64,000 bases of DNA from Thermopolyspora flexuosa. Its GTDB lineage: Bacteria > Actinomycetota > Actinomycetes > Streptosporangiales > Streptosporangiaceae. The notes beneath the pieces were generated by a model, which worked only from the letters and a program-made list of their open reading frames with translations, ran no database searches and was not told the DNA's origin. The first letter of the stretch is position 1. Every line of letters begins with the position of its first letter. The translations under genes and the position numbers were made by a program. The stretch is from assembly GCF_006716785.1 (NCBI RefSeq), contig NZ_VFPQ01000001.1:3472001-3536000 (forward strand), given 5' to 3'. Positions 1-64,000 of the stretch are shown piece by piece.

Positions 1-2783
1 CAAGGATTCGAGCTACCGGGTGTCCCAGGGGTTCAGCGGCGGCGGGCTGTGGTGCCCGGAATATCAGGCGGTGATCGGCCTGGTGGCGCAGGCCAACCAG
101 GACGGTGACGGGCGTGCCATCACGCTGTTCCAGATCGACCGGTGCATGCCCGAGGAGAAACTGCTGGAGCTCGCCACATGGTCGGCCGACCAGGCCGGCG
201 AGGCCGCCCTCGCCGCGTGGGGCTGGGAGCTGAGCATCGATCCCGAGGCCGGACGGCATTGGCGGCCGCGGGCACGAGGTGTGACCAGAGAGAGCGAGCG
301 CGGATTCCGCTTCAGAGGCCGTACCGCCGCGCTCACCGAGATCCGCGACTGGCTGGACGCCGACCGCGTGGAACCGGGGGCCCTCGTGGTCACCGGCGAT
401 CCCGGTGCCGGCAAGTCGGCGGTGCTCGGCCGCATCATCACGACCGCCGATCCGGCGATCCGGCGAGAGCTGCCGCCGGACGATCAGGCGGTGAAGGCGT
501 CGGTGGGCTCGGTGGCCTGCGCCGTGCACGCCAAGGGCAAGACCGCCCTCGACGTCGCCGTCGAGATCGCGCGGGCGGCCTCCGCCCCGCTTCCCTCCGA
601 CGTGGACGAGCTGGTCCCGGCCATCCGTGAGACGCTGGCCGAGCGTCCCGGACGCCGGTTCACCGTGATCATCGATGCGACGGCTGCTGTTCTTCGCAGG
701 CCATGCCACATCACCGGAGGGCCGAAACCGGGCCCGGCTGCTCCGGCTGACGCATCAGGCCGCCACGGCGTCCCCGATCGACCGCGCGGCGATGTTCACG
801 ATCACCGAGGCGGTCTACGACCTCGGAGACGGCTTCCGCAGGACGACCCGAGACCTGCCCTACAAAGCGGAGTGGGCGTCGGATGCGGGTTCCCGCGACA
901 TCCACATGATCTTGAAGGGGCACAGCGGCCGGCTGTCGGCGGTGTGCGCCTTCACGCTGGGCGGCCGGCTCCTGCTCGCCAGTGGCGGTGACGACGGGGT
1001 GGTGCGCGTCTGGGATCCCCGTACCGGTCAGCAGTACCGAATGCTCGAAGGCCACCGCCACAAGGTGCGCTCCGTGTGCGCGTTCACGCTCGACGGCCGC
1101 ACCCTGCTCGCCGGCGCCGCAGAGGACCGTACCGTCCGCATCTGGGACCCCCTCTCCGGACGCCAGGAACACGTCTTCGAAGGCCACCGCCGCAGGGTGC
1201 GCTCCGTGTGCGCGTTCACCCTCGACGGCCGCACCCTGCTCGCCAGCGCCTCCGCCGACCGCACCGTCCGCATCTGGGACCCCCTCGCGGGGCACGAGCG
1301 AACAGCCCTGAAAGGGCGCATCGACTGGGTGCACGCGGTCTGCGCCTTCGCCCTCGACGGGCGGCCTCTCCTCGCCGTTGGCACCGCCGACGGAACCGTC
1401 CGCATCTGGGACCCGCATGCCGGACGAGAGCGGCATCTTCTCAACGGCCATAGCGGCAAGGTCCGGTCGATCTGTGCCTTCGCCCTCGACGGGCGTACCC
1501 TGCTGGCCACCGCCGCTGAGGACCGTACCGTGCGCATCTGGGACCCCCAGACCGGACGCCAGGAGTACGTCTTCGAAGGTCACCGCCGCAGGGTGCGCTC
1601 CGTGTGCGCGTTCACCCTCGACGACCGAACCCTGCTCGCCAGCGCCGCCGCCGACGGAACCGTCCGCATCTGGGACCCGCGCACCGGGCAGGTGCAGCGC
1701 ACCATCCAGGAGGGCTCTGACTGGGTGCAGGCGGTCTGCGCCTTCACCCTCGACGGCCACCCGTTGCTCGCGACCGCCAGCAGGTTCGCGACGGTCACCA
1801 TCTGGGATCTTCAGCCTGACGAAGGGCGAGGGGCTCTCAAGGCGCACACCGGGTGGGTGCGAAGCGTCTGTGCCTTCACCCTCGACGGCCGCACCCTCCT
1901 GGTCGGTGCGGGCAACGACGCGACCGTCCGCGTCTGGGAGTCCGACACCGGGCGCGAGCTGCACGTTCTGCAGGGTCATACCGACCTGGTGCGGTCGGTG
2001 TGCGCCTTCCGCCTCGGCGGCCAGCCCCTGCTCGCCAGCGCCTCCGCGGACGGCACCGTCCGCATCTGGGACCCCGCCACCGGAACCGAGCGCCGGATCC
2101 TCAGGGACCTCGGCGACTGGGTGTACGCGGTGTGCGCCTTGCCTCCCGACGAGGGCGCCCTGCTCGCCACGGCTGCCGCCGATGGAACCGTCCGCGTCTG
2201 GAACCCTGCCACCGGGCGCCGGCGGCGAATCCTGAAAGGCCACACCGACCTGACGCGATCCGTCTGCGCCTTCACCTCCGGTGGCCGCACCTTCCTGGCC
2301 AGCGCCGGTAACGACGCGACCGTCTGCGTCTGGGACGCCCGGACCGGCGAGCGGCACCACCTTCTCGAAGGCCATACCCGCAGGGTGCGGTCCGTGTGCG
2401 CGTTCACCCTCGGCGGCCACACCCTGCTCGCCAGCGCCTCCGCGGACGGCACCGTCCGTATCTGGGACCCCGTCACCGGATACCGCCTCCGAACCCTGAG
2501 CGGCCACACCCGTGGGGTGCGTGAGGTGTGTGCCCTCGAGCTCGGCGGCCACACCCTGCTCGCCACCGTCGCCGAGGACCTCACCCTCCGAGTCTGGGAG
2601 CCGCGCACGGGGGTGTGTCTGGCGGCCATCGACGTGCCGCATCCGGGGTGGACGGTGGCGTGGGACGGGGAGCGGCTGGCGATAGGCACGTCGGCCGGCC
2701 TGCTGACGATCCGGCCCCTCCCACCGCTGCTCGACGACCGGCGGAGCCTGTTCGGTGATCCACCTGGTGATCCATACGACTGA
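1..2783 (+). pseudogene. Broken trypsin-STAND ATPase-WD40 protein
   Basis: The frame enters from the left edge. Its first part reads as the end of a trypsin-like serine protease: the active-site motif GFSGGG is at 29-46. A P-loop ATPase follows, with Walker A GDPGAGKS at 395-418 and a Walker B-like start FTVIIDA at 659-679. Just after that the frame is lost, and the rest continues in another frame (ATG at 675, stop at 2781-2783) as a WD40 propeller. In intact actinobacterial proteins of this design, a few hundred residues of ATPase normally lie between Walker B and the propeller. Here they are missing, so I infer an internal deletion with frameshift. The downstream part could still be translated from 675 as a free WD40 protein of 702 residues. 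Intact relatives are thought to act in signalling or biological conflict. The 5' end lies outside the window. Confidence 0.7.
906..2625 (+). repeat. Array of 13 WD40 repeats with a three-repeat super-period
   Basis: Thirteen units of about 43-44 residues each end in a V-[RTC]-[IV]-W-[DEN]-like strand (VRVWDPRTG, VRIWDPLSG and so on). Repeats 4, 7 and 10 share the entry DWV-x-AV, while their neighbours carry VRSV or VRSI. The repeats therefore group in threes. At the DNA level the segment near 1141 recurs near 1537, a shift of 396 bp or exactly three 44-codon units. This points to duplication of three-blade blocks. Thirteen blades could form a double propeller or an open array. Confidence 0.85.
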
Positions 2784-2968
2784 CTCCCCGGTCGCACGCG
2801 GACGGACCGGGTCGGGCGGGGCTCCGCGAGGTTCCCGCATCCGCCGTACGGCACGTGCCGGTTCGACCGCGTGGGCGCTGAGCGCCTTCATCCGGCCGTC
2901 ACGGGCCGGTCGCGCGTGGCCGGAGGGAGGTCTTTCCGCCGGGCGGCGGGACCGCATCGCCCCTGTGG

Positions 2969-3760
2969 TCAGCGTCGCCACAGGCGGGTGCGGTGGTTCC
3001 AGATGAGATAGGACAGGGCGGACAGGGCGACGACGTAGGCCGCACCCTGGGCGAGCATGGCCGCGACGTCGGGGGCGGGGGCGAAGGCGGCGGACTTGAG
3101 GGCCTCGATGCCGGGCCAGTACGGCAGGTAGCGTTCGGCGTCGGCGCCGGAGCGGCCGAGGGCCATCTGGACGCCGGCCGCGGCGACGAGGATCATCGAG
3201 GCCTCGAACTCGCGGGGCACGATCAGGCCGACGAACGTGCCGAGGGCGACGCCGGTCAGGCCGACGAGGAGCAGCGACGCGGCGGCGAGCGGGACCGAGC
3301 GCAGGGTGACGAGCGGGGCGAAGAGCGCCATGAAGACCGCGGTGGACGTCACCGTGATGACGAGCAGGACGTGCAGGCGGGCGGTCAGCAGGTGGGCGGC
3401 GCGGTAGCCGACGAGGCGCAGGCGGCGCAGCGCGGCCATGCCGGGCCGTACCACGGTCATCGCGGCGAACGAGCCGGTGACGCTGATGCCGAGCACGGCG
3501 AGGTAGAGGGCCTTGAAGTCGCGGTCGAGCACCTGGAGTACGGCACGGCCGTCCGCGGTGCGCACCTCGGCGGGGAGCGTGGTGACCGCGTCGCTCGTCA
3601 CGTAGCTGACGAGGAAGTACGCCCCCGGCATGAAGATCATGAAGAGCATGGACGGCCAGCGCCGCAGCAACTCCTTCACGGACATGCGGGTGGCGGTGCG
3701 GATCGGGCGGTGGGGCCGCGTATCCCCGGTCGGCCGCGTCGCCCGGGAGCGCACGGTCAT
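2969..3760 (-). CDS. ABC-2 type exporter permease
   Basis: This is a membrane protein of 263 residues with about six hydrophobic segments, near residues 40-55, 95-115, 145-170, 175-195, 200-220 and 235-255. It has the layout of the membrane half of an ABC-2 exporter. The ATG start at 3758-3760 overlaps the stop of the upstream ATPase gene by four bases, so the two are translationally coupled and form one transporter. Longer upstream frames are open but lie inside the ATPase gene. The substrate cannot be told from the sequence. Confidence 0.85.
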   Translation of the reverse strand: MTVRSRATRPTGDTRPHRPIRTATRMSVKELLRRWPSMLFMIFMPGAYFLVSYVTSDAVTTLPAEVRTADGRAVLQVLDRDFKALYLAVLGISVTGSFAAMTVVRPGMAALRRLRLVGYRAAHLLTARLHVLLVITVTSTAVFMALFAPLVTLRSVPLAAASLLLVGLTGVALGTFVGLIVPREFEASMILVAAAGVQMALGRSGADAERYLPYWPGIEALKSAAFAPAPDVAAMLAQGAAYVVALSALSYLIWNHRTRLWRR

Positions 3761-4413
3761 GCGGCCGCCCTCCCGCCGAGCCGTACCTCGTCGGCGCGGC
3801 GGCCGCTCACCCTGACCCGCCCGTCGACGAGGTCGAGCATGGCGTCGAACCGGGACAGCTCGGTGTGCATGTGGCTCACCACGACCACCGAGCCGCCGGT
3901 GGCCCGGTGGAGCTCGGCGTACTCCCAGAAGCGCCGGTAGGTCTCGTAGTCGAAGCCCTGGTAGGGCTCGTCGAGGACGAGCACGTCCGGGCGATGGAGC
4001 AGCGCGGCGATGAGGTTCACCTTCTGCCGGGTACCGCCGGAGAGGCGGTCGACGCGGGTGTCGGCATACCTGGCGCAGCCGAACTCGTCCATGAGCGCCT
4101 CGGCCCGCTCGGCGATCTCGTCCGGGTCCAGCCCGTAGCCCGCGCCGAACAGCTCGAACTGCTCGCGCACGGTCAGGCTCTCGATCAGCGACGGGTCCTG
4201 GGGGCAGTAGCCGATCCGGCCGTGCAGCTCGACGCTGCCGCGGTCCGGCCGGAGCAGCCCGACCAGGCACTTGAGCAGGGTGGACTTCCCGGCGCCGTTC
4301 TCGCCCTGGATGCCGACGAGCACGCCCTCGGGCACGGTGAAGCCGACGTCCTCGAGGACCCGGCGGCGGCCGTAGCGCTTGGCCAGGCCGCGCACGGTGA
4401 TCAGGGCCGCCAC
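3757..4413 (-). CDS. ABC exporter ATPase
   Basis: The protein has Walker A GENGAGKS, the Q-loop region YCPQD, a signature written LSGGTRQ, Walker B VLVLDEP and the switch histidine in VVSHMH. This is a complete ATPase of about 218 residues. I chose the GTG start at 4411-4413 because the conserved fold begins right there (ALITVRGLAKRYG), with a GGGGG stretch just upstream. An ATG at 4525-4527 would add 38 basic, unconserved residues. It pairs with the permease gene that overlaps its stop codon. The ATPase is short for the family, typical of small two-gene exporters. Confidence 0.87.
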   Translation of the reverse strand: MAALITVRGLAKRYGRRRVLEDVGFTVPEGVLVGIQGENGAGKSTLLKCLVGLLRPDRGSVELHGRIGYCPQDPSLIESLTVREQFELFGAGYGLDPDEIAERAEALMDEFGCARYADTRVDRLSGGTRQKVNLIAALLHRPDVLVLDEPYQGFDYETYRRFWEYAELHRATGGSVVVVSHMHTELSRFDAMLDLVDGRVRVSGRRADEVRLGGRAAA

Positions 4414-4686
4414 GGCCGCCCCCGGCCTGCCGCCGCGGGCGGCGCGACCACGCCGACCTGCGCGAAAGTTACACCGATCATTGTTCTCCTCGGGTTGACG
4501 CGCGCACGGTCCCCCGAAAAGCCGCACGTCGAAGTGTCACGCACCGGCCCGCCCCAGGCCATGCTCCGGCGGGGCCTGCTGCGGCCGTGGCAGCAAGCTG
4601 CCACCCGCCTAGGATCGGCACCGTCGGGGGATGTCCGTCGATCGGTGAGCACAGCGCGAGGCGGGGGCGCGTCGTTGGGCGGTCAC

Positions 4687-5670
4687 ATGCTCGATGCGCT
4701 CGGTGTCGACGCGGTGGCGGAGGCCGTGTACCGGGCGCTGCTCCAGCACCCCACCTGGGGACTGCACGAACTCGTGGCACATCTCGGCCGTCCGGAGGAC
4801 GAGGTGCGGGCCTCGCTCGACGCACTGATGAGGATGGCGCTGCTGCGGCCCTCGCCGGACGGCGGCGCCGCCGGGCCGTACCGGCCGGTGAGCCCGGAGA
4901 TCGGGCTCGCCTCGCTGCTCGCCCGCACCGAGGCGGAGCTGTACCGGCGGCAGCAGGAGATCGCCGCGATCCGGAAGGCGATCGCCGCGATCGCGCTGGA
5001 GTACGACGCGATCCGCGGCGACCGGCAGGCGGCGTTCGAGCGGCTCGACGGGCTGGACGCGGTGCGGTCCCGGCTGGAGGAGCTCGTGCACAAGGCCCGG
5101 TCGGAGTACGCGTCGTTCACGCCCGGCGGCCCGTCGGCGTTCACCCCGCCGGAGGCGCGCCACCAGCTCGACCGGCGGGCGCTGGAGCGCGGCGTGCTGA
5201 TCCGCAACGTGTACCAGGACGGCTGCCGCAACCACGCCGAGACGCTCCGGTACGCCCAGTGGCTCGCCGCCCGCGGCGGGCAGACCCGCTCCTGCCCCAC
5301 GCTGCCGATGTCGCTGGTGATCGTGGACCGGCGGGTCGCCCTCGTCCCGCTCGACCCGGCCGAGCCGCGGCGCGGCGCCCTCGAGGTGACCGCGCCCGGG
5401 GTCGTCGAGGGGCTGTGCGCGCTGTTCGAGCACGTGTGGGCGATCTCGGTCCCGTTCGGCGAGGCCCCGGCGGACGGGCACGGGCTCTCCCCGGTGGAGC
5501 GCACGCTGCTGCGGCTGCTGCTCGACGGCGTCACCGACGAGACGGCCGCGCGGCGGCTCGGGGTGTCGCTGCGTACGGTGCGGCGCACGATGTCGTCGCT
5601 GATGAGCCGGCTCGGGGCGCGGAGCCGGTTCGAGGCGGGCGCCCGCGCGGTGCAGCGCGGCTGGCTATGA
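4687..5670 (+). CDS. LuxR-family regulator with TrmB-like N-terminus
   Basis: The product has 327 residues. The first 60 look like a winged helix of the TrmB type (LQHPTWGLHELVAHLGRPEDEV). Residues 80-145 form a likely coiled coil. A middle region (about 165-255) resembles the sensor part of this group of actinobacterial regulators. The C-terminus carries a LuxR helix-turn-helix (LSPVERTLLRLLLDGVTDE, then RRLGVSLRTVRR). The ATG at 4687 fits the start of the first helix; upstream open frame is unconserved. The gene diverges from the ABC exporter, which it may control, but no operator was identified. Confidence 0.82.
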   Translation: MLDALGVDAVAEAVYRALLQHPTWGLHELVAHLGRPEDEVRASLDALMRMALLRPSPDGGAAGPYRPVSPEIGLASLLARTEAELYRRQQEIAAIRKAIAAIALEYDAIRGDRQAAFERLDGLDAVRSRLEELVHKARSEYASFTPGGPSAFTPPEARHQLDRRALERGVLIRNVYQDGCRNHAETLRYAQWLAARGGQTRSCPTLPMSLVIVDRRVALVPLDPAEPRRGALEVTAPGVVEGLCALFEHVWAISVPFGEAPADGHGLSPVERTLLRLLLDGVTDETAARRLGVSLRTVRRTMSSLMSRLGARSRFEAGARAVQRGWL

Positions 5671-5698
5671 GGCCCCGCCGGTACGGCACGGCCGACGG

Positions 5699-6502
5699 CT
5701 AACGCCAGCGGGTCCGGTCCGGGGTGAGCCAGCCGAACTCGCCGGCGCTCGGGCCGCTCGGCCGGTACTCGAGGGAGACGTGGCCGGAGTAGCCGGTGGC
5801 CTCGAGGCGGGCGAGCAGGTCCGGGTACGGCAGGACGCCGGTGCCGGGGCGGCCGCGGCCGGGGACGTCGGCGATCTGGACGTGGCCGAAGCGGGCGCCA
5901 TCGCGGTCGATGAGGGCGGCGACGTCCTCGCCCATGCGGGCCAGATGGTAGAGGTCGGCGAGGAACGCGACGTTGGCCGCGCCCACCTCGCCGATGAGCT
6001 CGTAGGCCGCGGCCGACGAGGTGATGCCGTAGCGCGGGTTGTCGTAGGTGTTGGTGGCCTCGACGAGCACGGTGATGCCGGCGCGGGCGGCGGCCTCGGC
6101 GGCGCGGCCCAGGTTCTCCACGGCGAGGCGGCGCTGGACGGCGGCGGGGACGTCCGGATCGAGGTTGCCGTAGAGGGCGTTCATGACCCGGCAGCCGAGG
6201 GTGCTCGCGAAACCGACGGCGACGTCGATGTTGGCGCGGAACCGGGCCGAGCCGGTCGGCGAGCAGATCAGGCCGCGGTCCCCGGCGGCCATGTCGCCGC
6301 CGTCGAAGTTGAGGCCGACGAGCCGTACCCCGGCGTCCTCGATCGCGCGGCGCAGCGCGTCGAGCTCGCGGTCGGCGGGCTGCGGGCCGTCGAACGGCCA
6401 CCACATCTCCACCGCGTCGAACCCGGCCCGCGCCGCCGCGGCCGGGCGTTCGAGCAGCGGCAGCTCGGTGAACAGGATCGACAGGTTCACGGCGAAACGC
6501 AC
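5699..6502 (-). CDS. Hydroxypyruvate isomerase-like TIM-barrel protein
   Basis: A 267-residue sugar-phosphate isomerase/epimerase fold. It matches hydroxypyruvate isomerase in pattern: an N-terminal NLSILFTELPL strand, the metal/acid motifs VEATNTYDNP and FLADLYHLARMGED, GHVQIADVPGR, and a C-terminal GHVSLEYRPSG. The family converts hydroxypyruvate and tartronate semialdehyde in glyoxylate metabolism. The start is GTG at 6500-6502, with GGAGGTG seven bases upstream. It converges with the LuxR gene, with 28 bp between the stops. The exact substrate is an inference from family resemblance. Confidence 0.82.
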   Translation of the reverse strand: MRFAVNLSILFTELPLLERPAAAARAGFDAVEMWWPFDGPQPADRELDALRRAIEDAGVRLVGLNFDGGDMAAGDRGLICSPTGSARFRANIDVAVGFASTLGCRVMNALYGNLDPDVPAAVQRRLAVENLGRAAEAAARAGITVLVEATNTYDNPRYGITSSAAAYELIGEVGAANVAFLADLYHLARMGEDVAALIDRDGARFGHVQIADVPGRGRPGTGVLPYPDLLARLEATGYSGHVSLEYRPSGPSAGEFGWLTPDRTRWR

Positions 6503-6914
6503 GGTCAGGGCACCTCCATCATGATCCGCACCGGGCGGCCGGGCTCGGCGGCGACGGCACGCGACGCGCCCACGCACCCCGCCGCGCGGCCGTACGACGA
6601 GGCCCGCCGCGGACCGGGCCGGGCCGTACGGTTATCCACAGGCCGCGAGGGACGTGACGCGCGCAGCCCGAATCGTCGCATAGAGTCACAGCAACCCGAT
6701 CAACCGGGGTGGACCTGCGAAGACGGGTGTCAAAACGGCCTGGCCGGGAAGGGGGGCCTGTCGTTCTCGCTTGGTGTACATGTCACCATTGATTGCCGAC
6801 AATATGGTCAACACGACCGGCCGGGGCAGTCGTCTGCTACCAGGCGGAGAAGTTCTTGCCGAGACCGCCGAGGCTACCTAGCGTCGGGCGCACAGCCATA
6901 GAGGAAGGATGGGC
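6503..6914. other. Divergent intergenic region, no gene seen
   Basis: This 412-bp gap separates the isomerase (leftward) from the formate dehydrogenase operon (rightward), so it should hold both promoters. A weak -10-like TACCTA lies near 6877. A short inverted repeat TGGTG-N7-CACCA lies at 6772-6788 and could bind a regulator. A single perfect DnaA-box-like 9-mer, TTATCCACA, is at 6632-6640. GAGGAAGG at 6901-6908 is the ribosome site of the first dehydrogenase gene. No coding frame here looks real. Confidence 0.6.
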
Positions 6915-8840
6915 ATGAAGAGGAAACGACCCGAGCGCTACGAAAGACTCACCCATCCCCTGATCCGCGAGGACGGCGTGCTGCGCCGGGCCACGTGGGA
7001 GGAGGCGCTGGACAAGGCCGCCGAGGGCTTCCGGCGGAACATCGAGCGGAACGGCGTCGACGCCTTCTGCATGCTCGCCTGCGCCCGCTCCACCAACGAG
7101 CTCAACTACGTGGCGCAGAAGTTCACCCGCGTGGTGATCGGCAACAACAACGTCGACTCCTGCAACCGCACCTGTCACGCGCCCAGCGTGGCCGGCCTCT
7201 CGGCGGTGTTCGGCAGCGGCGGCGGCACCTCCTCCTACGAGGAGGTCGAGCACGCCGACGTGATCGTGATGTGGGGGTCGAGCGCCCGCGAGGCCCATCC
7301 GATCTTCTTCCAGCACGTGCTCAAGGGCATCCGCAACGGCGCCCGCATGATCGCCGTGGACCCGCGGCGCACGAGCACCGCCCAGTGGGCGGACCTGTGG
7401 CTGGGCCTCAACGTCGGCACCGACATCCCGCTCGCCAACGCGGTCGCCCGCGAGATCATCCACGCCGGGCTGGTCAACAGGACGTTCGTGGAGCGCGCCA
7501 CCGAGGGCTACGAGGAGTTCGCCGCCGCGGTCGAGCCGTGGACGCTCGAGGTCGCCGAGCAGGTGACCGGGGTGCCCGCGGAGGCGATCCGCGAGCTCGC
7601 GCACGCGTACGCCACCGCCGACCGGGCGCAGCTCGTGTGGACCCTGGGCATCACCGAGCACCACAACGCCACCGACAACGTGCGCGCCCTGATCAACCTC
7701 GCGCTGCTCACCGGCCACGTCGGCCGGTACGGCTCCGGCCTGTCCCCGCTGCGCGGCCAGAACAACGTGCAGGGCGGCGGCGACATGGGCGCGATCCCGA
7801 ACCGGCTGCCCGGCTTCCAGGACATCCTCGACCCGGAGGTCCGCGCCAAGTTCGAGGCCGCCTGGGGCGTCAAGATCCAGCCGCGGTACGGCCACAACCT
7901 CACCCAGATGCTCGAGGCGATGGGCGAGGGCCGGATCACCACCGCGTACGTGATCGGCGAGAACCCTGTGCAGTCCGAGGCCGACACGCTGCACACGATC
8001 AAGCGGATGAGCATGCTCGACCACCTCGTGGTCCAGGACATCTTCCTGACCAAGACCGCGCAGATGGCCGACGTGGTGCTCCCCGCCGCCGCGGCCTGGT
8101 GCGAGTCCGAGGGCACCTTCACCAACAGCGAGCGCCGGGTGCAGCGGGTGCGCAAGGCGCTCAACCCGCCCGGCGAGGCCCGCGACGACATCGAGATCAT
8201 CTGCGAGATCGCGCGCCGGCTCGGCCACGACTGGCGTTACGAGAGCGCCGAGGAGGTCTGGAACGAGCTGCGCTCGCTCTCCCCGATCCACCGCGGCATG
8301 ACCTACGAGCGGCTGGAGAGGCTGCAGGGCATCCAGTGGCCGTGCTACTCGGAGGACTCCCTCGAGCCGCCGTTCCTGCACGGCCGGCTGTGGGAGGAGG
8401 ACCCGGCCAAGCGCGGCAAGCCCGCCCCGTTCGCGGTGCTCAAGCACTCCCCGCCGGTCGACACGCTCACCGACGAGTACCCGATCCGGCTCACCACCGG
8501 CCGCCGGCTCGACTCGTACAACACCGGCGTGCAGTCGAGCGGGTTCGACTCGCCGCTGCGCAAGGGCGAGACGATCGACCTGTGCCCGGAGGACGCCGAG
8601 CGGCTCGGGGTCCGCGAGGGCGAGAAGGTGCGCATCACCTCGCGCCGCGCCTCGGTGATCGCCCCGGTGCGGATCGACCCGGGCCTGCGCCCGGGCCTGG
8701 CGTTCATGACCTTCCACTTCCCCGACGAGGTCGACACCAACAGCCTCACCATCGAGGCGACCTGCCCCGTCGCGGGAACCGCCGAGTACAAGGCGGCCGC
8801 CATCCGGGTGGAGAAGCTCGAACCTGCGCAGATCGGGTGA
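6915..8840 (+). CDS. Formate dehydrogenase catalytic (molybdopterin) subunit, lacking its Fe-S domain
   Basis: The product has 641 residues: the bis-MGD-binding catalytic body of an NAD-linked formate dehydrogenase. The active-site motif is SCNRTCHAPSVAGL, with Cys87 encoded by TGT at 7173-7175, so this is a cysteine and not a selenocysteine enzyme. HNATDNVRALINLALLTG and GQNNVQGGGDMG are further family motifs, and the C-terminal cofactor-binding domain is present. It begins directly at the segment that normally follows the N-terminal [4Fe-4S] domain. That missing domain is encoded three genes along, at 10691-11569. I chose ATG 6915 because GAGGAAGG sits six bases upstream. ATG 6909 would abut this site. 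It would oxidise formate to CO2 and pass electrons to NAD+ through its partners. Confidence 0.92.
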   Translation: MKRKRPERYERLTHPLIREDGVLRRATWEEALDKAAEGFRRNIERNGVDAFCMLACARSTNELNYVAQKFTRVVIGNNNVDSCNRTCHAPSVAGLSAVFGSGGGTSSYEEVEHADVIVMWGSSAREAHPIFFQHVLKGIRNGARMIAVDPRRTSTAQWADLWLGLNVGTDIPLANAVAREIIHAGLVNRTFVERATEGYEEFAAAVEPWTLEVAEQVTGVPAEAIRELAHAYATADRAQLVWTLGITEHHNATDNVRALINLALLTGHVGRYGSGLSPLRGQNNVQGGGDMGAIPNRLPGFQDILDPEVRAKFEAAWGVKIQPRYGHNLTQMLEAMGEGRITTAYVIGENPVQSEADTLHTIKRMSMLDHLVVQDIFLTKTAQMADVVLPAAAAWCESEGTFTNSERRVQRVRKALNPPGEARDDIEIICEIARRLGHDWRYESAEEVWNELRSLSPIHRGMTYERLERLQGIQWPCYSEDSLEPPFLHGRLWEEDPAKRGKPAPFAVLKHSPPVDTLTDEYPIRLTTGRRLDSYNTGVQSSGFDSPLRKGETIDLCPEDAERLGVREGEKVRITSRRASVIAPVRIDPGLRPGLAFMTFHFPDEVDTNSLTIEATCPVAGTAEYKAAAIRVEKLEPAQIG

Positions 8841-8843
8841 ACT

Positions 8844-10691
8844 GTGGACATTCGTTTCCGTGACGTCGAACCCACCGCCGAGGAGCGCGCCGCCGTCGAC
8901 GCGCTCCTCGGCCCGGCCCCGTCCGCCTGGGAGGGCGGCGAGCGCAGCGAACGCGACCTGCGCGTCGCCGTCGGCGGGCACGCCGCCCGGGAGCGCCGCG
9001 ACCTGCTGCTCCCCGCCCTGCACGCGGTGAACGACCGCGTCGGGTGGATCAGCGAGGGCGCGCTCGACTACATCTGCCGCCGCCTCACCATCCCACCGGC
9101 CGAGGCGTACGGCGTGGCGACGTTCTACTCCCTGTTCTCCACCAAGCCGCGCCCGCAGGCCGTGCTGCACGTGTGCACCGACATCGCCTGCCAGGCGAAG
9201 GGCGCCGACCAGGTACGGCAGGCGGTCGAGGAGCGGCTCGGCCCGCCCGGGCTGTCCTGGCACCCGAGCCCGTGCCTCGGCCTGTGCGAGCGGGCCCCGG
9301 CCGCGCTCACCCTGCGCGCCGGCGAGACCCCCTCCTACACCGTGTACGGCCCGGCCGACCCGGAGACCGTCGCCGAGGTGGCCGAGGTCGACGAGCCGCC
9401 CGCGGAGAGGGCGGTGCCGCAGGCCGGGCAGGACGGCCTGGTCCTGCTGCGCCGCGTCGGCGTGGTGGACCCGGCGAGCCTCGACGACTACCGGGCGCAC
9501 GGCGGCTACACGGCGCTGCGCCGGGCGTTCGAGCTCGGCCCCGCCGGGGTGATTCGCGAGGTGCTCGACTCCGGCCTGGTCGGCCGGGGCGGCGCGGCGT
9601 TCCCCACCGGCCGCAAGTGGCAGGCGACCGCGAGCCGGCCGGACCGGCCCAAGTACCTGGTGTGCAACGCCGACGAGAGCGAGCCGGGCACCTTCAAGGA
9701 CCGGGTCATCATGGAGGGCGACCCGTACGCGCTCATCGAGGCGATGACGATCGCCGGGTACGCGATCGGCGCCTCCCGCGGCTACCTGTACATCCGCGGC
9801 GAGTACCCGCGGGCGCTGCGCCGCCTGGAGCACGCGATCGCCACCGCGCGGGCGCGCGGCTTCCTCGGCGAGCGGGTGATGGGCCAGGACTTCTCGTTCG
9901 ACATCGAGATCCGCCGCGGCGCCGGGGCGTACATCTGCGGCGAGGAGACGGCGATCTTCAACTCGATCGAGGGCCGCCGCGGCGAGCCGCGCAGCAAGCC
10001 GCCGTTCCCGGTGGAGAAGGGCCTGTTCGGCAAGCCCACCGTGGTGAACAACGTGGAGACGCTGGTCAACGTCCCGGTGATCCTCACCATGGGCGCCGAG
10101 GCGTACAGGGCGATCGGCACCGGCGGCTCGACCGGCCCGAAGCTGTTCTGCGTCTCCGGCACGGTCCGCAGGCCCGGCGTGTACGAGCTGCCGTTCGGGG
10201 CGACGCTGCGCGACCTGCTCGAGCTCGCCGGCGGCGTGCCCGAGGGCCGCACCCTGCGCGCGGTGCTGCTCGGCGGCGCGGCCGGGGCGTTCGTGCGGGG
10301 CGACGAGCTCGACATCCCGCTCACCTTCGAGGGCACCCGCGCGGCGGGCGCGACCCTCGGCTCCGGCGTGGTGCTCGTGCTCGACGACAGCGTGGAGCTG
10401 CCCGGCATCCTGCTGCGCATCGCCGAGTTCTTCCGCGAGGAGTCGTGCGGCCAGTGCGTGCCCTGCCGGGTCGGCACGGTCCGGCAGCACGAGGCGCTGA
10501 ACCGGCTCCGCGCCAACGGCCGCTCCCCCGACGGCGACATCGCGCTGCTGCGGGAGGTCGGCCAGGCGATGCGCGACGCCTCGATCTGCGGCCTCGGGCA
10601 GACCGCGTGGAACGCGATCGAGTCGGCGATCGACCGGCTGGGGGTTTTCAACGCGACGCAGGGCGTCGCCGACGGCAGGGAGAGCTCGTGA
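8844..10691 (+). CDS. Formate dehydrogenase NAD-reducing subunit, NuoE-NuoF fusion
   Basis: A 615-residue fusion of the two diaphorase subunits. Residues 1-170 are NuoE-like, with [2Fe-2S] ligands Cys111, Cys116, Cys144 and Cys148. Residues 200-600 are NuoF-like, with the NADH/FMN motifs GRGGAAFPTGRKW, CNADESEPGTFKDR and GAYICGEETA and the [4Fe-4S] motif SCGQCVPC. The GTG start follows the upstream stop by three bases. The gene lies between the two halves of the catalytic polypeptide, so all three proteins must assemble together. NAD+ is the expected acceptor. Confidence 0.93.
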   Translation: MDIRFRDVEPTAEERAAVDALLGPAPSAWEGGERSERDLRVAVGGHAARERRDLLLPALHAVNDRVGWISEGALDYICRRLTIPPAEAYGVATFYSLFSTKPRPQAVLHVCTDIACQAKGADQVRQAVEERLGPPGLSWHPSPCLGLCERAPAALTLRAGETPSYTVYGPADPETVAEVAEVDEPPAERAVPQAGQDGLVLLRRVGVVDPASLDDYRAHGGYTALRRAFELGPAGVIREVLDSGLVGRGGAAFPTGRKWQATASRPDRPKYLVCNADESEPGTFKDRVIMEGDPYALIEAMTIAGYAIGASRGYLYIRGEYPRALRRLEHAIATARARGFLGERVMGQDFSFDIEIRRGAGAYICGEETAIFNSIEGRRGEPRSKPPFPVEKGLFGKPTVVNNVETLVNVPVILTMGAEAYRAIGTGGSTGPKLFCVSGTVRRPGVYELPFGATLRDLLELAGGVPEGRTLRAVLLGGAAGAFVRGDELDIPLTFEGTRAAGATLGSGVVLVLDDSVELPGILLRIAEFFREESCGQCVPCRVGTVRQHEALNRLRANGRSPDGDIALLREVGQAMRDASICGLGQTAWNAIESAIDRLGVFNATQGVADGRESS

Positions 10692-11569
10692 TGAGGGGTG
10701 TTCCGGTGGAGCCGCCGCGGCGGCTCGTCGAGATCACGGTGGACGGCGAGACCGTCCGGGTGCCGGAGGGCTCGACGATCCTCGACGCCTGCGCCTCGCT
10801 CGGCAAGGACATCCCGACGCTGTGCTACGGCGACACGCTGACGCCGAAGAACGCCTGCCGGGTGTGCGTGGTCGAGGTGGAGGGCGCGCGCACGCTCGCC
10901 CCCGCCTGCTCCCGCAAGGCCGAGCCCGGCATGGTCGTCGGGACCGACACCGAGCGGGTGCGGCACAGCCGCAAGATCGTGCTGGAGCTGCTCGCCTCCT
11001 CGGTCGACCTGTCCACCACCCCGCGGGCGCAGGAGTGGATCGACGAGTACGGCGCCGACCCGGACCGGTTCGGCCCGGACGCCGAGAAGCTCGACCGCCC
11101 GGCGAAGGTGGACAACGACCTCTACGTGCGCGACTACGACAAGTGCATCCTGTGCTACAAGTGCGTGGACGCGTGCGGCGAGCAGTGGCAGAACACCTTC
11201 GCGATCGCGGTGGCCGGGCGCGGCTTCGACGCGACGATCTCCACCGAGTTCGACGCGCCGCTGCCCGACTCGGCGTGCGTCTACTGCGGCAACTGCATCG
11301 AGGTCTGCCCGACCGGCGCGCTGTCGTTCAAGTCCGAGTACGACATGCGCCAGGACGGCACCTGGGACGAGTCGCGGCAGACCCAGGTGACCACGATCTG
11401 CTCCTACTGCGGCGTGGGCTGCAACCTCACGCTGCACGTGCAGGACAACCGGATCGTCAAGGTCACCTCGCCGCACGACAACCCGGTGACCCACGGCAAC
11501 CTGTGCATCAAGGGCCGCTTCGGCTTCCAGCACGTGCAGAACCTGCCGAGTTCCTCGAAGGAGGGGTAG
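10691..11569 (+). CDS. Formate dehydrogenase iron-sulfur subunit (detached N-terminal part of the alpha chain)
   Basis: The product has 292 residues in the order of a NuoG/FdsA N-terminus. A [2Fe-2S] ferredoxin domain has Cys45, Cys56, Cys59 and Cys73. Two [4Fe-4S] clusters follow, with Cys152/155/158/162 and Cys196/199/202/206. Last comes the [4Fe-4S] motif that normally opens the molybdenum chain, CSYCGVGC (237-244) with Cys272 and KGRFG. The usual His-Cys3 cluster between the first two domains has lost its cysteines (residues 92-120 hold none). ATG overlaps the previous stop by one base (TGATG). It should carry electrons between the catalytic subunit and the NuoE-NuoF subunit. Confidence 0.9.
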   Translation: MRGVPVEPPRRLVEITVDGETVRVPEGSTILDACASLGKDIPTLCYGDTLTPKNACRVCVVEVEGARTLAPACSRKAEPGMVVGTDTERVRHSRKIVLELLASSVDLSTTPRAQEWIDEYGADPDRFGPDAEKLDRPAKVDNDLYVRDYDKCILCYKCVDACGEQWQNTFAIAVAGRGFDATISTEFDAPLPDSACVYCGNCIEVCPTGALSFKSEYDMRQDGTWDESRQTQVTTICSYCGVGCNLTLHVQDNRIVKVTSPHDNPVTHGNLCIKGRFGFQHVQNLPSSSKEG

Positions 11570-11573
11570 GCCC

Positions 11574-12398
11574 GTGGGCAGGGTCACCGTGCGCCGCAGG
11601 GTGATGCGGGTGCGGGACTCGGCGGTCTCGCACCGGGTGGACGTGCTCGCCGCCGAGGAGCCGCTGGAGATCCGGGTGAACGGCAGGCCGGTCACCGTCA
11701 CCATGCGGACGCCGGGGCACGACTTCGAGCTGGCCGCCGGGTTCCTGGTGAGCGAGGGCGTGATCGCCTCACCGGACGACATCGCCGGCATGCGGTACTG
11801 CGCCGGGGCGCTCGAGGACGGGATGAACACCTACAACGTGCTCGACCTCAGCCTCGCCCCCGGCGTACGGGAGCCGGACACCTCGCTGGAGCGCAACTTC
11901 TACACCACCTCCTCCTGCGGGGTGTGCGGGAAGGCGAGCCTGGAGGCGGTGCGGACGGTGGCCCGGTGGCGGATCGCGGACGACCCGCTGCGGCTCGACC
12001 CGGAGCTGGTGGCGGCCCTGCCCGAGCGGCTGCGGGCCGCCCAGCAGGTGTTCGACCGCACCGGCGGGCTGCACGCGGCCGGGCTGTTCGACGCCTCGGG
12101 CGAGCCGCTGTGCGTGCGCGAGGACGTCGGGCGGCACAACGCGGTGGACAAGGTGCTCGGCTGGGCCGTGCAGGAGGGGCGGCTGCCGCTGCGGTCGACC
12201 GTGCTCATGGTCTCCGGGCGGGCCTCGTTCGAGCTGGTGCAGAAGGCCGTGATGGGCGGCATCCCCGCGCTCGCCGCGGTGTCGGCGCCCTCGTCGCTCG
12301 CGGTGGAGCTCGCCGCCGAGGAGGGGCTGACCCTGCTGGGGTTCGTGCGCGGGTCGTCGATGAACGTGTACGCGGGCGAGCACCGCATGGTCGCCTGA
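11574..12398 (+). CDS. fdhD: Formate dehydrogenase sulfurtransferase FdhD
   Basis: FdhD passes sulfur from a cysteine desulfurase to the molybdenum cofactor and is needed for active formate dehydrogenase. The 274-residue product shows the family's CGVCG motif (Cys115 and Cys118), [16 protein letters not shown] near residue 50, and the conserved [13 protein letters not shown] and [12 protein letters not shown] stretches. The GTG start at 11574 lies five bases after the iron-sulfur subunit gene, so it is the last gene of the operon. Confidence 0.95.
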
Positions 12399-12417
12399 GC
12401 GTGCGTGCGTGTCCGTT

Positions 12418-12447
12418 GCCCCGGGCCGGCCCGTCCGCGCCCGGGGC
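12418..12447 (+). terminator. Possible terminator hairpin after fdhD
   Basis: Perfect 9-bp arms GCCCCGGGC and GCCCGGGGC flank a 12-base loop, 19 bp after the fdhD stop. There is no T run, which is common for actinobacterial terminators. It could instead be a chance hairpin in GC-rich DNA. Confidence 0.4.
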
Positions 12448-12629
12448 CGGACGCCGCGCGTGACCGACCCGCCCGGACACGGCGCCGTTCGCGGGCCGTC
12501 CGGTACGGCGATGCGTCGTGTGCGAGCTGTGACGCGTACCGGACATGACGGCGTTCGCCCTGTTCAGGCGGCAGGTTCCACACATCCCGTTGCGGGGCAT
12601 TGGGGCCGTTTGTCAGGCTTGGGCCGTTT

Positions 12630-12644
12630 TGACAATGGTTTTCA
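12630..12644. promoter_or_regulatory. Zur-box-like operator of the zinc operon
   Basis: TGACAATGGTTTTCA is an imperfect palindrome with TGA-x-AA and TT-x-TCA ends, matching the usual actinobacterial Zur box. It lies 21 bp before the start of the zinc-binding protein gene, where a bound repressor would block transcription. The zur gene is the last gene of the same operon, which fits self-control by zinc. Confidence 0.8.
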
Positions 12645-12665
12645 TTTTGCCCCATACTCGGAGGC

Positions 12666-13676
12666 GTGAAGCGTGAAACCTCCCGCCATAGGCCCGCATT
12701 CCCCACCGTCTCCCGATCCGCGGTCGCGTCCCGCGTCGCCGCGCTGCGCCGCCCGGCCGCCGCGATCGCCGGCGGGCTCGCGCTGCTCGCGGCCACCGCG
12801 TGCGGCTCGCCGACCGGGGCGTCCGGCGGCTCGCCGGGGGGCGACCGGCCGAAGGTGCTCGCGGCCTTCTACCCGCTGGAGTGGGTGAGCGCGCGGGTCG
12901 CCGGGTCCGACGCCGAGGTGGGCACGCTCACCGCGCCCGGGGTCGAGCCCCACGACCTGGAGCTCACGCCCCGGCAGATCGCCGAGATCGCCGAGGCCGA
13001 CCTCGTCGTCTACCTCAAGGGGGTGCAGCCCGCGGTCGACGAGGCGGTCGCCGAGCACGCCCCGGACCGGTCGTTCGACGTGGCGAGCGTGGTCGGCACG
13101 ATCCCCGCCGCCGAGGAGCCCGGGCACGAGGAGGACGAGGAGGGCCACGGCCACGAGGGGACCGAGTACGACCCGCACCTGTGGCTCGACCCCTCCCGGT
13201 TCGCGACCGTCGCCACGAGGCTCGGCGACCGGCTCGCCGAGGCCGACGCCGCGCACGCCGACGGCTACCGGTCACGCGCCGCGGCCACCGCGAAGGAGCT
13301 CACCGACCTCGACAAGGAGATGAGCGACGGGCTCGCCGACTGTGCCCGCCGTACCGTGGTCACGAGCCATGCCGCGTTCGGCTACCTGGCGGAGCGGTAC
13401 AGGCTCAAGCAGGTGGGCATCAGTGGCATCGACCCAGAAAGCGAACCTTCGCCCGCACGCCTGGCAGAGGTGGCGAAGGTGGCGAAGCAGGAGAAGATAA
13501 CTACCATTTTCACCGAGGATCTCGTCAACCCGAAGGTGGCCGAGGTCCTCGCCGCAGAGGTGGGCGCGAAGACCGAGGTGCTCAACCCGATCGAGAGCCG
13601 CCCGGAGACGGGGGACTATCTGTCGGCGGCCCGGGAGAATCTCGCCCGCCTGCGGACCGCGCTCGGCTGCTCCTGA
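12666..13676 (+). CDS. Zinc ABC transporter substrate-binding lipoprotein (ZnuA-like)
   Basis: The 336-residue precursor has a basic start, a hydrophobic stretch and a lipobox ending at Cys46, so it is lipid-anchored outside the membrane. The metal-binding pattern is clear: His in GVEPHDLELTP, a His/Glu/Asp-rich loop (GHEEDEEGHGHEG), YDPHLWLDP, TSHAAFGYL and FTEDLVNPK. The Zur box just upstream and zur downstream point to zinc. The GTG start has GGAGG only one base away, too close for normal use, so the message may be leaderless or the true start slightly downstream. Confidence 0.92.
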   Translation: MKRETSRHRPAFPTVSRSAVASRVAALRRPAAAIAGGLALLAATACGSPTGASGGSPGGDRPKVLAAFYPLEWVSARVAGSDAEVGTLTAPGVEPHDLELTPRQIAEIAEADLVVYLKGVQPAVDEAVAEHAPDRSFDVASVVGTIPAAEEPGHEEDEEGHGHEGTEYDPHLWLDPSRFATVATRLGDRLAEADAAHADGYRSRAAATAKELTDLDKEMSDGLADCARRTVVTSHAAFGYLAERYRLKQVGISGIDPESEPSPARLAEVAKVAKQEKITTIFTEDLVNPKVAEVLAAEVGAKTEVLNPIESRPETGDYLSAARENLARLRTALGCS

Positions 13677-13723
13677 CCCGGCCGGGCGCCGACATCGAAC
13701 CGATCGACCTGGACCGATCTCAC

Positions 13724-14488
13724 GTGACATCCGTCTTCCAGATGACCGGCGGCCGGGTGACCCTCGACCGCCGGCCCGTGCTGCGGGGCATCGACCTGAC
13801 CGTCTCCGAGGGCGAGGCGGTCGCGATCCTCGGCGCGAACGGCTCCGGCAAGTCCACCCTCGTCCGGGCGCTGCTCGGCCTCGTCCCGCTCTCCGGCGGC
13901 ACCACCCTGCTGTACGGCGTGCCGCCGTCGCGCTTCCGCGACTGGAAGCGCATCGGGTACGTGCCGCAGCGCCTCTCGGTCGGCGGCGGGGTGCCCGCGA
14001 CCGTGCGCGAGGTGGTGCTCAGCGGCCGGATCGCCCGGCAGCGGCGGTGGCGGCGCACCACCGCCGAGGACAAGGCCGCGGTCGCCGACGCGCTCGAGGC
14101 GATGGGCCTGACCGCCCGCGCGAACGACCCCGTGCACGCCCTCTCCGGCGGCCAGCAGCAGCGCGTGCTGATCGCCCGCGCGCTCGCCGGGCAGCCGGAC
14201 GTGTTCGTCATGGACGAGCCCACCGCCGGGGTGGACGCGGCGAGCCAGCAGGCGCTCGCCGACGTGCTCGCCACGCTCGTGGCGAAGGGCCGTACCGTCG
14301 TGCTCGTCATGCACGAGCTCGGCCCGCTGGAGCCGCTCATCTCCCGGGCGGTGGTGCTGCGCGACGGGGTGATCGTGCACGACGGCAAGCCGCCGCAGGC
14401 GGTCGGCGTGCACGCTCGGCCCGGCCACGACCACGTGCACCCGCACGGCCCGGCCGAGCGCGACGAGCTGCTGAGGTGGACATCGTGA
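13724..14488 (+). CDS. Zinc ABC transporter ATPase (ZnuC-like)
   Basis: A 254-residue ATPase with Walker A GANGSGKS (37-44), the Q-loop YVPQRLS, signature LSGGQQQR, Walker B VFVMDEP and a switch His in VMHELG. The C-terminus is histidine-rich (VHARPGHDHVHPHG), a common trait of zinc and nickel systems. The start is uncertain: GTG 13724 or ATG 13742, neither with a strong ribosome site. The gene follows the binding-protein gene by 47 bp and overlaps the permease gene by one base. Confidence 0.9.
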   Translation: MTSVFQMTGGRVTLDRRPVLRGIDLTVSEGEAVAILGANGSGKSTLVRALLGLVPLSGGTTLLYGVPPSRFRDWKRIGYVPQRLSVGGGVPATVREVVLSGRIARQRRWRRTTAEDKAAVADALEAMGLTARANDPVHALSGGQQQRVLIARALAGQPDVFVMDEPTAGVDAASQQALADVLATLVAKGRTVVLVMHELGPLEPLISRAVVLRDGVIVHDGKPPQAVGVHARPGHDHVHPHGPAERDELLRWTS

Positions 14489-15318
14489 TGGAACTGCTCG
14501 CCTTCGACTTCATGCGGCGGGCGCTGCTCGCCGCGGTGCTCGTCGGGCTCGCCGCCCCGGCCGTGGGCACGTTCATCGTGCAGCGGCGGCTCGCGCTGCT
14601 CGGCGACGGCGTCGGGCACGTCGCGCTCACCGGCGTCGCGCTCGGCTTCCTCACCGGGACCGCGCCGGTGCTCACCGCGGTGGTCGTCTCGGTGCTCGGC
14701 GCGATCGCGATCGAGCTGGTGCGCAGCCGCGGCCGCACCGGCGGGGACGTCGCGCTCGCGCTGCTGTTCTACGGCGGCATCGCGGGCGGCGTGCTGCTCA
14801 TCGGGCTCGCGCCGGGCGGCAGCAACGCCACCCTCACCTCCTACCTGTTCGGCTCGATCAGCAGCGTCACCGACCTCGACCTGTGGGTGATCGCGATCAT
14901 GGCGGCGGCGGTGCTCGCGGTGGTGGCGCTGTTCGGGCGCGAGCTGTTCGTGCTCTGCCAGGACGAGGAGGTGGCCAAGGCGAGCGGGCTGCCGGTGCGG
15001 TTCCTCAGCCTGCTCATCGCGGTCACCGCGGCGCTCACCGTGGTCATCGCGATGCGCGTGGTGGGGCTGCTGCTGGTGAGCGCGCTCATGGTCGTGCCGG
15101 TGGCCACGAGCCAGCAGCTCACCCGGGGCTTCCGCGCCACCATGCTGCTGTCCATGGCGATCGGCGTGGCCGCCACGGTGGGCGGGCTCACCTCCGCCTA
15201 CTACGTGGACGTCGCGCCCGGGGCCGCGATCGTGCTCATCGCCCTGGCCGGGTTCGGGGCGGCGCTGACCCTGGGTAGATTCGTACGGCGAAGCCGTACA
15301 CAGGAGTCCGCACCATGA
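14488..15318 (+). CDS. Zinc ABC transporter permease (ZnuB-like)
   Basis: A 276-residue membrane protein with about eight hydrophobic segments. It carries family traits: an N-terminal FMRRALLAAVLVGLAAPAVG segment, LALLGDGVGHVALTG, and a conserved VGLLLVSALMVVPVATS loop near residue 190. ATG at 14488 overlaps the ATPase stop and has GAGGTGG eight bases upstream. Together with the two preceding genes it forms one zinc importer. Its stop overlaps the zur start (ATGA). Confidence 0.93.
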   Translation: MELLAFDFMRRALLAAVLVGLAAPAVGTFIVQRRLALLGDGVGHVALTGVALGFLTGTAPVLTAVVVSVLGAIAIELVRSRGRTGGDVALALLFYGGIAGGVLLIGLAPGGSNATLTSYLFGSISSVTDLDLWVIAIMAAAVLAVVALFGRELFVLCQDEEVAKASGLPVRFLSLLIAVTAALTVVIAMRVVGLLLVSALMVVPVATSQQLTRGFRATMLLSMAIGVAATVGGLTSAYYVDVAPGAAIVLIALAGFGAALTLGRFVRRSRTQESAP

Positions 15319-15707
15319 CGACCAGTCGCCGGCAGGCCGTCCGGAAGGTACTCGCCGCAAGCACCTCGTTCCGGAGCGCGCAGGACATTTACGCCGAGAT
15401 GCGGGCGTCGGGAGCCAAGATCGGCCTGACGACGGTCTACCGCGCGCTGCAGGCGCTCAGCGACGCCGGGGAGATCGACGTGCTGCGCACCGACGACGGC
15501 GAGGCCGTCTACCGCGCGTGCGCGACGGTGAGCCACCACCACCATCTCGTGTGCCGCCGCTGCGGGAAGACCGTCGAGGTGGCCGGGCCGGACGTGGAGC
15601 GGTGGGCCGAGGCGGTCGGCAAGGAGCACGGGTTCACCGACGTGACTCACACCGTCGAGGTGTTCGGCACCTGCCCCTCCTGCGCCGAGGAGGCCAAGGC
15701 GGGCTGA
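15315..15707 (+). CDS. zur: Zinc-uptake repressor Zur (Fur family)
   Basis: A 130-residue Fur-family regulator with a winged helix (GLTTVYRALQALSDAGEID), a metal-site histidine run at 74-77 (SHHHHLVC) and two CxxC pairs, Cys80/83 and Cys120/123, that hold structural zinc. Position at the end of a zinc importer operon with a Zur-like box at 12630 identifies it as Zur rather than Fur. ATG overlaps the permease stop by four bases, with CAGGAG upstream. Its last 61 bp overlap the convergent DMT transporter gene. Confidence 0.94.
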   Translation: MTTSRRQAVRKVLAASTSFRSAQDIYAEMRASGAKIGLTTVYRALQALSDAGEIDVLRTDDGEAVYRACATVSHHHHLVCRRCGKTVEVAGPDVERWAEAVGKEHGFTDVTHTVEVFGTCPSCAEEAKAG

Positions 15708-16600
15708 CGGGCCGGGCGCGAGCCGTACAGCACGCCGAGGGCGACCGCGACGCAGCCGGCGAGCTGGAGCGCCGAGGGGCGCTCACCGAGCAACACGGCC
15801 GACAGCGCCACCGTGGTCACCGGCTGGATGAGCAGGATCAGCGCGGTGAGCGCGGCGGGCTGCCGGGGCAGCGAGTAGGTGATCAGCACCCAGCCGAGCA
15901 CCTGCGGGCCGAGCGCGAGCAGCAGCAGCCAGCCGTGCGTCGGCCACTCCGGGCGCAGGTCGGCGCCGCCGAACAGCGGGCTCAGCGCCGCGATCGCGAC
16001 CGTGGCGACCGCGGTGGCGTGCGCGAGCGGCCCGGCGGCGCGGCGGCCGGTGCCCGACCCGGCGCGCAGCACGAGCAGGTACGCGGCGTAGGTGAGCGAG
16101 GTGAGCAGGCCGAACAGCACGCCGAGCGCCGGGTCCTCCCCGTACGGCGCGGCGTCGAAGGCTCCGGAGATGAGCACGGCCCCGCCGAGCACCACCGGCG
16201 TGGCCACCGCGATCCGGGCCGAGGGGCGCTCGCCGAGCAGCGCCCAGGCGGCGAACGCCACGATCACCACCTGCAGGTTGCCGAGCACGGTGGCGAGCCC
16301 GGCCCCGATGTACCCGATGGACAGGTGCCAGAACAGCAGGTCGAGGGCGAAGAACACCCCGGCGAGCCAGGCACGGCGGCACTCGCGCCACGACATCGCG
16401 CCGAGCCGCCGCCGCTCCCACCAGGCGAGCGCGGCGAGCGCGGGCACCGCGTAGCCACACCGGAACAACGCGGACGTGGCCGGGGTGGCCTCGGAGAGCC
16501 GCACGAGCGGCCCCGATGTCGAGATCACCAGAGCGCCCGCCACGGCGACGAGAACGGGGATAGTCTTCCCAACAGTCGGCGTGCGGCGCATCAGGGCCAC
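15647..16600 (-). CDS. EamA/DMT-family transporter
   Basis: A 317-residue protein with ten hydrophobic segments in two repeated five-helix halves (EamA repeats), as in drug/metabolite transporters. The repeat ends are marked by VLLGERPSA and ALLGERPSA. The substrate is unknown. The start is uncertain: GTG 16600 or ATG 16591. The 3' end overlaps the convergent zur gene by 61 bp, which is unusual. The extra C-terminal tail after the last helix (about 25 residues, hydrophilic) is what makes the overlap. Confidence 0.85.
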   Translation of the reverse strand: MALMRRTPTVGKTIPVLVAVAGALVISTSGPLVRLSEATPATSALFRCGYAVPALAALAWWERRRLGAMSWRECRRAWLAGVFFALDLLFWHLSIGYIGAGLATVLGNLQVVIVAFAAWALLGERPSARIAVATPVVLGGAVLISGAFDAAPYGEDPALGVLFGLLTSLTYAAYLLVLRAGSGTGRRAAGPLAHATAVATVAIAALSPLFGGADLRPEWPTHGWLLLLALGPQVLGWVLITYSLPRQPAALTALILLIQPVTTVALSAVLLGERPSALQLAGCVAVALGVLYGSRPARQPALASSAQEGQVPNTSTV

Positions 16601-16629
16601 GCTAAGCCCACGAGCGGACAGGAGTCAAC

Positions 16630-17178
16630 ATGGCCTTCAGTCATGACATGGCGCATTCGCTCGCGACCGTGGTGGAGCTGATCAACACCGCCCCGGAGAC
16701 CCACGGCGAGGAGGCGCTCTGCGACCTGTCCGACCTTGCGGACTTCCTTGCCCGCAGGCAGGTGAGCGGCATCGGCGCGCTGGAGCGGCGCGACCTCGAC
16801 GAGGTGCGCGCGGTGCGGGCCGCGTTCCACGAGGTGTGCACCGCGCCGGACCGGGAGGGCGTGATCACCCGGCTCAACGCGCTGCTCAGCGGCACCCGGA
16901 TCACGCCCCGGCTCACCGAGCACGACGGCCACCCGCTGCACATCCACTACTTCGCGCCCGGCTCCTCGGTCGCCGAGCACCTCGCCGCCGAGTGCGCGAT
17001 CGCCCTCGCCTACCTGCTGGTGGAGAACGAGTGGGAGCGGCTGCGCACCTGTGCCGCCCCCGACTGCTCGCACATCTTCATCGACGAGTCGCGCAACCGG
17101 TCCCGCGTCTACTGCGACAGCCGTACCTGCGGGAACCGGATGCACGTGGCCGCCTACCGGGCCCGTCGCCGGGCCTGA
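16630..17178 (+). CDS. CGNR zinc-finger regulator
   Basis: A 182-residue protein of the CGNR/ABATE group. The N-terminal part is the helical, stress-associated domain. The C-terminal part holds a zinc-finger-like CGNR motif: RTCAAPDCSHIFID, then CDSRTCGNRMHVAAYRAR, with four cysteines. These proteins are small actinobacterial transcription factors of mostly unknown targets. It diverges from the EamA transporter with 29 bp between the starts and could control it. Confidence 0.88.
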   Translation: MAFSHDMAHSLATVVELINTAPETHGEEALCDLSDLADFLARRQVSGIGALERRDLDEVRAVRAAFHEVCTAPDREGVITRLNALLSGTRITPRLTEHDGHPLHIHYFAPGSSVAEHLAAECAIALAYLLVENEWERLRTCAAPDCSHIFIDESRNRSRVYCDSRTCGNRMHVAAYRARRRA

Positions 17179-17215
17179 GCCGCCGTACGGCCACCGGCCC
17201 GAAGGGCGGCCCGCA

Positions 17216-17230
17216 CCCGCCGGAGGCGGG
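17216..17230. terminator. Possible bidirectional terminator
   Basis: CCCGCC and GGCGGG form a tight stem with a three-base loop between the convergent CGNR and uppS genes. There is no T run on either strand, so this is a weak call. Confidence 0.3.
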
Positions 17231-17262
17231 CACGGGCGTGGGCCGCGCCGCGGCGGGGCGGG

Positions 17263-18033
17263 CTAGACGGGCTCGGCGCCGCCGTACCGGCGGTCGCGCT
17301 TGGCGTAGATCTCGACGGCCTGCCACAGGTCGCGCCGGTCGAAGTCGGGCCAGAGCTGGTTGAGGAAGACCATCTCGGCGTAGGCCGACTGCCACAGCAG
17401 GAAGTTCGAGATGCGCTGCTCGCCGGACGACCGGAGGAACAGGTCGACGTCCGGGATGTCCGGCTCGTCGAGGTAGCGGCGGAACGTCTTCTCGGTGATC
17501 TTCTCCGGCTTGAGCCGCCCGGCGGCGACGTCCTGCGCGATCCTGGTCGCGGCGTCGACGATCTCGGCGCGGCCGCCGTAGTTCACGCAGAACTGGAGCG
17601 TCAGCACCGTGTTGTTCTTGGTGAGCTCCTCGGCGTCGCGCAGCTCCTTGATCACGCTCTTCCACAGCCGCCCGGTACGGCCGGCCCAGCGCACCCGCAC
17701 GCCCATCTCGTGCAGCTGGTCGCGGCGGCGGCGGATCACGTCCCGGTTGAAGCCCATGAGGAAGCGCACCTCCTCCGGGGAGCGCTTCCAGTTCTCGGTG
17801 GAGAAGGCGTACGCCGACAGGTAGGGGATGCCGAGTTCGATCGCCCCTTCGATCACGTCGAACAGGGACGACTCCCCCATCTTGTGACCCTCGGTACGGG
17901 GAAGCCCGCGCGCCTTGGCCCAGCGGCCGTTGCCGTCCATGACGATGGCGACGTGCCGCGGGATGAGCTCACGCGGGAGGTTCGGCGGGGTCGCGCCGGA
18001 CGGATGCGGAGAAGGTGGGCGAACTGCCATCAC
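17263..18033 (-). CDS. uppS: Isoprenyl transferase (undecaprenyl diphosphate synthase type)
   Basis: A cis-prenyltransferase of 256 residues that builds the polyprenyl carrier used for cell-wall synthesis. Catalytic motif MDGNGRWAK (Asp33), [30 protein letters not shown] and [20 protein letters not shown] are all present. Start is GTG 18033 or ATG 18030. It lies six to nine bases after recO, so the two genes form an operon, as is common in actinobacteria. Chain length of the product (C50 or C55 or shorter) cannot be told from the sequence. Confidence 0.95.
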
Positions 18034-18039
18034 TCGCTC

Positions 18040-18768
18040 TCAGACTCGTTCGACATGGCGTAGCGAGCGTATTCCGTGTTCGAGGTGCCATTGCAGATAT
18101 GCGGCGATAAGGCCGCTGCATTCGGCACGATGCCGGGGCTCGGAGGCGTCCGCCGCCGCCCAGTCGCCGCGCAGCAGCGCGATCATCAACGCGATCGTCT
18201 CCGCCGCGGGTACGGCCGCGCCCGCCGGGCGGCAGCGCGCGCACACCACGCCGCCGGCCGCGATCGCGAACGCCCGTACCGCCTGGGCGCCGCACCGGGC
18301 GCACTCGGTGAGCGCCGGGGCGTAGCCCGCCACGGCGAGCGAGCGCAGGAAGTAGGCGTCGAGCACGAGGCGCGGCTCGTGCTCGCCCGCGGCGAGCGTG
18401 CGCAGCCCGCCCACGAGCAGCAGGAACTGCCGGAGCGCCGGCTCCTTCTCGGCCACGGTGATGCGGTCGGCGGCCTCCAGCATCGCGCTGCCCGCGGTGT
18501 AGCGGGCGTAGTCGCGCACGACCGCCTCGCCGTACGGGTGGAGGGTCTCGGCCTGGGTGATAACGTCGAGTGACCTGCCGGTGTGGAGCTGGAGATCCAC
18601 ATGGGTGAACGGCTCCAGCCGGGCGCCGAAGCGGGACATCGTACGGCGGACGCCTTTCGCCACCGCGCGCACCTTGCCCGTGCGTTTCGTCAGAATCGTA
18701 ACGATTCTGTCAGCCTCCCCCAGCTTCTGGGTGCGGAGCACGACGCCCTCGTCACGATACAGACCCAC
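18040..18768 (-). CDS. recO: DNA repair protein RecO
   Basis: RecO anneals single strands and loads RecA in the RecFOR pathway. The 242-residue product begins with the typical LYRDEGVVLRTQKLGEADRI, has an OB-fold N-terminus (residues 1-80) and a zinc site with CARCG and CARC near residues 155-180. GTG at 18766-18768 matches the known family start; the 24 extra upstream codons are unconserved. TACACT sits seven bases before the GTG, so the message may be leaderless. It is cotranscribed with uppS. Confidence 0.94.
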   Translation of the reverse strand: MGLYRDEGVVLRTQKLGEADRIVTILTKRTGKVRAVAKGVRRTMSRFGARLEPFTHVDLQLHTGRSLDVITQAETLHPYGEAVVRDYARYTAGSAMLEAADRITVAEKEPALRQFLLLVGGLRTLAAGEHEPRLVLDAYFLRSLAVAGYAPALTECARCGAQAVRAFAIAAGGVVCARCRPAGAAVPAAETIALMIALLRGDWAAADASEPRHRAECSGLIAAYLQWHLEHGIRSLRHVERV

Positions 18769-18978
18769 CCGGCCAGTGTACGGACCCTTGACGACGTGCT
18801 GCGTCGCACCAGGTCCGAAACAGGCGCAGACGGGGAACACCGAAGGAAGAACACAAAGTAGGGAAGAATCGGGGATGAACTTTCGCGTGCACGGGCCTTA
18901 CCGAAAGGTCACTAAACTTCTCGCTTTGGCGGACCCCCCGCTTCGATCAAACCTTTCGCCGCTGCCTGAAAGGGTGCC

Positions 18979-20607
18979 ATGACCCGCGTGGTCCTACTGG
19001 GCTCCTCGCCCAGGCCGATCGACTCAGATATCCAGCCGGTGTCGCCCGTGCACATCCGGCTGTCGTCCTTCCCCACCGCCCCCACGGTCACGGCTCGCCT
19101 GTACGGCCAGATGGCCGCCCTCGACCCGAACCCGATCACCATCGCGAGACCGGACGAGGCCAAGTTCTACCGCCAGCTTCCCGGCCGGGTGGTGGAGACC
19201 ACCGACATCGCCGAGGACCTGCGCGCGCTCGCCGACGCGATCGAGGACACCACCGAGAGCGTGCTCATCATGCCGACCGCCTCGGTGATCCACGACGAGC
19301 TCATCTACCAGATCAACAAGACCAAGCGCGGCGCGCTCGCGCTCATCGCCAAGGAGCCCCGGCCGACCGAGAGCACCGAGATCGCCGAGGGCCCGGAGCC
19401 GGGCGAGGAGATCGCCGACAACGGCGAGCCGCTCACCCCCGAGCCGCCGATCGAGGAGGCCGAGCCCGAGATCTGCAACCGCACCTTCGAGGGCCTGCCG
19501 GTACGGCTGCGCGCCGGCCGGTCCCGGGTGGTCTCGGTCGGCACCGCCTACCACGCCGTCACCCGGCCCAACGCGGTCGCCCTCGGCCCGCTGTACGTGA
19601 GCGCGAAGAACGCCCCCGTGCTCGCCGAGGCCGCGCGCGAGCTCGCCGGCCTCACCCACCTGCTCGGCCCCGAGGACGACCTCGTCCAGCTGCTCATCCT
19701 GTGCCTGGTACGGCGCGGCGTCTCCGTGGGCATCCGGGGACGCCGCGACCTTTACTACCGCCGGGTGTTCACCCAGGCCGACGCGGACGAGGCCCAGCAG
19801 ATCATGGCGGGCATCGACGAGGACCGGGTGCGGCTCAACAACGCGGTCAAGGGCGCGGACGGCTTCTTCACCACGTTCTTCGTCAGCACCTACTCGCGGT
19901 TCATCGCCCGCTGGGCCGCCCGGCGCGGCCTCACCCCCAACCAGGTGACGCTGTTCTCCATCACGCTCGGCGTCGCCTCGGCGGCCTGCTTCGCCACCGG
20001 CACCCGGGCCGGGGCCGTGGCGGGAGCCGTACTCATCTACTTCGCGTTCGTGTTCGACTGCGTCGACGGTCAGCTCGCCCGGTACGCGCGCAAGTTCGGG
20101 GTGCTCGGCGCCTGGCTGGACGCGACCTTCGACCGCTTCAAGGAGTACGTGGTCTTCGCCGGCCTCGCCATCGGCGCGACCGTGGCCGGGCAGGGCGACG
20201 TGTGGACGCTCGCGCTCGCCGCGATCGCCATGCAGTCGGTCCGGCACCTGCTCGACTTCGCGTACGGCGCGGGCCACCGCCGCCGGCGCAAGGCTCCCCC
20301 GCCGCTGCCGACCCTCGACCTGACGGTCAGCGCCGACACGCCGCTGCGCGAGGCGCTCGTCCAGCGCCGCATCGAGCAGACCAACACGATCAAGAAGCTG
20401 CTCAGGCTCTGGACGAAGGCCGGCAGGTTCCGCCCGCTCTACTGGGCGCGCAAGATGATCGTCTTCCCCATCGGTGAGCGGTTCGCCGCCATCGCGATCA
20501 CGGCCGCGTTCTTCGAGCCTCGCATCACCTTCCTCACGCTGCTGATCTGGGGTGGCATCGCGGCCGCCTACAGCCTGACCGGACGTCTCATGAGGTCACT
20601 CGCATGA
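18979..20607 (+). CDS. CDP-alcohol phosphatidyltransferase with extra N-terminal domain
   Basis: The 542-residue product has the full catalytic signature D-x2-DG-x2-AR-x8-G-x3-D-x3-D: Asp360, Asp363, Arg368, Gly377, Asp381 and Asp385. These sit within six membrane segments (about 320-540). The first 290 residues are a soluble domain I do not recognise. It is split by an acidic, proline-rich insert at 125-165. The enzyme should join a CDP-activated lipid or polyol to an alcohol at the membrane. ATG has AAAGGGTG upstream. Its stop overlaps the next gene (ATGA). The substrate is unknown; a phospholipid head group or polyol phosphate are both possible. Confidence 0.87.
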   Translation: MTRVVLLGSSPRPIDSDIQPVSPVHIRLSSFPTAPTVTARLYGQMAALDPNPITIARPDEAKFYRQLPGRVVETTDIAEDLRALADAIEDTTESVLIMPTASVIHDELIYQINKTKRGALALIAKEPRPTESTEIAEGPEPGEEIADNGEPLTPEPPIEEAEPEICNRTFEGLPVRLRAGRSRVVSVGTAYHAVTRPNAVALGPLYVSAKNAPVLAEAARELAGLTHLLGPEDDLVQLLILCLVRRGVSVGIRGRRDLYYRRVFTQADADEAQQIMAGIDEDRVRLNNAVKGADGFFTTFFVSTYSRFIARWAARRGLTPNQVTLFSITLGVASAACFATGTRAGAVAGAVLIYFAFVFDCVDGQLARYARKFGVLGAWLDATFDRFKEYVVFAGLAIGATVAGQGDVWTLALAAIAMQSVRHLLDFAYGAGHRRRRKAPPPLPTLDLTVSADTPLREALVQRRIEQTNTIKKLLRLWTKAGRFRPLYWARKMIVFPIGERFAAIAITAAFFEPRITFLTLLIWGGIAAAYSLTGRLMRSLA

Positions 20608-21332
20608 TCACGCAACCACAGACAACTCCGGTGACCACCACCCCGGACCCCGACGAGGAGCGCCTGCGCGTCCAGACCGCGCGCCTCGTCTCCTACCGCG
20701 ACGACGGCCCGCTCGCCGCCCTGCTGCGCGACCGGCTCGGTCCCGGCCTTCCCCCGGTCTTCACCACGCTCGTCGCGCTGGTCGCGGTCGCCGCCCTGGC
20801 GTTCACCGACACGCTGGCCGCCGGGTCGGGCCCGATCATGCTGGTGCCCGCGCTCATCGTCGTCGCCCTCGTGGTGCCGACCGTCCCCCGCGACCACCTC
20901 GGCCGCTTCGACTGGCTCGTCCCGCCGCTCGTCCGCGCCGCCGAGTTCCTCGCGATCCTCACCATCGGCCTCGCCACGGACACGCCCAGGTGGCTGCTGT
21001 TCGTGCTCCTGTACGTGATCGGCTACCACACGTACGACACGGTCTACCGCACCCGGCAGGGCATCTGGCCGCCCGCCTGGATCTTCAAGGCCGGCCTCGG
21101 CTGGGAGTGCCGCCTGATCGTCATCGGCGCCGGCGCGGCGATCGGCCAGCTCACCATCGTCGTCGCCGTCCTCACCGCGTACCTGTTCGTCCTCTTCGCC
21201 GCGGAGAGCGTCACGAGCTGGGTCCGCCTCGACAAGGCCTCCACCCAGGCCCAGGCCTCCGACGACCTCGAGGCCGCCCCCGAGGAGGCCGCCGAGCGCG
21301 CCGAGGCCGAGGCCGCCCAAGAGAAGGCCTGA
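20604..21332 (+). CDS. DUF5941-type membrane protein
   Basis: A 242-residue protein with about five hydrophobic segments between residues 50 and 205 and an acidic alanine/glutamate-rich tail. It resembles the DUF5941 domain, which in some actinobacteria is fused to the CDP-alcohol phosphatidyltransferase. Here it is a separate protein, starting inside the stop of that gene (ATGA). The motif RFDWLVPPLVRAAEF and YHTYDTVYRTRQG are the most notable conserved-looking parts. Role unknown; a partner of the transferase is likely. Confidence 0.75.
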   Translation: MITQPQTTPVTTTPDPDEERLRVQTARLVSYRDDGPLAALLRDRLGPGLPPVFTTLVALVAVAALAFTDTLAAGSGPIMLVPALIVVALVVPTVPRDHLGRFDWLVPPLVRAAEFLAILTIGLATDTPRWLLFVLLYVIGYHTYDTVYRTRQGIWPPAWIFKAGLGWECRLIVIGAGAAIGQLTIVVAVLTAYLFVLFAAESVTSWVRLDKASTQAQASDDLEAAPEEAAERAEAEAAQEKA

Positions 21333-21344
21333 CCTCCACGCGAC

Positions 21345-21384
21345 AAGGCCCGACCGGCTCCCTGGAGCGGCCGGGCCTTTCTTG
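21345..21384. terminator. Rho-independent terminator between convergent operons
   Basis: AGGCCCG and CGGGCCT, with matching inner bases CCGGCTCC/GGAGCGG, form a strong stem ending in TTTCTT on the plus strand. It lies 12 bp after the DUF5941 stop and can also serve the convergent ABC exporter. Confidence 0.8.
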
Positions 21385-21440
21385 TCTCCGTCCCCGCCGG
21401 GGTGCCCGCCTCCTGCCGCGAGCAGCGCGGTTAGCGAGCG

Positions 21441-22166
21441 TCAGGCGTTCTCCCGGTGGAACAGGCGGGTGCCGAGGGCCACGCCGATGACGAGGAGCGC
21501 GAGCCCGGCGAGCACTCCCCAGGCGACCGCGGCGCCGCCGTACGACCCGGAGAAGAACGCGCGCAGGGCCTCGACCACGTAGCGGAACGGCGTCAGCCGG
21601 GAGAGGACGTCCAGCCACGGCGGTGCGAGCGACATCGGCAGGAGCGCGCCCGACAGCAGCATGAGCGGCACGACCGCGGTCGACGCGACCGGCGGGAAGA
21701 GCTCGTCCGGCATGACCAGAGCGATCGCGTAGGAGAGCGACGCCAGGCCCGTGGCGAGCACGACGAGCAGCGCCAGGCCGAGCAGCACCCCGGCGAGCGG
21801 GGCGCGCAGTCCGAGCGCCCAGCCGAGCGCGAGCAGCAGCGCGGACTGCACGAGCAGCACGACGACGTCGCGCAGCACCCGGCCGAGCAGCAGCGAGGTA
21901 CGGCCGGCGGGGGTGACGCGCAACCGTTCCAGTACCCCGAAACGCCGGTCGATGAAGATGCCGAAACCGGCGAGCCCTGCGCTCATCAGGGCGAGCTGCA
22001 CGAGCAGCCCGGGCACGAGCACGTCCCACGAGCCGACGCCGCTGCGGTCGAAGAGCGGGCCGAACAGCACCAGGAACATGATCGGCTGGATGGCGCTGAA
22101 CAGGACGGAGAGTTTGCTGCGGAAGGTCGCGCGCAGATAGTGGCGCGCGAGGATCAGGGCGGTCAC
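21441..22166 (-). CDS. ABC-2 exporter permease (DrrB-like)
   Basis: A 241-residue membrane protein of the daunorubicin-resistance DrrB type with six hydrophobic segments. It has the typical loop DRRFGVLERLRVTPAGR after the second segment and GALLPMSLAPPWLDVLSRLTP before the last. GTG at 22164-22166 has AAGGAGAA seven bases upstream; the longer upstream frame is the ATPase gene. It works with the ATPase encoded just upstream. A drug or lipid substrate is likely but not shown. Confidence 0.9.
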   Translation of the reverse strand: MTALILARHYLRATFRSKLSVLFSAIQPIMFLVLFGPLFDRSGVGSWDVLVPGLLVQLALMSAGLAGFGIFIDRRFGVLERLRVTPAGRTSLLLGRVLRDVVVLLVQSALLLALGWALGLRAPLAGVLLGLALLVVLATGLASLSYAIALVMPDELFPPVASTAVVPLMLLSGALLPMSLAPPWLDVLSRLTPFRYVVEALRAFFSGSYGGAAVAWGVLAGLALLVIGVALGTRLFHRENA

Positions 22167-22201
22167 AGGGGTTCTCCTTCGAGACGGCGGTCCGGCCCGG
22201 C

Positions 22202-22960
22202 TCAGGCGGCGGTGCTCTCGCGCAGCTCGCGGCCGGTCACGTGGAGGAAGACGTCGTCGAGGGTCGCGGACGGGCCGAGCTCGGCCTTGAGGTCCGCCGG
22301 TGCGCCCTCGGCGACCACGCGGCCGTGGTCGATGATGAGGATCCGGTCGCAGAGCGCGTCGGCCTCGTCGAGGTAGTGCGTGGTGAGGAAGACGGTCATG
22401 CCCTCCCGGTCGCGCAGCCGCCGCACGTGATCCCACAGGTTGGCGCGGCTCTGCGGGTCGAGACCGGTGGTCGGCTCATCGAGGAAGAGCAGCCGTGGGT
22501 TGTGCAGCAGGCCCATGGCGAGATCGACGCGCCTTCGCCGGCCGCCGGAGAGCACGGCGGCCGGGCGCGCCTCGACGCCGGCGAGGTCGAGCGCCCGCAG
22601 CGTCTCGGCGACCCGGTCCCTCGCCTCGGCCCGGCTCATGCCGTACAGGCGGGCCTGGAGCTCGAGCTCCTCCCCCACCTGGGCGGTGGGGGCGACGGTG
22701 TTGCCCTGGGGCACGTAGCCGATGCGGCGCCGTACCTCGGCGGGCTCGGCCACCAGGTCGTACCCGGCCACGGTGGCGGTGCCGGAGGTGGGTTTCAGCA
22801 GCGTGGTGAGCATGCGCAGGCTCGTGCTCTTGCCCGCGCCGTTCGGGCCGAGGAAACCGACGATCTCACCGGCGGCCACGTGCAGGTCGAGACCGCGTAC
22901 CGCCTCGACCGTGCCCTTCCCGCCGGTGAAGGTCTTGGTGAGCGCTGTGGCGTGAATCAC
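22202..22960 (-). CDS. ABC exporter ATPase (DrrA-like)
   Basis: A 252-residue ATPase with Walker A GPNGAGKS, YVPQGNTV, Walker B LLFLDEPTTGLDP and switch His in TTHYLDEA. The signature reads LSGGRRRR, with arginines where Q-x-R is usual. The C-terminal LDDVFLHVTGRELRE matches the DrrA family tail. The GTG start is 41 bp from the palindromic operator's far end, so the divergent TetR protein should control this operon. Confidence 0.92.
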   Translation of the reverse strand: MIHATALTKTFTGGKGTVEAVRGLDLHVAAGEIVGFLGPNGAGKSTSLRMLTTLLKPTSGTATVAGYDLVAEPAEVRRRIGYVPQGNTVAPTAQVGEELELQARLYGMSRAEARDRVAETLRALDLAGVEARPAAVLSGGRRRRVDLAMGLLHNPRLLFLDEPTTGLDPQSRANLWDHVRRLRDREGMTVFLTTHYLDEADALCDRILIIDHGRVVAEGAPADLKAELGPSATLDDVFLHVTGRELRESTAA

Positions 22961-22969
22961 GTTCGATAG

Positions 22970-22993
22970 AGTAACACCAAATTTGGAGTCACT
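22970..22993. promoter_or_regulatory. TetR operator palindrome in the exporter/TetR divergent region
   Basis: A 24-bp near-palindrome with core CCAAATTTGG and outer arms AGTaACa / aGTcACT. A half-site copy follows: GTCACTGA at 22988-22995 recurs at 23005-23012, 17 bp on. It sits between the exporter start (22960) and the TetR start, where a repressor can shut off both genes. Confidence 0.75.
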
Positions 22994-23025
22994 GAAAAAT
23001 TGTGGTCACTGATAGCATGTCCGCC

Positions 23026-23670
23026 ATGTCCGAGGAGCTGAGCCTGCGGGAGCGCAAGAAGCGGGAGACCCGGCAGCGCATCTCCGACGTCGCCATGGGT
23101 CTGTTCATGCGGCACGGCTTCGACAAGGTGACGGTCGCCGAGGTGGCGCGCGCCGCCGACGTCTCGGTGAACACGGTCTTCAACTACTTCAAGACCAAGG
23201 AGGAGCTCTTCCTCGACCGCCAGGACACCGCGGAGGAGTTCCTCGCCGACCTGGTACGTGGGCGCGCCCCAGGCGTGTCGGCGGTGCGGGCGATCCGGGA
23301 CGACTTCCTCGACGCGGTGCGCACCCGGCACTGGCGGTACGGCTTCAACGCGGGCGCCGACTGGTGGCACCAGATGGTGGCGGACAGCCCGGCCCTCACC
23401 GCCGCCGTGAACCGGCTGCACGAGGCCCGCCAGGAGAAGCTCGCCGCCGCGCTCGCCGACGAGGCCGACGCCGACCCCGACGACCTCACACCCCGCGTCG
23501 TGGCGGCGCAGATCTGCGCGACACTGACCGTGCTCACCGAGCAGGCACACCGGCGCAGAAGGGCCGGTGAGGCATGGGAGGACATCCTCGCCGACACCGA
23601 GAAGAAGGCCGAGCGCGCCTTCGACCTCCTCGAACACGGCATCGGCGACTATCCCGAGCCATCCCGCTGA
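23026..23670 (+). CDS. TetR-family regulator of the DrrAB-like exporter
   Basis: A 214-residue TetR repressor. The N-terminal helix-turn-helix reads RQRISDVAMGLFMRHGFDKV, then VARAADVSVNTVFNYFKTKEELF. The C-terminal ligand domain is helical with aromatic residues (RHWRYGFNAGADWWHQM). Starts at GTG 23002, ATG 23017 and ATG 23026 are all in frame; I prefer ATG 23026, since earlier starts lie in the operator region. No ribosome site is seen, so the message may be leaderless. Likely represses the divergent exporter and itself. Confidence 0.85.
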   Translation: MSEELSLRERKKRETRQRISDVAMGLFMRHGFDKVTVAEVARAADVSVNTVFNYFKTKEELFLDRQDTAEEFLADLVRGRAPGVSAVRAIRDDFLDAVRTRHWRYGFNAGADWWHQMVADSPALTAAVNRLHEARQEKLAAALADEADADPDDLTPRVVAAQICATLTVLTEQAHRRRRAGEAWEDILADTEKKAERAFDLLEHGIGDYPEPSR

Positions 23671-23689
23671 GCCACCGGGCAGGCCTCGG

Positions 23690-24035
23690 CCAGGCCGTTC
23701 GGCTTCGTACGGCTTGTCGCGCGGCGGACGCGTGGACGCCACCGCCCCTGTCTGGGCGAGCAGGTCACGGGCGCTGTCGACGACGGGGGCGAGGAGCCGG
23801 GAGACCGCGGCGTCGAGCAGGGTCTCCTTCCCGCCGAAGGCGCGTACCACCATGGCGGCGCCGAGCCCGGCGCGCTGCGCGACCGCCTCGACGGTGAGCG
23901 TCGCGCCGGCTCGGCAAGGAGGGCCATGGCGGCGTCGAGGGCCGGTTGGCGGTTGCGGACGGCGTCCGATCGGCGGCGCGGCGCGGCGTTGACAAGTGAA
24001 ATGCTCCTTCCAGATATTCCAACTGGAATGCTCAT
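23690..24035 (-). pseudogene. Frameshifted and truncated TetR-family gene
   Basis: Reading leftward from ATG 24035, the first frame gives a TetR N-terminus (SDAVRNRQPALDAAMALLAEP). Around 23910 the sense passes to another frame that reads GATLTVEAVAQRAGLGAAMVVRAFGGKETLLDAAVSRLL. This is the rest of a TetR helix-turn-helix. One base has been gained or lost. After about 45 more residues the similarity ends near the stop of the neighbouring TetR gene, so most of the ligand domain is missing. The gene cannot give a working repressor. Confidence 0.72.
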
Positions 24036-24040
24036 TTCAC
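23996..24040. promoter_or_regulatory. Long inverted repeat over the start of the broken TetR gene
   Basis: Two 18-bp arms, beginning GTGAAATG and ending CATTTCAC, match at about 15 of 18 positions and flank a 9-bp centre. A perfect -35 hexamer TTGACA lies just to its left at 23989-23994. This looks like the operator of the now broken TetR gene, and may have outlived it. Confidence 0.6.
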
Positions 24041-24117
24041 CTAGACGCCGACGGAAAGGCGGGCCGAGGCATACCCTCAGTCACTATCTCTGAAGGAAAC
24101 AAGGAGGCGGCAGAGAG

Positions 24118-24309
24118 ATGGACGTGAGTCAAACTATATGGCGAAAGTCCAGCTATTCGAACGATACCGGTCACTGTGTCGAAGTGGCGACAAACCTGCC
24201 CGGCATCGTCGCGATTCGAGACTCTAAGAACCCCGACGGTCCCGTCCTTGTGCTCAGCCGAGCCGAGTGGTCGGCCTTCCTCGCTAGCGTGCGCGACGGC
24301 GCTGTATGA
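24118..24309 (+). CDS. DUF397 protein, first copy
   Basis: A 63-residue DUF397 protein: WRKSSYSNDTGHCVEVA, then IRDSKNPDGPVLVLSRAEW and FLASVRDG. AAGGAGG lies ten bases before the ATG. Such small actinobacterial proteins usually sit next to an XRE-type regulator and act with it in development or antibiotic control. No such regulator is seen here. It is a close copy of the gene at 24495. Confidence 0.9.
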   Translation: MDVSQTIWRKSSYSNDTGHCVEVATNLPGIVAIRDSKNPDGPVLVLSRAEWSAFLASVRDGAV

Positions 24310-24494
24310 CCTTTCCCGCCGTTCGAGGGCTGGGAGGTGCCGACCGGCCGGCGGGCCTTCCAACCGCCTGTAGACCAGATTTCGCCTGCACGAACAACCC
24401 CGATCGCTCGCCGAGCACGACCGAGTCCACATGCCCGCATGCGAAGCGGGACGCGCGCCAGGATCGATCAGGAACATGAAGAAAGGGCTGGAGA

Positions 24495-24686
24495 ATGGAC
24501 CTGAGTAAAGCGCGGTGGCGTAAGTCCAGCCGATCCAACGACGTCGGTGCCTGCGTCGAGGTGGCAACGAACCTTCCGGGCATTGTTGCCATTCGGGACT
24601 CCAAGGATCCCGACGGACCGGTTCTCGTGCTCACCCGCGCCGAGTGGCCGGCCTTCCTGGCAAGCGTGCGCGACGGCACCGTGTGA
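24495..24686 (+). CDS. DUF397 protein, second copy
   Basis: A 63-residue DUF397 protein, nearly the same as the one at 24118 (WRKSSRSNDVGACVEVA; same length; only about a dozen differences, several of them conservative). The two are a tandem duplication with 185 bp between them. GGAGA lies just before the ATG. Role unknown; see the first copy for family context. Confidence 0.9.
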   Translation: MDLSKARWRKSSRSNDVGACVEVATNLPGIVAIRDSKDPDGPVLVLTRAEWPAFLASVRDGTV

Positions 24687-24709
24687 TTCCGTTCTGCGGG
24701 CCTGATTGG

Positions 24710-24836
24710 CACGGCTTCGCCGAGGTGCTGGTGATGCCTCACCGTCCGGCAAGGCGCCCGGAGGCCCGCCGCGCCGAGGCGCGCCACGGGCCTCGAACAC
24801 ATTCCGCGCCAAGGCCACTCACCACTTACGCGAAGG
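24710..24836 (+). pseudogene. Decayed fragment of a TetR-family gene
   Basis: This stretch has no open frame that makes sense, but its DNA closely follows positions 26263-26395 of the TetR gene at 25924. Shared blocks include GGCTTCGCCGAGGTGCTGG, GGAGGCCCGCCGCGCCGAGG and CGCCGCGCCAAGGCCAC-like segments. Small insertions and deletions break the frame. It is the relic of a duplicate of that gene's C-terminal part, on the other side of the oxidoreductase. Confidence 0.72.
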
Positions 24837-24891
24837 GTACGGTGGCGGGGTCATTCCGGCCGGTCGGGGGTCGGGTGGACATGCGGGGGTT

Positions 24892-25821
24892 TCAGGAGCA
24901 GGCGATCGCGATCTTGCCGATGGCGCCCCTGGTGAACGCGGCGAACGCCTCGGGGGCCCGCTCGAGCGGGTAGACGGCGCCGATCGGGACCCGCAGCTTT
25001 CCGGCGGCGACCAGCTCGGCCAGGGTGGTGAGGGTCGTGTCGGTGGGGTCGGCCATGACCGAGCGGAGGGTGACGCCGTCGACGGCGTCGGCGGGGAGGC
25101 CGAGGGTGGAGGCGATGCGCCCGTCCTTGGCCAGCAGGCTCGCGAGGCGGGTCACGTCGCCCGCCAGGTGGAGGATCACGTCCACGCCGTCGGGGGCGAT
25201 CTTGCGTACCGCGGACTCCAGGTCGTCGGTGTGGTCGACGACCTGCACCGCCTCGGCGAGGCCGGTGACGAACTCCTCCTCCGCGCCCGGACGTGCGGTG
25301 GCGATCACCCGGGCGCCGCGTGCGGCGGCGAGCTGGACCGCGAAGGCGCCCACGCCGCCGGTCGCGCCGGAGATCAGCACGGTGTCGCCCTCACCCACCT
25401 CAACCGTGTCGAGACTGTTGAGGGCGGCGGTGCCGGCGAGCCCGAGCGCCCCGGCGTCGCGGAACGACAGGCCCTCGGGGATGCGGGCCAGGCCGTAGCT
25501 GGTGGGCACGGCGGCGTACCGGGCGAGCGTCCCGGCCTGCAGGAACGGTGCCATCAGGACGCCGAACACCCGATCGCCGGCCGCAAGCCCCTCGACCCCC
25601 TCGCCCACCTCGACGACCGTCCCGGCGTAGTCCTTGCCGAGCACGAGGGGGAAGCGGTGCTCCATCAGGTCGCGCAGCTTCCCGGCGGCGACCGCCGCGT
25701 CGAATCCGTTCACCGACGCCGACGCCACCTCCACGAGCACCTCCCCGACCGCGGGCCGGGGGACGTCGATCTCGATGACGGACGGGGTGGCGGGGACGGT
25801 GGTGAGTGCTACGGCGCGCAT
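24892..25821 (-). CDS. NADP-dependent zinc-free alcohol dehydrogenase-like oxidoreductase
   Basis: A 309-residue medium-chain reductase of the quinone oxidoreductase type. It has an N-terminal GroES-like fold (GKDYAGTVVEVGEGV), then a Rossmann domain with the nucleotide motif SGATGGVGAFAVQLA and ATARPGAEEEFV. No zinc ligands of classical alcohol dehydrogenases are seen. ATG 25821 has AAAGGTG upstream; GTG 25828 is less likely. It diverges from a TetR gene, and the shared operator suggests induction by a toxic carbonyl or quinone. The substrate is unknown. Confidence 0.88.
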   Translation of the reverse strand: MRAVALTTVPATPSVIEIDVPRPAVGEVLVEVASASVNGFDAAVAAGKLRDLMEHRFPLVLGKDYAGTVVEVGEGVEGLAAGDRVFGVLMAPFLQAGTLARYAAVPTSYGLARIPEGLSFRDAGALGLAGTAALNSLDTVEVGEGDTVLISGATGGVGAFAVQLAAARGARVIATARPGAEEEFVTGLAEAVQVVDHTDDLESAVRKIAPDGVDVILHLAGDVTRLASLLAKDGRIASTLGLPADAVDGVTLRSVMADPTDTTLTTLAELVAAGKLRVPIGAVYPLERAPEAFAAFTRGAIGKIAIACS

Positions 25822-25886
25822 GCGATGCACCTTTCGGAGCCGATAAGTGGAACGGACTTCCCGGTTAGCTCTCCTTCAGCATAAAC

Positions 25887-25912
25887 ACAAGTGGACCGGT
25901 CGTTCCACTTGT
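25887..25912. promoter_or_regulatory. TetR operator palindrome
   Basis: Perfect arms ACAAGTGGA and TCCACTTGT flank an 8-bp centre, 12 bp before the TetR start. A matching half-site AAGTGGA lies at 25845-25851, near the start of the divergent oxidoreductase. Together they fit repression of both genes by the TetR protein. Confidence 0.8.
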
Positions 25913-25923
25913 AGAGTAGGGAC

Positions 25924-26655
25924 ATGGCTCCATCCACCGAGTCGTACGCGTCACCCGGCGTGAGGACCGCGGGACTGCGCGCGGACGCCGAACGCAACCG
26001 CGAGCGCATCCTCGCCGCGGCCCGCCGCCTGTTCGCCAGCGACGGACTCGACGTCTCCATGGCCTGCGTGGCCCGCGAGGCCGGGGTCGGCAAGGCGACC
26101 CTGGCGCGCCGCTTCCCCAGCCGCGAGGACCTGATCAACGCGGTGTTCGCCGACCGGATGGACGCCTACGTCGGCGCGGTCACCGAGGCCCTCGCCGACC
26201 CGGACCCCTGGCACGGGTTCACCGGCTTCGTCCGCAACGTCTGCGCCATGCAGGCCGCCGACCGCGGCTTCGCCGAGGTGCTGGCGATGACCTTCCCGTC
26301 CGCCAAGGCGCTGGAGGCCCGCCGCGCCGAGGCGTACCACGGGCTGCTCGAGCTCATCCGCCGCGCCAAGGCCACCGGCCACCTGCGCGAGGACGTCACC
26401 GACCAGGACATGGTCATCCTGCTCATGGCCAACGCCGGCGTCGTCGCCGCCACCCACGAGGCCGCCCCCGACGCCTGGCACCGCCTCGTCGGCCACATGC
26501 TCCGCGCCTTCGCCGCCCCCGGCACCGAACCGCCCCCACTGCCGCCCGCCCCCAGCCCGGCGGCCCTGTACCGCGCCATGATCCAGGCGGCCCGCGCCGC
26601 CCGCCCGCCCGACGGACGCGCAAGGCACGACGCCCGCCAGGCGCGCGACGAATGA
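25924..26655 (+). CDS. TetR-family regulator
   Basis: A 243-residue repressor with the helix-turn-helix ERNRERILAAARRLFASDG and VAREAGVGKATLARRFPSREDLI, and a helical C-terminal domain with a proline-rich tail after residue 200. GTAGGG lies four bases before the ATG. It faces the oxidoreductase gene across a clear palindrome. A degraded copy of part of its coding sequence lies at 24710-24836. Confidence 0.9.
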   Translation: MAPSTESYASPGVRTAGLRADAERNRERILAAARRLFASDGLDVSMACVAREAGVGKATLARRFPSREDLINAVFADRMDAYVGAVTEALADPDPWHGFTGFVRNVCAMQAADRGFAEVLAMTFPSAKALEARRAEAYHGLLELIRRAKATGHLREDVTDQDMVILLMANAGVVAATHEAAPDAWHRLVGHMLRAFAAPGTEPPPLPPAPSPAALYRAMIQAARAARPPDGRARHDARQARDE

Positions 26656-26724
26656 CCGGTGCAAAGCCGCAGGCCCAGGGGCGCGGCCATGTGTGCGCGG
26701 GCGGGGCGCGGTATACAGGTCTGC

Positions 26725-27174
26725 GTGGAGCTGGATCAGCTTGATCGTGCCATCATTCGGGAGCTCGTCGAGGACGCCCGGGCGACGTACGCCGAGATCG
26801 GGCAGCGGGTGGGGTTGTCGGCGCCCGCGGTGAAGCGGCGGGTGGACCGGCTGCAGGAGAAGGGGGCGATCAAGGGGTTCACGGTGCGGGTCGACCCGGC
26901 GGCGCTGGGGTGGACGACCGAGGCGTACGTGGAGCTGTTCTGCCGGGGGAAGACCTCGCCCGCGGACATCGCGACGGCGGTGGCGCGGAACCCCGAGGTG
27001 GTGTCGGCGTGCACGATCACCGGGGAGGCGGACGCGCTGCTGCACATCCGGGCGACCGACATGCGCCACGTGGAGCAGGTGATCGAGCGGATCGCGGCCG
27101 AGGAGTTCGTGGTGCGCACCAAGAGCTCGATCGTGCTCTCCCGGCTGGTGGACACCCCATTGCCCACCTCGTAG
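26725..27174 (+). CDS. Lrp/AsnC-family regulator of arginine/ornithine use
   Basis: A 149-residue Lrp-type regulator. A winged helix (LDQLDRAIIRELVEDARATY, then LSAPAVKRRVDRLQEKGAI) is followed by an amino-acid-binding RAM domain (residues 65-145). GTG at 26725 fits the family start, and TATACA at 26712-26717 lies seven bases ahead, so the message is probably leaderless. It precedes ddaH and rocD on the same strand and likely controls them through the repeats at 27230-27273. Confidence 0.9.
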   Translation: MELDQLDRAIIRELVEDARATYAEIGQRVGLSAPAVKRRVDRLQEKGAIKGFTVRVDPAALGWTTEAYVELFCRGKTSPADIATAVARNPEVVSACTITGEADALLHIRATDMRHVEQVIERIAAEEFVVRTKSSIVLSRLVDTPLPTS

Positions 27175-27229
27175 CCACCGCGCCGCCCGTGGCAGGGGTG
27201 TTTCGGCGGCTTTTCGGGCGCGTTTCCGT

Positions 27230-27273
27230 GCAACAAATCGACACCGCGGGGCCGGAACACGCAACGGATCGAC
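27230..27273. promoter_or_regulatory. Direct repeats upstream of ddaH, likely Lrp sites
   Basis: GCAAC-N2-ATCGAC occurs at 27230-27242 and 27261-27273, 31 bp apart or about three helix turns. A third partial copy (GCAACGCGCAA) starts at 27275. A -10-like TATCCT lies at 27319-27324, about 45 bp before ddaH. This layout suits an Lrp-type octamer. Confidence 0.55.
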
Positions 27274-27368
27274 GGCAACGCGCAATTTTTTCGCCTGGGC
27301 CGCACGAAACCCGGTTTCTATCCTGAACCTATCCCCTGACCAGCCGTTTTGACCCTGTGGAGCGGTGT

Positions 27369-28169
27369 ATGGCGCATGTTCGGCATTACGCCATGTGTCG
27401 GCCCGATCACTTCGCGGTGACGTACGCGATCAATCCGTGGATGGATCCGTCGGCCGGTGCGGACCGGGACAAGGCACTCCGGCAGTGGGAGCGGCTCAAG
27501 GCCGTGTACGAGGAGCTGGGCCACCGGGTGGACGTCGTCGAGCCGGTCGCGGGGCTGCCGGACATGGTGTTCGCCGCCAACGGCGGGCTGGTGGTGGACG
27601 GCAAGGTGTACGGCGCGCGGTTCGCCAACGCCGAGCGGGTGCCGGAGGGGCCCGCGTACCTGGAGTGGTTCCGCAGCCGGGGCTTCACCGAGATCAAGGA
27701 GCCGGAGCACGTCAACGAGGGCGAGGGCGACTTCCTCGTGCTCGACCACGTGATCCTCGCCGGGACCGGCTTCCGCACCCGGCCCGAGGCGCACCACGAG
27801 GCGCAGGAGTTCCTCGGCCGGCCGGTGGTGACGCTGCGGCTGGTGGACCCGCGCTACTACCACCTCGACACGGCGATGTTCGCGCTCGGCGGCGACAACA
27901 TCGCCTACTACCCGGAGGCGTTCTCCCCCGGCAGCCGGGCCGTGCTCGAGCGCATGTTCCCCGACGCGGTGATCGCGTCCGCCGAGGACGCGGCCGTGCT
28001 CGGCCTCAACGCGGTCTGCGACGGGCGCCACGTGGTGCTGAACGCCGAGGCGGGCGGGCTCACGCTTGAGCTCAAGCGCCGCGGGTACGACGTCATCCCC
28101 GTCGACCTGAGCGAGCTGCGCAAGGCCGGCGGCGGGCCCAAGTGCTGCACCCTGGAGATCCGGTCATGA
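27369..28169 (+). CDS. ddaH: Dimethylargininase
   Basis: A 266-residue amidinotransferase-fold hydrolase that splits dimethylarginine (or a related guanidine) into citrulline and an amine. Catalytic residues: His165 in RYYHLDTAMF and Cys259 in GGPKCCT. Other markers are LPDMVFAANGG and GEGDFLVLDH. ATG 27369 has TGTGGAG six bases upstream. It overlaps rocD by four bases, an actinobacterial pair. The partner and the Lrp regulator point to arginine/ornithine breakdown; arginine deiminase-like activity is an alternative. Confidence 0.9.
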   Translation: MAHVRHYAMCRPDHFAVTYAINPWMDPSAGADRDKALRQWERLKAVYEELGHRVDVVEPVAGLPDMVFAANGGLVVDGKVYGARFANAERVPEGPAYLEWFRSRGFTEIKEPEHVNEGEGDFLVLDHVILAGTGFRTRPEAHHEAQEFLGRPVVTLRLVDPRYYHLDTAMFALGGDNIAYYPEAFSPGSRAVLERMFPDAVIASAEDAAVLGLNAVCDGRHVVLNAEAGGLTLELKRRGYDVIPVDLSELRKAGGGPKCCTLEIRS

Positions 28170-29368
28170 GCGTGACGAGCGAGTTCATCGCGCGCAGCGA
28201 ACGGCACAGCGCGCACAACTACCACCCGCTGCCCGTGGTGATCCGCGAGGCGCGCGGCGCCTGGGTGACCGACGTGGACGGGCGGCGGTACCTCGACTGC
28301 CTGGCCGGATACTCCTCGCTCAACTTCGGGCACGGCAACGAGACGATCCTCGCCGCGGCCCGGGAGCAGCTCGACCGGCTCACCCTCACCAGCCGGGCGT
28401 TCTACCACGACCGGTTCGCCGAGTTCTGCGCCGCGCTCGCCGAGCTGACCGGCAAGGACATGGTGCTGCCGATGAACACCGGCGCCGAGGCCGTGGAGAC
28501 CGCGATCAAGGTGGCCCGCAAGTGGGGGTACGAGGTCAAGGGCGTGCCCGACGGCAAGGCGAAGATCATCGTGGCCGAGGGGAACTTCCACGGCCGCACC
28601 ACCACGATCGTCGGGTTCTCCACCGACCCGGACGCCCGCGGCGGGTTCGGGCCGTTCGCGCCCGGGTTCACCGTGGTGAAGTACGGCCACGCCGACGCGA
28701 TCCGCGACGCGATCGACGAGCACACCGTGGCCGTGCTCATCGAGCCGATCCAGGGCGAGGCGGGCGTGATCGTGCCGCCGGACGGCTACCTGCGGCAGGT
28801 GCGGCAGCTCTGCTCCGAGCACAACGTGCTGTTCATCGCGGACGAGATCCAGTCCGGGCTGGGCCGTACCGGGGAGACGTTCGCCTGCGACCACGAGGGC
28901 GTGGTCCCGGACGTGTACGTGCTCGGCAAGGCGCTCGGCGGCGGCGTGGTGCCGGTGTCCGCGGTCGCCGCGAACGCGGACGTGCTCGGCGTGATCCGGC
29001 CCGGGCAGCACGGCTCCACCTTCGGCGGCAACCCGCTCGCCTGCGCGGTCGGCGTCGCGGTGATCGGGCTGCTGCGCACCGGCGAGTACCAGGCGCGGGC
29101 GCGCGAGCTCGGCGCGGTGCTGCACCGGCGGCTCGGCGAGCTCGTCGGCCGCGGGGTGACCGGGGTGCGCGGCCGCGGCCTGTGGGCCGGGGTGGACTTC
29201 GACCCGGCGCTGCTCACCGGCCGCGAGGTGTGCGAGCGGCTGCTGGAGCGGGGCGTGCTCGCCAAGGACACCCACGGCGCCACGATCCGGCTCGCCCCGC
29301 CGCTCGTGGTGACCAAGGAGGAGGTCGACTGGGCGGTGGACCGGCTCGCCGAGGTGCTGCCGCGCTGA
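28166..29368 (+). CDS. rocD: Ornithine aminotransferase
   Basis: A 400-residue class-III PLP aminotransferase that turns ornithine into glutamate semialdehyde. It has PMNTGAEAVETAIK, GNFHGRTTT, the PLP-aspartate motif FIADEIQSGLGRTG, the PLP lysine in VLGKALGGG, and HGSTFGGNPLA. These match ornithine aminotransferase well. It is translationally coupled to ddaH (ATGA). Confidence 0.94.
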   Translation: MSVTSEFIARSERHSAHNYHPLPVVIREARGAWVTDVDGRRYLDCLAGYSSLNFGHGNETILAAAREQLDRLTLTSRAFYHDRFAEFCAALAELTGKDMVLPMNTGAEAVETAIKVARKWGYEVKGVPDGKAKIIVAEGNFHGRTTTIVGFSTDPDARGGFGPFAPGFTVVKYGHADAIRDAIDEHTVAVLIEPIQGEAGVIVPPDGYLRQVRQLCSEHNVLFIADEIQSGLGRTGETFACDHEGVVPDVYVLGKALGGGVVPVSAVAANADVLGVIRPGQHGSTFGGNPLACAVGVAVIGLLRTGEYQARARELGAVLHRRLGELVGRGVTGVRGRGLWAGVDFDPALLTGREVCERLLERGVLAKDTHGATIRLAPPLVVTKEEVDWAVDRLAEVLPR

Positions 29369-29374
29369 CCCGGG

Positions 29375-31009
29375 TCAGCCGCGTGGTACGGCCCGCCGGG
29401 ACGCGGGCCGTACCCGGCCGGGGGCGAGCCGGGCCTCGGCGATCTCGCTGACCGTGTCCGTGGCGGGCCCGGCGGTGTGCCAGCGCACGGTCGCCTCCCG
29501 GCCGGCCAGGTCGAGCGTGCCGACCGCGTTGTGGAACCACGGGCCCTTGACGATCTTCCACCGGTACGGCGGGCGGGGCAGCCGCGCGAGCCGGGCGAGC
29601 AGCCCGCCGGCCAGGCCCGCCACCCCGAACGAGGCGACCACGTTGGCGAGGCGCAGCGTGCGGCTGAGCGGGTTGCGGATCGGCGAGCAGACGATCTGGT
29701 AGATCGGGCGGCGGCGCGCCTTGGCGAGGTACGAGTAGTGCACATCGCCCGAGAGCAGCAGGATCGTGGCGGGCGGCGCGCCATGGGCACCGTCGGCGAC
29801 CTCGGCGAGCCGCCGGGTCAGCGCCTCGAACGAGCGGCGGAACGCGGCCCAGTGCTCCAGGTCGATCGCCTGCCGCAGCCGCTCGGACCAGCGGGCGACC
29901 CGCGGGCCCCACGCCCCGTCGGCGAGGGCCTCGTTCCACGCCTCCACGTGGTGGATGCCGCTCGGCAGCAGCACCGGGATCGAGGAGCAGACCACCAGGT
30001 GGTCCACGTCCCCGGTCAGCTGCCCGGTCGCCCACTCCCACTCCTCGTCGTCGAGCATGCGCCGCGCCCCGGGGTCGAGCACCCGGGCGGCGCGGGTGTC
30101 GAGCACGAGCAGGCGCACCCGCCCGATGTCGCGGGCGTGGCTCCACCGCACGGCCGCCGGTTCGGCGTCGGCGCGCGCGGCGTACGCGTCGAGCACCGCG
30201 CCCCGGTCGCCGTCGCCGGAGCGCAGCTCGGCGTACACCGGGTCGGCGGCCCGCTCCTCCGGGGACAGGTTGCCGAGGTGCTGGTAGACGTAGTAGGCCC
30301 CGAGCGCCGCGACGATGCGGCGGGGCCACCACTCCACCTTCGCCATCTCGGCCCGCCAGGCCGCGCTGGTGTTCCAGTCGTCCCGCACGTCGTGGTCGTC
30401 GAAGATCATCGCCGTGGGGAGGGTGGACAGCAGCCAGCGCATGTCCGGGTCGGTCCACGCCTGCCGGTACAGCTCGGCGTAGTCCTCGAAGTCGGCGACC
30501 TCGTCGCGCGGCTCGCCGTCCCGGCGGGCCCGGATGAACTCGAGCATCGCCTCCGACGGCTCGTCCGCGTACACCTGGTCACCGAGCAGAAGCAGCATGG
30601 CGGGCCACTCGTCCTCGGGGGTCTCGCGCAGCCGCCGGCCGTACGCGCCGAGCACGTCCACCCCGTGGGACAGCACGTGCCGCGCGTCGTGCGGCACGCT
30701 GGTCCGGCACGAGCCGAACAGCAGCCGCCGCGCCTCGGCCACCGGCCGGGCGAGGCTCGGCGGCGTCCCGTCGTCCCGCGGCCAGACCCGCACGCCGTCG
30801 AGCGCCACCGTGTACGGCACGGCCCGGCGCAGCCCGTCGAGATCGACGATCGCGTAGTGGTGGCCGTGCACGGTGAACGTGCGCTCCTCACCGCGCACCT
30901 GCCCGGCCTCGACGGTGACCGTGCACGGCTCGCTCGTCTCCACCCAGATGGAGACGCGGGTGGCGTCGGCGTACCGCGTCATGGGGCCGACGACGAGTTC
31001 CGCGCTCAT
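29375..31009 (-). CDS. PhoD-like metallophosphatase
   Basis: A 544-residue PhoD-family protein. Metal-binding motifs are in order: FGSCRTSVPHD, LLLGDQVYADEP, FDDHDVRDDWN and LLSGDVHYSYLA. Unlike secreted PhoD enzymes, it begins without a twin-arginine signal, so it is probably cytoplasmic. The C-terminal 120 residues include a hydrophobic stretch (VASFGVAGLAGGLLARL). It converges with rocD, six bp between the stops, and lies downstream of the flavin-reductase operon. The substrate is not known. Confidence 0.87.
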   Translation of the reverse strand: MSAELVVGPMTRYADATRVSIWVETSEPCTVTVEAGQVRGEERTFTVHGHHYAIVDLDGLRRAVPYTVALDGVRVWPRDDGTPPSLARPVAEARRLLFGSCRTSVPHDARHVLSHGVDVLGAYGRRLRETPEDEWPAMLLLLGDQVYADEPSEAMLEFIRARRDGEPRDEVADFEDYAELYRQAWTDPDMRWLLSTLPTAMIFDDHDVRDDWNTSAAWRAEMAKVEWWPRRIVAALGAYYVYQHLGNLSPEERAADPVYAELRSGDGDRGAVLDAYAARADAEPAAVRWSHARDIGRVRLLVLDTRAARVLDPGARRMLDDEEWEWATGQLTGDVDHLVVCSSIPVLLPSGIHHVEAWNEALADGAWGPRVARWSERLRQAIDLEHWAAFRRSFEALTRRLAEVADGAHGAPPATILLLSGDVHYSYLAKARRRPIYQIVCSPIRNPLSRTLRLANVVASFGVAGLAGGLLARLARLPRPPYRWKIVKGPWFHNAVGTLDLAGREATVRWHTAGPATDTVSEIAEARLAPGRVRPASRRAVPRG

Positions 31010-31111
31010 CGGTCCTCGCTCAGAACCACCCCGGGCTCCTTTCCCCGATGGCCCTGGCTTGGAGCATACGTGCGCCTCCGGGGTGCCGGGCGGATCCCGG
31101 AGGCGCCTGGC

Positions 31112-31606
31112 CTACGCGAAGGTGTGGTACCTCCCCCGGTAGTAGAGCAGCGGCCGGTCGGCCTGCCCGGGCGGCGGGCTCAGCTCCCGTACCCGGCCGA
31201 TCACGATGTAGTGGTCGCCGGCCCGGTACTCGGCCTCCAGCTCGCAGTCGATCCAGGTGTGCACGCCCTCGATGACCGGGTTCCCGGCCGCGGTGGGCCG
31301 CCAGGCGACCCCGCGCCACTTGTCCCCGCCGCTGCGGGCGAACCGGTTCGACACCTCCTGCTGGGTGTGCGAGAGCACGTTCACGCAGAACGCGCCGGCC
31401 GCGCGGATGTGCGGGTAGCTGGCCGAGGCCACCCCGACCGAGAACGACACCAGCGGCGGGTCGAGGGAGACGCTGTAGAACGACTGGCAGGTGAGCCCGA
31501 ACGGCACGCCGTCCCGGACCGCGGCCACCACGGTCACCCCGGAGGCGAAGTGGCCGAGCGCGTCGCGGAACTCCCGCGCCGAGAAGGCGAGCTGGGATGG
31601 TGTCAT
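31112..31606 (-). CDS. Flavin reductase (monooxygenase component)
   Basis: A 164-residue flavin reductase of the HpaC/RutF type: FRDALGHFASGVTVVAA, GLTCQSFYSVSLDPPLVSFSV, AFCVNVLS and DHYIVIGRVRELS. It would supply reduced FMN to the luciferase-like monooxygenase encoded in the same operon. ATG 31606 has GGAGGAG five bases upstream and overlaps the permease stop. It is the last gene of the seven-gene operon that starts at 37332. Confidence 0.93.
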   Translation of the reverse strand: MTPSQLAFSAREFRDALGHFASGVTVVAAVRDGVPFGLTCQSFYSVSLDPPLVSFSVGVASASYPHIRAAGAFCVNVLSHTQQEVSNRFARSGGDKWRGVAWRPTAAGNPVIEGVHTWIDCELEAEYRAGDHYIVIGRVRELSPPPGQADRPLLYYRGRYHTFA

Positions 31607-32364
31607 GTCTCCTCCAGTCCGCGCCGCCACGGCATCGCCCACCGCTCGGCGAGCACGACGAGGCCGAACGACGCCAGTCCGATGACCGCGGCGACCACGA
31701 CCGCGGCCCACAGGTACTCGTTGTCGAGCCGGGCCCGGGTGTCGTGGATGAGGTAGCCGAGCCCCTGCAGCGCGCCGATGTACTCGGCGGCGATCGCCGC
31801 GACGATCGCCGCGGACGCGCCGAGCTTGAGCCCGGTGAACAGGTACGGCAGGGCGGCCGGGAACCGCACGTGGACCAGCTCCTGCCGCCGCGAGGCGTTG
31901 AGCGTGTGCAGCAGCTCCAGCGTGGCGGCCTCGGCCGAGGCGAGGCCGCGCACCAGGTTGACGAGGGTGACGGTGTAGGCGAGGAACGCGGCGAGCAGCA
32001 CCTTCGACGGCACGCCGGGCCCCAGCCACAGCACGAGGATCGGCGCGATCGCCACCAGCGGCACCGCCTGGAGGGCGAGCACGAGCGGGTAGGCCCCGGC
32101 GCGCAGCAGCCCGGAGTAGGTGAACGCGACCGCGCACCCGATCGCCACCAGGTTGCCGAGCGCGAACCCCAGGAACGCCTCCATGATCGTCACGAGGGCG
32201 TGGTGGGCGAGGTCGGCGTGGTTCGCCGCGATCGCGGCGGCGATGCGCGACGGCGACGGCACGACCAGGCTGCTCACGCCCGCCCCGGTGACGTACAGCT
32301 CCCAGCCGGCGAGCACCGCAACGAGCAGCAGCCCCGGCGGCAGCGCGCGGGCGAGACGCCTCAT
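31603..32364 (-). CDS. ABC importer permease, second subunit
   Basis: A 253-residue permease of the SsuC/TauC type with six membrane segments and the ATPase-contact loop (LLHTLNASRRQELVHVRFPAALPYL). ATG 32364 has GGGAGGTG upstream. It overlaps the other permease gene at one end and the flavin-reductase gene at the other. Together with the other permease it should form a heterodimeric channel. Confidence 0.92.
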   Translation of the reverse strand: MRRLARALPPGLLLVAVLAGWELYVTGAGVSSLVVPSPSRIAAAIAANHADLAHHALVTIMEAFLGFALGNLVAIGCAVAFTYSGLLRAGAYPLVLALQAVPLVAIAPILVLWLGPGVPSKVLLAAFLAYTVTLVNLVRGLASAEAATLELLHTLNASRRQELVHVRFPAALPYLFTGLKLGASAAIVAAIAAEYIGALQGLGYLIHDTRARLDNEYLWAAVVVAAVIGLASFGLVVLAERWAMPWRRGLEET

Positions 32365-33173
32365 GCCGCACCTCCCTGCCGGGCGGCGGCGCCGACCCCG
32401 CCGCGGGGCACCCACGGCATGGCGACCCGCTCCACGAGCGTGATGATCCCGACCAGCCCGAGGGTGAGCGCGGAGGCGACGACGATCGCCGCCCACATCA
32501 GCCCGATCTGGAAGGTGTATCCGGAGATCTGCACGAGGTAGCCGAGGCCGCTGTCGCCGGTGATCCACTCGGCGACGGTGGCCTCGATCACGCACGACGA
32601 GGCCGAGATGCGCAGCGCCGCCAGCAGGTACGGCCGGGCCGCGTAGGCCCGGACCTTGAGCAGCCGCTGCATGCCGGTCGCGTTGAGCGTGTGCATGAGC
32701 TCCTCCACCTCGGCGTCGGCGGAGCGCAGCCCGCGCATGAGGTTGACGAGCGTGGTGAGGAAGGTGCTGAGCGCGCAGACCGTGATCCGCGGCTCGTACC
32801 CGGTGCCCATGATCACCACGAGGATCGGGATGATCGCGATGAACGGCAGCGCGCGCAGCGCGAGCAGCAGCGGGTACACCGCGTCCCGGACCAGCCGCGC
32901 GTAGGTGAGCGTCATCGCCACCGCGATCGCCGCCACGGTGCCGAGCCCGAACCCGGCGAGCGCGACGGTGAGCGTCGCCAGGCTCTCCTCGGCGATCGTG
33001 GGGGCGTACCGCGCCATCGCCTCAAGGACCGTGCTCGGCGCGGGCAGCACGTAGAACTTCACCAGCCCGGTGCTCGTCACCACCTGCCACAGCAGCAGGG
33101 CGGCGGCGAGGAAGGCCAGCGGGGCGCGCATGCCGCCCGCGCCGTCGCGGATTCTCCGTCCGACCCGGCTCAT
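32361..33173 (-). CDS. ABC importer permease, first subunit
   Basis: A 270-residue permease of the same family as its neighbour, with six membrane segments and the loop LMHTLNATGMQRLLKVRAYAARPYL-like region (residues near 155-180). The two permeases are clearly related but diverged. Most importers of this family use one permease as a homodimer, so a pair is notable. ATG 33173 has GGAGG upstream. It begins 14 bp after the ATPase stop. Confidence 0.92.
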   Translation of the reverse strand: MSRVGRRIRDGAGGMRAPLAFLAAALLLWQVVTSTGLVKFYVLPAPSTVLEAMARYAPTIAEESLATLTVALAGFGLGTVAAIAVAMTLTYARLVRDAVYPLLLALRALPFIAIIPILVVIMGTGYEPRITVCALSTFLTTLVNLMRGLRSADAEVEELMHTLNATGMQRLLKVRAYAARPYLLAALRISASSCVIEATVAEWITGDSGLGYLVQISGYTFQIGLMWAAIVVASALTLGLVGIITLVERVAMPWVPRGGVGAAARQGGAA

Positions 33174-33187
33174 CCGGCCTCCACGCC

Positions 33188-34030
33188 TCAGCCCGCCAGC
33201 AGCGCCGGGTCCGGCTCCGGCTCCGGCGCGATGCGGACCGGCGGGACCTCGTGGCCGTTGCCGAGCGCCCGGCGCAGCTCGCGTTCGGCCGCGGCGAACC
33301 GCGGGTCGTCGCGCAGCGCGGGGGTGCGGTGGTGGCCGAACGGCAGCGAGGCGAGGTGCACGATCCGGCCGGGCCGCGGCGACATCACCGCGACCTGGTC
33401 GGACAGGATCACCGCCTCGGACACCGAGTGGGTGACGAGCAGCAGCGTCGCCCCGCTCTCCTCGAGGATCTGGATGAGCTCGAAGTTGAGCCGCTCCCGG
33501 GTGATCTCGTCGAGCGCGCCGAACGGCTCGTCCATGAGCAGGAACTTCGGCCGCAACGTGAGCGCCCGGGCGATCGCGGCGCGCTGCCGCATGCCGCCGG
33601 ACAGCTCGTGCGGGTAGGCCTTCTCGAACCCGGACAGCCCGACCAGCTCGATCGCCTCCCGGGCCCGGGCCCGCCGCTCCCGCTTGGGGATCCCGGCGAG
33701 CTCGAGCCCGAGCTCGACGTTCTCGGCGAGCCGCCGCCATGGCAGCATGGTCGACTGCTGGGACACGAGGGCGAAGATCCGCGCGGCGCGGGCCTCCGCC
33801 GGGGTCAGCTCGTCCATGGTGACCAGGCCGCTGGTGGGCTTGACGATGTCGGCGAGGATCTTCAGCAGGGTGGACTTGCCGCAGCCGGAGGGGCCGAGCA
33901 GCGAGGCCCAGGACCCCTTCGGCACGACCAGGTCGCAGTCCGCCACGGCCGTGGTGGTGATGCCCCGCCGCTCGTAGGTCATGGTGAGGCCGCGGACGAC
34001 GATGCCCTCTCGGTGACGCCGGTCAGCCAC
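33188..34030 (-). CDS. ABC importer ATPase
   Basis: A 280-residue nitrate/sulfonate/taurine-type ATPase with Walker A GPSGCGKS, VSQQSTMLPW, signature LSGGMRQR, Walker B FLLMDEPFGALD and switch His in VTHSVSEAV. A proline-rich tail follows residue 255. The GTG start overlaps the monooxygenase stop by eight bases. It energises the two permeases encoded just downstream. Confidence 0.94.
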   Translation of the reverse strand: MADRRHREGIVVRGLTMTYERRGITTTAVADCDLVVPKGSWASLLGPSGCGKSTLLKILADIVKPTSGLVTMDELTPAEARAARIFALVSQQSTMLPWRRLAENVELGLELAGIPKRERRARAREAIELVGLSGFEKAYPHELSGGMRQRAAIARALTLRPKFLLMDEPFGALDEITRERLNFELIQILEESGATLLLVTHSVSEAVILSDQVAVMSPRPGRIVHLASLPFGHHRTPALRDDPRFAAAERELRRALGNGHEVPPVRIAPEPEPDPALLAG

Positions 34031-35039
34031 GGCCGCCCACCTCCGCCAGCGCCGGCCGTACGTGCCGCTGGAACAGCTCCAGGGTGCGGCGGGTCGGCTC
34101 GGGCGCGAGGCCGGGGAACTGGACGAGCAGGTCGAGCTGGTCCACGCCGGTCACCTCCAGGTACTCGCGCAGCCCGGCGGCGACGTCGTCCGGGTCGCCG
34201 ACGATCACGCAGGCGCGGCGCATGCGCTCGTCGAGGGTGACCGCCTGCGCGGGCAGCAGGCCGGCGGCGGTGGCGTCCGCCGCGTACCGGCCGCGGCCGA
34301 TCTGGGCGTAGTAGGTCTCGAAGGCGCTCTCGAACCGGGCGAACGCGTCGGCGCGGTCCTCGGCGATGAACACCGCGCGCACCCCGCGCACCCGGCCGGT
34401 GCCCCCGGCGGCGCGGTAGCGGGCCACGTAGCGGGCCTGCGCCTCGGCGACCTCGGCCTGCCCGACCACGAAGTTGAGGCCCTGCTCGGCGATGTACTCG
34501 ATGGAGGCGTCGTCGCGGCACGCCGCCCACATGCGCTCCACCAGGTGCGGCGCGGGGCCGACGTTGAGCAGCGGCAGGCCGGTGGAGGTGTCGCCGCGCA
34601 GCAGCATGAGGATCTCGCCGAGCGCCTCGCGGAATCTCGCCTGCCTGCGCCGCCGGGACTCCTCGTCGTGCGGCCCGGCGGTGCCCTGGCCGATGCCGAT
34701 CTCGGCGCGGCCGTCGGTCACCAGGTCGAGCAGGCACATCTCCTCGGCGCTGCGCTGCGGCGGCACGCCGGGCAGCACCTTCACGCCGGTGCCGAGCCGC
34801 AGCCTGGTGGTGGTCGCGGCGACCCGGGCGAGCAGCAGCTCCGGCACCGGGATGCGGCCGTAGAACGGGGCGTCCTGGACGTTGTGGTGCTCGCCGACCC
34901 ACACCGAGTCGTAGCCGAGCTCCTCGGCGAAGGCGAACTCCTCGTAGGCGCGCCGGACCAGGTCGGCGGTGGCCTCCTCGCGCACCTCCCACATCTGGTA
35001 GAGCAGGCCCACCGGGGCGTGGACGGTCGTCATGGTCAT
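34023..35039 (-). CDS. Luciferase-like (LLM) flavin-dependent monooxygenase
   Basis: A 338-residue TIM-barrel enzyme of the bacterial luciferase-like family that uses reduced FMN and oxygen. Markers are EELGYDSVWVGEHH, ATTTRLRLGTGVKVLPG, DLVTDGRAEIGIGQGT and an FVVGQAEVAEAQARY segment. It has its own flavin reductase in the operon and lies between the binding-protein and ATPase genes. It is therefore the likely enzyme acting on the imported compound, which may be an N-heterocycle or another nitrogen compound. The substrate is not shown by sequence. Confidence 0.9.
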   Translation of the reverse strand: MTMTTVHAPVGLLYQMWEVREEATADLVRRAYEEFAFAEELGYDSVWVGEHHNVQDAPFYGRIPVPELLLARVAATTTRLRLGTGVKVLPGVPPQRSAEEMCLLDLVTDGRAEIGIGQGTAGPHDEESRRRRQARFREALGEILMLLRGDTSTGLPLLNVGPAPHLVERMWAACRDDASIEYIAEQGLNFVVGQAEVAEAQARYVARYRAAGGTGRVRGVRAVFIAEDRADAFARFESAFETYYAQIGRGRYAADATAAGLLPAQAVTLDERMRRACVIVGDPDDVAAGLREYLEVTGVDQLDLLVQFPGLAPEPTRRTLELFQRHVRPALAEVGGRG

Positions 35040-35072
35040 GGTCGTGCGCTCCCGTCTCCTCGTGGTGTGCGG

Positions 35073-36113
35073 TCAGAGCTTGGCGGTGCCGGCCTCTTTG
35101 GACAGGTCGCCGATGAGCGGCTTCGTGTCGACGAGGCTCGAGGTGAGGCCGAGGTCCTTGGCCACCTGGGCGACCTTCTCCCATGCCTCGGGGTTGAGGG
35201 CGAGCAGGCCGTTCGCGGCGGTGTACTCGGTGGCGATGTAGGACGCCTGGGTCTTGGACTGGTAGATCTGCTGGTCGAGGTCGAGCCCGGTGGTGAACGC
35301 GTTGTCGACCATGTACCTGGCCCCGGCCTCCGGGTCGCGCAGCAGCACCTCGTACGCCTCGGCGATCGCGCCGATCCACTTGACGAGGACGGCGCGCTTG
35401 GCCGGGTCGTCGTAGATCGCGCGGGTGGTCACGTAGGTGTTGCCCTGCGAGGGGATGCCGAGGTCGCCGAGCGGGAAGACGGTGACCGGCACGCCCGCCA
35501 TCTCGATGGACCGCGGCTCGTTGAACGCGAACGAGGAGAACATGCAGTCCACCTGACCGGCGATGATCATGCTGACGTCCTGGCCGCCGATCGGCACGAT
35601 CTTTATCTGGTCCTTGGTGACGCCGATCGTGGAGAGGATCGCGGGCAGGTAGATGTTCGCCGCCTGCTTCAGGCCGAGGGTCTTGCCCGCCAGGTCGGCG
35701 GGCTTGCTCACCCCGGAGTCCTTGCGGCAGGTCATCGAGGTGGGGGTCTGCTGGTACTCGGTGGCGATCGCGACGAAGTCGGCGCCCTTGTCCGCCGCGG
35801 TGATGGTGCTGAGCGTGTCCATCACCGCGACGTCCACCTGCCCTGCGGCGAGCAGGGTGGACGGCGGGGTGTCGCCGCCCGGCTTGATGGTGACGTCGAG
35901 CCCGGCCTTCTCGTACAGGCCCTCCTTGAGGGCGTAGTAGGGGGCGAAGTGCTCGACGGTGCCGACGTAGTTGAGGCCGATGGTCAGTGAGGCGGACGAC
36001 TCGGCGGATGTGGCGGGCTCCGCCTGCTGGGAGGCGGAGCCGCAGGCGGAGGTGACGAGGGCGAGGGTCGCGGCCACGGCCGCGGACCACAGCGCGGAGG
36101 GGCGTAGGCGCAT
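35073..36113 (-). CDS. ABC importer substrate-binding lipoprotein (NMT1/SsuA type)
   Basis: A 346-residue precursor with a lipobox ending LVTSAC (Cys near residue 24), then an NMT1/THI5-like binding fold: LNYVGTVEHFAPYYALKEGL, LAAGQVDVAVMDT and KPADLAGKTLGLK. Family members bind thiamine precursors, sulfonates, taurine, riboflavin or similar small organic molecules. ATG 36113 has GAGGAG six bases upstream. It lies 10 bp after the formamidase stop. Ligand unknown. Confidence 0.9.
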   Translation of the reverse strand: MRLRPSALWSAAVAATLALVTSACGSASQQAEPATSAESSASLTIGLNYVGTVEHFAPYYALKEGLYEKAGLDVTIKPGGDTPPSTLLAAGQVDVAVMDTLSTITAADKGADFVAIATEYQQTPTSMTCRKDSGVSKPADLAGKTLGLKQAANIYLPAILSTIGVTKDQIKIVPIGGQDVSMIIAGQVDCMFSSFAFNEPRSIEMAGVPVTVFPLGDLGIPSQGNTYVTTRAIYDDPAKRAVLVKWIGAIAEAYEVLLRDPEAGARYMVDNAFTTGLDLDQQIYQSKTQASYIATEYTAANGLLALNPEAWEKVAQVAKDLGLTSSLVDTKPLIGDLSKEAGTAKL

Positions 36114-36123
36114 CACAGACTCC

Positions 36124-37332
36124 TCACAGGGCTTTCGGCGGGGGGAAGGGGCGGACGGGCGCCGGCGTGGCCGGCGTGCCGGAGTCGAGCAGGGCGGCGA
36201 GGTCGGCCTTGCGGATCCGGCCGTGCACGCCCTTGACCTGGTCCACCACCTGGGAGACCGCGAAGTCCGCCGCCACGCTGAGGTAGGCGTAGGCGGTGGC
36301 GCGGTCCAGCGGGTACCGGCTGGTCAGCAGGTCGAGGCCGTTGCGGACGCAGGCCGTCATCGCCCGGTCGAGGTCCTCGTCGAGGCCCACCGGGATGAGC
36401 AGGTCGTCGGTCTCCCCGTAGAGCACGCCCATGTGCTCGGCGGCCCCGGCGGGGACGAGGTCGAAGCGCAGGGTGGCCCGCAGCGGGGCCTCGAACGCGG
36501 TGAGCGCCACCTCGCCGTCGCCCTGCGCGTAGTGCGGGTCCCCGACGTACACCAGCGCGTCGGGCACCTGCACCGGCAGGAACAGCGTCGAGCCTGCGGT
36601 GAGCAGGCTGATGTCGAGGTTGCCGCCGTGCCACCCGGGCGGGATCGAGCTGGGGCGGCCCCTGCCGGCCCGGACGACGCCGATGACGCCGAGGAAGAAG
36701 CCGAGGGGGAACCGGATCGTGCCGGCCGGGGTACCGATGCACCCGACCGGGCCGTCCGGGCCGTCGCCCGCGGTGCACAGCACGAAGGTGGATCCCGGCC
36801 CTTCGGGCATCTCCCCCGGCAGGGCGCCGCGGCCGTGCCGGCTGGAGACGAACCCGTAGGGCAGCCGGGGGCGCAGGTCCTCGATGCGTACGGCGAGCAT
36901 GTCGCCGGGCCGTGCCCCGGTCACCGCGATCGGGCCGAGCACCACGTGCGGCCCGTCCCCCGCCCGGTGCGGCACGGTGCGCGCCACGTCGATCGCGTCC
37001 CGCAGCACCAGGTCGGCGCCGATGCCGTAACGGGCCATGAACGCGACCGGGTCCCGCCCCTGGTCCTCCAGGATGCCCTCGTGGCTCACCGTGTCGATCA
37101 CCACCGGCTCGCCGGGGGCGACGCGCAGCACCGGCGGGTCCTCGGGGCCGGGCAGCCGGCCCCAGAGCACCGAGCCGGGGGTCGCGCTGAGGTAGGCGGT
37201 ACCGGGTGGGACGCCGTCCCCGGCCTGCAGCACCGCGAACGGGCGGAGGTCGGCCGCCGGGGAAGCGGGCGGCCGCCGCTCGCGCCCGGGGTGCGCGGGC
37301 GGATCGGCGTGGATCACGCTGTCGAGAGTCAC
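36124..37332 (-). CDS. Acetamidase/formamidase family protein
   Basis: A 402-residue FmdA/AmdA-type amidase. These enzymes split formamide or acetamide into ammonia and the acid. Typical parts are GEPVVIDTVSHEG, LGPIAVTGARPGDMLAVRI, IGVVRAGRG and DPHYAQGDGEVALTAFEA. The length fits the family. GTG 37332 is the first good start, but has no strong ribosome site. It opens the seven-gene operon and so likely handles the last step of the pathway, releasing ammonia and formate. Confidence 0.9.
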   Translation of the reverse strand: MTLDSVIHADPPAHPGRERRPPASPAADLRPFAVLQAGDGVPPGTAYLSATPGSVLWGRLPGPEDPPVLRVAPGEPVVIDTVSHEGILEDQGRDPVAFMARYGIGADLVLRDAIDVARTVPHRAGDGPHVVLGPIAVTGARPGDMLAVRIEDLRPRLPYGFVSSRHGRGALPGEMPEGPGSTFVLCTAGDGPDGPVGCIGTPAGTIRFPLGFFLGVIGVVRAGRGRPSSIPPGWHGGNLDISLLTAGSTLFLPVQVPDALVYVGDPHYAQGDGEVALTAFEAPLRATLRFDLVPAGAAEHMGVLYGETDDLLIPVGLDEDLDRAMTACVRNGLDLLTSRYPLDRATAYAYLSVAADFAVSQVVDQVKGVHGRIRKADLAALLDSGTPATPAPVRPFPPPKAL

Positions 37333-37368
37333 GGTCCGAGCATCGCCGCGGCCCCTGGCCACGGGCAC

Positions 37369-37383
37369 TGTCCCGGGCGGACA
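37369..37383. promoter_or_regulatory. Small inverted repeat before the formamidase operon
   Basis: TGTCC and GGACA flank a 5-bp centre, 37 bp upstream of the first gene of the operon. It could be an operator for the PucR-type protein encoded next to it. The arms are short, so chance is possible. Confidence 0.3.
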
Positions 37384-37499
37384 ACGATCCCGCCGCGGTC
37401 TCGTCCCCGAGCGGTCCCGGCCGTACGGGCGGGAGCGGGCGGCGGAGGTGCCGCGCCGGGCGGTCACGGGGACGCCCGCGAGGCCGGTACGGCCGCGCA

Positions 37500-39635
37500 T
37501 CACCGGGCGCCGGGGCCGTCGGGGCCGTGCGTGGCGGGCGGCAGGCCCGCCACGGCCTCGTCCGCGAGGAGGCTCGGCCGCTCGGGCTCGAGCAGGCGCA
37601 GCGCGTACAGCGCCAGGTACATCTGGAAGCGGCCGCTCGGTGAGGAGAACCGGCCGCCGGTGAGCGCGTCGATCCGGGCCAGCCGGTACTTGAGCGTGTT
37701 GACGTGCACGAACAGCGCGTCGGCCACGGCGCGCAGGCCGCCGCGCAGGCAGTGGTACGCCTCCAGGGTGCGCACCAGCTCGCCGCCGGTGGCCGCGTCG
37801 TGGTCGAGCAGCGGGCCGAGCTGCTCGGTGACGAACGCGCGCCAGGCGGTCTCGTCGAGCTCGAGCAGCAGGCCGTACACGCCGAGGCGGCCGACGTCCA
37901 CCGGGCCCGGGTGGCCGAGCCGCCGCCCCAGGTCGGAGGCGAGCTCGGCCCGCCGTACCGCGGCGCGGAAGCCGTCCGGCCAGACGACCGGGGTGCCGCA
38001 GCCGACGCCGACCGCCCTGCCGCGCAGCACGGCGGCGAGGTGGCGCGCGGCGGCCCGCGCGCGGGCCTCGACGTCGCCGACGGCCTCGTCGACGAGGGCG
38101 AGGATGCCGTGCGGGCGCTGGAAGAGCACCACCTGCGGCGGCTCGCCGAGCGCGCGGCGCACGATCTCGGCCCGGCTGCGGGCGGCGAGCGCGCCGTCCT
38201 CGCCCTCCCCCGCGTAGCCGAACCACACCGGCCGGTACGGCCGGGCGAGGTTGAGGCCCACCAGGCTCGCCCGGGGCAGCGCCTCGCGCGGGTCGGCGTC
38301 GTCGGACAGCAGCAGGTCGAGCACGTCGCCGCGGAGCCGGGACTCCACCTCGAAGGCGGCCTTCCACTTGGCGAGCTCGAGCGCGACCACGTGCGCGATG
38401 ACCGCGAGGTCGTCCTCGGGCGGCGGGGCGGGGCCGACGAGCAGGCGGCCCGGCGGCGACTCGGCCGGGTGCAGCGGCAGCTCGGCCGAGACCTCGCCGT
38501 CGACCGTGCCGGCGAGCGGGGTGCCGAAGCAGTCGACGACGCCGAACCAGGTGCCGCAGGCGGCGCTCGCCTCGGCGACGAGCGCCTCCAGGCCGCGGTC
38601 GTCGAGCACGACCGCGACGAGCCGGTCGTAGAGGCCGGGCTCGCCGGTGGAGCGTTCCGGCTCGGGGGCCGCGGCGGGCGCGGCGGCGGGGTCGGGCAGC
38701 CGTTCCAGGGCGAGGCCGAGCTGCTCGGCGACGCTTTCCAGGTAGTGCCGGACCGCCGGGTCCCGCCAGCTCCCCGCGCCCTTGGCGGAGCGCAGGGCGA
38801 GCAGGCCGTGCCGGTCGCCGTCGCGGCCGAGCGGCAGCACGAGCACCGCGTCCTCGGCGGCGGGCGGGCCGCCGTGCAGCGCGGCGGCGAGGTCCGGGTG
38901 CACGTCGCTGCCGCCGTCGGGGGCGATGAGCACCGGCTCGGCGTCATGCCGCCCGGGGGACAGCGCGATCGCGGTGTCGGCCTCGGGCAGCACGACGGCG
39001 AGCTCGGCGAGCACCCGTACGCACACCTCGGTGCGGCCGCCGGAGGCGGCGACCATGCCGCTGAGCGTGGACAGCAGGGTGGGGCCGCGCAGCCGCAGGG
39101 CGAGATGGCCGTCGCGGCCGGTGCGGGCGAGGTGCCGGGCGACCTCGTCGGCCAGGCGGCACAGCAGGTCACGGTCGGCCGGGCCGTACTCGCGGGGGGC
39201 GACGGTCTGCACGTTGAGCACGCCGAGCAGCTCGCCGCGGTGGCTCACCGGCACCGCGAGGATGGACCGGTAGCGGCTCTGGTCGAACCCGGGGATGATC
39301 TTGAACTGGGGGTCGCGCCCGACGTCGGCGGCGGCCACCGGGGAGCGGCGCAGGGCCGCCTCGCCGCTGATCCCCTCCCCCAGCGCGAGGGTGACGAAGC
39401 CGATCGCCGACCGGGCGAGCCCGTGCGTCGCGGCGAGCACGAGGCGTTCCCGGTCGGGATCGTAGGCGTACAGGGTGGCGACCTCGGTGCCCATGCGGCG
39501 GGCGACCCGGGTGACGACGGCCTGGAGGGCCTCGTCGGCCTCGAGGCCGTCGATCTCGTGCAGGGCCAGCATGCCCCGCGTGCGGGCGGGCCGTCGCCGC
39601 CGGCGCGAGCGACGTCCTGCGGTCATCTCCACCAT
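37500..39635 (-). CDS. GAF-domain PucR/CdaR-type regulator
   Basis: A 711-residue regulator. Residues 25-175 form a GAF sensor domain (ALGEGISGEAALRRSPVAAADV). A second GAF-like region covers about 190-310. The end carries a PucR-type helix-turn-helix (LVRTLEAYHCLRGGLRAVAD, then HVNTLKYRLARIDALTG). PucR-like proteins control purine and other nitrogen-source genes. It lies 167 bp upstream of the formamidase operon on the same strand and is its most likely regulator. No transmembrane segment is seen. Confidence 0.87.
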   Translation of the reverse strand: MVEMTAGRRSRRRRRPARTRGMLALHEIDGLEADEALQAVVTRVARRMGTEVATLYAYDPDRERLVLAATHGLARSAIGFVTLALGEGISGEAALRRSPVAAADVGRDPQFKIIPGFDQSRYRSILAVPVSHRGELLGVLNVQTVAPREYGPADRDLLCRLADEVARHLARTGRDGHLALRLRGPTLLSTLSGMVAASGGRTEVCVRVLAELAVVLPEADTAIALSPGRHDAEPVLIAPDGGSDVHPDLAAALHGGPPAAEDAVLVLPLGRDGDRHGLLALRSAKGAGSWRDPAVRHYLESVAEQLGLALERLPDPAAAPAAAPEPERSTGEPGLYDRLVAVVLDDRGLEALVAEASAACGTWFGVVDCFGTPLAGTVDGEVSAELPLHPAESPPGRLLVGPAPPPEDDLAVIAHVVALELAKWKAAFEVESRLRGDVLDLLLSDDADPREALPRASLVGLNLARPYRPVWFGYAGEGEDGALAARSRAEIVRRALGEPPQVVLFQRPHGILALVDEAVGDVEARARAAARHLAAVLRGRAVGVGCGTPVVWPDGFRAAVRRAELASDLGRRLGHPGPVDVGRLGVYGLLLELDETAWRAFVTEQLGPLLDHDAATGGELVRTLEAYHCLRGGLRAVADALFVHVNTLKYRLARIDALTGGRFSSPSGRFQMYLALYALRLLEPERPSLLADEAVAGLPPATHGPDGPGAR

Positions 39636-39718
39636 GGCCGGAAACTACGCAGGGCGTATTGCCCGCATATTTCCGCGGTGTTATCGCTCGCTTTAATGAC
39701 GATTCAGGGCAAACCGGA

Positions 39719-39964
39719 TCAGTTGAGCAGCTTGAAGGCGGCCTCGAGCAGCTCGCCGACCTCCGGGAAGCGGCCCTCCTCGGCCTTGGAGAACAGGGTG
39801 GTGTCCCCGAGCGCCACGTCGTAGACGCCCCCGGTGCCGGGGACGAGGGTGAGCCCGGAGACCGACTCGGCGAGCGGCCGGAGCAGCTCGCCCGCCTGCC
39901 AGAGCGCCCGCGGCAGGTAGTCGCACGGGACGCAGTACGTGATGGTGATCATCGGCTTGTCCAT
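39719..39964 (-). CDS. SelT/SelW/SelH-family protein
   Basis: An 81-residue thioredoxin-like protein of the Rdx family. A CVPC redox motif sits near the N-terminus (ITYCVPCDYLPRAL), and GVYDVALGDTTLFSKAEEGRFP is the family's conserved second half. Cysteine replaces the selenocysteine of animal homologues. Function in bacteria is unknown; a redox role is expected. Confidence 0.9.
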   Translation of the reverse strand: MDKPMITITYCVPCDYLPRALWQAGELLRPLAESVSGLTLVPGTGGVYDVALGDTTLFSKAEEGRFPEVGELLEAAFKLLN

Positions 39965-40008
39965 GCGCCGACGGTACGGCCCGGCGTGCCGTGGGCGGTA
40001 TGTCCCGG

Positions 40009-40040
40009 CGGGCCAACGCGGTGCGGACGTCGTTGGCCCG
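40009..40040. promoter_or_regulatory. Inverted repeat before the GntR gene
   Basis: Perfect 10-bp arms CGGGCCAACG and CGTTGGCCCG with a 12-bp centre, 20 bp before the GntR start and 45 bp from the divergent SelW-type gene. It could be the regulator's own operator; the long GC-rich arms could also form a hairpin. Confidence 0.55.
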
Positions 40041-40059
40041 CCTGGTTAGGGTGAGTGCC

Positions 40060-40797
40060 ATGGTCGAGCGGAGTCGGGACGCCGGGCGCGGGGCGCGGAA
40101 CCTCACCGACCGGCTGGAGGAGGTGCTGGCCGAAGCGGCCAGGGAGGGGCGGCCGATGCCCGGCGAGCCCGCCCTGACGAGCTTCCTGTCGGCGAGCCGG
40201 CCCGCCGTACGGGAGGCGCTGATCCGGCTGGAGGAGCGCGGCTACCTGCTCCGGCGGCAGGGGGCGAACACCGTGGTGAACCGGCCCGCACTGGAGATCC
40301 CGGCCCGGTTCGACGAGCAGCTGGAGCAGGCCGAGCTGATCGCGGCGATGGGGCACACGCCCCGGGTCGAGGTGGTCGCGCACGAGCGGCGCGAGGTCAC
40401 CCCGGACGAGGCCGACGCCTACCGGGTGCCCGCCGGGTCGGCGGCGCTCACCACGACGAAGGTCTGGTACGCCGACGAGGTCCCGGTGATGCTCGCGACC
40501 GACACCGTGCCGCTGCCGCGCGGGGCCGCCCCGCCGGAGGGCCTCGACCCGGCGATGTCGCTGTTCGACCTGGTCGAGCTGGTGCGCGGCGAGCGGGTCG
40601 AGTGGGAGATCGCCTGGCCCGGCGCGGACGCGCTCGACGAGGAACGCGCCCGGCTGCTGCGCCGTCCCGTGGGCGAGCCCGCGCTCACGTTGCGGCTGAC
40701 CGGCGTCGCCCGGGACGGCTCGACCGCGTACTGGGCGGCCGAGGCGCACGTGCGCGACGCGTTCCGCTACGCCATGGTCCGCTCGGTCCGCCGGTGA
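40060..40797 (+). CDS. GntR-family regulator with UTRA domain
   Basis: A 245-residue HutC-type regulator. The N-terminal winged helix (PGEPALTSFLSASRPAVREALIRLEERG) is followed by a UTRA ligand domain (residues 90-240). ATG 40060 has AGGGTGAG upstream; the longer frame to 39991 runs into the operator region. It converges with the amidase gene, 61 bp between the stops. Nearby nitrogen genes are possible targets. Confidence 0.87.
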   Translation: MVERSRDAGRGARNLTDRLEEVLAEAAREGRPMPGEPALTSFLSASRPAVREALIRLEERGYLLRRQGANTVVNRPALEIPARFDEQLEQAELIAAMGHTPRVEVVAHERREVTPDEADAYRVPAGSAALTTTKVWYADEVPVMLATDTVPLPRGAAPPEGLDPAMSLFDLVELVRGERVEWEIAWPGADALDEERARLLRRPVGEPALTLRLTGVARDGSTAYWAAEAHVRDAFRYAMVRSVRR

Positions 40798-40858
40798 CCC
40801 GCGGCCGCCGGGTGGCGGCTCCGCCCCGGAGCGCCCGCCGTACCCTGCCGGGACCTCG

Positions 40859-42430
40859 TCACCCGGGCAGCAGGGACACGTGGGCCAGCTCCACCTTCCA
40901 GCCGTCGGGGTGGCGCTTCCACGTCTGGGTCTGCCTGCCCCGCCGTCCCGATCCGGCCCGGACGAACTCGGTGGAGGCGATGCCCGCGCCCGGGGCGATG
41001 ATCCGCACGTCGTACCGGACCAGCTCGCGTTCCAGGTCGGTGGCCGGGCGGGCGCGGCGGAACGCGGCGATCTCGTCCGCGCCGTACGCGGCGTCGGCCG
41101 GGCCGAACCGGATGGTGTCCGGGCCCGGCGCGAACAGCTCGATGAGCGTCGGCACGTCGTTGCTGACGAGCGCCTCCTCGTACCGGTAGAAGGCGGCGAC
41201 CAGCTCCTCTCGGGCGGGGTCGGGCGGCTGCGGCAGCCACTCGGCGGGCAGCGCCTCGGCGAGATCGAGCAGCAGGCGGTCCGCGCCGCGCGGGCCGAGC
41301 ACGGACACGCCGAGCGCGGCGCCCTCGGCCTCGGCGAGCGGCAGGCCGACGACCGGGGCGCCGGACAGGCCGCCGAGGCTGGTCAGGCGCAGGGTGGCGG
41401 TGCGCACCCGCTCGTTCGCCGCGGCCGCCTCGGGGTCGCCGGCGAGCAGCGGCTCGCGCAGCGGCGCGGGCCCGGACGCGCTCGGCAGCACGACCAGCGT
41501 GCCCTCGCCGAGCAGCCGGTCCAGCTCCGCGGACAGCTCGGCGCGCCGCCGCCGGGCCGCCTCGACCGCGGCCGCGTCGCCGTGCGCCCCGGCGCGGAAC
41601 CGGGCCTCGACCTCGGGGGCGAGCGCGCCCGGGTGGGCCTCGATCCACGCGCCGCGCTCCGCCCACGCCTCGGCGCACTGGATGGTGCGGAACACGGTCA
41701 GCCACTCGTCCAGCGAGGTGCCGAGCGCGGTACGGCGCAGCGGCAGCGACCAGGCCTCGGCGAGCCTGCCCGCCCAGTGGGTGACCGCCGCGGCGACCTC
41801 GCCGGTGACCTCGGCCAGCGTCTCCTCGAGCACCACGACCCGGGCAGGGGCCGGCGTGCCGTCCGCGGGCGGCAGCAGCACCCGGCCGACCTCGGCCGCG
41901 GTGCGCACGTCGGCGGCGAGCCAGCCCACGGTGTCGAAGGACGGCGCGAGCCGGAGCACGCCGTCGAGCGGCAGCGCCCCGTGGGTGGGGCGGACGCCGA
42001 CCAGGCCGCAGTAGGACGCGGGCACCCGGATCGAGCCGCCGGTGTCGGTGCCGAGCGCGAACGGCACGAGCCCGGCGGCCACGGCCGCCGCCGACCCGCT
42101 GGAGGAGCCGCCGGTCACCCGGTCGGGGTGGCGCGGGTTGACCGGGGCCGGGTAGTGCCGGTTGACCCCGGTGAGGCTGAACGCGAGCTCGTCGGTCTGG
42201 GTGATGCCGACGCAGGACGCGCCCGCCTCCAGCAGCGCGGCCACCACGGGGGCGTCCTGCTCGGCGGGCTTGCGCTCGGCGAGCAGCTCCGGGTTGCCGC
42301 CGCCGATGGTCTGACCGGCCACGTCGATGAGGTCCTTGACGGCGAACACGCGCCCGGCGAGCGGGCCGCCTGCCGTACCCGGGCGGAGGATGCGGGGGCC
42401 CACCCGCAGCGCGTTCCACTGGTCGCCCAT
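40859..42430 (-). CDS. Amidase fused to an NTF2-like (AtzH/HpxY-type) domain
   Basis: The 523-residue product begins as an amidase-signature hydrolase: the catalytic lysine lies in FAVKDLIDVAGQ, and the Ser-cisSer motif is in GGSSSGSAAAVAAGL with GTDTGGSIRVPAS. After about residue 395 comes a second domain (EELVAAFYRYEEALVSNDV, then YGADEIAAFRRAR and WKRHPDGWKVELAHVSLLPG). This matches the DUF3225/AtzH/HpxY group of NTF2-like proteins. In cyanuric acid and oxalurate pathways these two proteins act on neighbouring ureide steps. Here they are one chain, next to allA. The substrate is probably a ureide or carbamate. Confidence 0.87.
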   Translation of the reverse strand: MGDQWNALRVGPRILRPGTAGGPLAGRVFAVKDLIDVAGQTIGGGNPELLAERKPAEQDAPVVAALLEAGASCVGITQTDELAFSLTGVNRHYPAPVNPRHPDRVTGGSSSGSAAAVAAGLVPFALGTDTGGSIRVPASYCGLVGVRPTHGALPLDGVLRLAPSFDTVGWLAADVRTAAEVGRVLLPPADGTPAPARVVVLEETLAEVTGEVAAAVTHWAGRLAEAWSLPLRRTALGTSLDEWLTVFRTIQCAEAWAERGAWIEAHPGALAPEVEARFRAGAHGDAAAVEAARRRRAELSAELDRLLGEGTLVVLPSASGPAPLREPLLAGDPEAAAANERVRTATLRLTSLGGLSGAPVVGLPLAEAEGAALGVSVLGPRGADRLLLDLAEALPAEWLPQPPDPAREELVAAFYRYEEALVSNDVPTLIELFAPGPDTIRFGPADAAYGADEIAAFRRARPATDLERELVRYDVRIIAPGAGIASTEFVRAGSGRRGRQTQTWKRHPDGWKVELAHVSLLPG

Positions 42431-42474
42431 ACCAGACCTCCTTCGGTTGTTTTGTCCCCAACAGTCCTATCACG

Positions 42475-42489
42475 ACTTGTCAGACAAGT
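42475..42489. promoter_or_regulatory. GntR-type operator between the amidase and allA
   Basis: ACTTGTC and GACAAGT form a perfect 7-1-7 palindrome. The core TTGTC-N-GACAA is typical of FadR-like GntR operators. It lies between the two divergent genes (starts at 42430 and 42538) and could control both. The nearby GntR protein is of the UTRA rather than the FadR type, so the regulator may lie elsewhere. Confidence 0.7.
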
Positions 42490-42537
42490 GCTACCGTCGG
42501 AGGCGTCTCACGCCACTCACCCCGCCCAGGAGGTCTC

Positions 42538-43056
42538 ATGACGACCCTCACCACCCACCGGATCACCGCCCGGCCCCTGACCGACGAGGCGTTCGCGCCG
42601 TTCGGCGCCGTGCTGCGCGCGACGCCGGACGGCGCGCCGTTCAGCGAGCGGGAGGCGCTGCTCGATTTGTCCCGCGGCACCCCCCGCTTCTACGTGATGG
42701 ACCTGGTCGACAAGCCGCCGGCCTTCACCGGCATCACCCGGCACCGCGCGGTCACCCAGACGCTCGCCGCCGTGGGCGGCAAGCCCTGGCTGCTCGCGGT
42801 CGCGCCGCCGTACGACGTCGACGTGCCCGACGCGACCCCGCGCCTCGAGGACATCGTGGCCTTCCAGATCCCCGGGGACGTGGCGGTGCTGCTGCACCGC
42901 GGCACCTGGCACTCCGGGCCGTTCTTCACCGGCGAGCGGATGTCGTTCTTCAACCTCGAGCTCGCCGACACCAACCAGGTCGACCACCACACCTACCGGC
43001 TCGACCGCGACCTCGGCATCCGGTGCGAGGTGGTCGTGCCGGACTCCGAGGCATAG
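42538..43056 (+). CDS. allA: Ureidoglycolate lyase
   Basis: A 172-residue cupin-like AllA-family protein. It splits ureidoglycolate into glyoxylate and urea, the last step of purine breakdown. Matching parts are RPLTDEAFAPFGAVL, FTGITRHRAVTQTLAAVGG, the glycine/His stretch VAVLLHRGTWHSGPFF and SFFNLELADTNQVDH. The AGGAGG ribosome site lies five bases before the ATG. Urea released here could be used by the urease at the right end of the window. Confidence 0.88.
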   Translation: MTTLTTHRITARPLTDEAFAPFGAVLRATPDGAPFSEREALLDLSRGTPRFYVMDLVDKPPAFTGITRHRAVTQTLAAVGGKPWLLAVAPPYDVDVPDATPRLEDIVAFQIPGDVAVLLHRGTWHSGPFFTGERMSFFNLELADTNQVDHHTYRLDRDLGIRCEVVVPDSEA

Positions 43057-43152
43057 CCCTCGGCCCGCCGCCCACCCGCTCGTCCCGCGCAACCGGTACG
43101 GCGGGCGAGGACGCCGAGCCGTACCGGACATGGACGGCCCGGCCCCGTCCGG

Positions 43153-43794
43153 TCAGGCGGCGGCCGTCTGCCGGAGGACCCAGGAGAGTGCGCGTTCGGC
43201 GCGCTCCCGGGGCGCGGTCTTCGCCGAGCCCGCCTCGTACGGCGGGGCGGGGTCGTACTCGATGGCGAGCTGGACCGTCTTGGCGGTCTCCTCGTCGGTC
43301 ATCTCGGCGAGCAGCCACAACGCCATGTCGACGCCCGCGGAGACCCCGGCCGCGGTGACGATCTTGCCGTCGACGACGACACGCTCCTCGACCGGCACGG
43401 CCCCGAACGCGGCGAGCTGTCCGGTGAACCCCCAGTGGGTCGTGGCACGTCTGCCCCGCAGCAGCCCGGCCGCGCCGAGCAGGAACGATCCACTGCACAC
43501 CGACGTCGTCCACCGGGTGGTGGCGTCGGCCCGGGCGATCCAGTCGAGCAGGCGGCGGTCGGACAGCGCGGGCACGGTGCCGGTGCCGCCGGGCACGACG
43601 ATGACGTCGTAGCCTGGCGGCTCGTCGAAGGACGCGGTGGCGGTCAGCGCCAGCGTCCCCTGCTCGTCGCGGACCGGGCCGGGCTCGGCCGCGACGAAGG
43701 TGACGGCGACGCCGGGGGCGGCGGCGAGCACGGTGTACGGCCCGACGGCGTCGAGCGCGGTGAACCCCGGATACAGCGGGATCGCGACCCTCAT
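43153..43794 (-). CDS. DJ-1/PfpI-family protein (isonitrile hydratase-like)
   Basis: A 213-residue DJ-1 superfamily protein with the nucleophile elbow VCSGSFLLGAAGLL and LYPGFTALDAVGPY at the start. The latter holds the aspartate seen in isocyanide hydratase. It lies one base after the GlxA-type gene and is in the same operon. Hydratase of an isonitrile or similar is a guess from family. Confidence 0.85.
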   Translation of the reverse strand: MRVAIPLYPGFTALDAVGPYTVLAAAPGVAVTFVAAEPGPVRDEQGTLALTATASFDEPPGYDVIVVPGGTGTVPALSDRRLLDWIARADATTRWTTSVCSGSFLLGAAGLLRGRRATTHWGFTGQLAAFGAVPVEERVVVDGKIVTAAGVSAGVDMALWLLAEMTDEETAKTVQLAIEYDPAPPYEAGSAKTAPRERAERALSWVLRQTAAA

Positions 43795-43795
43795 C

Positions 43796-44770
43796 TCAGC
43801 TCTCCTTGGCGTGCGCGGTGCGGAACCGGCGACGGTAGTCGCCGGGGGACACGCGCAGGTGGCGCCGGAACACCCGGTAGAGGGTCTCCCGCATGCCCAG
43901 CCCGGTCCGGCGGGCGACCCGGTCGAGCGAGTCGTCGGTGGTCTCCAGCAGCCGCTGGGCCGCCGCGGCCCGGCTCAGCTCGACGTACCGCCCCGGCGGA
44001 ATGCCGACCTGGGCGCGGAACACGCGCGAGAAGTGCCGCTCGCTCATGTTCATCCGGCGGGCGAGCGCCGGCACGCTCAGGTCGGCGTCGGGGTTGGCGT
44101 CGATCCACTCCTGCAGCTCGCGCAGCGCCTCGTCGCGCGGCGGGCTCCCGCGCAGCGGCACGCTGAACTGGCTCTGCCCGCCGGAGCGGTGCAGGTAGAC
44201 CACGAGCGTGCGGGCCACGTCGCGGGCGACGGCGTGGCCGTGGTCCTCGGCCACGAGCGCCATGGCCAGGTCCATGCCCGCGGTGACCCCGGCCGAGGTC
44301 CACACGTTGCCGTCTCGGATGTAGATCGGGTCCTCGTCGACCTTGACCGCCGGGTAGCGGGCGCGCAGCTCGTCGGCCATCAGCCAGTGCGTGGTGACCC
44401 GTCTGCCGTCGAGCAGCCCGGCTTCGGCGAGCACGAAGGCGCCGGTGCACACCGAGGTGACCCTCCGGGCCGTGGCGGCGAGCCGGGCGACCCCGTCGAT
44501 CAGCTCCCGGTCGCCCAGGTGGTCGAACACGCCCAGGCCACCGGCGACCATGAGCGTGTCGACCGGCCCGGCGACGTCCGCGAGCGCGGTGCGCACCGTG
44601 GTCGTGATGCCGCTCGCGGCGCGCACCTCGCCGGCGCGGGCGGCGACGACCTCGACCGCGTAGCCCCCGTCGCCGACGATCAGGCTCGCCAGGCTGAACA
44701 CGTCCACCGGGCCGGCCATGTCGAGAAGCTGGTAGTCGTCGTAGATCACGATGACGACGCCCCTGCGCAT
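43796..44770 (-). CDS. GlxA-type AraC-family regulator with DJ-1 domain
   Basis: A 324-residue protein. Residues 1-185 form a DJ-1/PfpI-like sensor (VCTGAFVLAEAGLLDGRR), and residues 215-320 form an AraC helix-turn-helix (LARRMNMSERHFSRVFRAQVG). Its sensor domain is related to the enzyme encoded next in the operon. ATG 44770 has GGAG upstream; the 21 upstream codons are unconserved. It may sense the substrate of that enzyme. Confidence 0.9.
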   Translation of the reverse strand: MRRGVVIVIYDDYQLLDMAGPVDVFSLASLIVGDGGYAVEVVAARAGEVRAASGITTTVRTALADVAGPVDTLMVAGGLGVFDHLGDRELIDGVARLAATARRVTSVCTGAFVLAEAGLLDGRRVTTHWLMADELRARYPAVKVDEDPIYIRDGNVWTSAGVTAGMDLAMALVAEDHGHAVARDVARTLVVYLHRSGGQSQFSVPLRGSPPRDEALRELQEWIDANPDADLSVPALARRMNMSERHFSRVFRAQVGIPPGRYVELSRAAAAQRLLETTDDSLDRVARRTGLGMRETLYRVFRRHLRVSPGDYRRRFRTAHAKES

Positions 44771-44851
44771 GGCTCCATGCTCACGAACCGGCGGAAATGG
44801 CGTCAACGACGCAGATGTTGCACATCCAGCCATCGGCCGGGCCGGTGGGGG

Positions 44852-45799
44852 TCAGGCGGCGGAGCGTTCCCGGGTTCGCCACCAGTCGAGGGTCTCGGTG
44901 AGCGCCTCGTCGAGCGGCGTGGGGTGCATGCCGAAGGTGGCCTGGAACGCGGAGGAGTCGAGGACGAAGGGCCGGTCGAACTGGTATTGGACCTCTCCCA
45001 GCTCGCGGAGCATCGGCGAGAACAGCCCGGCCACCAGGCGCAGCAACCGGGGCATCACGCTGATCCGCGGCGGCTGCGACACGCCGGCCAGCTCGCACAC
45101 CCGCTTCGCGACCTCCCGGGCGCTGACGGCCGGGGCGGTTGGAACGTGCCACGGGCGGCCCCAGGCGCGCTCGTCGGTCGCCGCGATCTCCAGGGCGCGG
45201 GCCACGTCCTTGACGTACGTCCAGCTGTGCGGCTGGTCGGGGTCGCCGAGGTAGAACGCGGGCTTGCCGGCGAGCAGCCGCGGCACGAAGCGCTCACCCA
45301 GGTGCGACCCGGCGACGGCGCCCGGCCCGAAGAAGTCGGAGCCGCGCAGCTCGACGGCCCGGATCCGGCCCGCCTCGTGGGCGGCGAGCGCGTCGGCCCA
45401 CATCCGTGCCCGCACCCGGCCCTTGGTCCCGGTGGCCGCGAGCGGCAGGTCCTCGGTGATCGGCCCGTCGACCGGGCCGTAGCCGTACAGGTTGCCGAGG
45501 ATGACGAGGACGGCGCCGGTGCGCTCGGCGGCGGTGAGGAACGAGGCCGCCATCGGCGGCCAGTCGGCCGGCCAGCGCCAGTAGGGCGGGTTCACGCAGT
45601 TGAACAGGGCCTCGGCACCGCGGGCGAGCTCGGTGAGGCGCGCGGCGTCGGCCACGTCGGCCGCGACGCGGCGCACGCCCTCCGTCCGCGGCCCGGAGCC
45701 GGACCTGGTGACGACGACGACCTCGTGGCCCTGCTCGGCGAGCCGCTCGGCCAGGTGGTAACCGACCTGGCCCGCTCCGGCGACGACGTACTTGCTCAT
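44852..45799 (-). CDS. NAD-dependent epimerase/dehydratase (SDR)
   Basis: A 315-residue extended SDR protein. The NAD motif is VAGAGQVGYHLAERL. It is followed by FNCVNPPYWRW and an LGNLYGYGPV strand where the YxxxK active site would lie, so the usual lysine is not obvious; the enzyme may be atypical. The start is ATG 45799 with GAGGGCTCC-type sequence upstream. It diverges from a TetR gene with palindromes between them. Substrate unknown. Confidence 0.87.
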   Translation of the reverse strand: MSKYVVAGAGQVGYHLAERLAEQGHEVVVVTRSGSGPRTEGVRRVAADVADAARLTELARGAEALFNCVNPPYWRWPADWPPMAASFLTAAERTGAVLVILGNLYGYGPVDGPITEDLPLAATGTKGRVRARMWADALAAHEAGRIRAVELRGSDFFGPGAVAGSHLGERFVPRLLAGKPAFYLGDPDQPHSWTYVKDVARALEIAATDERAWGRPWHVPTAPAVSAREVAKRVCELAGVSQPPRISVMPRLLRLVAGLFSPMLRELGEVQYQFDRPFVLDSSAFQATFGMHPTPLDEALTETLDWWRTRERSAA

Positions 45800-45825
45800 G
45801 GAGGGCTCCTCGGGGGTGCGTATGT

Positions 45826-45843
45826 CTCATATCGGGATATGAG
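45826..45843. promoter_or_regulatory. Palindrome before the SDR gene
   Basis: CTCATATC and GATATGAG flank a two-base centre, 27 bp upstream of the SDR gene start. It is AT-rich against a GC-rich background, so it stands out as a likely operator. Confidence 0.65.
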
Positions 45844-45989
45844 GCACGGCGCGGCGCTCACACTACCGTGCCGCGTGTGAGTGAAGAAGCGGGTGTTCCG
45901 TACCGTGGGCCGGCCGACGACGGTGACCGGAAGCCGGTCGTCGAGCGCGGACTCTCGCGGACATCGGACAGGTCCGGCCGCTCTCACTC

Positions 45990-46037
45990 GAGAGCAATGC
46001 TCTCGTTTGTGAGCACCGATGTCAAGAGCACTGCTCT
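45990..46037. promoter_or_regulatory. Two TetR-type operators before the WHG-domain TetR gene
   Basis: Site 1 at 45990-46004 is GAGAGCA-A-TGCTCTC, a perfect 7-1-7 palindrome. Site 2 at 46025-46037 is AGAGCA-C-TGCTCT. Their centres are 34 bp apart, and both are followed by GTTTGTG. They precede the TetR start by 40 to 74 bp and suggest cooperative self-repression. Confidence 0.82.
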
Positions 46038-46077
46038 CGTTTGTGTTCGGCGCTCTCGATTGCAGTAGGATGCCGCC

Positions 46078-46806
46078 ATGAGCGCGAGCCGTACCGCACG
46101 GGAGAGAGCCAGAGCCGAGCTGATCCGGGAGATCAAGGCGGTGGCGCGGCGGCAGCTCGCCGAGGCAGGCGCCACCGGGCTGTCGCTGCGGGCCGTGGCG
46201 CGCGAGCTGGGCATGGTGTCCTCGGCGGTCTACCGGTACTTCCCGAGCCGGGACGACCTGCTCACCGCGCTGATCATCGAGGCGTACGACGACATCGGCG
46301 AGGCCGTGGAGCGCACCGACGCGGCGCTCCCGCGCGAGGACCTGATCGGGCGGTGGCTCGCCTGCTGCCGGGCGATCCGCGACTGGGCGCTGGCGCACCC
46401 GCACGAGTACGCGCTGATCCACGGCACGCCGGTGCCCGGCTACGCGGCCCCCGAGGAGACGGTGATCCCCGCCTCCCGGAACGGCCGGGCGCTCGCCGGG
46501 ATCCTGCGCGACGCCGAGGCGGCCGGGGTGCTCGCCCCGCCCACCGACCTGCCGCCCGCGCCCGCCTCCTTCGCGGAGGACGCGGCCCGGCTGCGCGAAC
46601 ACATCTTCCCGCCGGTCTCCGACGACGTGATCCTGCGCGCGTTGATCGCCTGGACCTGGGTGTACGGGGCGGTCAGCTTCGAGCTGTTCGGCATGTACCG
46701 CGACGTGATCACCGATCGCGCGGCGGCCTTCGACCACGGCGTGCTGTGCATGGCCCGCATGGTCGGCCTGCCCCTGCCCGACGGCGAACGGCCGGCGAAT
46801 GGATAG
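46078..46806 (+). CDS. TetR-family regulator (WHG/TetR_C-type)
   Basis: A 242-residue repressor. The helix-turn-helix reads LIREIKAVARRQLAEAGATG and VARELGMVSSAVYRYFPSRDDLLTALI. The C-terminal domain contains WTWVYGAVSFELFGMY, typical of the WHG group. ATG is preceded by two strong palindromes. It diverges from the SDR gene, a likely target. Confidence 0.9.
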   Translation: MSASRTARERARAELIREIKAVARRQLAEAGATGLSLRAVARELGMVSSAVYRYFPSRDDLLTALIIEAYDDIGEAVERTDAALPREDLIGRWLACCRAIRDWALAHPHEYALIHGTPVPGYAAPEETVIPASRNGRALAGILRDAEAAGVLAPPTDLPPAPASFAEDAARLREHIFPPVSDDVILRALIAWTWVYGAVSFELFGMYRDVITDRAAAFDHGVLCMARMVGLPLPDGERPANG

Positions 46807-47213
46807 TCCGTCCGTACCGGCCGGAACACGGGCGGACGAGACCGAGCGGCGGACCTGATCCCTGTCGCGCGGACGCGGCCGGTATTCCTGCCGGGCCACA
46901 CCCGCTGCCGCGGCGCGTCATCCGCGACGCGCCGACGTCACGAGTGAGAAGGCCGGCAGCGCCCGTCGATACACACGGGCATTCGCGCCCGCACGTCCTG
47001 GACCGCAAGCGCGAGCGGCCCGGGCGGACAGCACGTCATCGTGCTCGGCCTCACGGTCCTGCGCGGCGGGGTCGGCGGTGGCAAGGCCCCGGACGCGCCA
47101 GGGCGGCCGGACGAACGAGGTTTCGGAACCGGCGTCGATGACGCGAAAACGGCCGAAGCCCCGCCGTACCGGCAGGGCTTCGGCGCGTACGTACGCAGGT
47201 CTGTCGAACGGGC
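46807..47213. other. Intergenic region, no gene seen
   Basis: This 407-bp gap between the TetR gene and the leuA stop holds no convincing coding frame on either strand. Its only clear feature is the leuA terminator hairpin at its right side (47147-47184). Confidence 0.6.
47147..47184 (-). terminator. leuA terminator
   Basis: Arms GCCGAAGCCC and GGGCTTCGGC (perfect 10 bp) with a 13-base loop lie 30 bp after the leuA stop. They are followed by a TTTT stretch in the leuA reading direction, as expected for a rho-independent terminator. Confidence 0.75.
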
Positions 47214-49551
<2,338 letters not shown>

Positions 49552-51630
49552 ATGGACGGTGTCCTCCTCGAGGGTGATCCGGTCCGGGTCGGCCCCTACC
49601 GCATCGTGCGCCGCCTGGGCGAGGGCGGCATGGGGGTCGTGTACCTGGCCGAGGCGCCGTCGGGGGAGCAGGTCGCGGTCAAGCTGATCCACCGGCATCT
49701 CGCCGCCGACTCGGAGTTCCGGCGGCGGTTCCGGCGCGAGGTGGAGACGGCGCGGCGGGTCGCCCGGTTCTCCACCGCGGCGGTGCTCGACGCGGACGTG
49801 GACGGGCCCACCGCCTACCTCGTCACCGAGTACGTGCCGGGGCCGACGCTGCTGGAGGAGGTGCGCAGGCGGGGGCCGCTGCGCGGCTCCGCCCTGGAAG
49901 GGCTCGCGGTGAGCACGGCGACGGCGCTGCGCGCGATCCACGCCGCCGGGGTGGTGCACCGGGACCTCAAGCCGTCGAACGTGCTGCTGTCGCCGCTCGG
50001 CCCGAAGGTGATCGACTTCGGTCTGGCCCGGCTCGCGGACGGGTCCACCCAGTCGATGCTCGCGCTCGGCACCCCGGCGTACATGTCGCCGGAGCAGGCG
50101 CGGCGGGAGAAGGTGACGACCGCGTCCGACATCTTCTCCTGGGGCGGGGTGATGGTGTTCGCCGCGACCGGCTCCCCGCCGTTCGGCAGCGGCCCCGGGC
50201 AGGACGTGCTCTACCGGGTGGTGCACGACGAGCCGCAGCTGCCGCGGATCGACGGCGTGCTGGGCGAGCTGGTGGCACGGGCGCTGGCGAAGGACCCGGC
50301 CGCCCGCCCCACGGCCGAGCAGCTCGTCGACGCGCTGGCCGCCGGGCACACCCGGAACCTGACCGCTCCCCTGCCGTCCCCGCGTCCGGACGCGACGCCG
50401 TCCACCGGGCCGTCGACCGTGCCGTCGACGGTGCCGTCGGGCGCGGCGCGCAGGCGGTGGCCGGTGCGTGCCGCGGCGGCGGGCCTGGTGGTGGCCTGTC
50501 TCGTCGCGACCGGGGCACTGCTCGCCCTGTCGGGCACGGACGACGACGGCGCCCCGGCCATGCGGCGGCAGGGCGTCGCGGGCGGGAACCCGCTGCGGGA
50601 GGGCGCGCGGCTGTTCGCGCCGCCGGACGGCGACGCGGCGCGGCAGGCGCAGGTGTGGGAGGCGCAGGGCCGGGCCGCGGACGCCGCGCTGATGCGGGCG
50701 CTCGCCCGGGTGCCGCAGGCGATCCGGCTGGCCGGCGGCGGCCCCGAGCAGGTGCGGCGCACCGTGCAGGACACGATGGCACAGGCCGCGCGGCAGGACG
50801 CGGTACCGGTGTTCGTCACCGACTTCGTGCCGCAGCGCGACTGCCACAACGGCGGCGCGGCGAGCCCGGAGGCGTACCGGGCGTGGATCGACGCCGTGGC
50901 CCAGGGCATCGGGGACGGCCGGGCGGTGGTCGCGCTGGAGCCGGCCGGGCTGTCCCGGGCGCCGGGCACCCCCGAGTGCCCCGCGGGCGGGCCGCAGGCC
51001 CTGCGGCAGCGGTACGCCGACCTCGGCTACGCGGTGACCCGCCTGGGCGGGCTGCCCCGCACTGCCGTGTACCTCGACGGCGGGCTCGCCGACTGGCCCT
51101 CGCTGGAGGCGTCGGCGGAACGGCTCGCCGCCGCGGGCGTGGCGGGCGCCGACGGCTTCTACCTCAACGTGAACGGCCACCGCCCGACCCGGGACTCCGT
51201 GGCCTGGGGCGTACGCCTGGCCAAGTGCGTGCACCTGCGCCTGTCGGCGGGCGCGACCGCCTGCCCCGAGGACGCGCTGCGCCACGTGCCCGACGACACG
51301 GCCGAGCTGCCCCGCTTCGTGGTCGACACGAGCCGGAACGGCACCGGCGAGTGGCGGCCACCGCCGGGGCGGTTCGCCGACCCGCAGGAGTGGTGCAACC
51401 CGCCCGGCCGCGGCGCGGGCGCCCGGCCCACCACCACCGACACCGGCCACGCCCTGGTCGACGCCCTGCTCTGGCTCAACGACCCCGGCCGCTCCACGAT
51501 GCGCTGCACCCGCGGTACGGCGGGCCCGGAGGACCCGGTGTACGGGGTGGTCACCCCGGACGCGGGCCGGTGGTGGCCCGAGCTCGCCCTGGAGCGGGCG
51601 CGCAACGCCGTACCCCCGCTCACCGAGTGA
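49552..51630 (+). CDS. Membrane Ser/Thr kinase with GH6 cellulase-like outer domain
   Basis: The product has 692 residues. Residues 10-265 are a complete Hanks-type kinase: GEGGMG (23-28), Lys44, HRDLKPSN (136-143), DFG (155-157) and GTPAYMSPEQ. After a proline/threonine linker comes one membrane segment (about 303-328). Residues 345-685 match glycoside hydrolase family 6: VPQRDC holds Asp430 (the acid), YLDGG Asp509, then VDTSRNGTGEW, EWCNPPGR and RWWPELALERARNA. Two catalytic aspartates are replaced: the LEPD aspartate is Ala465 and the GEADG-type base is Thr649. The outer domain therefore probably binds cello-oligosaccharides without cutting them. TACGAT nine bases before the ATG suggests a leaderless message. 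Confidence 0.9.
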   Translation: MDGVLLEGDPVRVGPYRIVRRLGEGGMGVVYLAEAPSGEQVAVKLIHRHLAADSEFRRRFRREVETARRVARFSTAAVLDADVDGPTAYLVTEYVPGPTLLEEVRRRGPLRGSALEGLAVSTATALRAIHAAGVVHRDLKPSNVLLSPLGPKVIDFGLARLADGSTQSMLALGTPAYMSPEQARREKVTTASDIFSWGGVMVFAATGSPPFGSGPGQDVLYRVVHDEPQLPRIDGVLGELVARALAKDPAARPTAEQLVDALAAGHTRNLTAPLPSPRPDATPSTGPSTVPSTVPSGAARRRWPVRAAAAGLVVACLVATGALLALSGTDDDGAPAMRRQGVAGGNPLREGARLFAPPDGDAARQAQVWEAQGRAADAALMRALARVPQAIRLAGGGPEQVRRTVQDTMAQAARQDAVPVFVTDFVPQRDCHNGGAASPEAYRAWIDAVAQGIGDGRAVVALEPAGLSRAPGTPECPAGGPQALRQRYADLGYAVTRLGGLPRTAVYLDGGLADWPSLEASAERLAAAGVAGADGFYLNVNGHRPTRDSVAWGVRLAKCVHLRLSAGATACPEDALRHVPDDTAELPRFVVDTSRNGTGEWRPPPGRFADPQEWCNPPGRGAGARPTTTDTGHALVDALLWLNDPGRSTMRCTRGTAGPEDPVYGVVTPDAGRWWPELALERARNAVPPLTE

Positions 51631-51669
51631 CGCCCCGTCCGGGCGGACCCGGCTCCTCGGGGAGGTGGG

Positions 51670-54600
51670 TCACAACCGGCTGAACAGGAGGATCACCGCG
51701 GTCCCGAGCAGGAAGATGCCGAACACGACGAGCGCCGGCACCTTGAACTCGTGGAACCGGTTCGGCGCGAGGCGGATGGGGTGCGGGGAACCAGCCGAAC
51801 GACCGGCTCCCGCCACCGGCTCGGCCACCTCGCGGCGCGGGCGGGGCACCGTCGCCGACAGCTCGGTGGGACCGTAGTGCGAGAGCCAGATCTCGGCACC
51901 GCCGTGGGCGGCCACCGCCTCCAGCAGCGCCACCCGCATCCCGTGCGTGGTGTCCTTCCGGCCGGCCAGCTCCACCGCCTTGCGCAGCGACCTCTCGTCA
52001 CCGTCCGCGAACGCGCAGGCCACCAGGTCCCGCAGGGCTCGGTCGAGCTCGTCGGGGGTGAGCACCGTCTCCAGCCGCTCGCGGAAGAACCCGTTGCCGA
52101 TGAGGATGTCCCGCAGCTGGGCCCGCGCCTTGCCGTCCCCCTCGACCACCCGCGCAAGGCCCTCGACGCCACGCCGTACGTCCTCCGGGATCTCCGCCGT
52201 ACGCAGCTTCTGCACCAGGAAGGGGACGTTCTCGTGCGGCTGCCGCTCCGGCACGGGCGGCAGCGGCCGGGTCTCCGCCGCGCCCTCACCGCCGGACGCC
52301 TCCCCCTCAGGCCCGACAGGCGGAAGTGGTGCCGTCTCCGCCGTGCTCCCCTCGGCATCCCCCGCCTCGCCCGGCGAGGACTCCGCCACCGGAGTCGAAA
52401 CGGCCTCCTCCGCCACCTCGTCCGACGGCGACGGTACGGCACCGGCCTCGCTCGCCCCGGCGCCTTCGGCCGAATCCTCCACCGCCGACGGCGAATCAGC
52501 AGGCTCTTCGGCCTCAGGCGACGGCGATCCCGCAGAACCGGACGCACTCACCCCGGCGCCTGCGGGCGAACCCTCACCCCGAGGCGGCGAGTCCGTGCGC
52601 TCTCCGGCCCCGGACGACGGCGACTCCTCGGGGCCTGACGCGGCCGTCCCGGAATCCGCCGGGCCACTCGCCACCACACGCTCCGCCCCATGAGACGGGC
52701 CGGTCCCCGCGCCACCCGTCTCGGGTCCGGGCAACGGTGACTCCGCCGAACGAGCCGTGCTCACCGCTCCGGCATCCGGTTCCTCGATCTGGAGGACGTC
52801 CCCCACCACAGGAACCGGGCCGGGCCGCTCGACGGTCCTCGGCGACGGCACGTCCGCCTCGGCACCCGCGGTCGAATCCGGCACCGCTGATGGCGAACCG
52901 ACGGGTTTTCCGGCCATAGGCGACGGCGACGCCTCGGAACCCGCCGTACCGGCACCGGCATCCGCCGGACCACTCGCCGCCACGCTCTCCGAGCCGTGAG
53001 CCGAACCGGCCCCGGCACCACTCGTCTCGGCGTCGAACGACTGCGGGTCGGCGGCCCCAGCGGAACCAGCGGCTGCCTCCGACGGCCCGCTCGGCGGCCC
53101 TTCAGAACCCGGCCCCAACGGGTCGACGGCTCGCGGCCACTGCGGCGCCGCGGCCCCGGCCGCGCTCACGGCGGCACCCGTCACGCCACTTGACGGCGGC
53201 CGCCCCATGTCCTGAGCCGAAGCGGCCACCGCGCCACTTGCCTCAGTGCCGGACGATGGCGAGCCCAAGGAGCCGAGCGCAGTCACCTCGGTACGCGCCG
53301 AGCCACCGTACGGCGGATCTCCCACCTCGGCGGTGGCATCGGTCCGCTCCTCGGGTGACGGCGAGACCGCCGCGCCGGCCGACCCCCGCCCGCTACCTGC
53401 CACCTCGCTCAGCGGCGGATTCGCGAACGCTTGTGCCGGCCGCGGGCCGCTCGACTCGGTCGGCGACACCGGGAAAGCGACCCCGCTTTCTCCGGATCCC
53501 GGTGCCCCACTCACCGGCGAGCCCACCGCCTCAGGCGTCGCACCGTCCCGCCCCGCGATCTCAGGCGACGGCGGTACACCGGGACCTGCCACCGCACTCG
53601 CCGGAGCATGCTCCATCCGTGGATGCGGACGAGCCCACCCCGCGGCCACGGGCGACGACACCTCGGAACCTGCCGCACCGGTTCCGGCACCCACGGTCCC
53701 GGTCGGCGACGGATCCTTCGGCCCTTCCGGCAGACCGGTCTCGGCGCCGCCCGCCTGGGCCTCGGACGGCGGCATCGCGGAACCGGCGAAACCCATCCCG
53801 GCGCCCGCCACCGGCTCCCCCACCGCGGGGGACGTACCGGGGCGCTCAACGGCGTCGGGCGAGGGGGCAGGACCGGCCGCGCTCGCCGCCACCCCTGACG
53901 GCCGATCCTCCCGATCCCGGGAAGGACCGATGCCCGCGTCCCTCCGCTCAGCCGGCGGCGGTGGCATCGCGGAACCGGCAAACCGCACTCCGGCATCGAT
54001 CGGCGCACCCCCTGCAGCCCGAGGCGAACCGGCATGCCCGACGGTGCCGGGCGACGGCGAGGGCGCAAGCCCGCCCGCCGCCGCAGGGGTGCCTGCGGTT
54101 TGCGGCGATTCCGGATTCTCCTTCCGCGGGCCGCCCGCCGCACCACTCGCCTGGGCGTCCCGCGCCGCGGACGCGTCCGCGGATCCCGGCGCGTACGGGG
54201 TCGGCGCGAACGGGTACGGCTGCCGCCGGTGGGCGGGGACCCGCCGCTCCACGGTGGGGTCGCCGTCCCCCACGGTGGTGGCCTGGGGGGCGGGACCGGC
54301 CACCCGCACGCCCTTGACCTCGGCGTACTTGAGCACGATCGCGATGCGCTCGGCCTCGCCGTGCCGTTCGTGGCGGATGCCGATCCGCCGCAGCAGGCGG
54401 CGCACGCCCGCGGCCGAGCCGCCGCGGTAGGTCTCGAGGAGCGTGTCGGCGGCGTCCAGGTAGCGGTCACGGCCGGGCGGTGGCGCGGCGAGGTCGAGGC
54501 GGAAGTGGCCGGGTTGCAGGCCGCTGTGCCGCCAGTCGTCGAGGAAGACGAACCGCGGCAGGCCGGGCCGGGTGTCGTCGTTCTCCCTGGTGGAGAACGT

Positions 54601-55185
54601 CCAGTACCTCCCGGTGCCGTCACCGACGATCTCGCCGAGCAGATCGATCAGGCCCCACAGCAGGCGCCCGGGTTCCACGCCGGGCGGCAGCCGGCAGGAG
54701 AAGCCCTGGTCCGGGGCGCGCAGCACCTCGGCCGCGAGACGGCGCAGCGCGTCGTGCGGCCCTCGCCGGACCTCGTCGGTGCGCTCGTCCCGCAGGATCG
54801 GGGAGAGCCCGCCGATCCGGGTGGCGTCGATCGGCTCGTCCCCCTGCCCCGGCGCGGGGATCCAGTGGTGCCAGGTGTCCACCGTGGCGAGCACGGATCG
54901 CGGCTCGAACACCGGCCCCTCGCCGATGTAGGCGTAGGTGACGGTGCCCGCTTCGGGGTCCGGGGCGGGTGCGCGGTGCAGGGCGGCCACCCGGTCGTCC
55001 CACACCAGGCGGCACACGCTCGGCCCGGGTTCCACCCCCGGGATGCGGCGCGGCTCGGCCAGCGGCATGAGCCGCCGCTCCCACCGCTCCCGCTCGGCCC
55101 GGTCCACGAGCGAGGAACGGCGCAGCCCCGGCATCGCCGCCCCCTGCGCCCGGCCGAACACCAGCCAGTCGACGCGGCCGTTCAT
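51670..55185 (-). CDS. Large tail-anchored protein with disordered middle
   Basis: A 1171-residue protein I do not recognise. Residues 1-300 are a folded domain (RVDWLVFGRAQGAAMPGLRR, YAYIGEGPVFEPRSVLATVD, RYWTFSTRENDD). Residues 300-965 are rich in Ala, Gly, Ser, Pro and Glu with imperfect repeats of about 50 residues (for example SVAASGPADAGAGTAGSE versus RVVASGPADSGTAASGPE), so disordered. Residues 970-1100 are a helical domain (FLVQKLRTAEIPEDVRRGVE). A single membrane segment (about 1147-1169) ends the chain. It converges with the kinase gene, 39 bp apart. Its N-terminus may be related to GTPase-associated conflict proteins, but this is only a guess. Confidence 0.8.
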   Translation of the reverse strand: MNGRVDWLVFGRAQGAAMPGLRRSSLVDRAERERWERRLMPLAEPRRIPGVEPGPSVCRLVWDDRVAALHRAPAPDPEAGTVTYAYIGEGPVFEPRSVLATVDTWHHWIPAPGQGDEPIDATRIGGLSPILRDERTDEVRRGPHDALRRLAAEVLRAPDQGFSCRLPPGVEPGRLLWGLIDLLGEIVGDGTGRYWTFSTRENDDTRPGLPRFVFLDDWRHSGLQPGHFRLDLAAPPPGRDRYLDAADTLLETYRGGSAAGVRRLLRRIGIRHERHGEAERIAIVLKYAEVKGVRVAGPAPQATTVGDGDPTVERRVPAHRRQPYPFAPTPYAPGSADASAARDAQASGAAGGPRKENPESPQTAGTPAAAGGLAPSPSPGTVGHAGSPRAAGGAPIDAGVRFAGSAMPPPPAERRDAGIGPSRDREDRPSGVAASAAGPAPSPDAVERPGTSPAVGEPVAGAGMGFAGSAMPPSEAQAGGAETGLPEGPKDPSPTGTVGAGTGAAGSEVSSPVAAGWARPHPRMEHAPASAVAGPGVPPSPEIAGRDGATPEAVGSPVSGAPGSGESGVAFPVSPTESSGPRPAQAFANPPLSEVAGSGRGSAGAAVSPSPEERTDATAEVGDPPYGGSARTEVTALGSLGSPSSGTEASGAVAASAQDMGRPPSSGVTGAAVSAAGAAAPQWPRAVDPLGPGSEGPPSGPSEAAAGSAGAADPQSFDAETSGAGAGSAHGSESVAASGPADAGAGTAGSEASPSPMAGKPVGSPSAVPDSTAGAEADVPSPRTVERPGPVPVVGDVLQIEEPDAGAVSTARSAESPLPGPETGGAGTGPSHGAERVVASGPADSGTAASGPEESPSSGAGERTDSPPRGEGSPAGAGVSASGSAGSPSPEAEEPADSPSAVEDSAEGAGASEAGAVPSPSDEVAEEAVSTPVAESSPGEAGDAEGSTAETAPLPPVGPEGEASGGEGAAETRPLPPVPERQPHENVPFLVQKLRTAEIPEDVRRGVEGLARVVEGDGKARAQLRDILIGNGFFRERLETVLTPDELDRALRDLVACAFADGDERSLRKAVELAGRKDTTHGMRVALLEAVAAHGGAEIWLSHYGPTELSATVPRPRREVAEPVAGAGRSAGSPHPIRLAPNRFHEFKVPALVVFGIFLLGTAVILLFSRL

Positions 55186-56030
55186 CGCCCCACCCCCGGA
55201 ACCTGCGGACGGGCGGGCACGGCGATCTTGTCGGCGGACATCACGCCGGTGTGACGCACCACCCCGGCCGGCCGGTGCCCGCGCGCCTCACGGGCGGGCA
55301 CGACCCCCGCCCACCACGGCACCGGTTCGAGACCTCCGGGCCATCCGGCTCCGTCCGCACCGACGGCACACTCCGCCACCCGCATCCGCCGAATACTGCC
55401 GGGGACATCGGCGACCTCCGGCATCGTCCCCCCTCACCGTCCACCCACGCTTCCCGGCTCCTTACCCCAGATTTACCGCCCCGCGACGGTTGGAGAGAAC
55501 GATTTCCGGAAGCGGGCGGATACGGCGTGCCGCATTCTCCACGGCAGAGCCAGACTCACGGGACGATATCCGACATTTCGGACAGAGCTGACCCGGCATT
55601 TCGGACACCGCAGGCGGAGAAAAATACAACAGCGGAGAGATTACGCCTCCCCGCGAATGAACGGGCTGCGCGTTGCCGGGAAAAGCACTGGGCGGCCGGA
55701 CCATCGTCACCGCACCCGTACCGTGCGCACGAGGCCACGCCGGCGGGAAGCCCGGGCCACGGCCCGGGGATCGCGGGTGGCGGCGATGACGCCGGCGGAA
55801 GCGGACCCACCGTGCGGATGCCGGAGCGGACCGCCCGCCGTGACAACCGGCACACGACAGCCGCGAGCGCGTGCACGACCGGCCGGCACGGGTGCGCGTG
55901 GCGAGCGACGGCGACGGTGGCGTCGCCCACCAGGCGCCGACCCGATCCGCCCGCGAGACCGCGTCCGGCGCGCACGCGACCCCATATCGGCGTGCCGCAC
56001 GCGGCGGATCAGGGTGCACGGATCGGACGG
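55186..56030. other. Long gene-free region
   Basis: An 845-bp stretch with no convincing gene on either strand. A part with lower GC (about 55470-55680) contains two direct repeats, CATTTCGGACA at 55574-55584 and 55597-55607, 23 bp apart. The promoter of the leftward tail-anchored-protein gene should lie at its left end. An open frame on the minus strand (55556-55975) lacks any recognisable motif and is not called. Confidence 0.55.
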
Positions 56031-56723
56031 CTAGACCGCGAGCAGCCGGTGGACCTCCTCGCCGCGCAGCTCGTCGGCCGAGCCGGAGTGGACCACGTGG
56101 CCCGCGTCGAGAATGAGGAAGCGATCGGCCATGCGCAGGGCCAGGTCCACGTACTGCTCCACCAGCAGCACCGCCAGGCCAGAGGCGTGCAGGCGTTCGA
56201 TCGCTTCCTCGATTTCGAGGATAATCGACGGCTGGATGCCCTCGGTCGGCTCGTCGAGGATGAGCAGCTTGGGCCGGGTGACCAGGGCGCGGGCGATCGC
56301 GAGCTGCTGCTGCTGGCCGCCGGAGAGGAACCCGGCGCGGCGCTTGAGCAGCGGCTTGAGCCGGGGGAAGATCTCCAGCGCCTCGTCGATCGCGCTCTCG
56401 TCCCGGTGCGGCGAGGCCTCGAGCGTCACCAGCAGGTTGCCGAGCACGCTGAGCTGCGGGAAGGTCTCGTGGCCCTGGGGCACGTAGCCCATGCCGAGCC
56501 GTACCCGCTCGTGCGGCTTGAGCTTGGTGACGTCGCGCCCCTCGAAGGTGACCGTGCCCGCGGTGGCGGGGATCACCCCCATGATCGTGTTCAGCAGCGT
56601 GGTCTTGCCGACGCCGTTCCGGCCCATGACGCACACGAGCTGCCCGGGCTCGACGTCGAGCGAGACCCCGAACAGCACCCGCGCGCGGCCGTACCCCGAC
56701 TCAAGACCGCGGACCGACAGCAC
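56031..56723 (-). CDS. urtE: Urea ABC transporter ATPase UrtE
   Basis: A 230-residue ATPase of the LivF/UrtE type: Walker A GRNGVGKT, YVPQGHETFPQLSV, signature LSGGQQQQ, LLILDEPTEGIQP and LVEQYVDLAL. The GTG start directly follows the urtD stop, with no gap. It ends the urtABCDE operon, which faces urease and imports urea. Confidence 0.94.
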   Translation of the reverse strand: MLSVRGLESGYGRARVLFGVSLDVEPGQLVCVMGRNGVGKTTLLNTIMGVIPATAGTVTFEGRDVTKLKPHERVRLGMGYVPQGHETFPQLSVLGNLLVTLEASPHRDESAIDEALEIFPRLKPLLKRRAGFLSGGQQQQLAIARALVTRPKLLILDEPTEGIQPSIILEIEEAIERLHASGLAVLLVEQYVDLALRMADRFLILDAGHVVHSGSADELRGEEVHRLLAV

Positions 56724-57509
56724 CTATCCCACCTCCCCGGGCACCGGCTGGGCGGCCCGGCCGAGATAGACCTCGCGCACCTTCGGGTCGTTCCGCACCT
56801 GGTCCACCGAGCCTTCCATCAGCACCTTGCCCTCGTGCAACACCGTGACGACCGAGGCGTGACGGCGCAGGAAATCCATGTCGTGCTCGATCACGATCAC
56901 CGTGTGCTCCTCGGCGATCCGGGTGAGCAGCTCTCCGGTGCGGGCACGCTCCTCCTTCGACATGCCGGCCACCGGCTCGTCGAGCAGCAGCAGCCGCGGT
57001 TCCTGCGCGATCAACATGCCGATCTCGAGCCATTGGCGCTGGCCGTGAGAGAGCGTGCCGGCGGCGCTGTCGGCGAGATCGGTGAGTCCTGTGACCTCCA
57101 GTGCCCGCGCCACCGCGTCCGAAACACCCTTTCTGCGCCGCAGCAGCGACCACAGCGGCCTGCGGAACGACGCGGCGAGGTCGAGGTTCTCCACGACGGT
57201 GAGCTCCTCGAACACCACCGACGTCTGGAAGGTACGGCCCACGCCCATGCGGACGATCTCGTGTTCCCTGCGGCCGACCAGCTCGGCCCCGGCGAACCGC
57301 ACCGACCCGGTGGCGGGCCGGGTGAGGCCGGTGATCACGTCGACCAGGGTGGTCTTCCCCGCGCCGTTCGGGCCGATCAGGAAGCGCAGCTCGCCCTTTG
57401 CGACGGTGAGGTCGACGCCGTCGAGCGCGCGGAAGCCGTCGAAGACCACCGACAGGTCGCGGATCTCCAGCAGCGGCTCCGCGGCCGGGCCGCCTCCGTT
57501 GACGCTCAT
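56724..57509 (-). CDS. urtD: Urea ABC transporter ATPase UrtD
   Basis: A 261-residue ATPase with Walker A GPNGAGKT, GRTFQTSVVFEELTV, signature LSHGQRQW (as in UrtD rather than the usual LSGGQ), Walker B LLLLDEPVAGM and IEHDMDFLRRHA. Those variants are typical of UrtD. ATG overlaps the urtC stop by four bases. Confidence 0.95.
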   Translation of the reverse strand: MSVNGGGPAAEPLLEIRDLSVVFDGFRALDGVDLTVAKGELRFLIGPNGAGKTTLVDVITGLTRPATGSVRFAGAELVGRREHEIVRMGVGRTFQTSVVFEELTVVENLDLAASFRRPLWSLLRRRKGVSDAVARALEVTGLTDLADSAAGTLSHGQRQWLEIGMLIAQEPRLLLLDEPVAGMSKEERARTGELLTRIAEEHTVIVIEHDMDFLRRHASVVTVLHEGKVLMEGSVDQVRNDPKVREVYLGRAAQPVPGEVG

Positions 57510-58657
57510 GCCGCCTCCTTCGCCTCACGCGCCGCCCATCCCGGCCGGGCCCGCCGCCACCGGGCGACCGCGTCCCGGGCCGAGGCGAGCAGCCCGGCCA
57601 CGCCGCCGGGGGCGAGGGTCATGACGAGGATGAACAGCGCGCCCTGCAGGTAGAGCCAGCCGCCGGCGAACTCCTCGCTGAAGGCGGTCTTGGCGTAGTT
57701 CATCAGCACCGCGCCGAGCACCGCGCCGCCGAGCGCGTACCGGCCGCCGACCGCGACCATGACGACGAACTCGAGCGACGGCACCACGCCGAGCAGCGCG
57801 GGCGAGATGATGCCGACCACCGGGACGAACAGCGCGCCCGCGATGCCCGCCATGCCCGCCGCGACCGCGAAGGTGATCGTCTTGACCACGGCCGGGTCGT
57901 AGCCGAGGAACCGCACCCGGTCCTCGGCGTCCCGCACCGCCACCAGCAGCCTGCCGAAGCGGCTGCGGGCGAGCTGCCAGGCGAACAGGAACAGCACCCC
58001 GAGCGTGATCGCGACCACGAAGTAGAGCCCGCGCTGGGTGCCGTCGGCGGCGAGGTCCTGGCCGAACAGCTCGAAGAAGTTCGTCAGGCCGTTGGTGCCG
58101 CCGGTGAGCCCCTGCTGGCCGACGAGCAGGATCACCAGGGCGGCGGCGAGCGCCTGGGTGAGGATCGCGAAGTACGCGCCGCGCACCCGGCGGCGGAACA
58201 CGAGCAGGCCGAGCACGGTGGCGATCGCGACCGGCAGCACCACGGCCGCGGCGAGCGCGAAGGCCGGGCTGCGGAACGGCGCCCACAGCGCGGGCAGCGT
58301 CTCGACCCCGCTCCACACCATGAAGTCGGGCAGCTCGCCTCCGGCGTCGTTGAGCTTGAGGTACATGCCCATCGAGTAGCCGCCGATGCCGAAGAACACC
58401 CCCTGCCCGAGGGTGAGCATGCCGCCCCGGCCCCAGGCGAGGCCGATGCCGAGGGCGACGATCGCGTAGCACAGGTACTTGGCGAGCAGGTTCAGCCGGA
58501 ACGGCTCGAGCGCGACCGGCGCCACGGCGAGCAGGAGCAGCGCGACCACGACGAACAGCCCGGGCCCGGACCGCGCCGCCTCGGTGACGCGGGCGAGCGC
58601 GGCGGGCCGCCGCCGCTGCACGGGCCGCTCCGGAACGGTCTTCAACGTGACGGTCAT
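57506..58657 (-). CDS. urtC: Urea ABC transporter permease UrtC
   Basis: A 383-residue branched-chain-amino-acid-type permease with about ten membrane segments. Markers: GRGGMLTLGQGVFFGIGGYSMG, GQQGLTGGTNGLTNF and AVRDAEDRVRFLGYD. ATG 58657 overlaps the urtB stop by four bases; the longer upstream frame lies inside urtB. It pairs with UrtB. Confidence 0.95.
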   Translation of the reverse strand: MTVTLKTVPERPVQRRRPAALARVTEAARSGPGLFVVVALLLLAVAPVALEPFRLNLLAKYLCYAIVALGIGLAWGRGGMLTLGQGVFFGIGGYSMGMYLKLNDAGGELPDFMVWSGVETLPALWAPFRSPAFALAAAVVLPVAIATVLGLLVFRRRVRGAYFAILTQALAAALVILLVGQQGLTGGTNGLTNFFELFGQDLAADGTQRGLYFVVAITLGVLFLFAWQLARSRFGRLLVAVRDAEDRVRFLGYDPAVVKTITFAVAAGMAGIAGALFVPVVGIISPALLGVVPSLEFVVMVAVGGRYALGGAVLGAVLMNYAKTAFSEEFAGGWLYLQGALFILVMTLAPGGVAGLLASARDAVARWRRARPGWAAREAKEAA

Positions 58658-59532
58658 GTGAGCGCCCTCGATCGGAGAACGAACAGGCCCTGCGGCCGGA
58701 TCTGCAGGAACGCGATGATCACCGCGAAGACGATCACCTTCGCGAGGCTCGCGTTCGTCCAGAACTCGGCGTAGGAGTTGAGCAGCCCGAGCCCGAACGC
58801 GGCGAGTACGGCGCCGCCGAGCCGGCCGAGGCCCCCGCACACGACCACGAGGAACGCGTCCACGATGTAGTACGTGCCGAGGGTCGGGCCGACGGGCCCG
58901 ATCAGGGTGAGCGCGACGCCGGCGATGCCGGCGAGGCCCGAGCCGATGAAGAACGTGAGCTGGTCCACCCGGCCGGTGTTGATGCCGCCGATCGCGGCGA
59001 GCTGCCGGTTCTGCATCACCGCCTGCATCCGGCGGCCCTGGGAGGACCGGGCGAGGTAGGCCCAGATCGCCAGCACGCAGCCGACGGCGAGGGCGAGGAT
59101 GAACAGCCGCGCGTACGGGATCTGCGTGCCGAACAGCGGCAGCCCGCCGCTGAGCCAGGTCGGGGCCACCACCTGGACGTTCGGCGCGCCGAACAGGTCC
59201 CGCGCGAGCTGCTGCAGCACCAGGCTCACGCCCCAGGTGAGCAGCAGCGTGTCGAGCGGGCGGCCGTAGAAGCGGCGGATCGCCAGCCGTTCCAGCAGCC
59301 AGCCCATCGCGCCCGCGACGATGAAGGCGACCGGCAGCGCCACCGGCACCGCCGCGGTGCCGACGACGGCCTGCAGCAGGTAGGCGGTGTAGGCCCCGGC
59401 CATGATGAACTCGCCGTGGGCCATGTTGATCACGCCCATCTGGCCGAACGTGAACGTGAGGCCGAGCGCGATGAGCAGCAGCACGGCCGCGATCGACAGG
59501 CCGACGGGCAACTGGTTGAGAAAGGCCTGCAC
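58654..59532 (-). CDS. urtB: Urea ABC transporter permease UrtB
   Basis: A 292-residue permease. Markers: LGLTFTFGQMGVINMAHGEF, RRFYGRPLDTLLLTWGVSL, MQNRQLAAIGGINTGRVD and VFAVIIAFLQIRPQGLF. The GTG at 59530-59532 has AAGGAG seven bases upstream; an upstream ATG would add 31 unconserved residues. It follows urtA after a 138-bp gap. Confidence 0.95.
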   Translation of the reverse strand: MQAFLNQLPVGLSIAAVLLLIALGLTFTFGQMGVINMAHGEFIMAGAYTAYLLQAVVGTAAVPVALPVAFIVAGAMGWLLERLAIRRFYGRPLDTLLLTWGVSLVLQQLARDLFGAPNVQVVAPTWLSGGLPLFGTQIPYARLFILALAVGCVLAIWAYLARSSQGRRMQAVMQNRQLAAIGGINTGRVDQLTFFIGSGLAGIAGVALTLIGPVGPTLGTYYIVDAFLVVVCGGLGRLGGAVLAAFGLGLLNSYAEFWTNASLAKVIVFAVIIAFLQIRPQGLFVLRSRALT

Positions 59533-59670
59533 TCCGGCTCCTTGGATGGTCGACGTCCGGAAGGTCGGTCCTGTGGGGCCGCCCGGCGGCCGCGGACCCG
59601 GGTACGGCCGGCCGGGGGAGCGCATCCCGGCCGGCCGCCGCGTGCCCCGCGGCCCGGGCGTGCCCTGCGA

Positions 59671-60918
59671 TCAGCTCAGGCCGCCCGCCCAGGAGTAGGT
59701 CTTCAGGTACGGGTCGGGCTTGATCGGCTCGCCGGAGTTCCACACCTCCCGGATCAGGCCGTCCTTCTCGATGACGCCGATGCGCGCCGTCTTGTACAGG
59801 TGCTGGTTCTCACCGTCGATCGTGACCGTGCCCTCGGGGCGCTTCAGGGAGATGCCGGCCGCGGCCTTCTTGACCGCCTCCACCTCGGTGGTGCCGGCCT
59901 TCTTGACCGCCTCGGCCCACAGGTAGACCGCGTTGTAGCCGGCCTCCATCGGGTCGGAGGTCACCCGGTCCTCGCCGTACCGGGCCTTGAACGCCTTGAC
60001 GAAGGCCTCGTTCTCCGGCAGGTCGGTGGTCTGGTAGTAGTTCCACGCCACCAGGTGGCCGGCGATGTTGTCGACGCCGATGCCCTTGACCTCCTCCTCG
60101 GCGATGCTCACCGACATCACCGGCGTGTCCTCGGCGGTCACCCCGGCGCTCTTGAGCTGCTTGAAGAACGCCACGTTGCTGTCGCCGTTGAGGGTGTTGA
60201 ACACCGCGTCCGGCTTGGCGTCGACGATCTTGTTCACCAGGGTGCTGTACTCGGTGTGGCCGAGCGGCGTGTACTCCTCACCGAGGATCTCCATGCCGTT
60301 CGCCGCCGCGTACGCCTTGATGATCTTGTTGGCGGTGCGGGGGAAGACGTAGTCGCTGCCGACGAGGAAGATCCGCTTCTTCCCCTCCTCCTTCAGGTAG
60401 TCGAGCGCCGGGACGATCTGCTGGTTGGTGGTGGCGCCGGTGTAGAAGATGTACGGCGAGCTCTCCAGGCCCTCGTACTGGACCGGGTACCACAGCAGCG
60501 CCTTGCGCCGTTCGAAGACCGGCAGCATCGCCTTGCGGCTCGCCGAGGTCCAGCCGCCGAACACGGTGGCGACCTTGTCCTGGGTGATGAGCTTGTCGGC
60601 CTTCTCGGCGAACGTCGGCCAGTCCGATGCGCCGTCCTCGACGATCGGCTCGAGCTTCTTGCCGAGCACGCCGCCCGCCGCGTTGATCTCCTCGATGGCG
60701 AGCATCTCCGCGTCCTTCACGGTGACCTCGCTGATCGCCATCGTCCCGCTCAGCGAGTGCAGGATGCCGACCTTGATCGTGTCCCCGGCGCCGGCTCCGC
60801 CGCCGGCGGCCCCACCCTCGGTCTGGCTCGTTCCACTCCCGCACGCGGCGAGACCGACGATCGACGCGACGACGAGCGCGCCGACTCTCAACACGACCGG
60901 CCAGGTTGTTTTCCGCAA
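59671..60918 (-). CDS. urtA: Urea ABC transporter substrate-binding protein UrtA
   Basis: A 415-residue precursor with a lipobox LAAC (Cys26) and a periplasmic binding-protein fold: [70 protein letters not shown] and ADDTPVMS-like strands. This pattern is specific to UrtA. The TTG at 60916-60918 has GGGAGGAC four bases upstream and gives a normal signal peptide. ATG 61026 would add 36 odd residues ahead of it. It diverges from the urease operon. Confidence 0.92.
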
Positions 60919-61125
60919 CTGTCCTCCCTGCGGCTTGGCCCCCGCGCTTGCATCTGCCGACAAGGTGACGTTGCGAAATTTCCCGGCATGTTCCGCAAAG
61001 TTAATTGCTGTTTGCGGGAGATTCACAGGTGACGTTTATTCACCGAAAGCTCGCCCACGAGAGGTGACACATCGCCGAAATGGCGGATTAACGCGGTGGA
61101 AACCGCCGTTCCCTACTGTCCGGCC
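60919..61125. promoter_or_regulatory. Divergent urt/ure promoter region
   Basis: The region holds both the urea-importer and urease promoters. GGTGAC occurs three times, at 60964, 61028 and 61063, each followed within 5 to 11 bp by GAAA. This loosely recalls GlnR sites (GTnAC with GaAAC), though the spacing varies. TACTGT at 61114-61119 lies six bases before the ureA ATG and fits a leaderless message. GCGGT-N4-ACCGC at 61093-61106 is a short inverted repeat just ahead of it. Confidence 0.4.
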
Positions 61126-61428
61126 ATGCGGCTCACTCCACATGAACAGGAGCGTCTGCTCATTCACGTCGCCGCGAGCCTGGCGCGGGAGCGCAGGGCC
61201 CGCGGGCTGCGCCTCAACCATCCCGAGGCGACCGCGATCATCGCCGCCTACCTGCTGGAGGGCGCGCGGGACGGGCAGAGCGTGGCCGACCTGATGGAGG
61301 GCGGGCGCAAGGTGCTGCGCCGCGAGGACGTCATGGAAGGCGTGCCCGAGATGCTCGAGTCGGTGCAGGTCGAGGCGACCTTCCCCGACGGCACGAAGCT
61401 GGTCACCGTCCACAACCCGATCCCATGA
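61126..61428 (+). CDS. ureA: Urease gamma subunit
   Basis: A 100-residue UreA, the usual length: [43 protein letters not shown] and [17 protein letters not shown]. It is the smallest subunit of nickel urease. ATG 61126 matches the family start; a GTG upstream (61096) would add ten residues. It has no ribosome site but a -10-like box six bases ahead, so the message is probably leaderless. Confidence 0.96.
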
Positions 61429-61769
61429 GCGCCACCGGCATCAGCGGCGCGCCCGGCGAGATCGTCTTCGGCCGCGGCGGAATCCCGCTCAACCCGGGCC
61501 GCGAGCGCCGTACCGTCCGGGTGGTGAACACCGCGGACCGGCCGATCCAGGTCGGCTCGCACTACCACTTCGCCGCCGCCAACCCGGGGCTGGAGTTCGA
61601 CCGCGAGGCCGCCTGGGGCATGCGCCTCGACGTGCCCGCCGGCACCGCGGTCCGGTTCGAGCCGGGGGTGGCGCGCGACGTCACGCTGGTACCGATCAGC
61701 GGCCGGCGGGTCGTTCCGGGCCTGCGCCCGGAGTGGGCCGGGCCGCTCGACAGGGGGTCCGATGGCTGA
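61425..61769 (+). CDS. ureB: Urease beta subunit
   Basis: A 114-residue Ure[40 protein letters not shown], and [18 protein letters not shown]. It overlaps ureA by four bases (ATGA) and ureC by eight. Structural subunit next to the active site. Confidence 0.96.
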
Positions 61770-63504
61770 GCGGCCCGACCTTCCCACCATCGACCGCGCC
61801 CGCTACGCGGCGCTGTACGGCCCCACCCGGGGCGACCGGGTACGGCTCGCCGACACCGACCTGTACGTGGAGATCACCGAGGATCTCAGCATGGGCCCGG
61901 CCGGGGCCGGGGACGAGGTGGTGTTCGGCGGCGGCAAGGTGATCCGCGAGTCGATGGGCCAGGCCCGCGCCACCCGGGCCGAGGGCGCGCCCGACCTGGT
62001 GATCACGGGCGCGGTGATCCTCGACTACTGGGGCGTGGTGAAGGCCGACATCGGGGTGCGCGACGGGCGGATCGTCGCGATCGGCAAGGCCGGCAACCCG
62101 GACACCATGGACGGGGTGCACCCGGACCTGGTGATCGGGCCGTCCACCGAGGTGATCGCCGGGAACGGCAAGATCGTCACCGCCGGGGCGATCGACTCGC
62201 ACGTGCACCTCATCTGCCCGCAGATCGTGGACGAGGCGCTCGCCGCCGGGGTCACCACGCTGATCGGCGGCGGCACCGGCCCGGCCGAGGGCACCAAGGC
62301 GACCACGGTCACCGGCGGCTGGTACCTGCCGCGCATGCTCGAGGCGATGGACGGCATGCCGGTCAACGTCGCCCTGCTCGGCAAGGGCAACACGGTGAAC
62401 GAACAGGCCCTGTTCGAGCAGCTGCGGCTCGGCGCGAGCGGCTTCAAGCTGCACGAGGACTGGGGCACCACGCCCGCCGCGATCGACGCCTGCCTGCGGG
62501 TGGCGGACGCGGCCGGGGTGCAGGTGGCGATCCACACCGACACGCTCAACGAGGCCGGGTTCGTGGAGTCCACGCTCGCCGCGATCGGCGACCGGGTGAT
62601 CCACGCCTACCACACCGAGGGGGCGGGCGGCGGGCACGCGCCCGACATCATCACCATGGCCGGGTACGCCAACGTGCTGCCGTCGTCCACCAACCCGACC
62701 CGGCCGTACACGGTGAACACCCTCCACGAGCACCTCGACATGCTCATGGTGTGCCACCACCTCAACCCGGCGGTGCCCGAGGACCTGGCGTTCGCCGAGT
62801 CGCGCATCCGGCCGACCACGATGGCCGCCGAGGACGTGCTGCACGACATCGGCGCGATCTCGATGATCGGCTCGGACTCGCAGGCGATGGGCCGGGTCGG
62901 GGAGACGATCATCCGGACCTGGCAGACCGCGCACGTGATGAAGCACCGGCGGGGCGCGCTCGGCTGCGCGGGCGGCAACCCGGCCGACAACTTCCGCGCC
63001 CAGCGGTACGTCGCGAAGTACACGATCTGCCCGGCGATCGCGCACGGGCTCGACGCGCACGTCGGCTCGGTCGAGGTGGGCAAGCTCGCCGACCTCGTGC
63101 TGTGGGACTTCGCGTTCTTCGGGGTCAAGCCGCACCTCGTGCTCAAGGGCGGCATGATCGCCTACGCCCAGATGGGCGACGCGAACGCCTCCATCCCGAG
63201 CCCGCAGCCGGTGCTCCCCCGCCCGATGTTCGGCGCGGCGCCCGCGGCCGCCGCCGCGACGTCGGTGCACTTCGTCGCGCCGCAGGCGATCGAGGCGGGC
63301 CTCGCCGACCGGCTCGCGGTACGGCGGCGGCTGGTGCCGGTCGCGGACGTGCGGGGCCGGGGCAAGGAGTCGATGCCGCACAACGACGCGCTGCCGGAGA
63401 TCACCGTGGATCCGGACACGTTCGAGGTGCGGATCGACGGCGAGGTCGTCGAGCCCGAGCCCGTCGAGCGGCTGCCCATGGCCCAGCGCTACTTCCTGTT
63501 CTGA
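61762..63504 (+). CDS. ureC: Urease alpha (catalytic) subunit
   Basis: A 580-residue amidohydrolase that hydrolyses urea to ammonia and carbamate. It has [10 protein letters not shown] (nickel histidines), GFKLHEDWG with the lysine to be carbamylated, MVCHHLNP (active-site Cys and His) and [13 protein letters not shown] (nickel aspartate). All catalytic residues are in place. It needs UreD/F/G accessory proteins; ureF begins nine bases later. Confidence 0.97.
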
Positions 63505-63513
63505 CGGGCCGCC

Positions 63514-64000
63514 ATGGGCACGTTGCGATCCGCGGCCGAGGCGCTCACGGGGACGGGCGTGATGGGCGCCTCGGCCGCGCTTCTCCTCATCGCCGACTCC
63601 CGGCTCCCCGCGGGCGGGCACGCCCACTCGGGCGGGGCCGAGGAGGCGGTGCACGCCGGGGCGATCGCCGGCCCCGAGGATCTGGCGCGGTTCCTCCGCG
63701 GCCGGCTCGCCACGGCCGGGCTCGTCGCCGCCGCCCTCGCCGCGGCGGCCTGCCACCTGGCGCGCACGATGGCCACGCGGCCGGGCACGCCCGTGGCCCC
63801 CGCTCCCAACGGGGTCAACGGCGGGCATCCTCCGCCCACCGCCACGGACGACGACGGCGCCTCCCCGGACACCGCCTCCCTCCGGGGCGCCGCCGCCTCC
63901 GGTACGGCGGGCGAGTCCTCACGCCGCCCGCCGGAGGACCTCGCGGCCGGGCACGCGGCACGGTGGCGGGAGCTCGACGCGGAGGCCGACGCGCGCACCG
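63514..64000 (+). CDS. ureF: Urease accessory protein UreF (partial)
   Basis: The first 162 residues of UreF, cut by the right edge. LLLIADSRLPAGGHAHSGGAEEAVHAG is the family N-terminus in part (positions about 24-50). It differs from usual UreF by a low-complexity insert near residues 92-140 (TPVAPAPNGVNGGHPPP and on). UreF helps load nickel into urease. ATG 63514 is the likely start. Confidence 0.87.
   Translation, partial: MGTLRSAAEALTGTGVMGASAALLLIADSRLPAGGHAHSGGAEEAVHAGAIAGPEDLARFLRGRLATAGLVAAALAAAACHLARTMATRPGTPVAPAPNGVNGGHPPPTATDDDGASPDTASLRGAAASGTAGESSRRPPEDLAAGHAARWRELDAEADART

Follow-up and report, generated by a model that had tools for sequence, protein, structure and literature searches.

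Two described receptors come closest to the protein that we report here. CHRK1 of tobacco is likewise a membrane protein in which a kinase is joined to a glycoside-hydrolase fold on the outside, the kinase lying at the opposite end of the chain. It is a plant protein and its outer fold is GH18, a family unrelated to GH6. In the accessible text of two papers, that outer domain is termed predicted enzymatic (PMC5485988), and CHRK1 is stated to have no chitinase activity for want of a Glu (PMC10573068). RsgI6 of Clostridium thermocellum carries, according to the available part of its description, an outer GH10 domain that binds cellulose and xylan, has very low activity and acts as the sensor of an anti-sigma factor (PMC4711584). 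It is therefore, like our candidate, a bacterial membrane sensor with an outer glycoside hydrolase, and is tied to the control of polysaccharide-degrading genes; it differs in combining GH10 outside with an anti-sigma domain inside, where the present protein combines GH6 with a kinase.

Among proteins that share only one of the two domains, CslZ of Streptomyces has the same GH6 fold and is described, in the text accessible to us, as a membrane-associated lipoprotein and GH6 glucanase (PMC9040799, PMC11022532). It is an active enzyme, unlike the domain considered below, which we infer to be inactive. Cel6 of Mycobacterium tuberculosis (1uoz, 1up0) and Cel6A of Thermobifida fusca (T. fusca; 1tml, 2boe), which were among our best structure and sequence matches, are endoglucanases without a kinase fusion, and Ser/Thr kinases of the PknB and AfsK type have the same class of kinase domain with other outer modules. 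Given CHRK1 and RsgI6, the principle of a sensor made from a dead or barely active enzyme is already known, and the statement in the initial annotation that no receptor of this design had been described was too strong as a matter of principle. The GH6–kinase version is the new element: no GH6 domain on a bacterial Ser/Thr kinase appeared among the literature matches listed (titles and abstract openings, with most subscription journals outside the set), and the accessible text of a paper on Planotetraspora cellulases lists GH6 and does not contain the word kinase (PMC11431748).

Architecture of the gene and its family

The window, by which we mean the whole 64 000-nucleotide stretch of Thermopolyspora flexuosa DNA that was analysed, contains on its forward strand a gene (49552..51630) whose stop codon ends at 51630 and which encodes 692 amino acids counted from 49552: a Ser/Thr kinase, a membrane segment and a GH6-like outer domain. 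The frame, the length, the two domains (Pkinase, 16–260; Glyco_hydro_6, 370–655) and the single hydrophobic segment were all as initially annotated. The kinase domain (residues 16–260; 49597..50331, + strand) matched PF00069 with 145 bits against a curated cut-off of 31.7 (3.7e-42). It was intact, as had been claimed, with the catalytic Lys44, Asp138 of HRD and Asp155 of DFG all present, and profile and residues together place it among the Hanks-type Ser/Thr kinases. It scored under the cut-offs of the PASTA kinase model NF033483 (202.4 of 450 bits) and the AfsK model NF053615 (235.1 of 1300 bits). The outer domain (residues 370–655; 50659..51516, + strand) matched PF01341 with 151 bits against a cut-off of 27 (8.7e-44); Pfam gave no GH18 match anywhere in the protein, and no match to the RsgI N-terminal anti-sigma domain at E up to 1. 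Between the two domains hydropathy picked out one hydrophobic segment, the best 19 residues being 308–326 (50473..50529, + strand), preceded on the kinase side by an Arg-rich stretch. By ordinary topology rules, the kinase would therefore lie inside the cell and the GH6 part outside.

The antisense frame of the gene is likewise open, and it had no Pfam match at E up to 1. With both domains matching at about 1e-42 and the fusion recurring in 68 of 341 genomes, a chance or frame artefact was ruled out. The second genome of the genus holds an orthologue whose outer part is 89% identical.

An AlphaFold2 model of residues 340–692, built from an alignment with five relatives, reached only moderate confidence (pLDDT 69.9, pTM 0.75). 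Its weak stretches were residues 430–434, 470–478, 596–629 and 645–674; because pLDDT fell below 50 at 430–434 and 645–674, the places that we give to Asp430 and Thr649 rest on sequence alignment. The top structural match of the model was M. tuberculosis Cel6 (1uoz; Z 28.1, rmsd 3.1, 285 residues aligned), and the best 50 PDB rows were GH6 structures or GH6-based scaffolds. Prediction of this region against GH6 structures had been proposed beforehand as a check on the GH6-like fold, and a GH6 fold was what it returned. Six Cys of the GH6 part are present in all 84 fusions that we found, as would be expected for a disulphide-bonded outer domain.

These fusions came from a survey of 341 genomes of the source organism's family with residues 340–692 as the query. 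Six candidates were scored per genome, so the fusion counts are lower bounds. Below the two matches of the genus itself, 101 places scored at least 285 bits, followed by a gap down to about 146 bits, and a kinase was looked for in these 101 and in 11 lower-scoring places. It was present in 82 of the 101 and absent from 17, all in genera g56 and g64; the remaining two were cut by contig ends. Including the window and the sister species, the search for this architecture, also proposed at the outset, thus yielded 84 fusions in 68 of the 341 genomes, 14 of which carry two or three copies. The sister-species fusion (L034, QGUZ01000078.1, from the metagenome-assembled genome ZC4RG28) has the same LEPA and PGRST motifs as the window protein at the catalytic positions discussed below; a named member, from Nonomuraea gerenzanensis (L252), has LEPG and AGTSSG and makes Streptosporangiaceae the probable family.

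The kinase motifs were examined in 83 rows, with the sister-genome fusion (G001, L034) left out. Lys, HRD, DFG and the activation-loop Thr were kept in 82 of them; in L089, the exception, the frame covers just part of the kinase. The membrane segment scored at least 1.6 in 80 of 83, and L160 is without linker and membrane segment. An in-frame TGA seen in six loci proved to be the terminal stop, overrun by the match, and not an internal stop.

Five pairs of fusion genes lie a few kilobases apart on the same contig and strand (L087/L104, L099/L105, L095/L110, L088/L108 and L086/L117, at G074:C10, G073:C36, G068:C33, G085:C10 and G083:C19), arranged as tandem duplicates would be.

We found no sign of independent fusions elsewhere: 48 further GH6 loci (three of them under 3.5 kb) gave no kinase match, nor did the 28 loci without an in-frame kinase (one of which, L169, is a fragment). 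In a sample of 394 genomes of the class, with five candidates scored per genome and misses therefore possible, homologues above 200 bits from other families had open frames of 399–526 amino acids, too short for a kinase–GH6 fusion, and no fusion was seen among them. As to a mobile origin, scanning viral_contigs by pattern returned nothing. Twelve plasmid records gave a GH6 match, the best being the fusion in NZ_LT559118.1 (L252); this Nonomuraea gerenzanensis record of 11.85 Mb is listed as a plasmid and, judging from its size, is probably the chromosome.

Catalytic-site residues and their history

Residue equivalences were counted from an alignment to T. fusca Cel6A chain 2boe, a Y73S mutant. 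Ala465 (in LEPA; 50944..50946, + strand) stands at the position of the catalytic acid Asp117 of the LEPD motif, and Thr649 (in PGRST; 51496..51498, + strand) at that of Asp265 of the PGESDG-type motif, so that neither Asp of an active GH6 enzyme is present at these two sites. The initial annotation had likewise placed two lost catalytic Asp at these positions, and the alignment bears this out. Asp430 (in RDC; 50839..50841, + strand), which it had named as the acid, instead aligns with Asp79. Here we take D221 of Trichoderma reesei (T. reesei) GH6 and D120 of CslZ to be the Asp of the EPD motif. In the accessible text of the relevant papers, the catalytic acid of the T. reesei enzyme is D221, T. 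fusca D79 is equivalent to T. reesei D175, a proposed proton acceptor via a water wire (PMC6091422), and the D120A change abolished CslZ activity (PMC9040799). Asp430 thus corresponds to a proton-relay residue and the acid to the residue that is now Ala465, and the earlier label was wrong.

Further replacements relative to Cel6A, absent from the initial annotation, are Asp424 for Tyr73 (50821..50823, + strand), G542 for Asn190, N643 for Lys259 and R647 for Glu263, and a short loop with Ser that is typical of unfused GH6 is also replaced. Arg78 aligns with R429. Asp156 (D509; 51076..51078, + strand), Trp162 (W515) and Trp231 (W614) are kept.

The same picture held across the family when the 84 fusions were set against 31 unfused GH6 domains, a sample of GH6 made up of 17 high-scoring matches, 10 lower-scoring ones and 4 from Streptomyces. 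Three rows were left out of the counts, L169 as a fragment and L139 and L149 because they are cut by contig ends; the GH6 parts of the latter two are likewise degenerate. Asp at the acid position was present in 31/31 unfused domains and in only 2/84 fusions, the other 82 having Asn, Ser, Gly, Ala, Gln, Lys or Glu. The Asp265 counterpart was found in 30/31 (one gap) against 11/84, that of Lys259 in 30/31 (one gap) against 0/84, and Tyr73 in 31/31 against 5/84. Asp79 was kept in 31/31 and 57/84. The short loop with Ser, present in every unfused row, was missing from 79 of the 84 fusions, and the full set Y73/D79/D117/K259/D265 occurred in 30/31 unfused domains and in no fusion.

Loss in the fusions centres on the active site. 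Unfused GH6 has 57 conserved columns, of which 11 are lost in the fusions: 6/10 at columns that we take to be active-site ones, and 5/47 among the other conserved columns (one-sided Fisher p 0.002). The DTxRNG and WCNPP motifs are kept in 83–84 of 84 fusions per column, and residues of the cleft persist as well (W515 in 69/84, W614 and D509 in 84/84, the latter also in 31/31 unfused domains). Two fusions depart from the general trend: L096 keeps the counterparts of both Asp117 and Asp265, and L167 that of Asp117. These are possibly reversions or partly active members.

In a tree of 120 GH6 domains, made by a quick method with one row read in the wrong frame (L185) left out, one branch (SH-aLRT 100) separated all fusions from the unfused domains, which fits a single origin of the fusion; an earlier tree that included the misread row needed two changes. 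The acid position requires at least three changes between Asp and non-Asp on this tree and 17 changes of letter. With few changes of the former kind and many of the latter, an early loss of Asp followed by drift at this position is probable. The GH6 domain is under purifying selection, its dN/dS being 0.13–0.57 in 12 close pairs and 0.37 between the window and its sister. A decaying domain was ruled out by values below 1 in 12/12 pairs. The kinase dN/dS of the pair L085/L089 is unreliable, the kinase of L089 being only partly in frame.

Genomic surroundings and the cellulase link

In the window, the fusion gene lies between leuA (47214–48932, − strand) and an open frame of 1171 amino acids (51670–55185, − strand) without a Pfam or NCBIfam match, whose first 327 residues share 87% identity with the sister locus L034. 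Beyond it are genes for a urea-type ABC transporter, comprising a UrtC model match, a binding protein and two ATPases (56031–61026, − strand). No operon partner was common to the window and the 18 fused loci compared with it (L034, L201–L217).

A neighbourhood of cellulase genes was found in five genomes of genera g44 and g46 (L207, L211, L231, L232 and L233), where GH48, GH9 and GH5 genes come after the fusion on its own strand and a LacI regulator flanks it on the other side. Pfam assigned GH48 and GH9 in L207 and L211, GH5 in L211 and LacI in L207; the rest were assigned by tblastn. These five are the only fusions of the 84 that keep Tyr73, and they form one clade in the tree, so the link counts as one or two events. 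Of the 38 fused loci examined at 13–20 kb, the remaining 33 had no GH48, GH9 or GH5 of these types, and L113, the sister row of the clade (20 kb, L213), is without the link. A fourth g44 genome, G197, has a GH48 match and no fusion match. In two of the five loci, the LacI regulator is accompanied by a further Ser/Thr kinase gene that has no GH6 match (L207:4839–7275 and L211:12212–14774; Pfam on the L207 pair).

At the level of whole genomes, GH48 was present in 58/68 fusion genomes and 141/273 others (odds ratio 5.4, Fisher p 2e-7, kinship not corrected), leaving 10/68 fusion genomes without it. The window's own genome had no GH48, GH9 or PF00150 match; the GH48 model had no control match in that search and matched 199/341 genomes in the family. 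The kinase–GH6 protein is the only GH6 match of this genome, and its sole CBM2 match sits on a GH18 protein (L251:1276–3009). The sister genome, 78% complete, also had no GH48 match. Cellulose is therefore not obviously the food of this organism.

Candidate function and alternatives

An enzyme fold that has lost its cutting residues and is attached to a kinase has probably been turned into a sensor of cellulose or a similar chain. We put at slightly better than even, roughly 0.55, the reading that the protein is a transmembrane receptor kinase that senses beta-1,4-glucan or cello-oligosaccharide through its dead cellulase domain. That receptor role, proposed in the initial annotation, gains from the 84 fusions and from the five beside cellulase genes; the cellulose ligand proposed with it sits less well with a genome without cellulase matches. 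In such a receptor, the outer domain, with its acid and several catalytic-site residues gone and its fold, invariant Cys and cleft aromatics kept, would bind a beta-1,4-glucan chain or cello-oligosaccharide in the cleft, through the remaining aromatics, without cutting it. Binding would bring receptors together or shift a dimer, the kinase domains would cross-phosphorylate their activation loops, and targets in the cytoplasm would then adjust the expression of genes for carbohydrate degradation or uptake. The obvious output in g44 and g46 would be the cellulase genes next to the fusion. No such enzymes were found in the window's genus; there the receptor may respond to cello-oligosaccharides that neighbours release, or to some other beta-1,4-glycan.

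The main rival keeps the dead-enzyme sensor and changes its ligand, which would be one of the cell's own wall or surface glycans (peptidoglycan, a chitin-like chain or a cellulose-like tip glycan), so that the kinase watches the wall and not food. Kinases of the class of PknB, with PASTA domains, sense wall fragments. The GH6 relatives L035–L038 (44–46% identity, alignment A1), which retain LEPD and PGESDG and lack a kinase, sit in the csl cluster. A GlxA homologue adjoins each of them (Pfam on the L035 pair only) and a GT2 synthase homologue adjoins L035, L037 and L038, the L036 locus ending there. CslZ, as far as the accessible text goes, cuts peptidoglycan, cellulose and chitin (PMC9040799, PMC11022532), and the lack of cellulase matches in the window's genome also fits a wall ligand. 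However, CslA and GlxA of the csl cluster gave no match in that genome either (a search without a positive control), the tree places another unfused GH6 closer than that of the csl cluster, and the cellulase neighbours in two genera favour food cellulose. We therefore regard a wall or surface ligand as doubtful.

Two further explanations dispense with the dead-enzyme sensor altogether. The outer domain might still cut, weakly or by another route, as a membrane-held enzyme whose turnover the kinase reports; Asp430 (Asp79) and Asp509 (Asp156) do remain in the window protein, two of the 84 fusions keep the acid, and the GH10 of RsgI6 retains very low activity in the available description (PMC4711584). 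Replacement of the acid in 82/84 fusions, of Lys259 in 84/84 and of Tyr73 in 79/84 argues against this, as does the inactivity of CslZ D120A (PMC9040799, accessible text), and we consider residual cutting unlikely. Alternatively, the GH6 part might have no ligand and serve only as a passive surface or dimerisation module, which would explain why the replacements at the acid position vary by clade, with 17 letter changes, as if no particular residue were needed. It would not explain why W515 is kept in 69/84 fusions and W614 and D509 in all 84, or why the domain is under purifying selection, and we give the passive module slightly less credence still.

Returning to the reading of a cellulose or cello-oligosaccharide receptor, we see an even chance that its full history holds, namely that the entire catalytic domain of a cellulase was taken up on one occasion, lost its catalytic residues and was retained as the receptor, in some lineages beside the GH48, GH9 and GH5 genes that it controls. 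This would be, to our knowledge, the first bacterial transmembrane Ser/Thr kinase that senses cellulose. It is a standing question how aerobic actinomycetes perceive a polymer that is insoluble and unable to enter the cell, and a receptor made from a dead cellulase is a direct candidate answer for cellulose. The family brings its own natural controls for this idea, in the catalytically complete unfused relatives, the single fusion branch and the five cellulase-linked cases, and would be a bacterial instance of the route from enzyme to receptor reported for CHRK1 and RsgI6.
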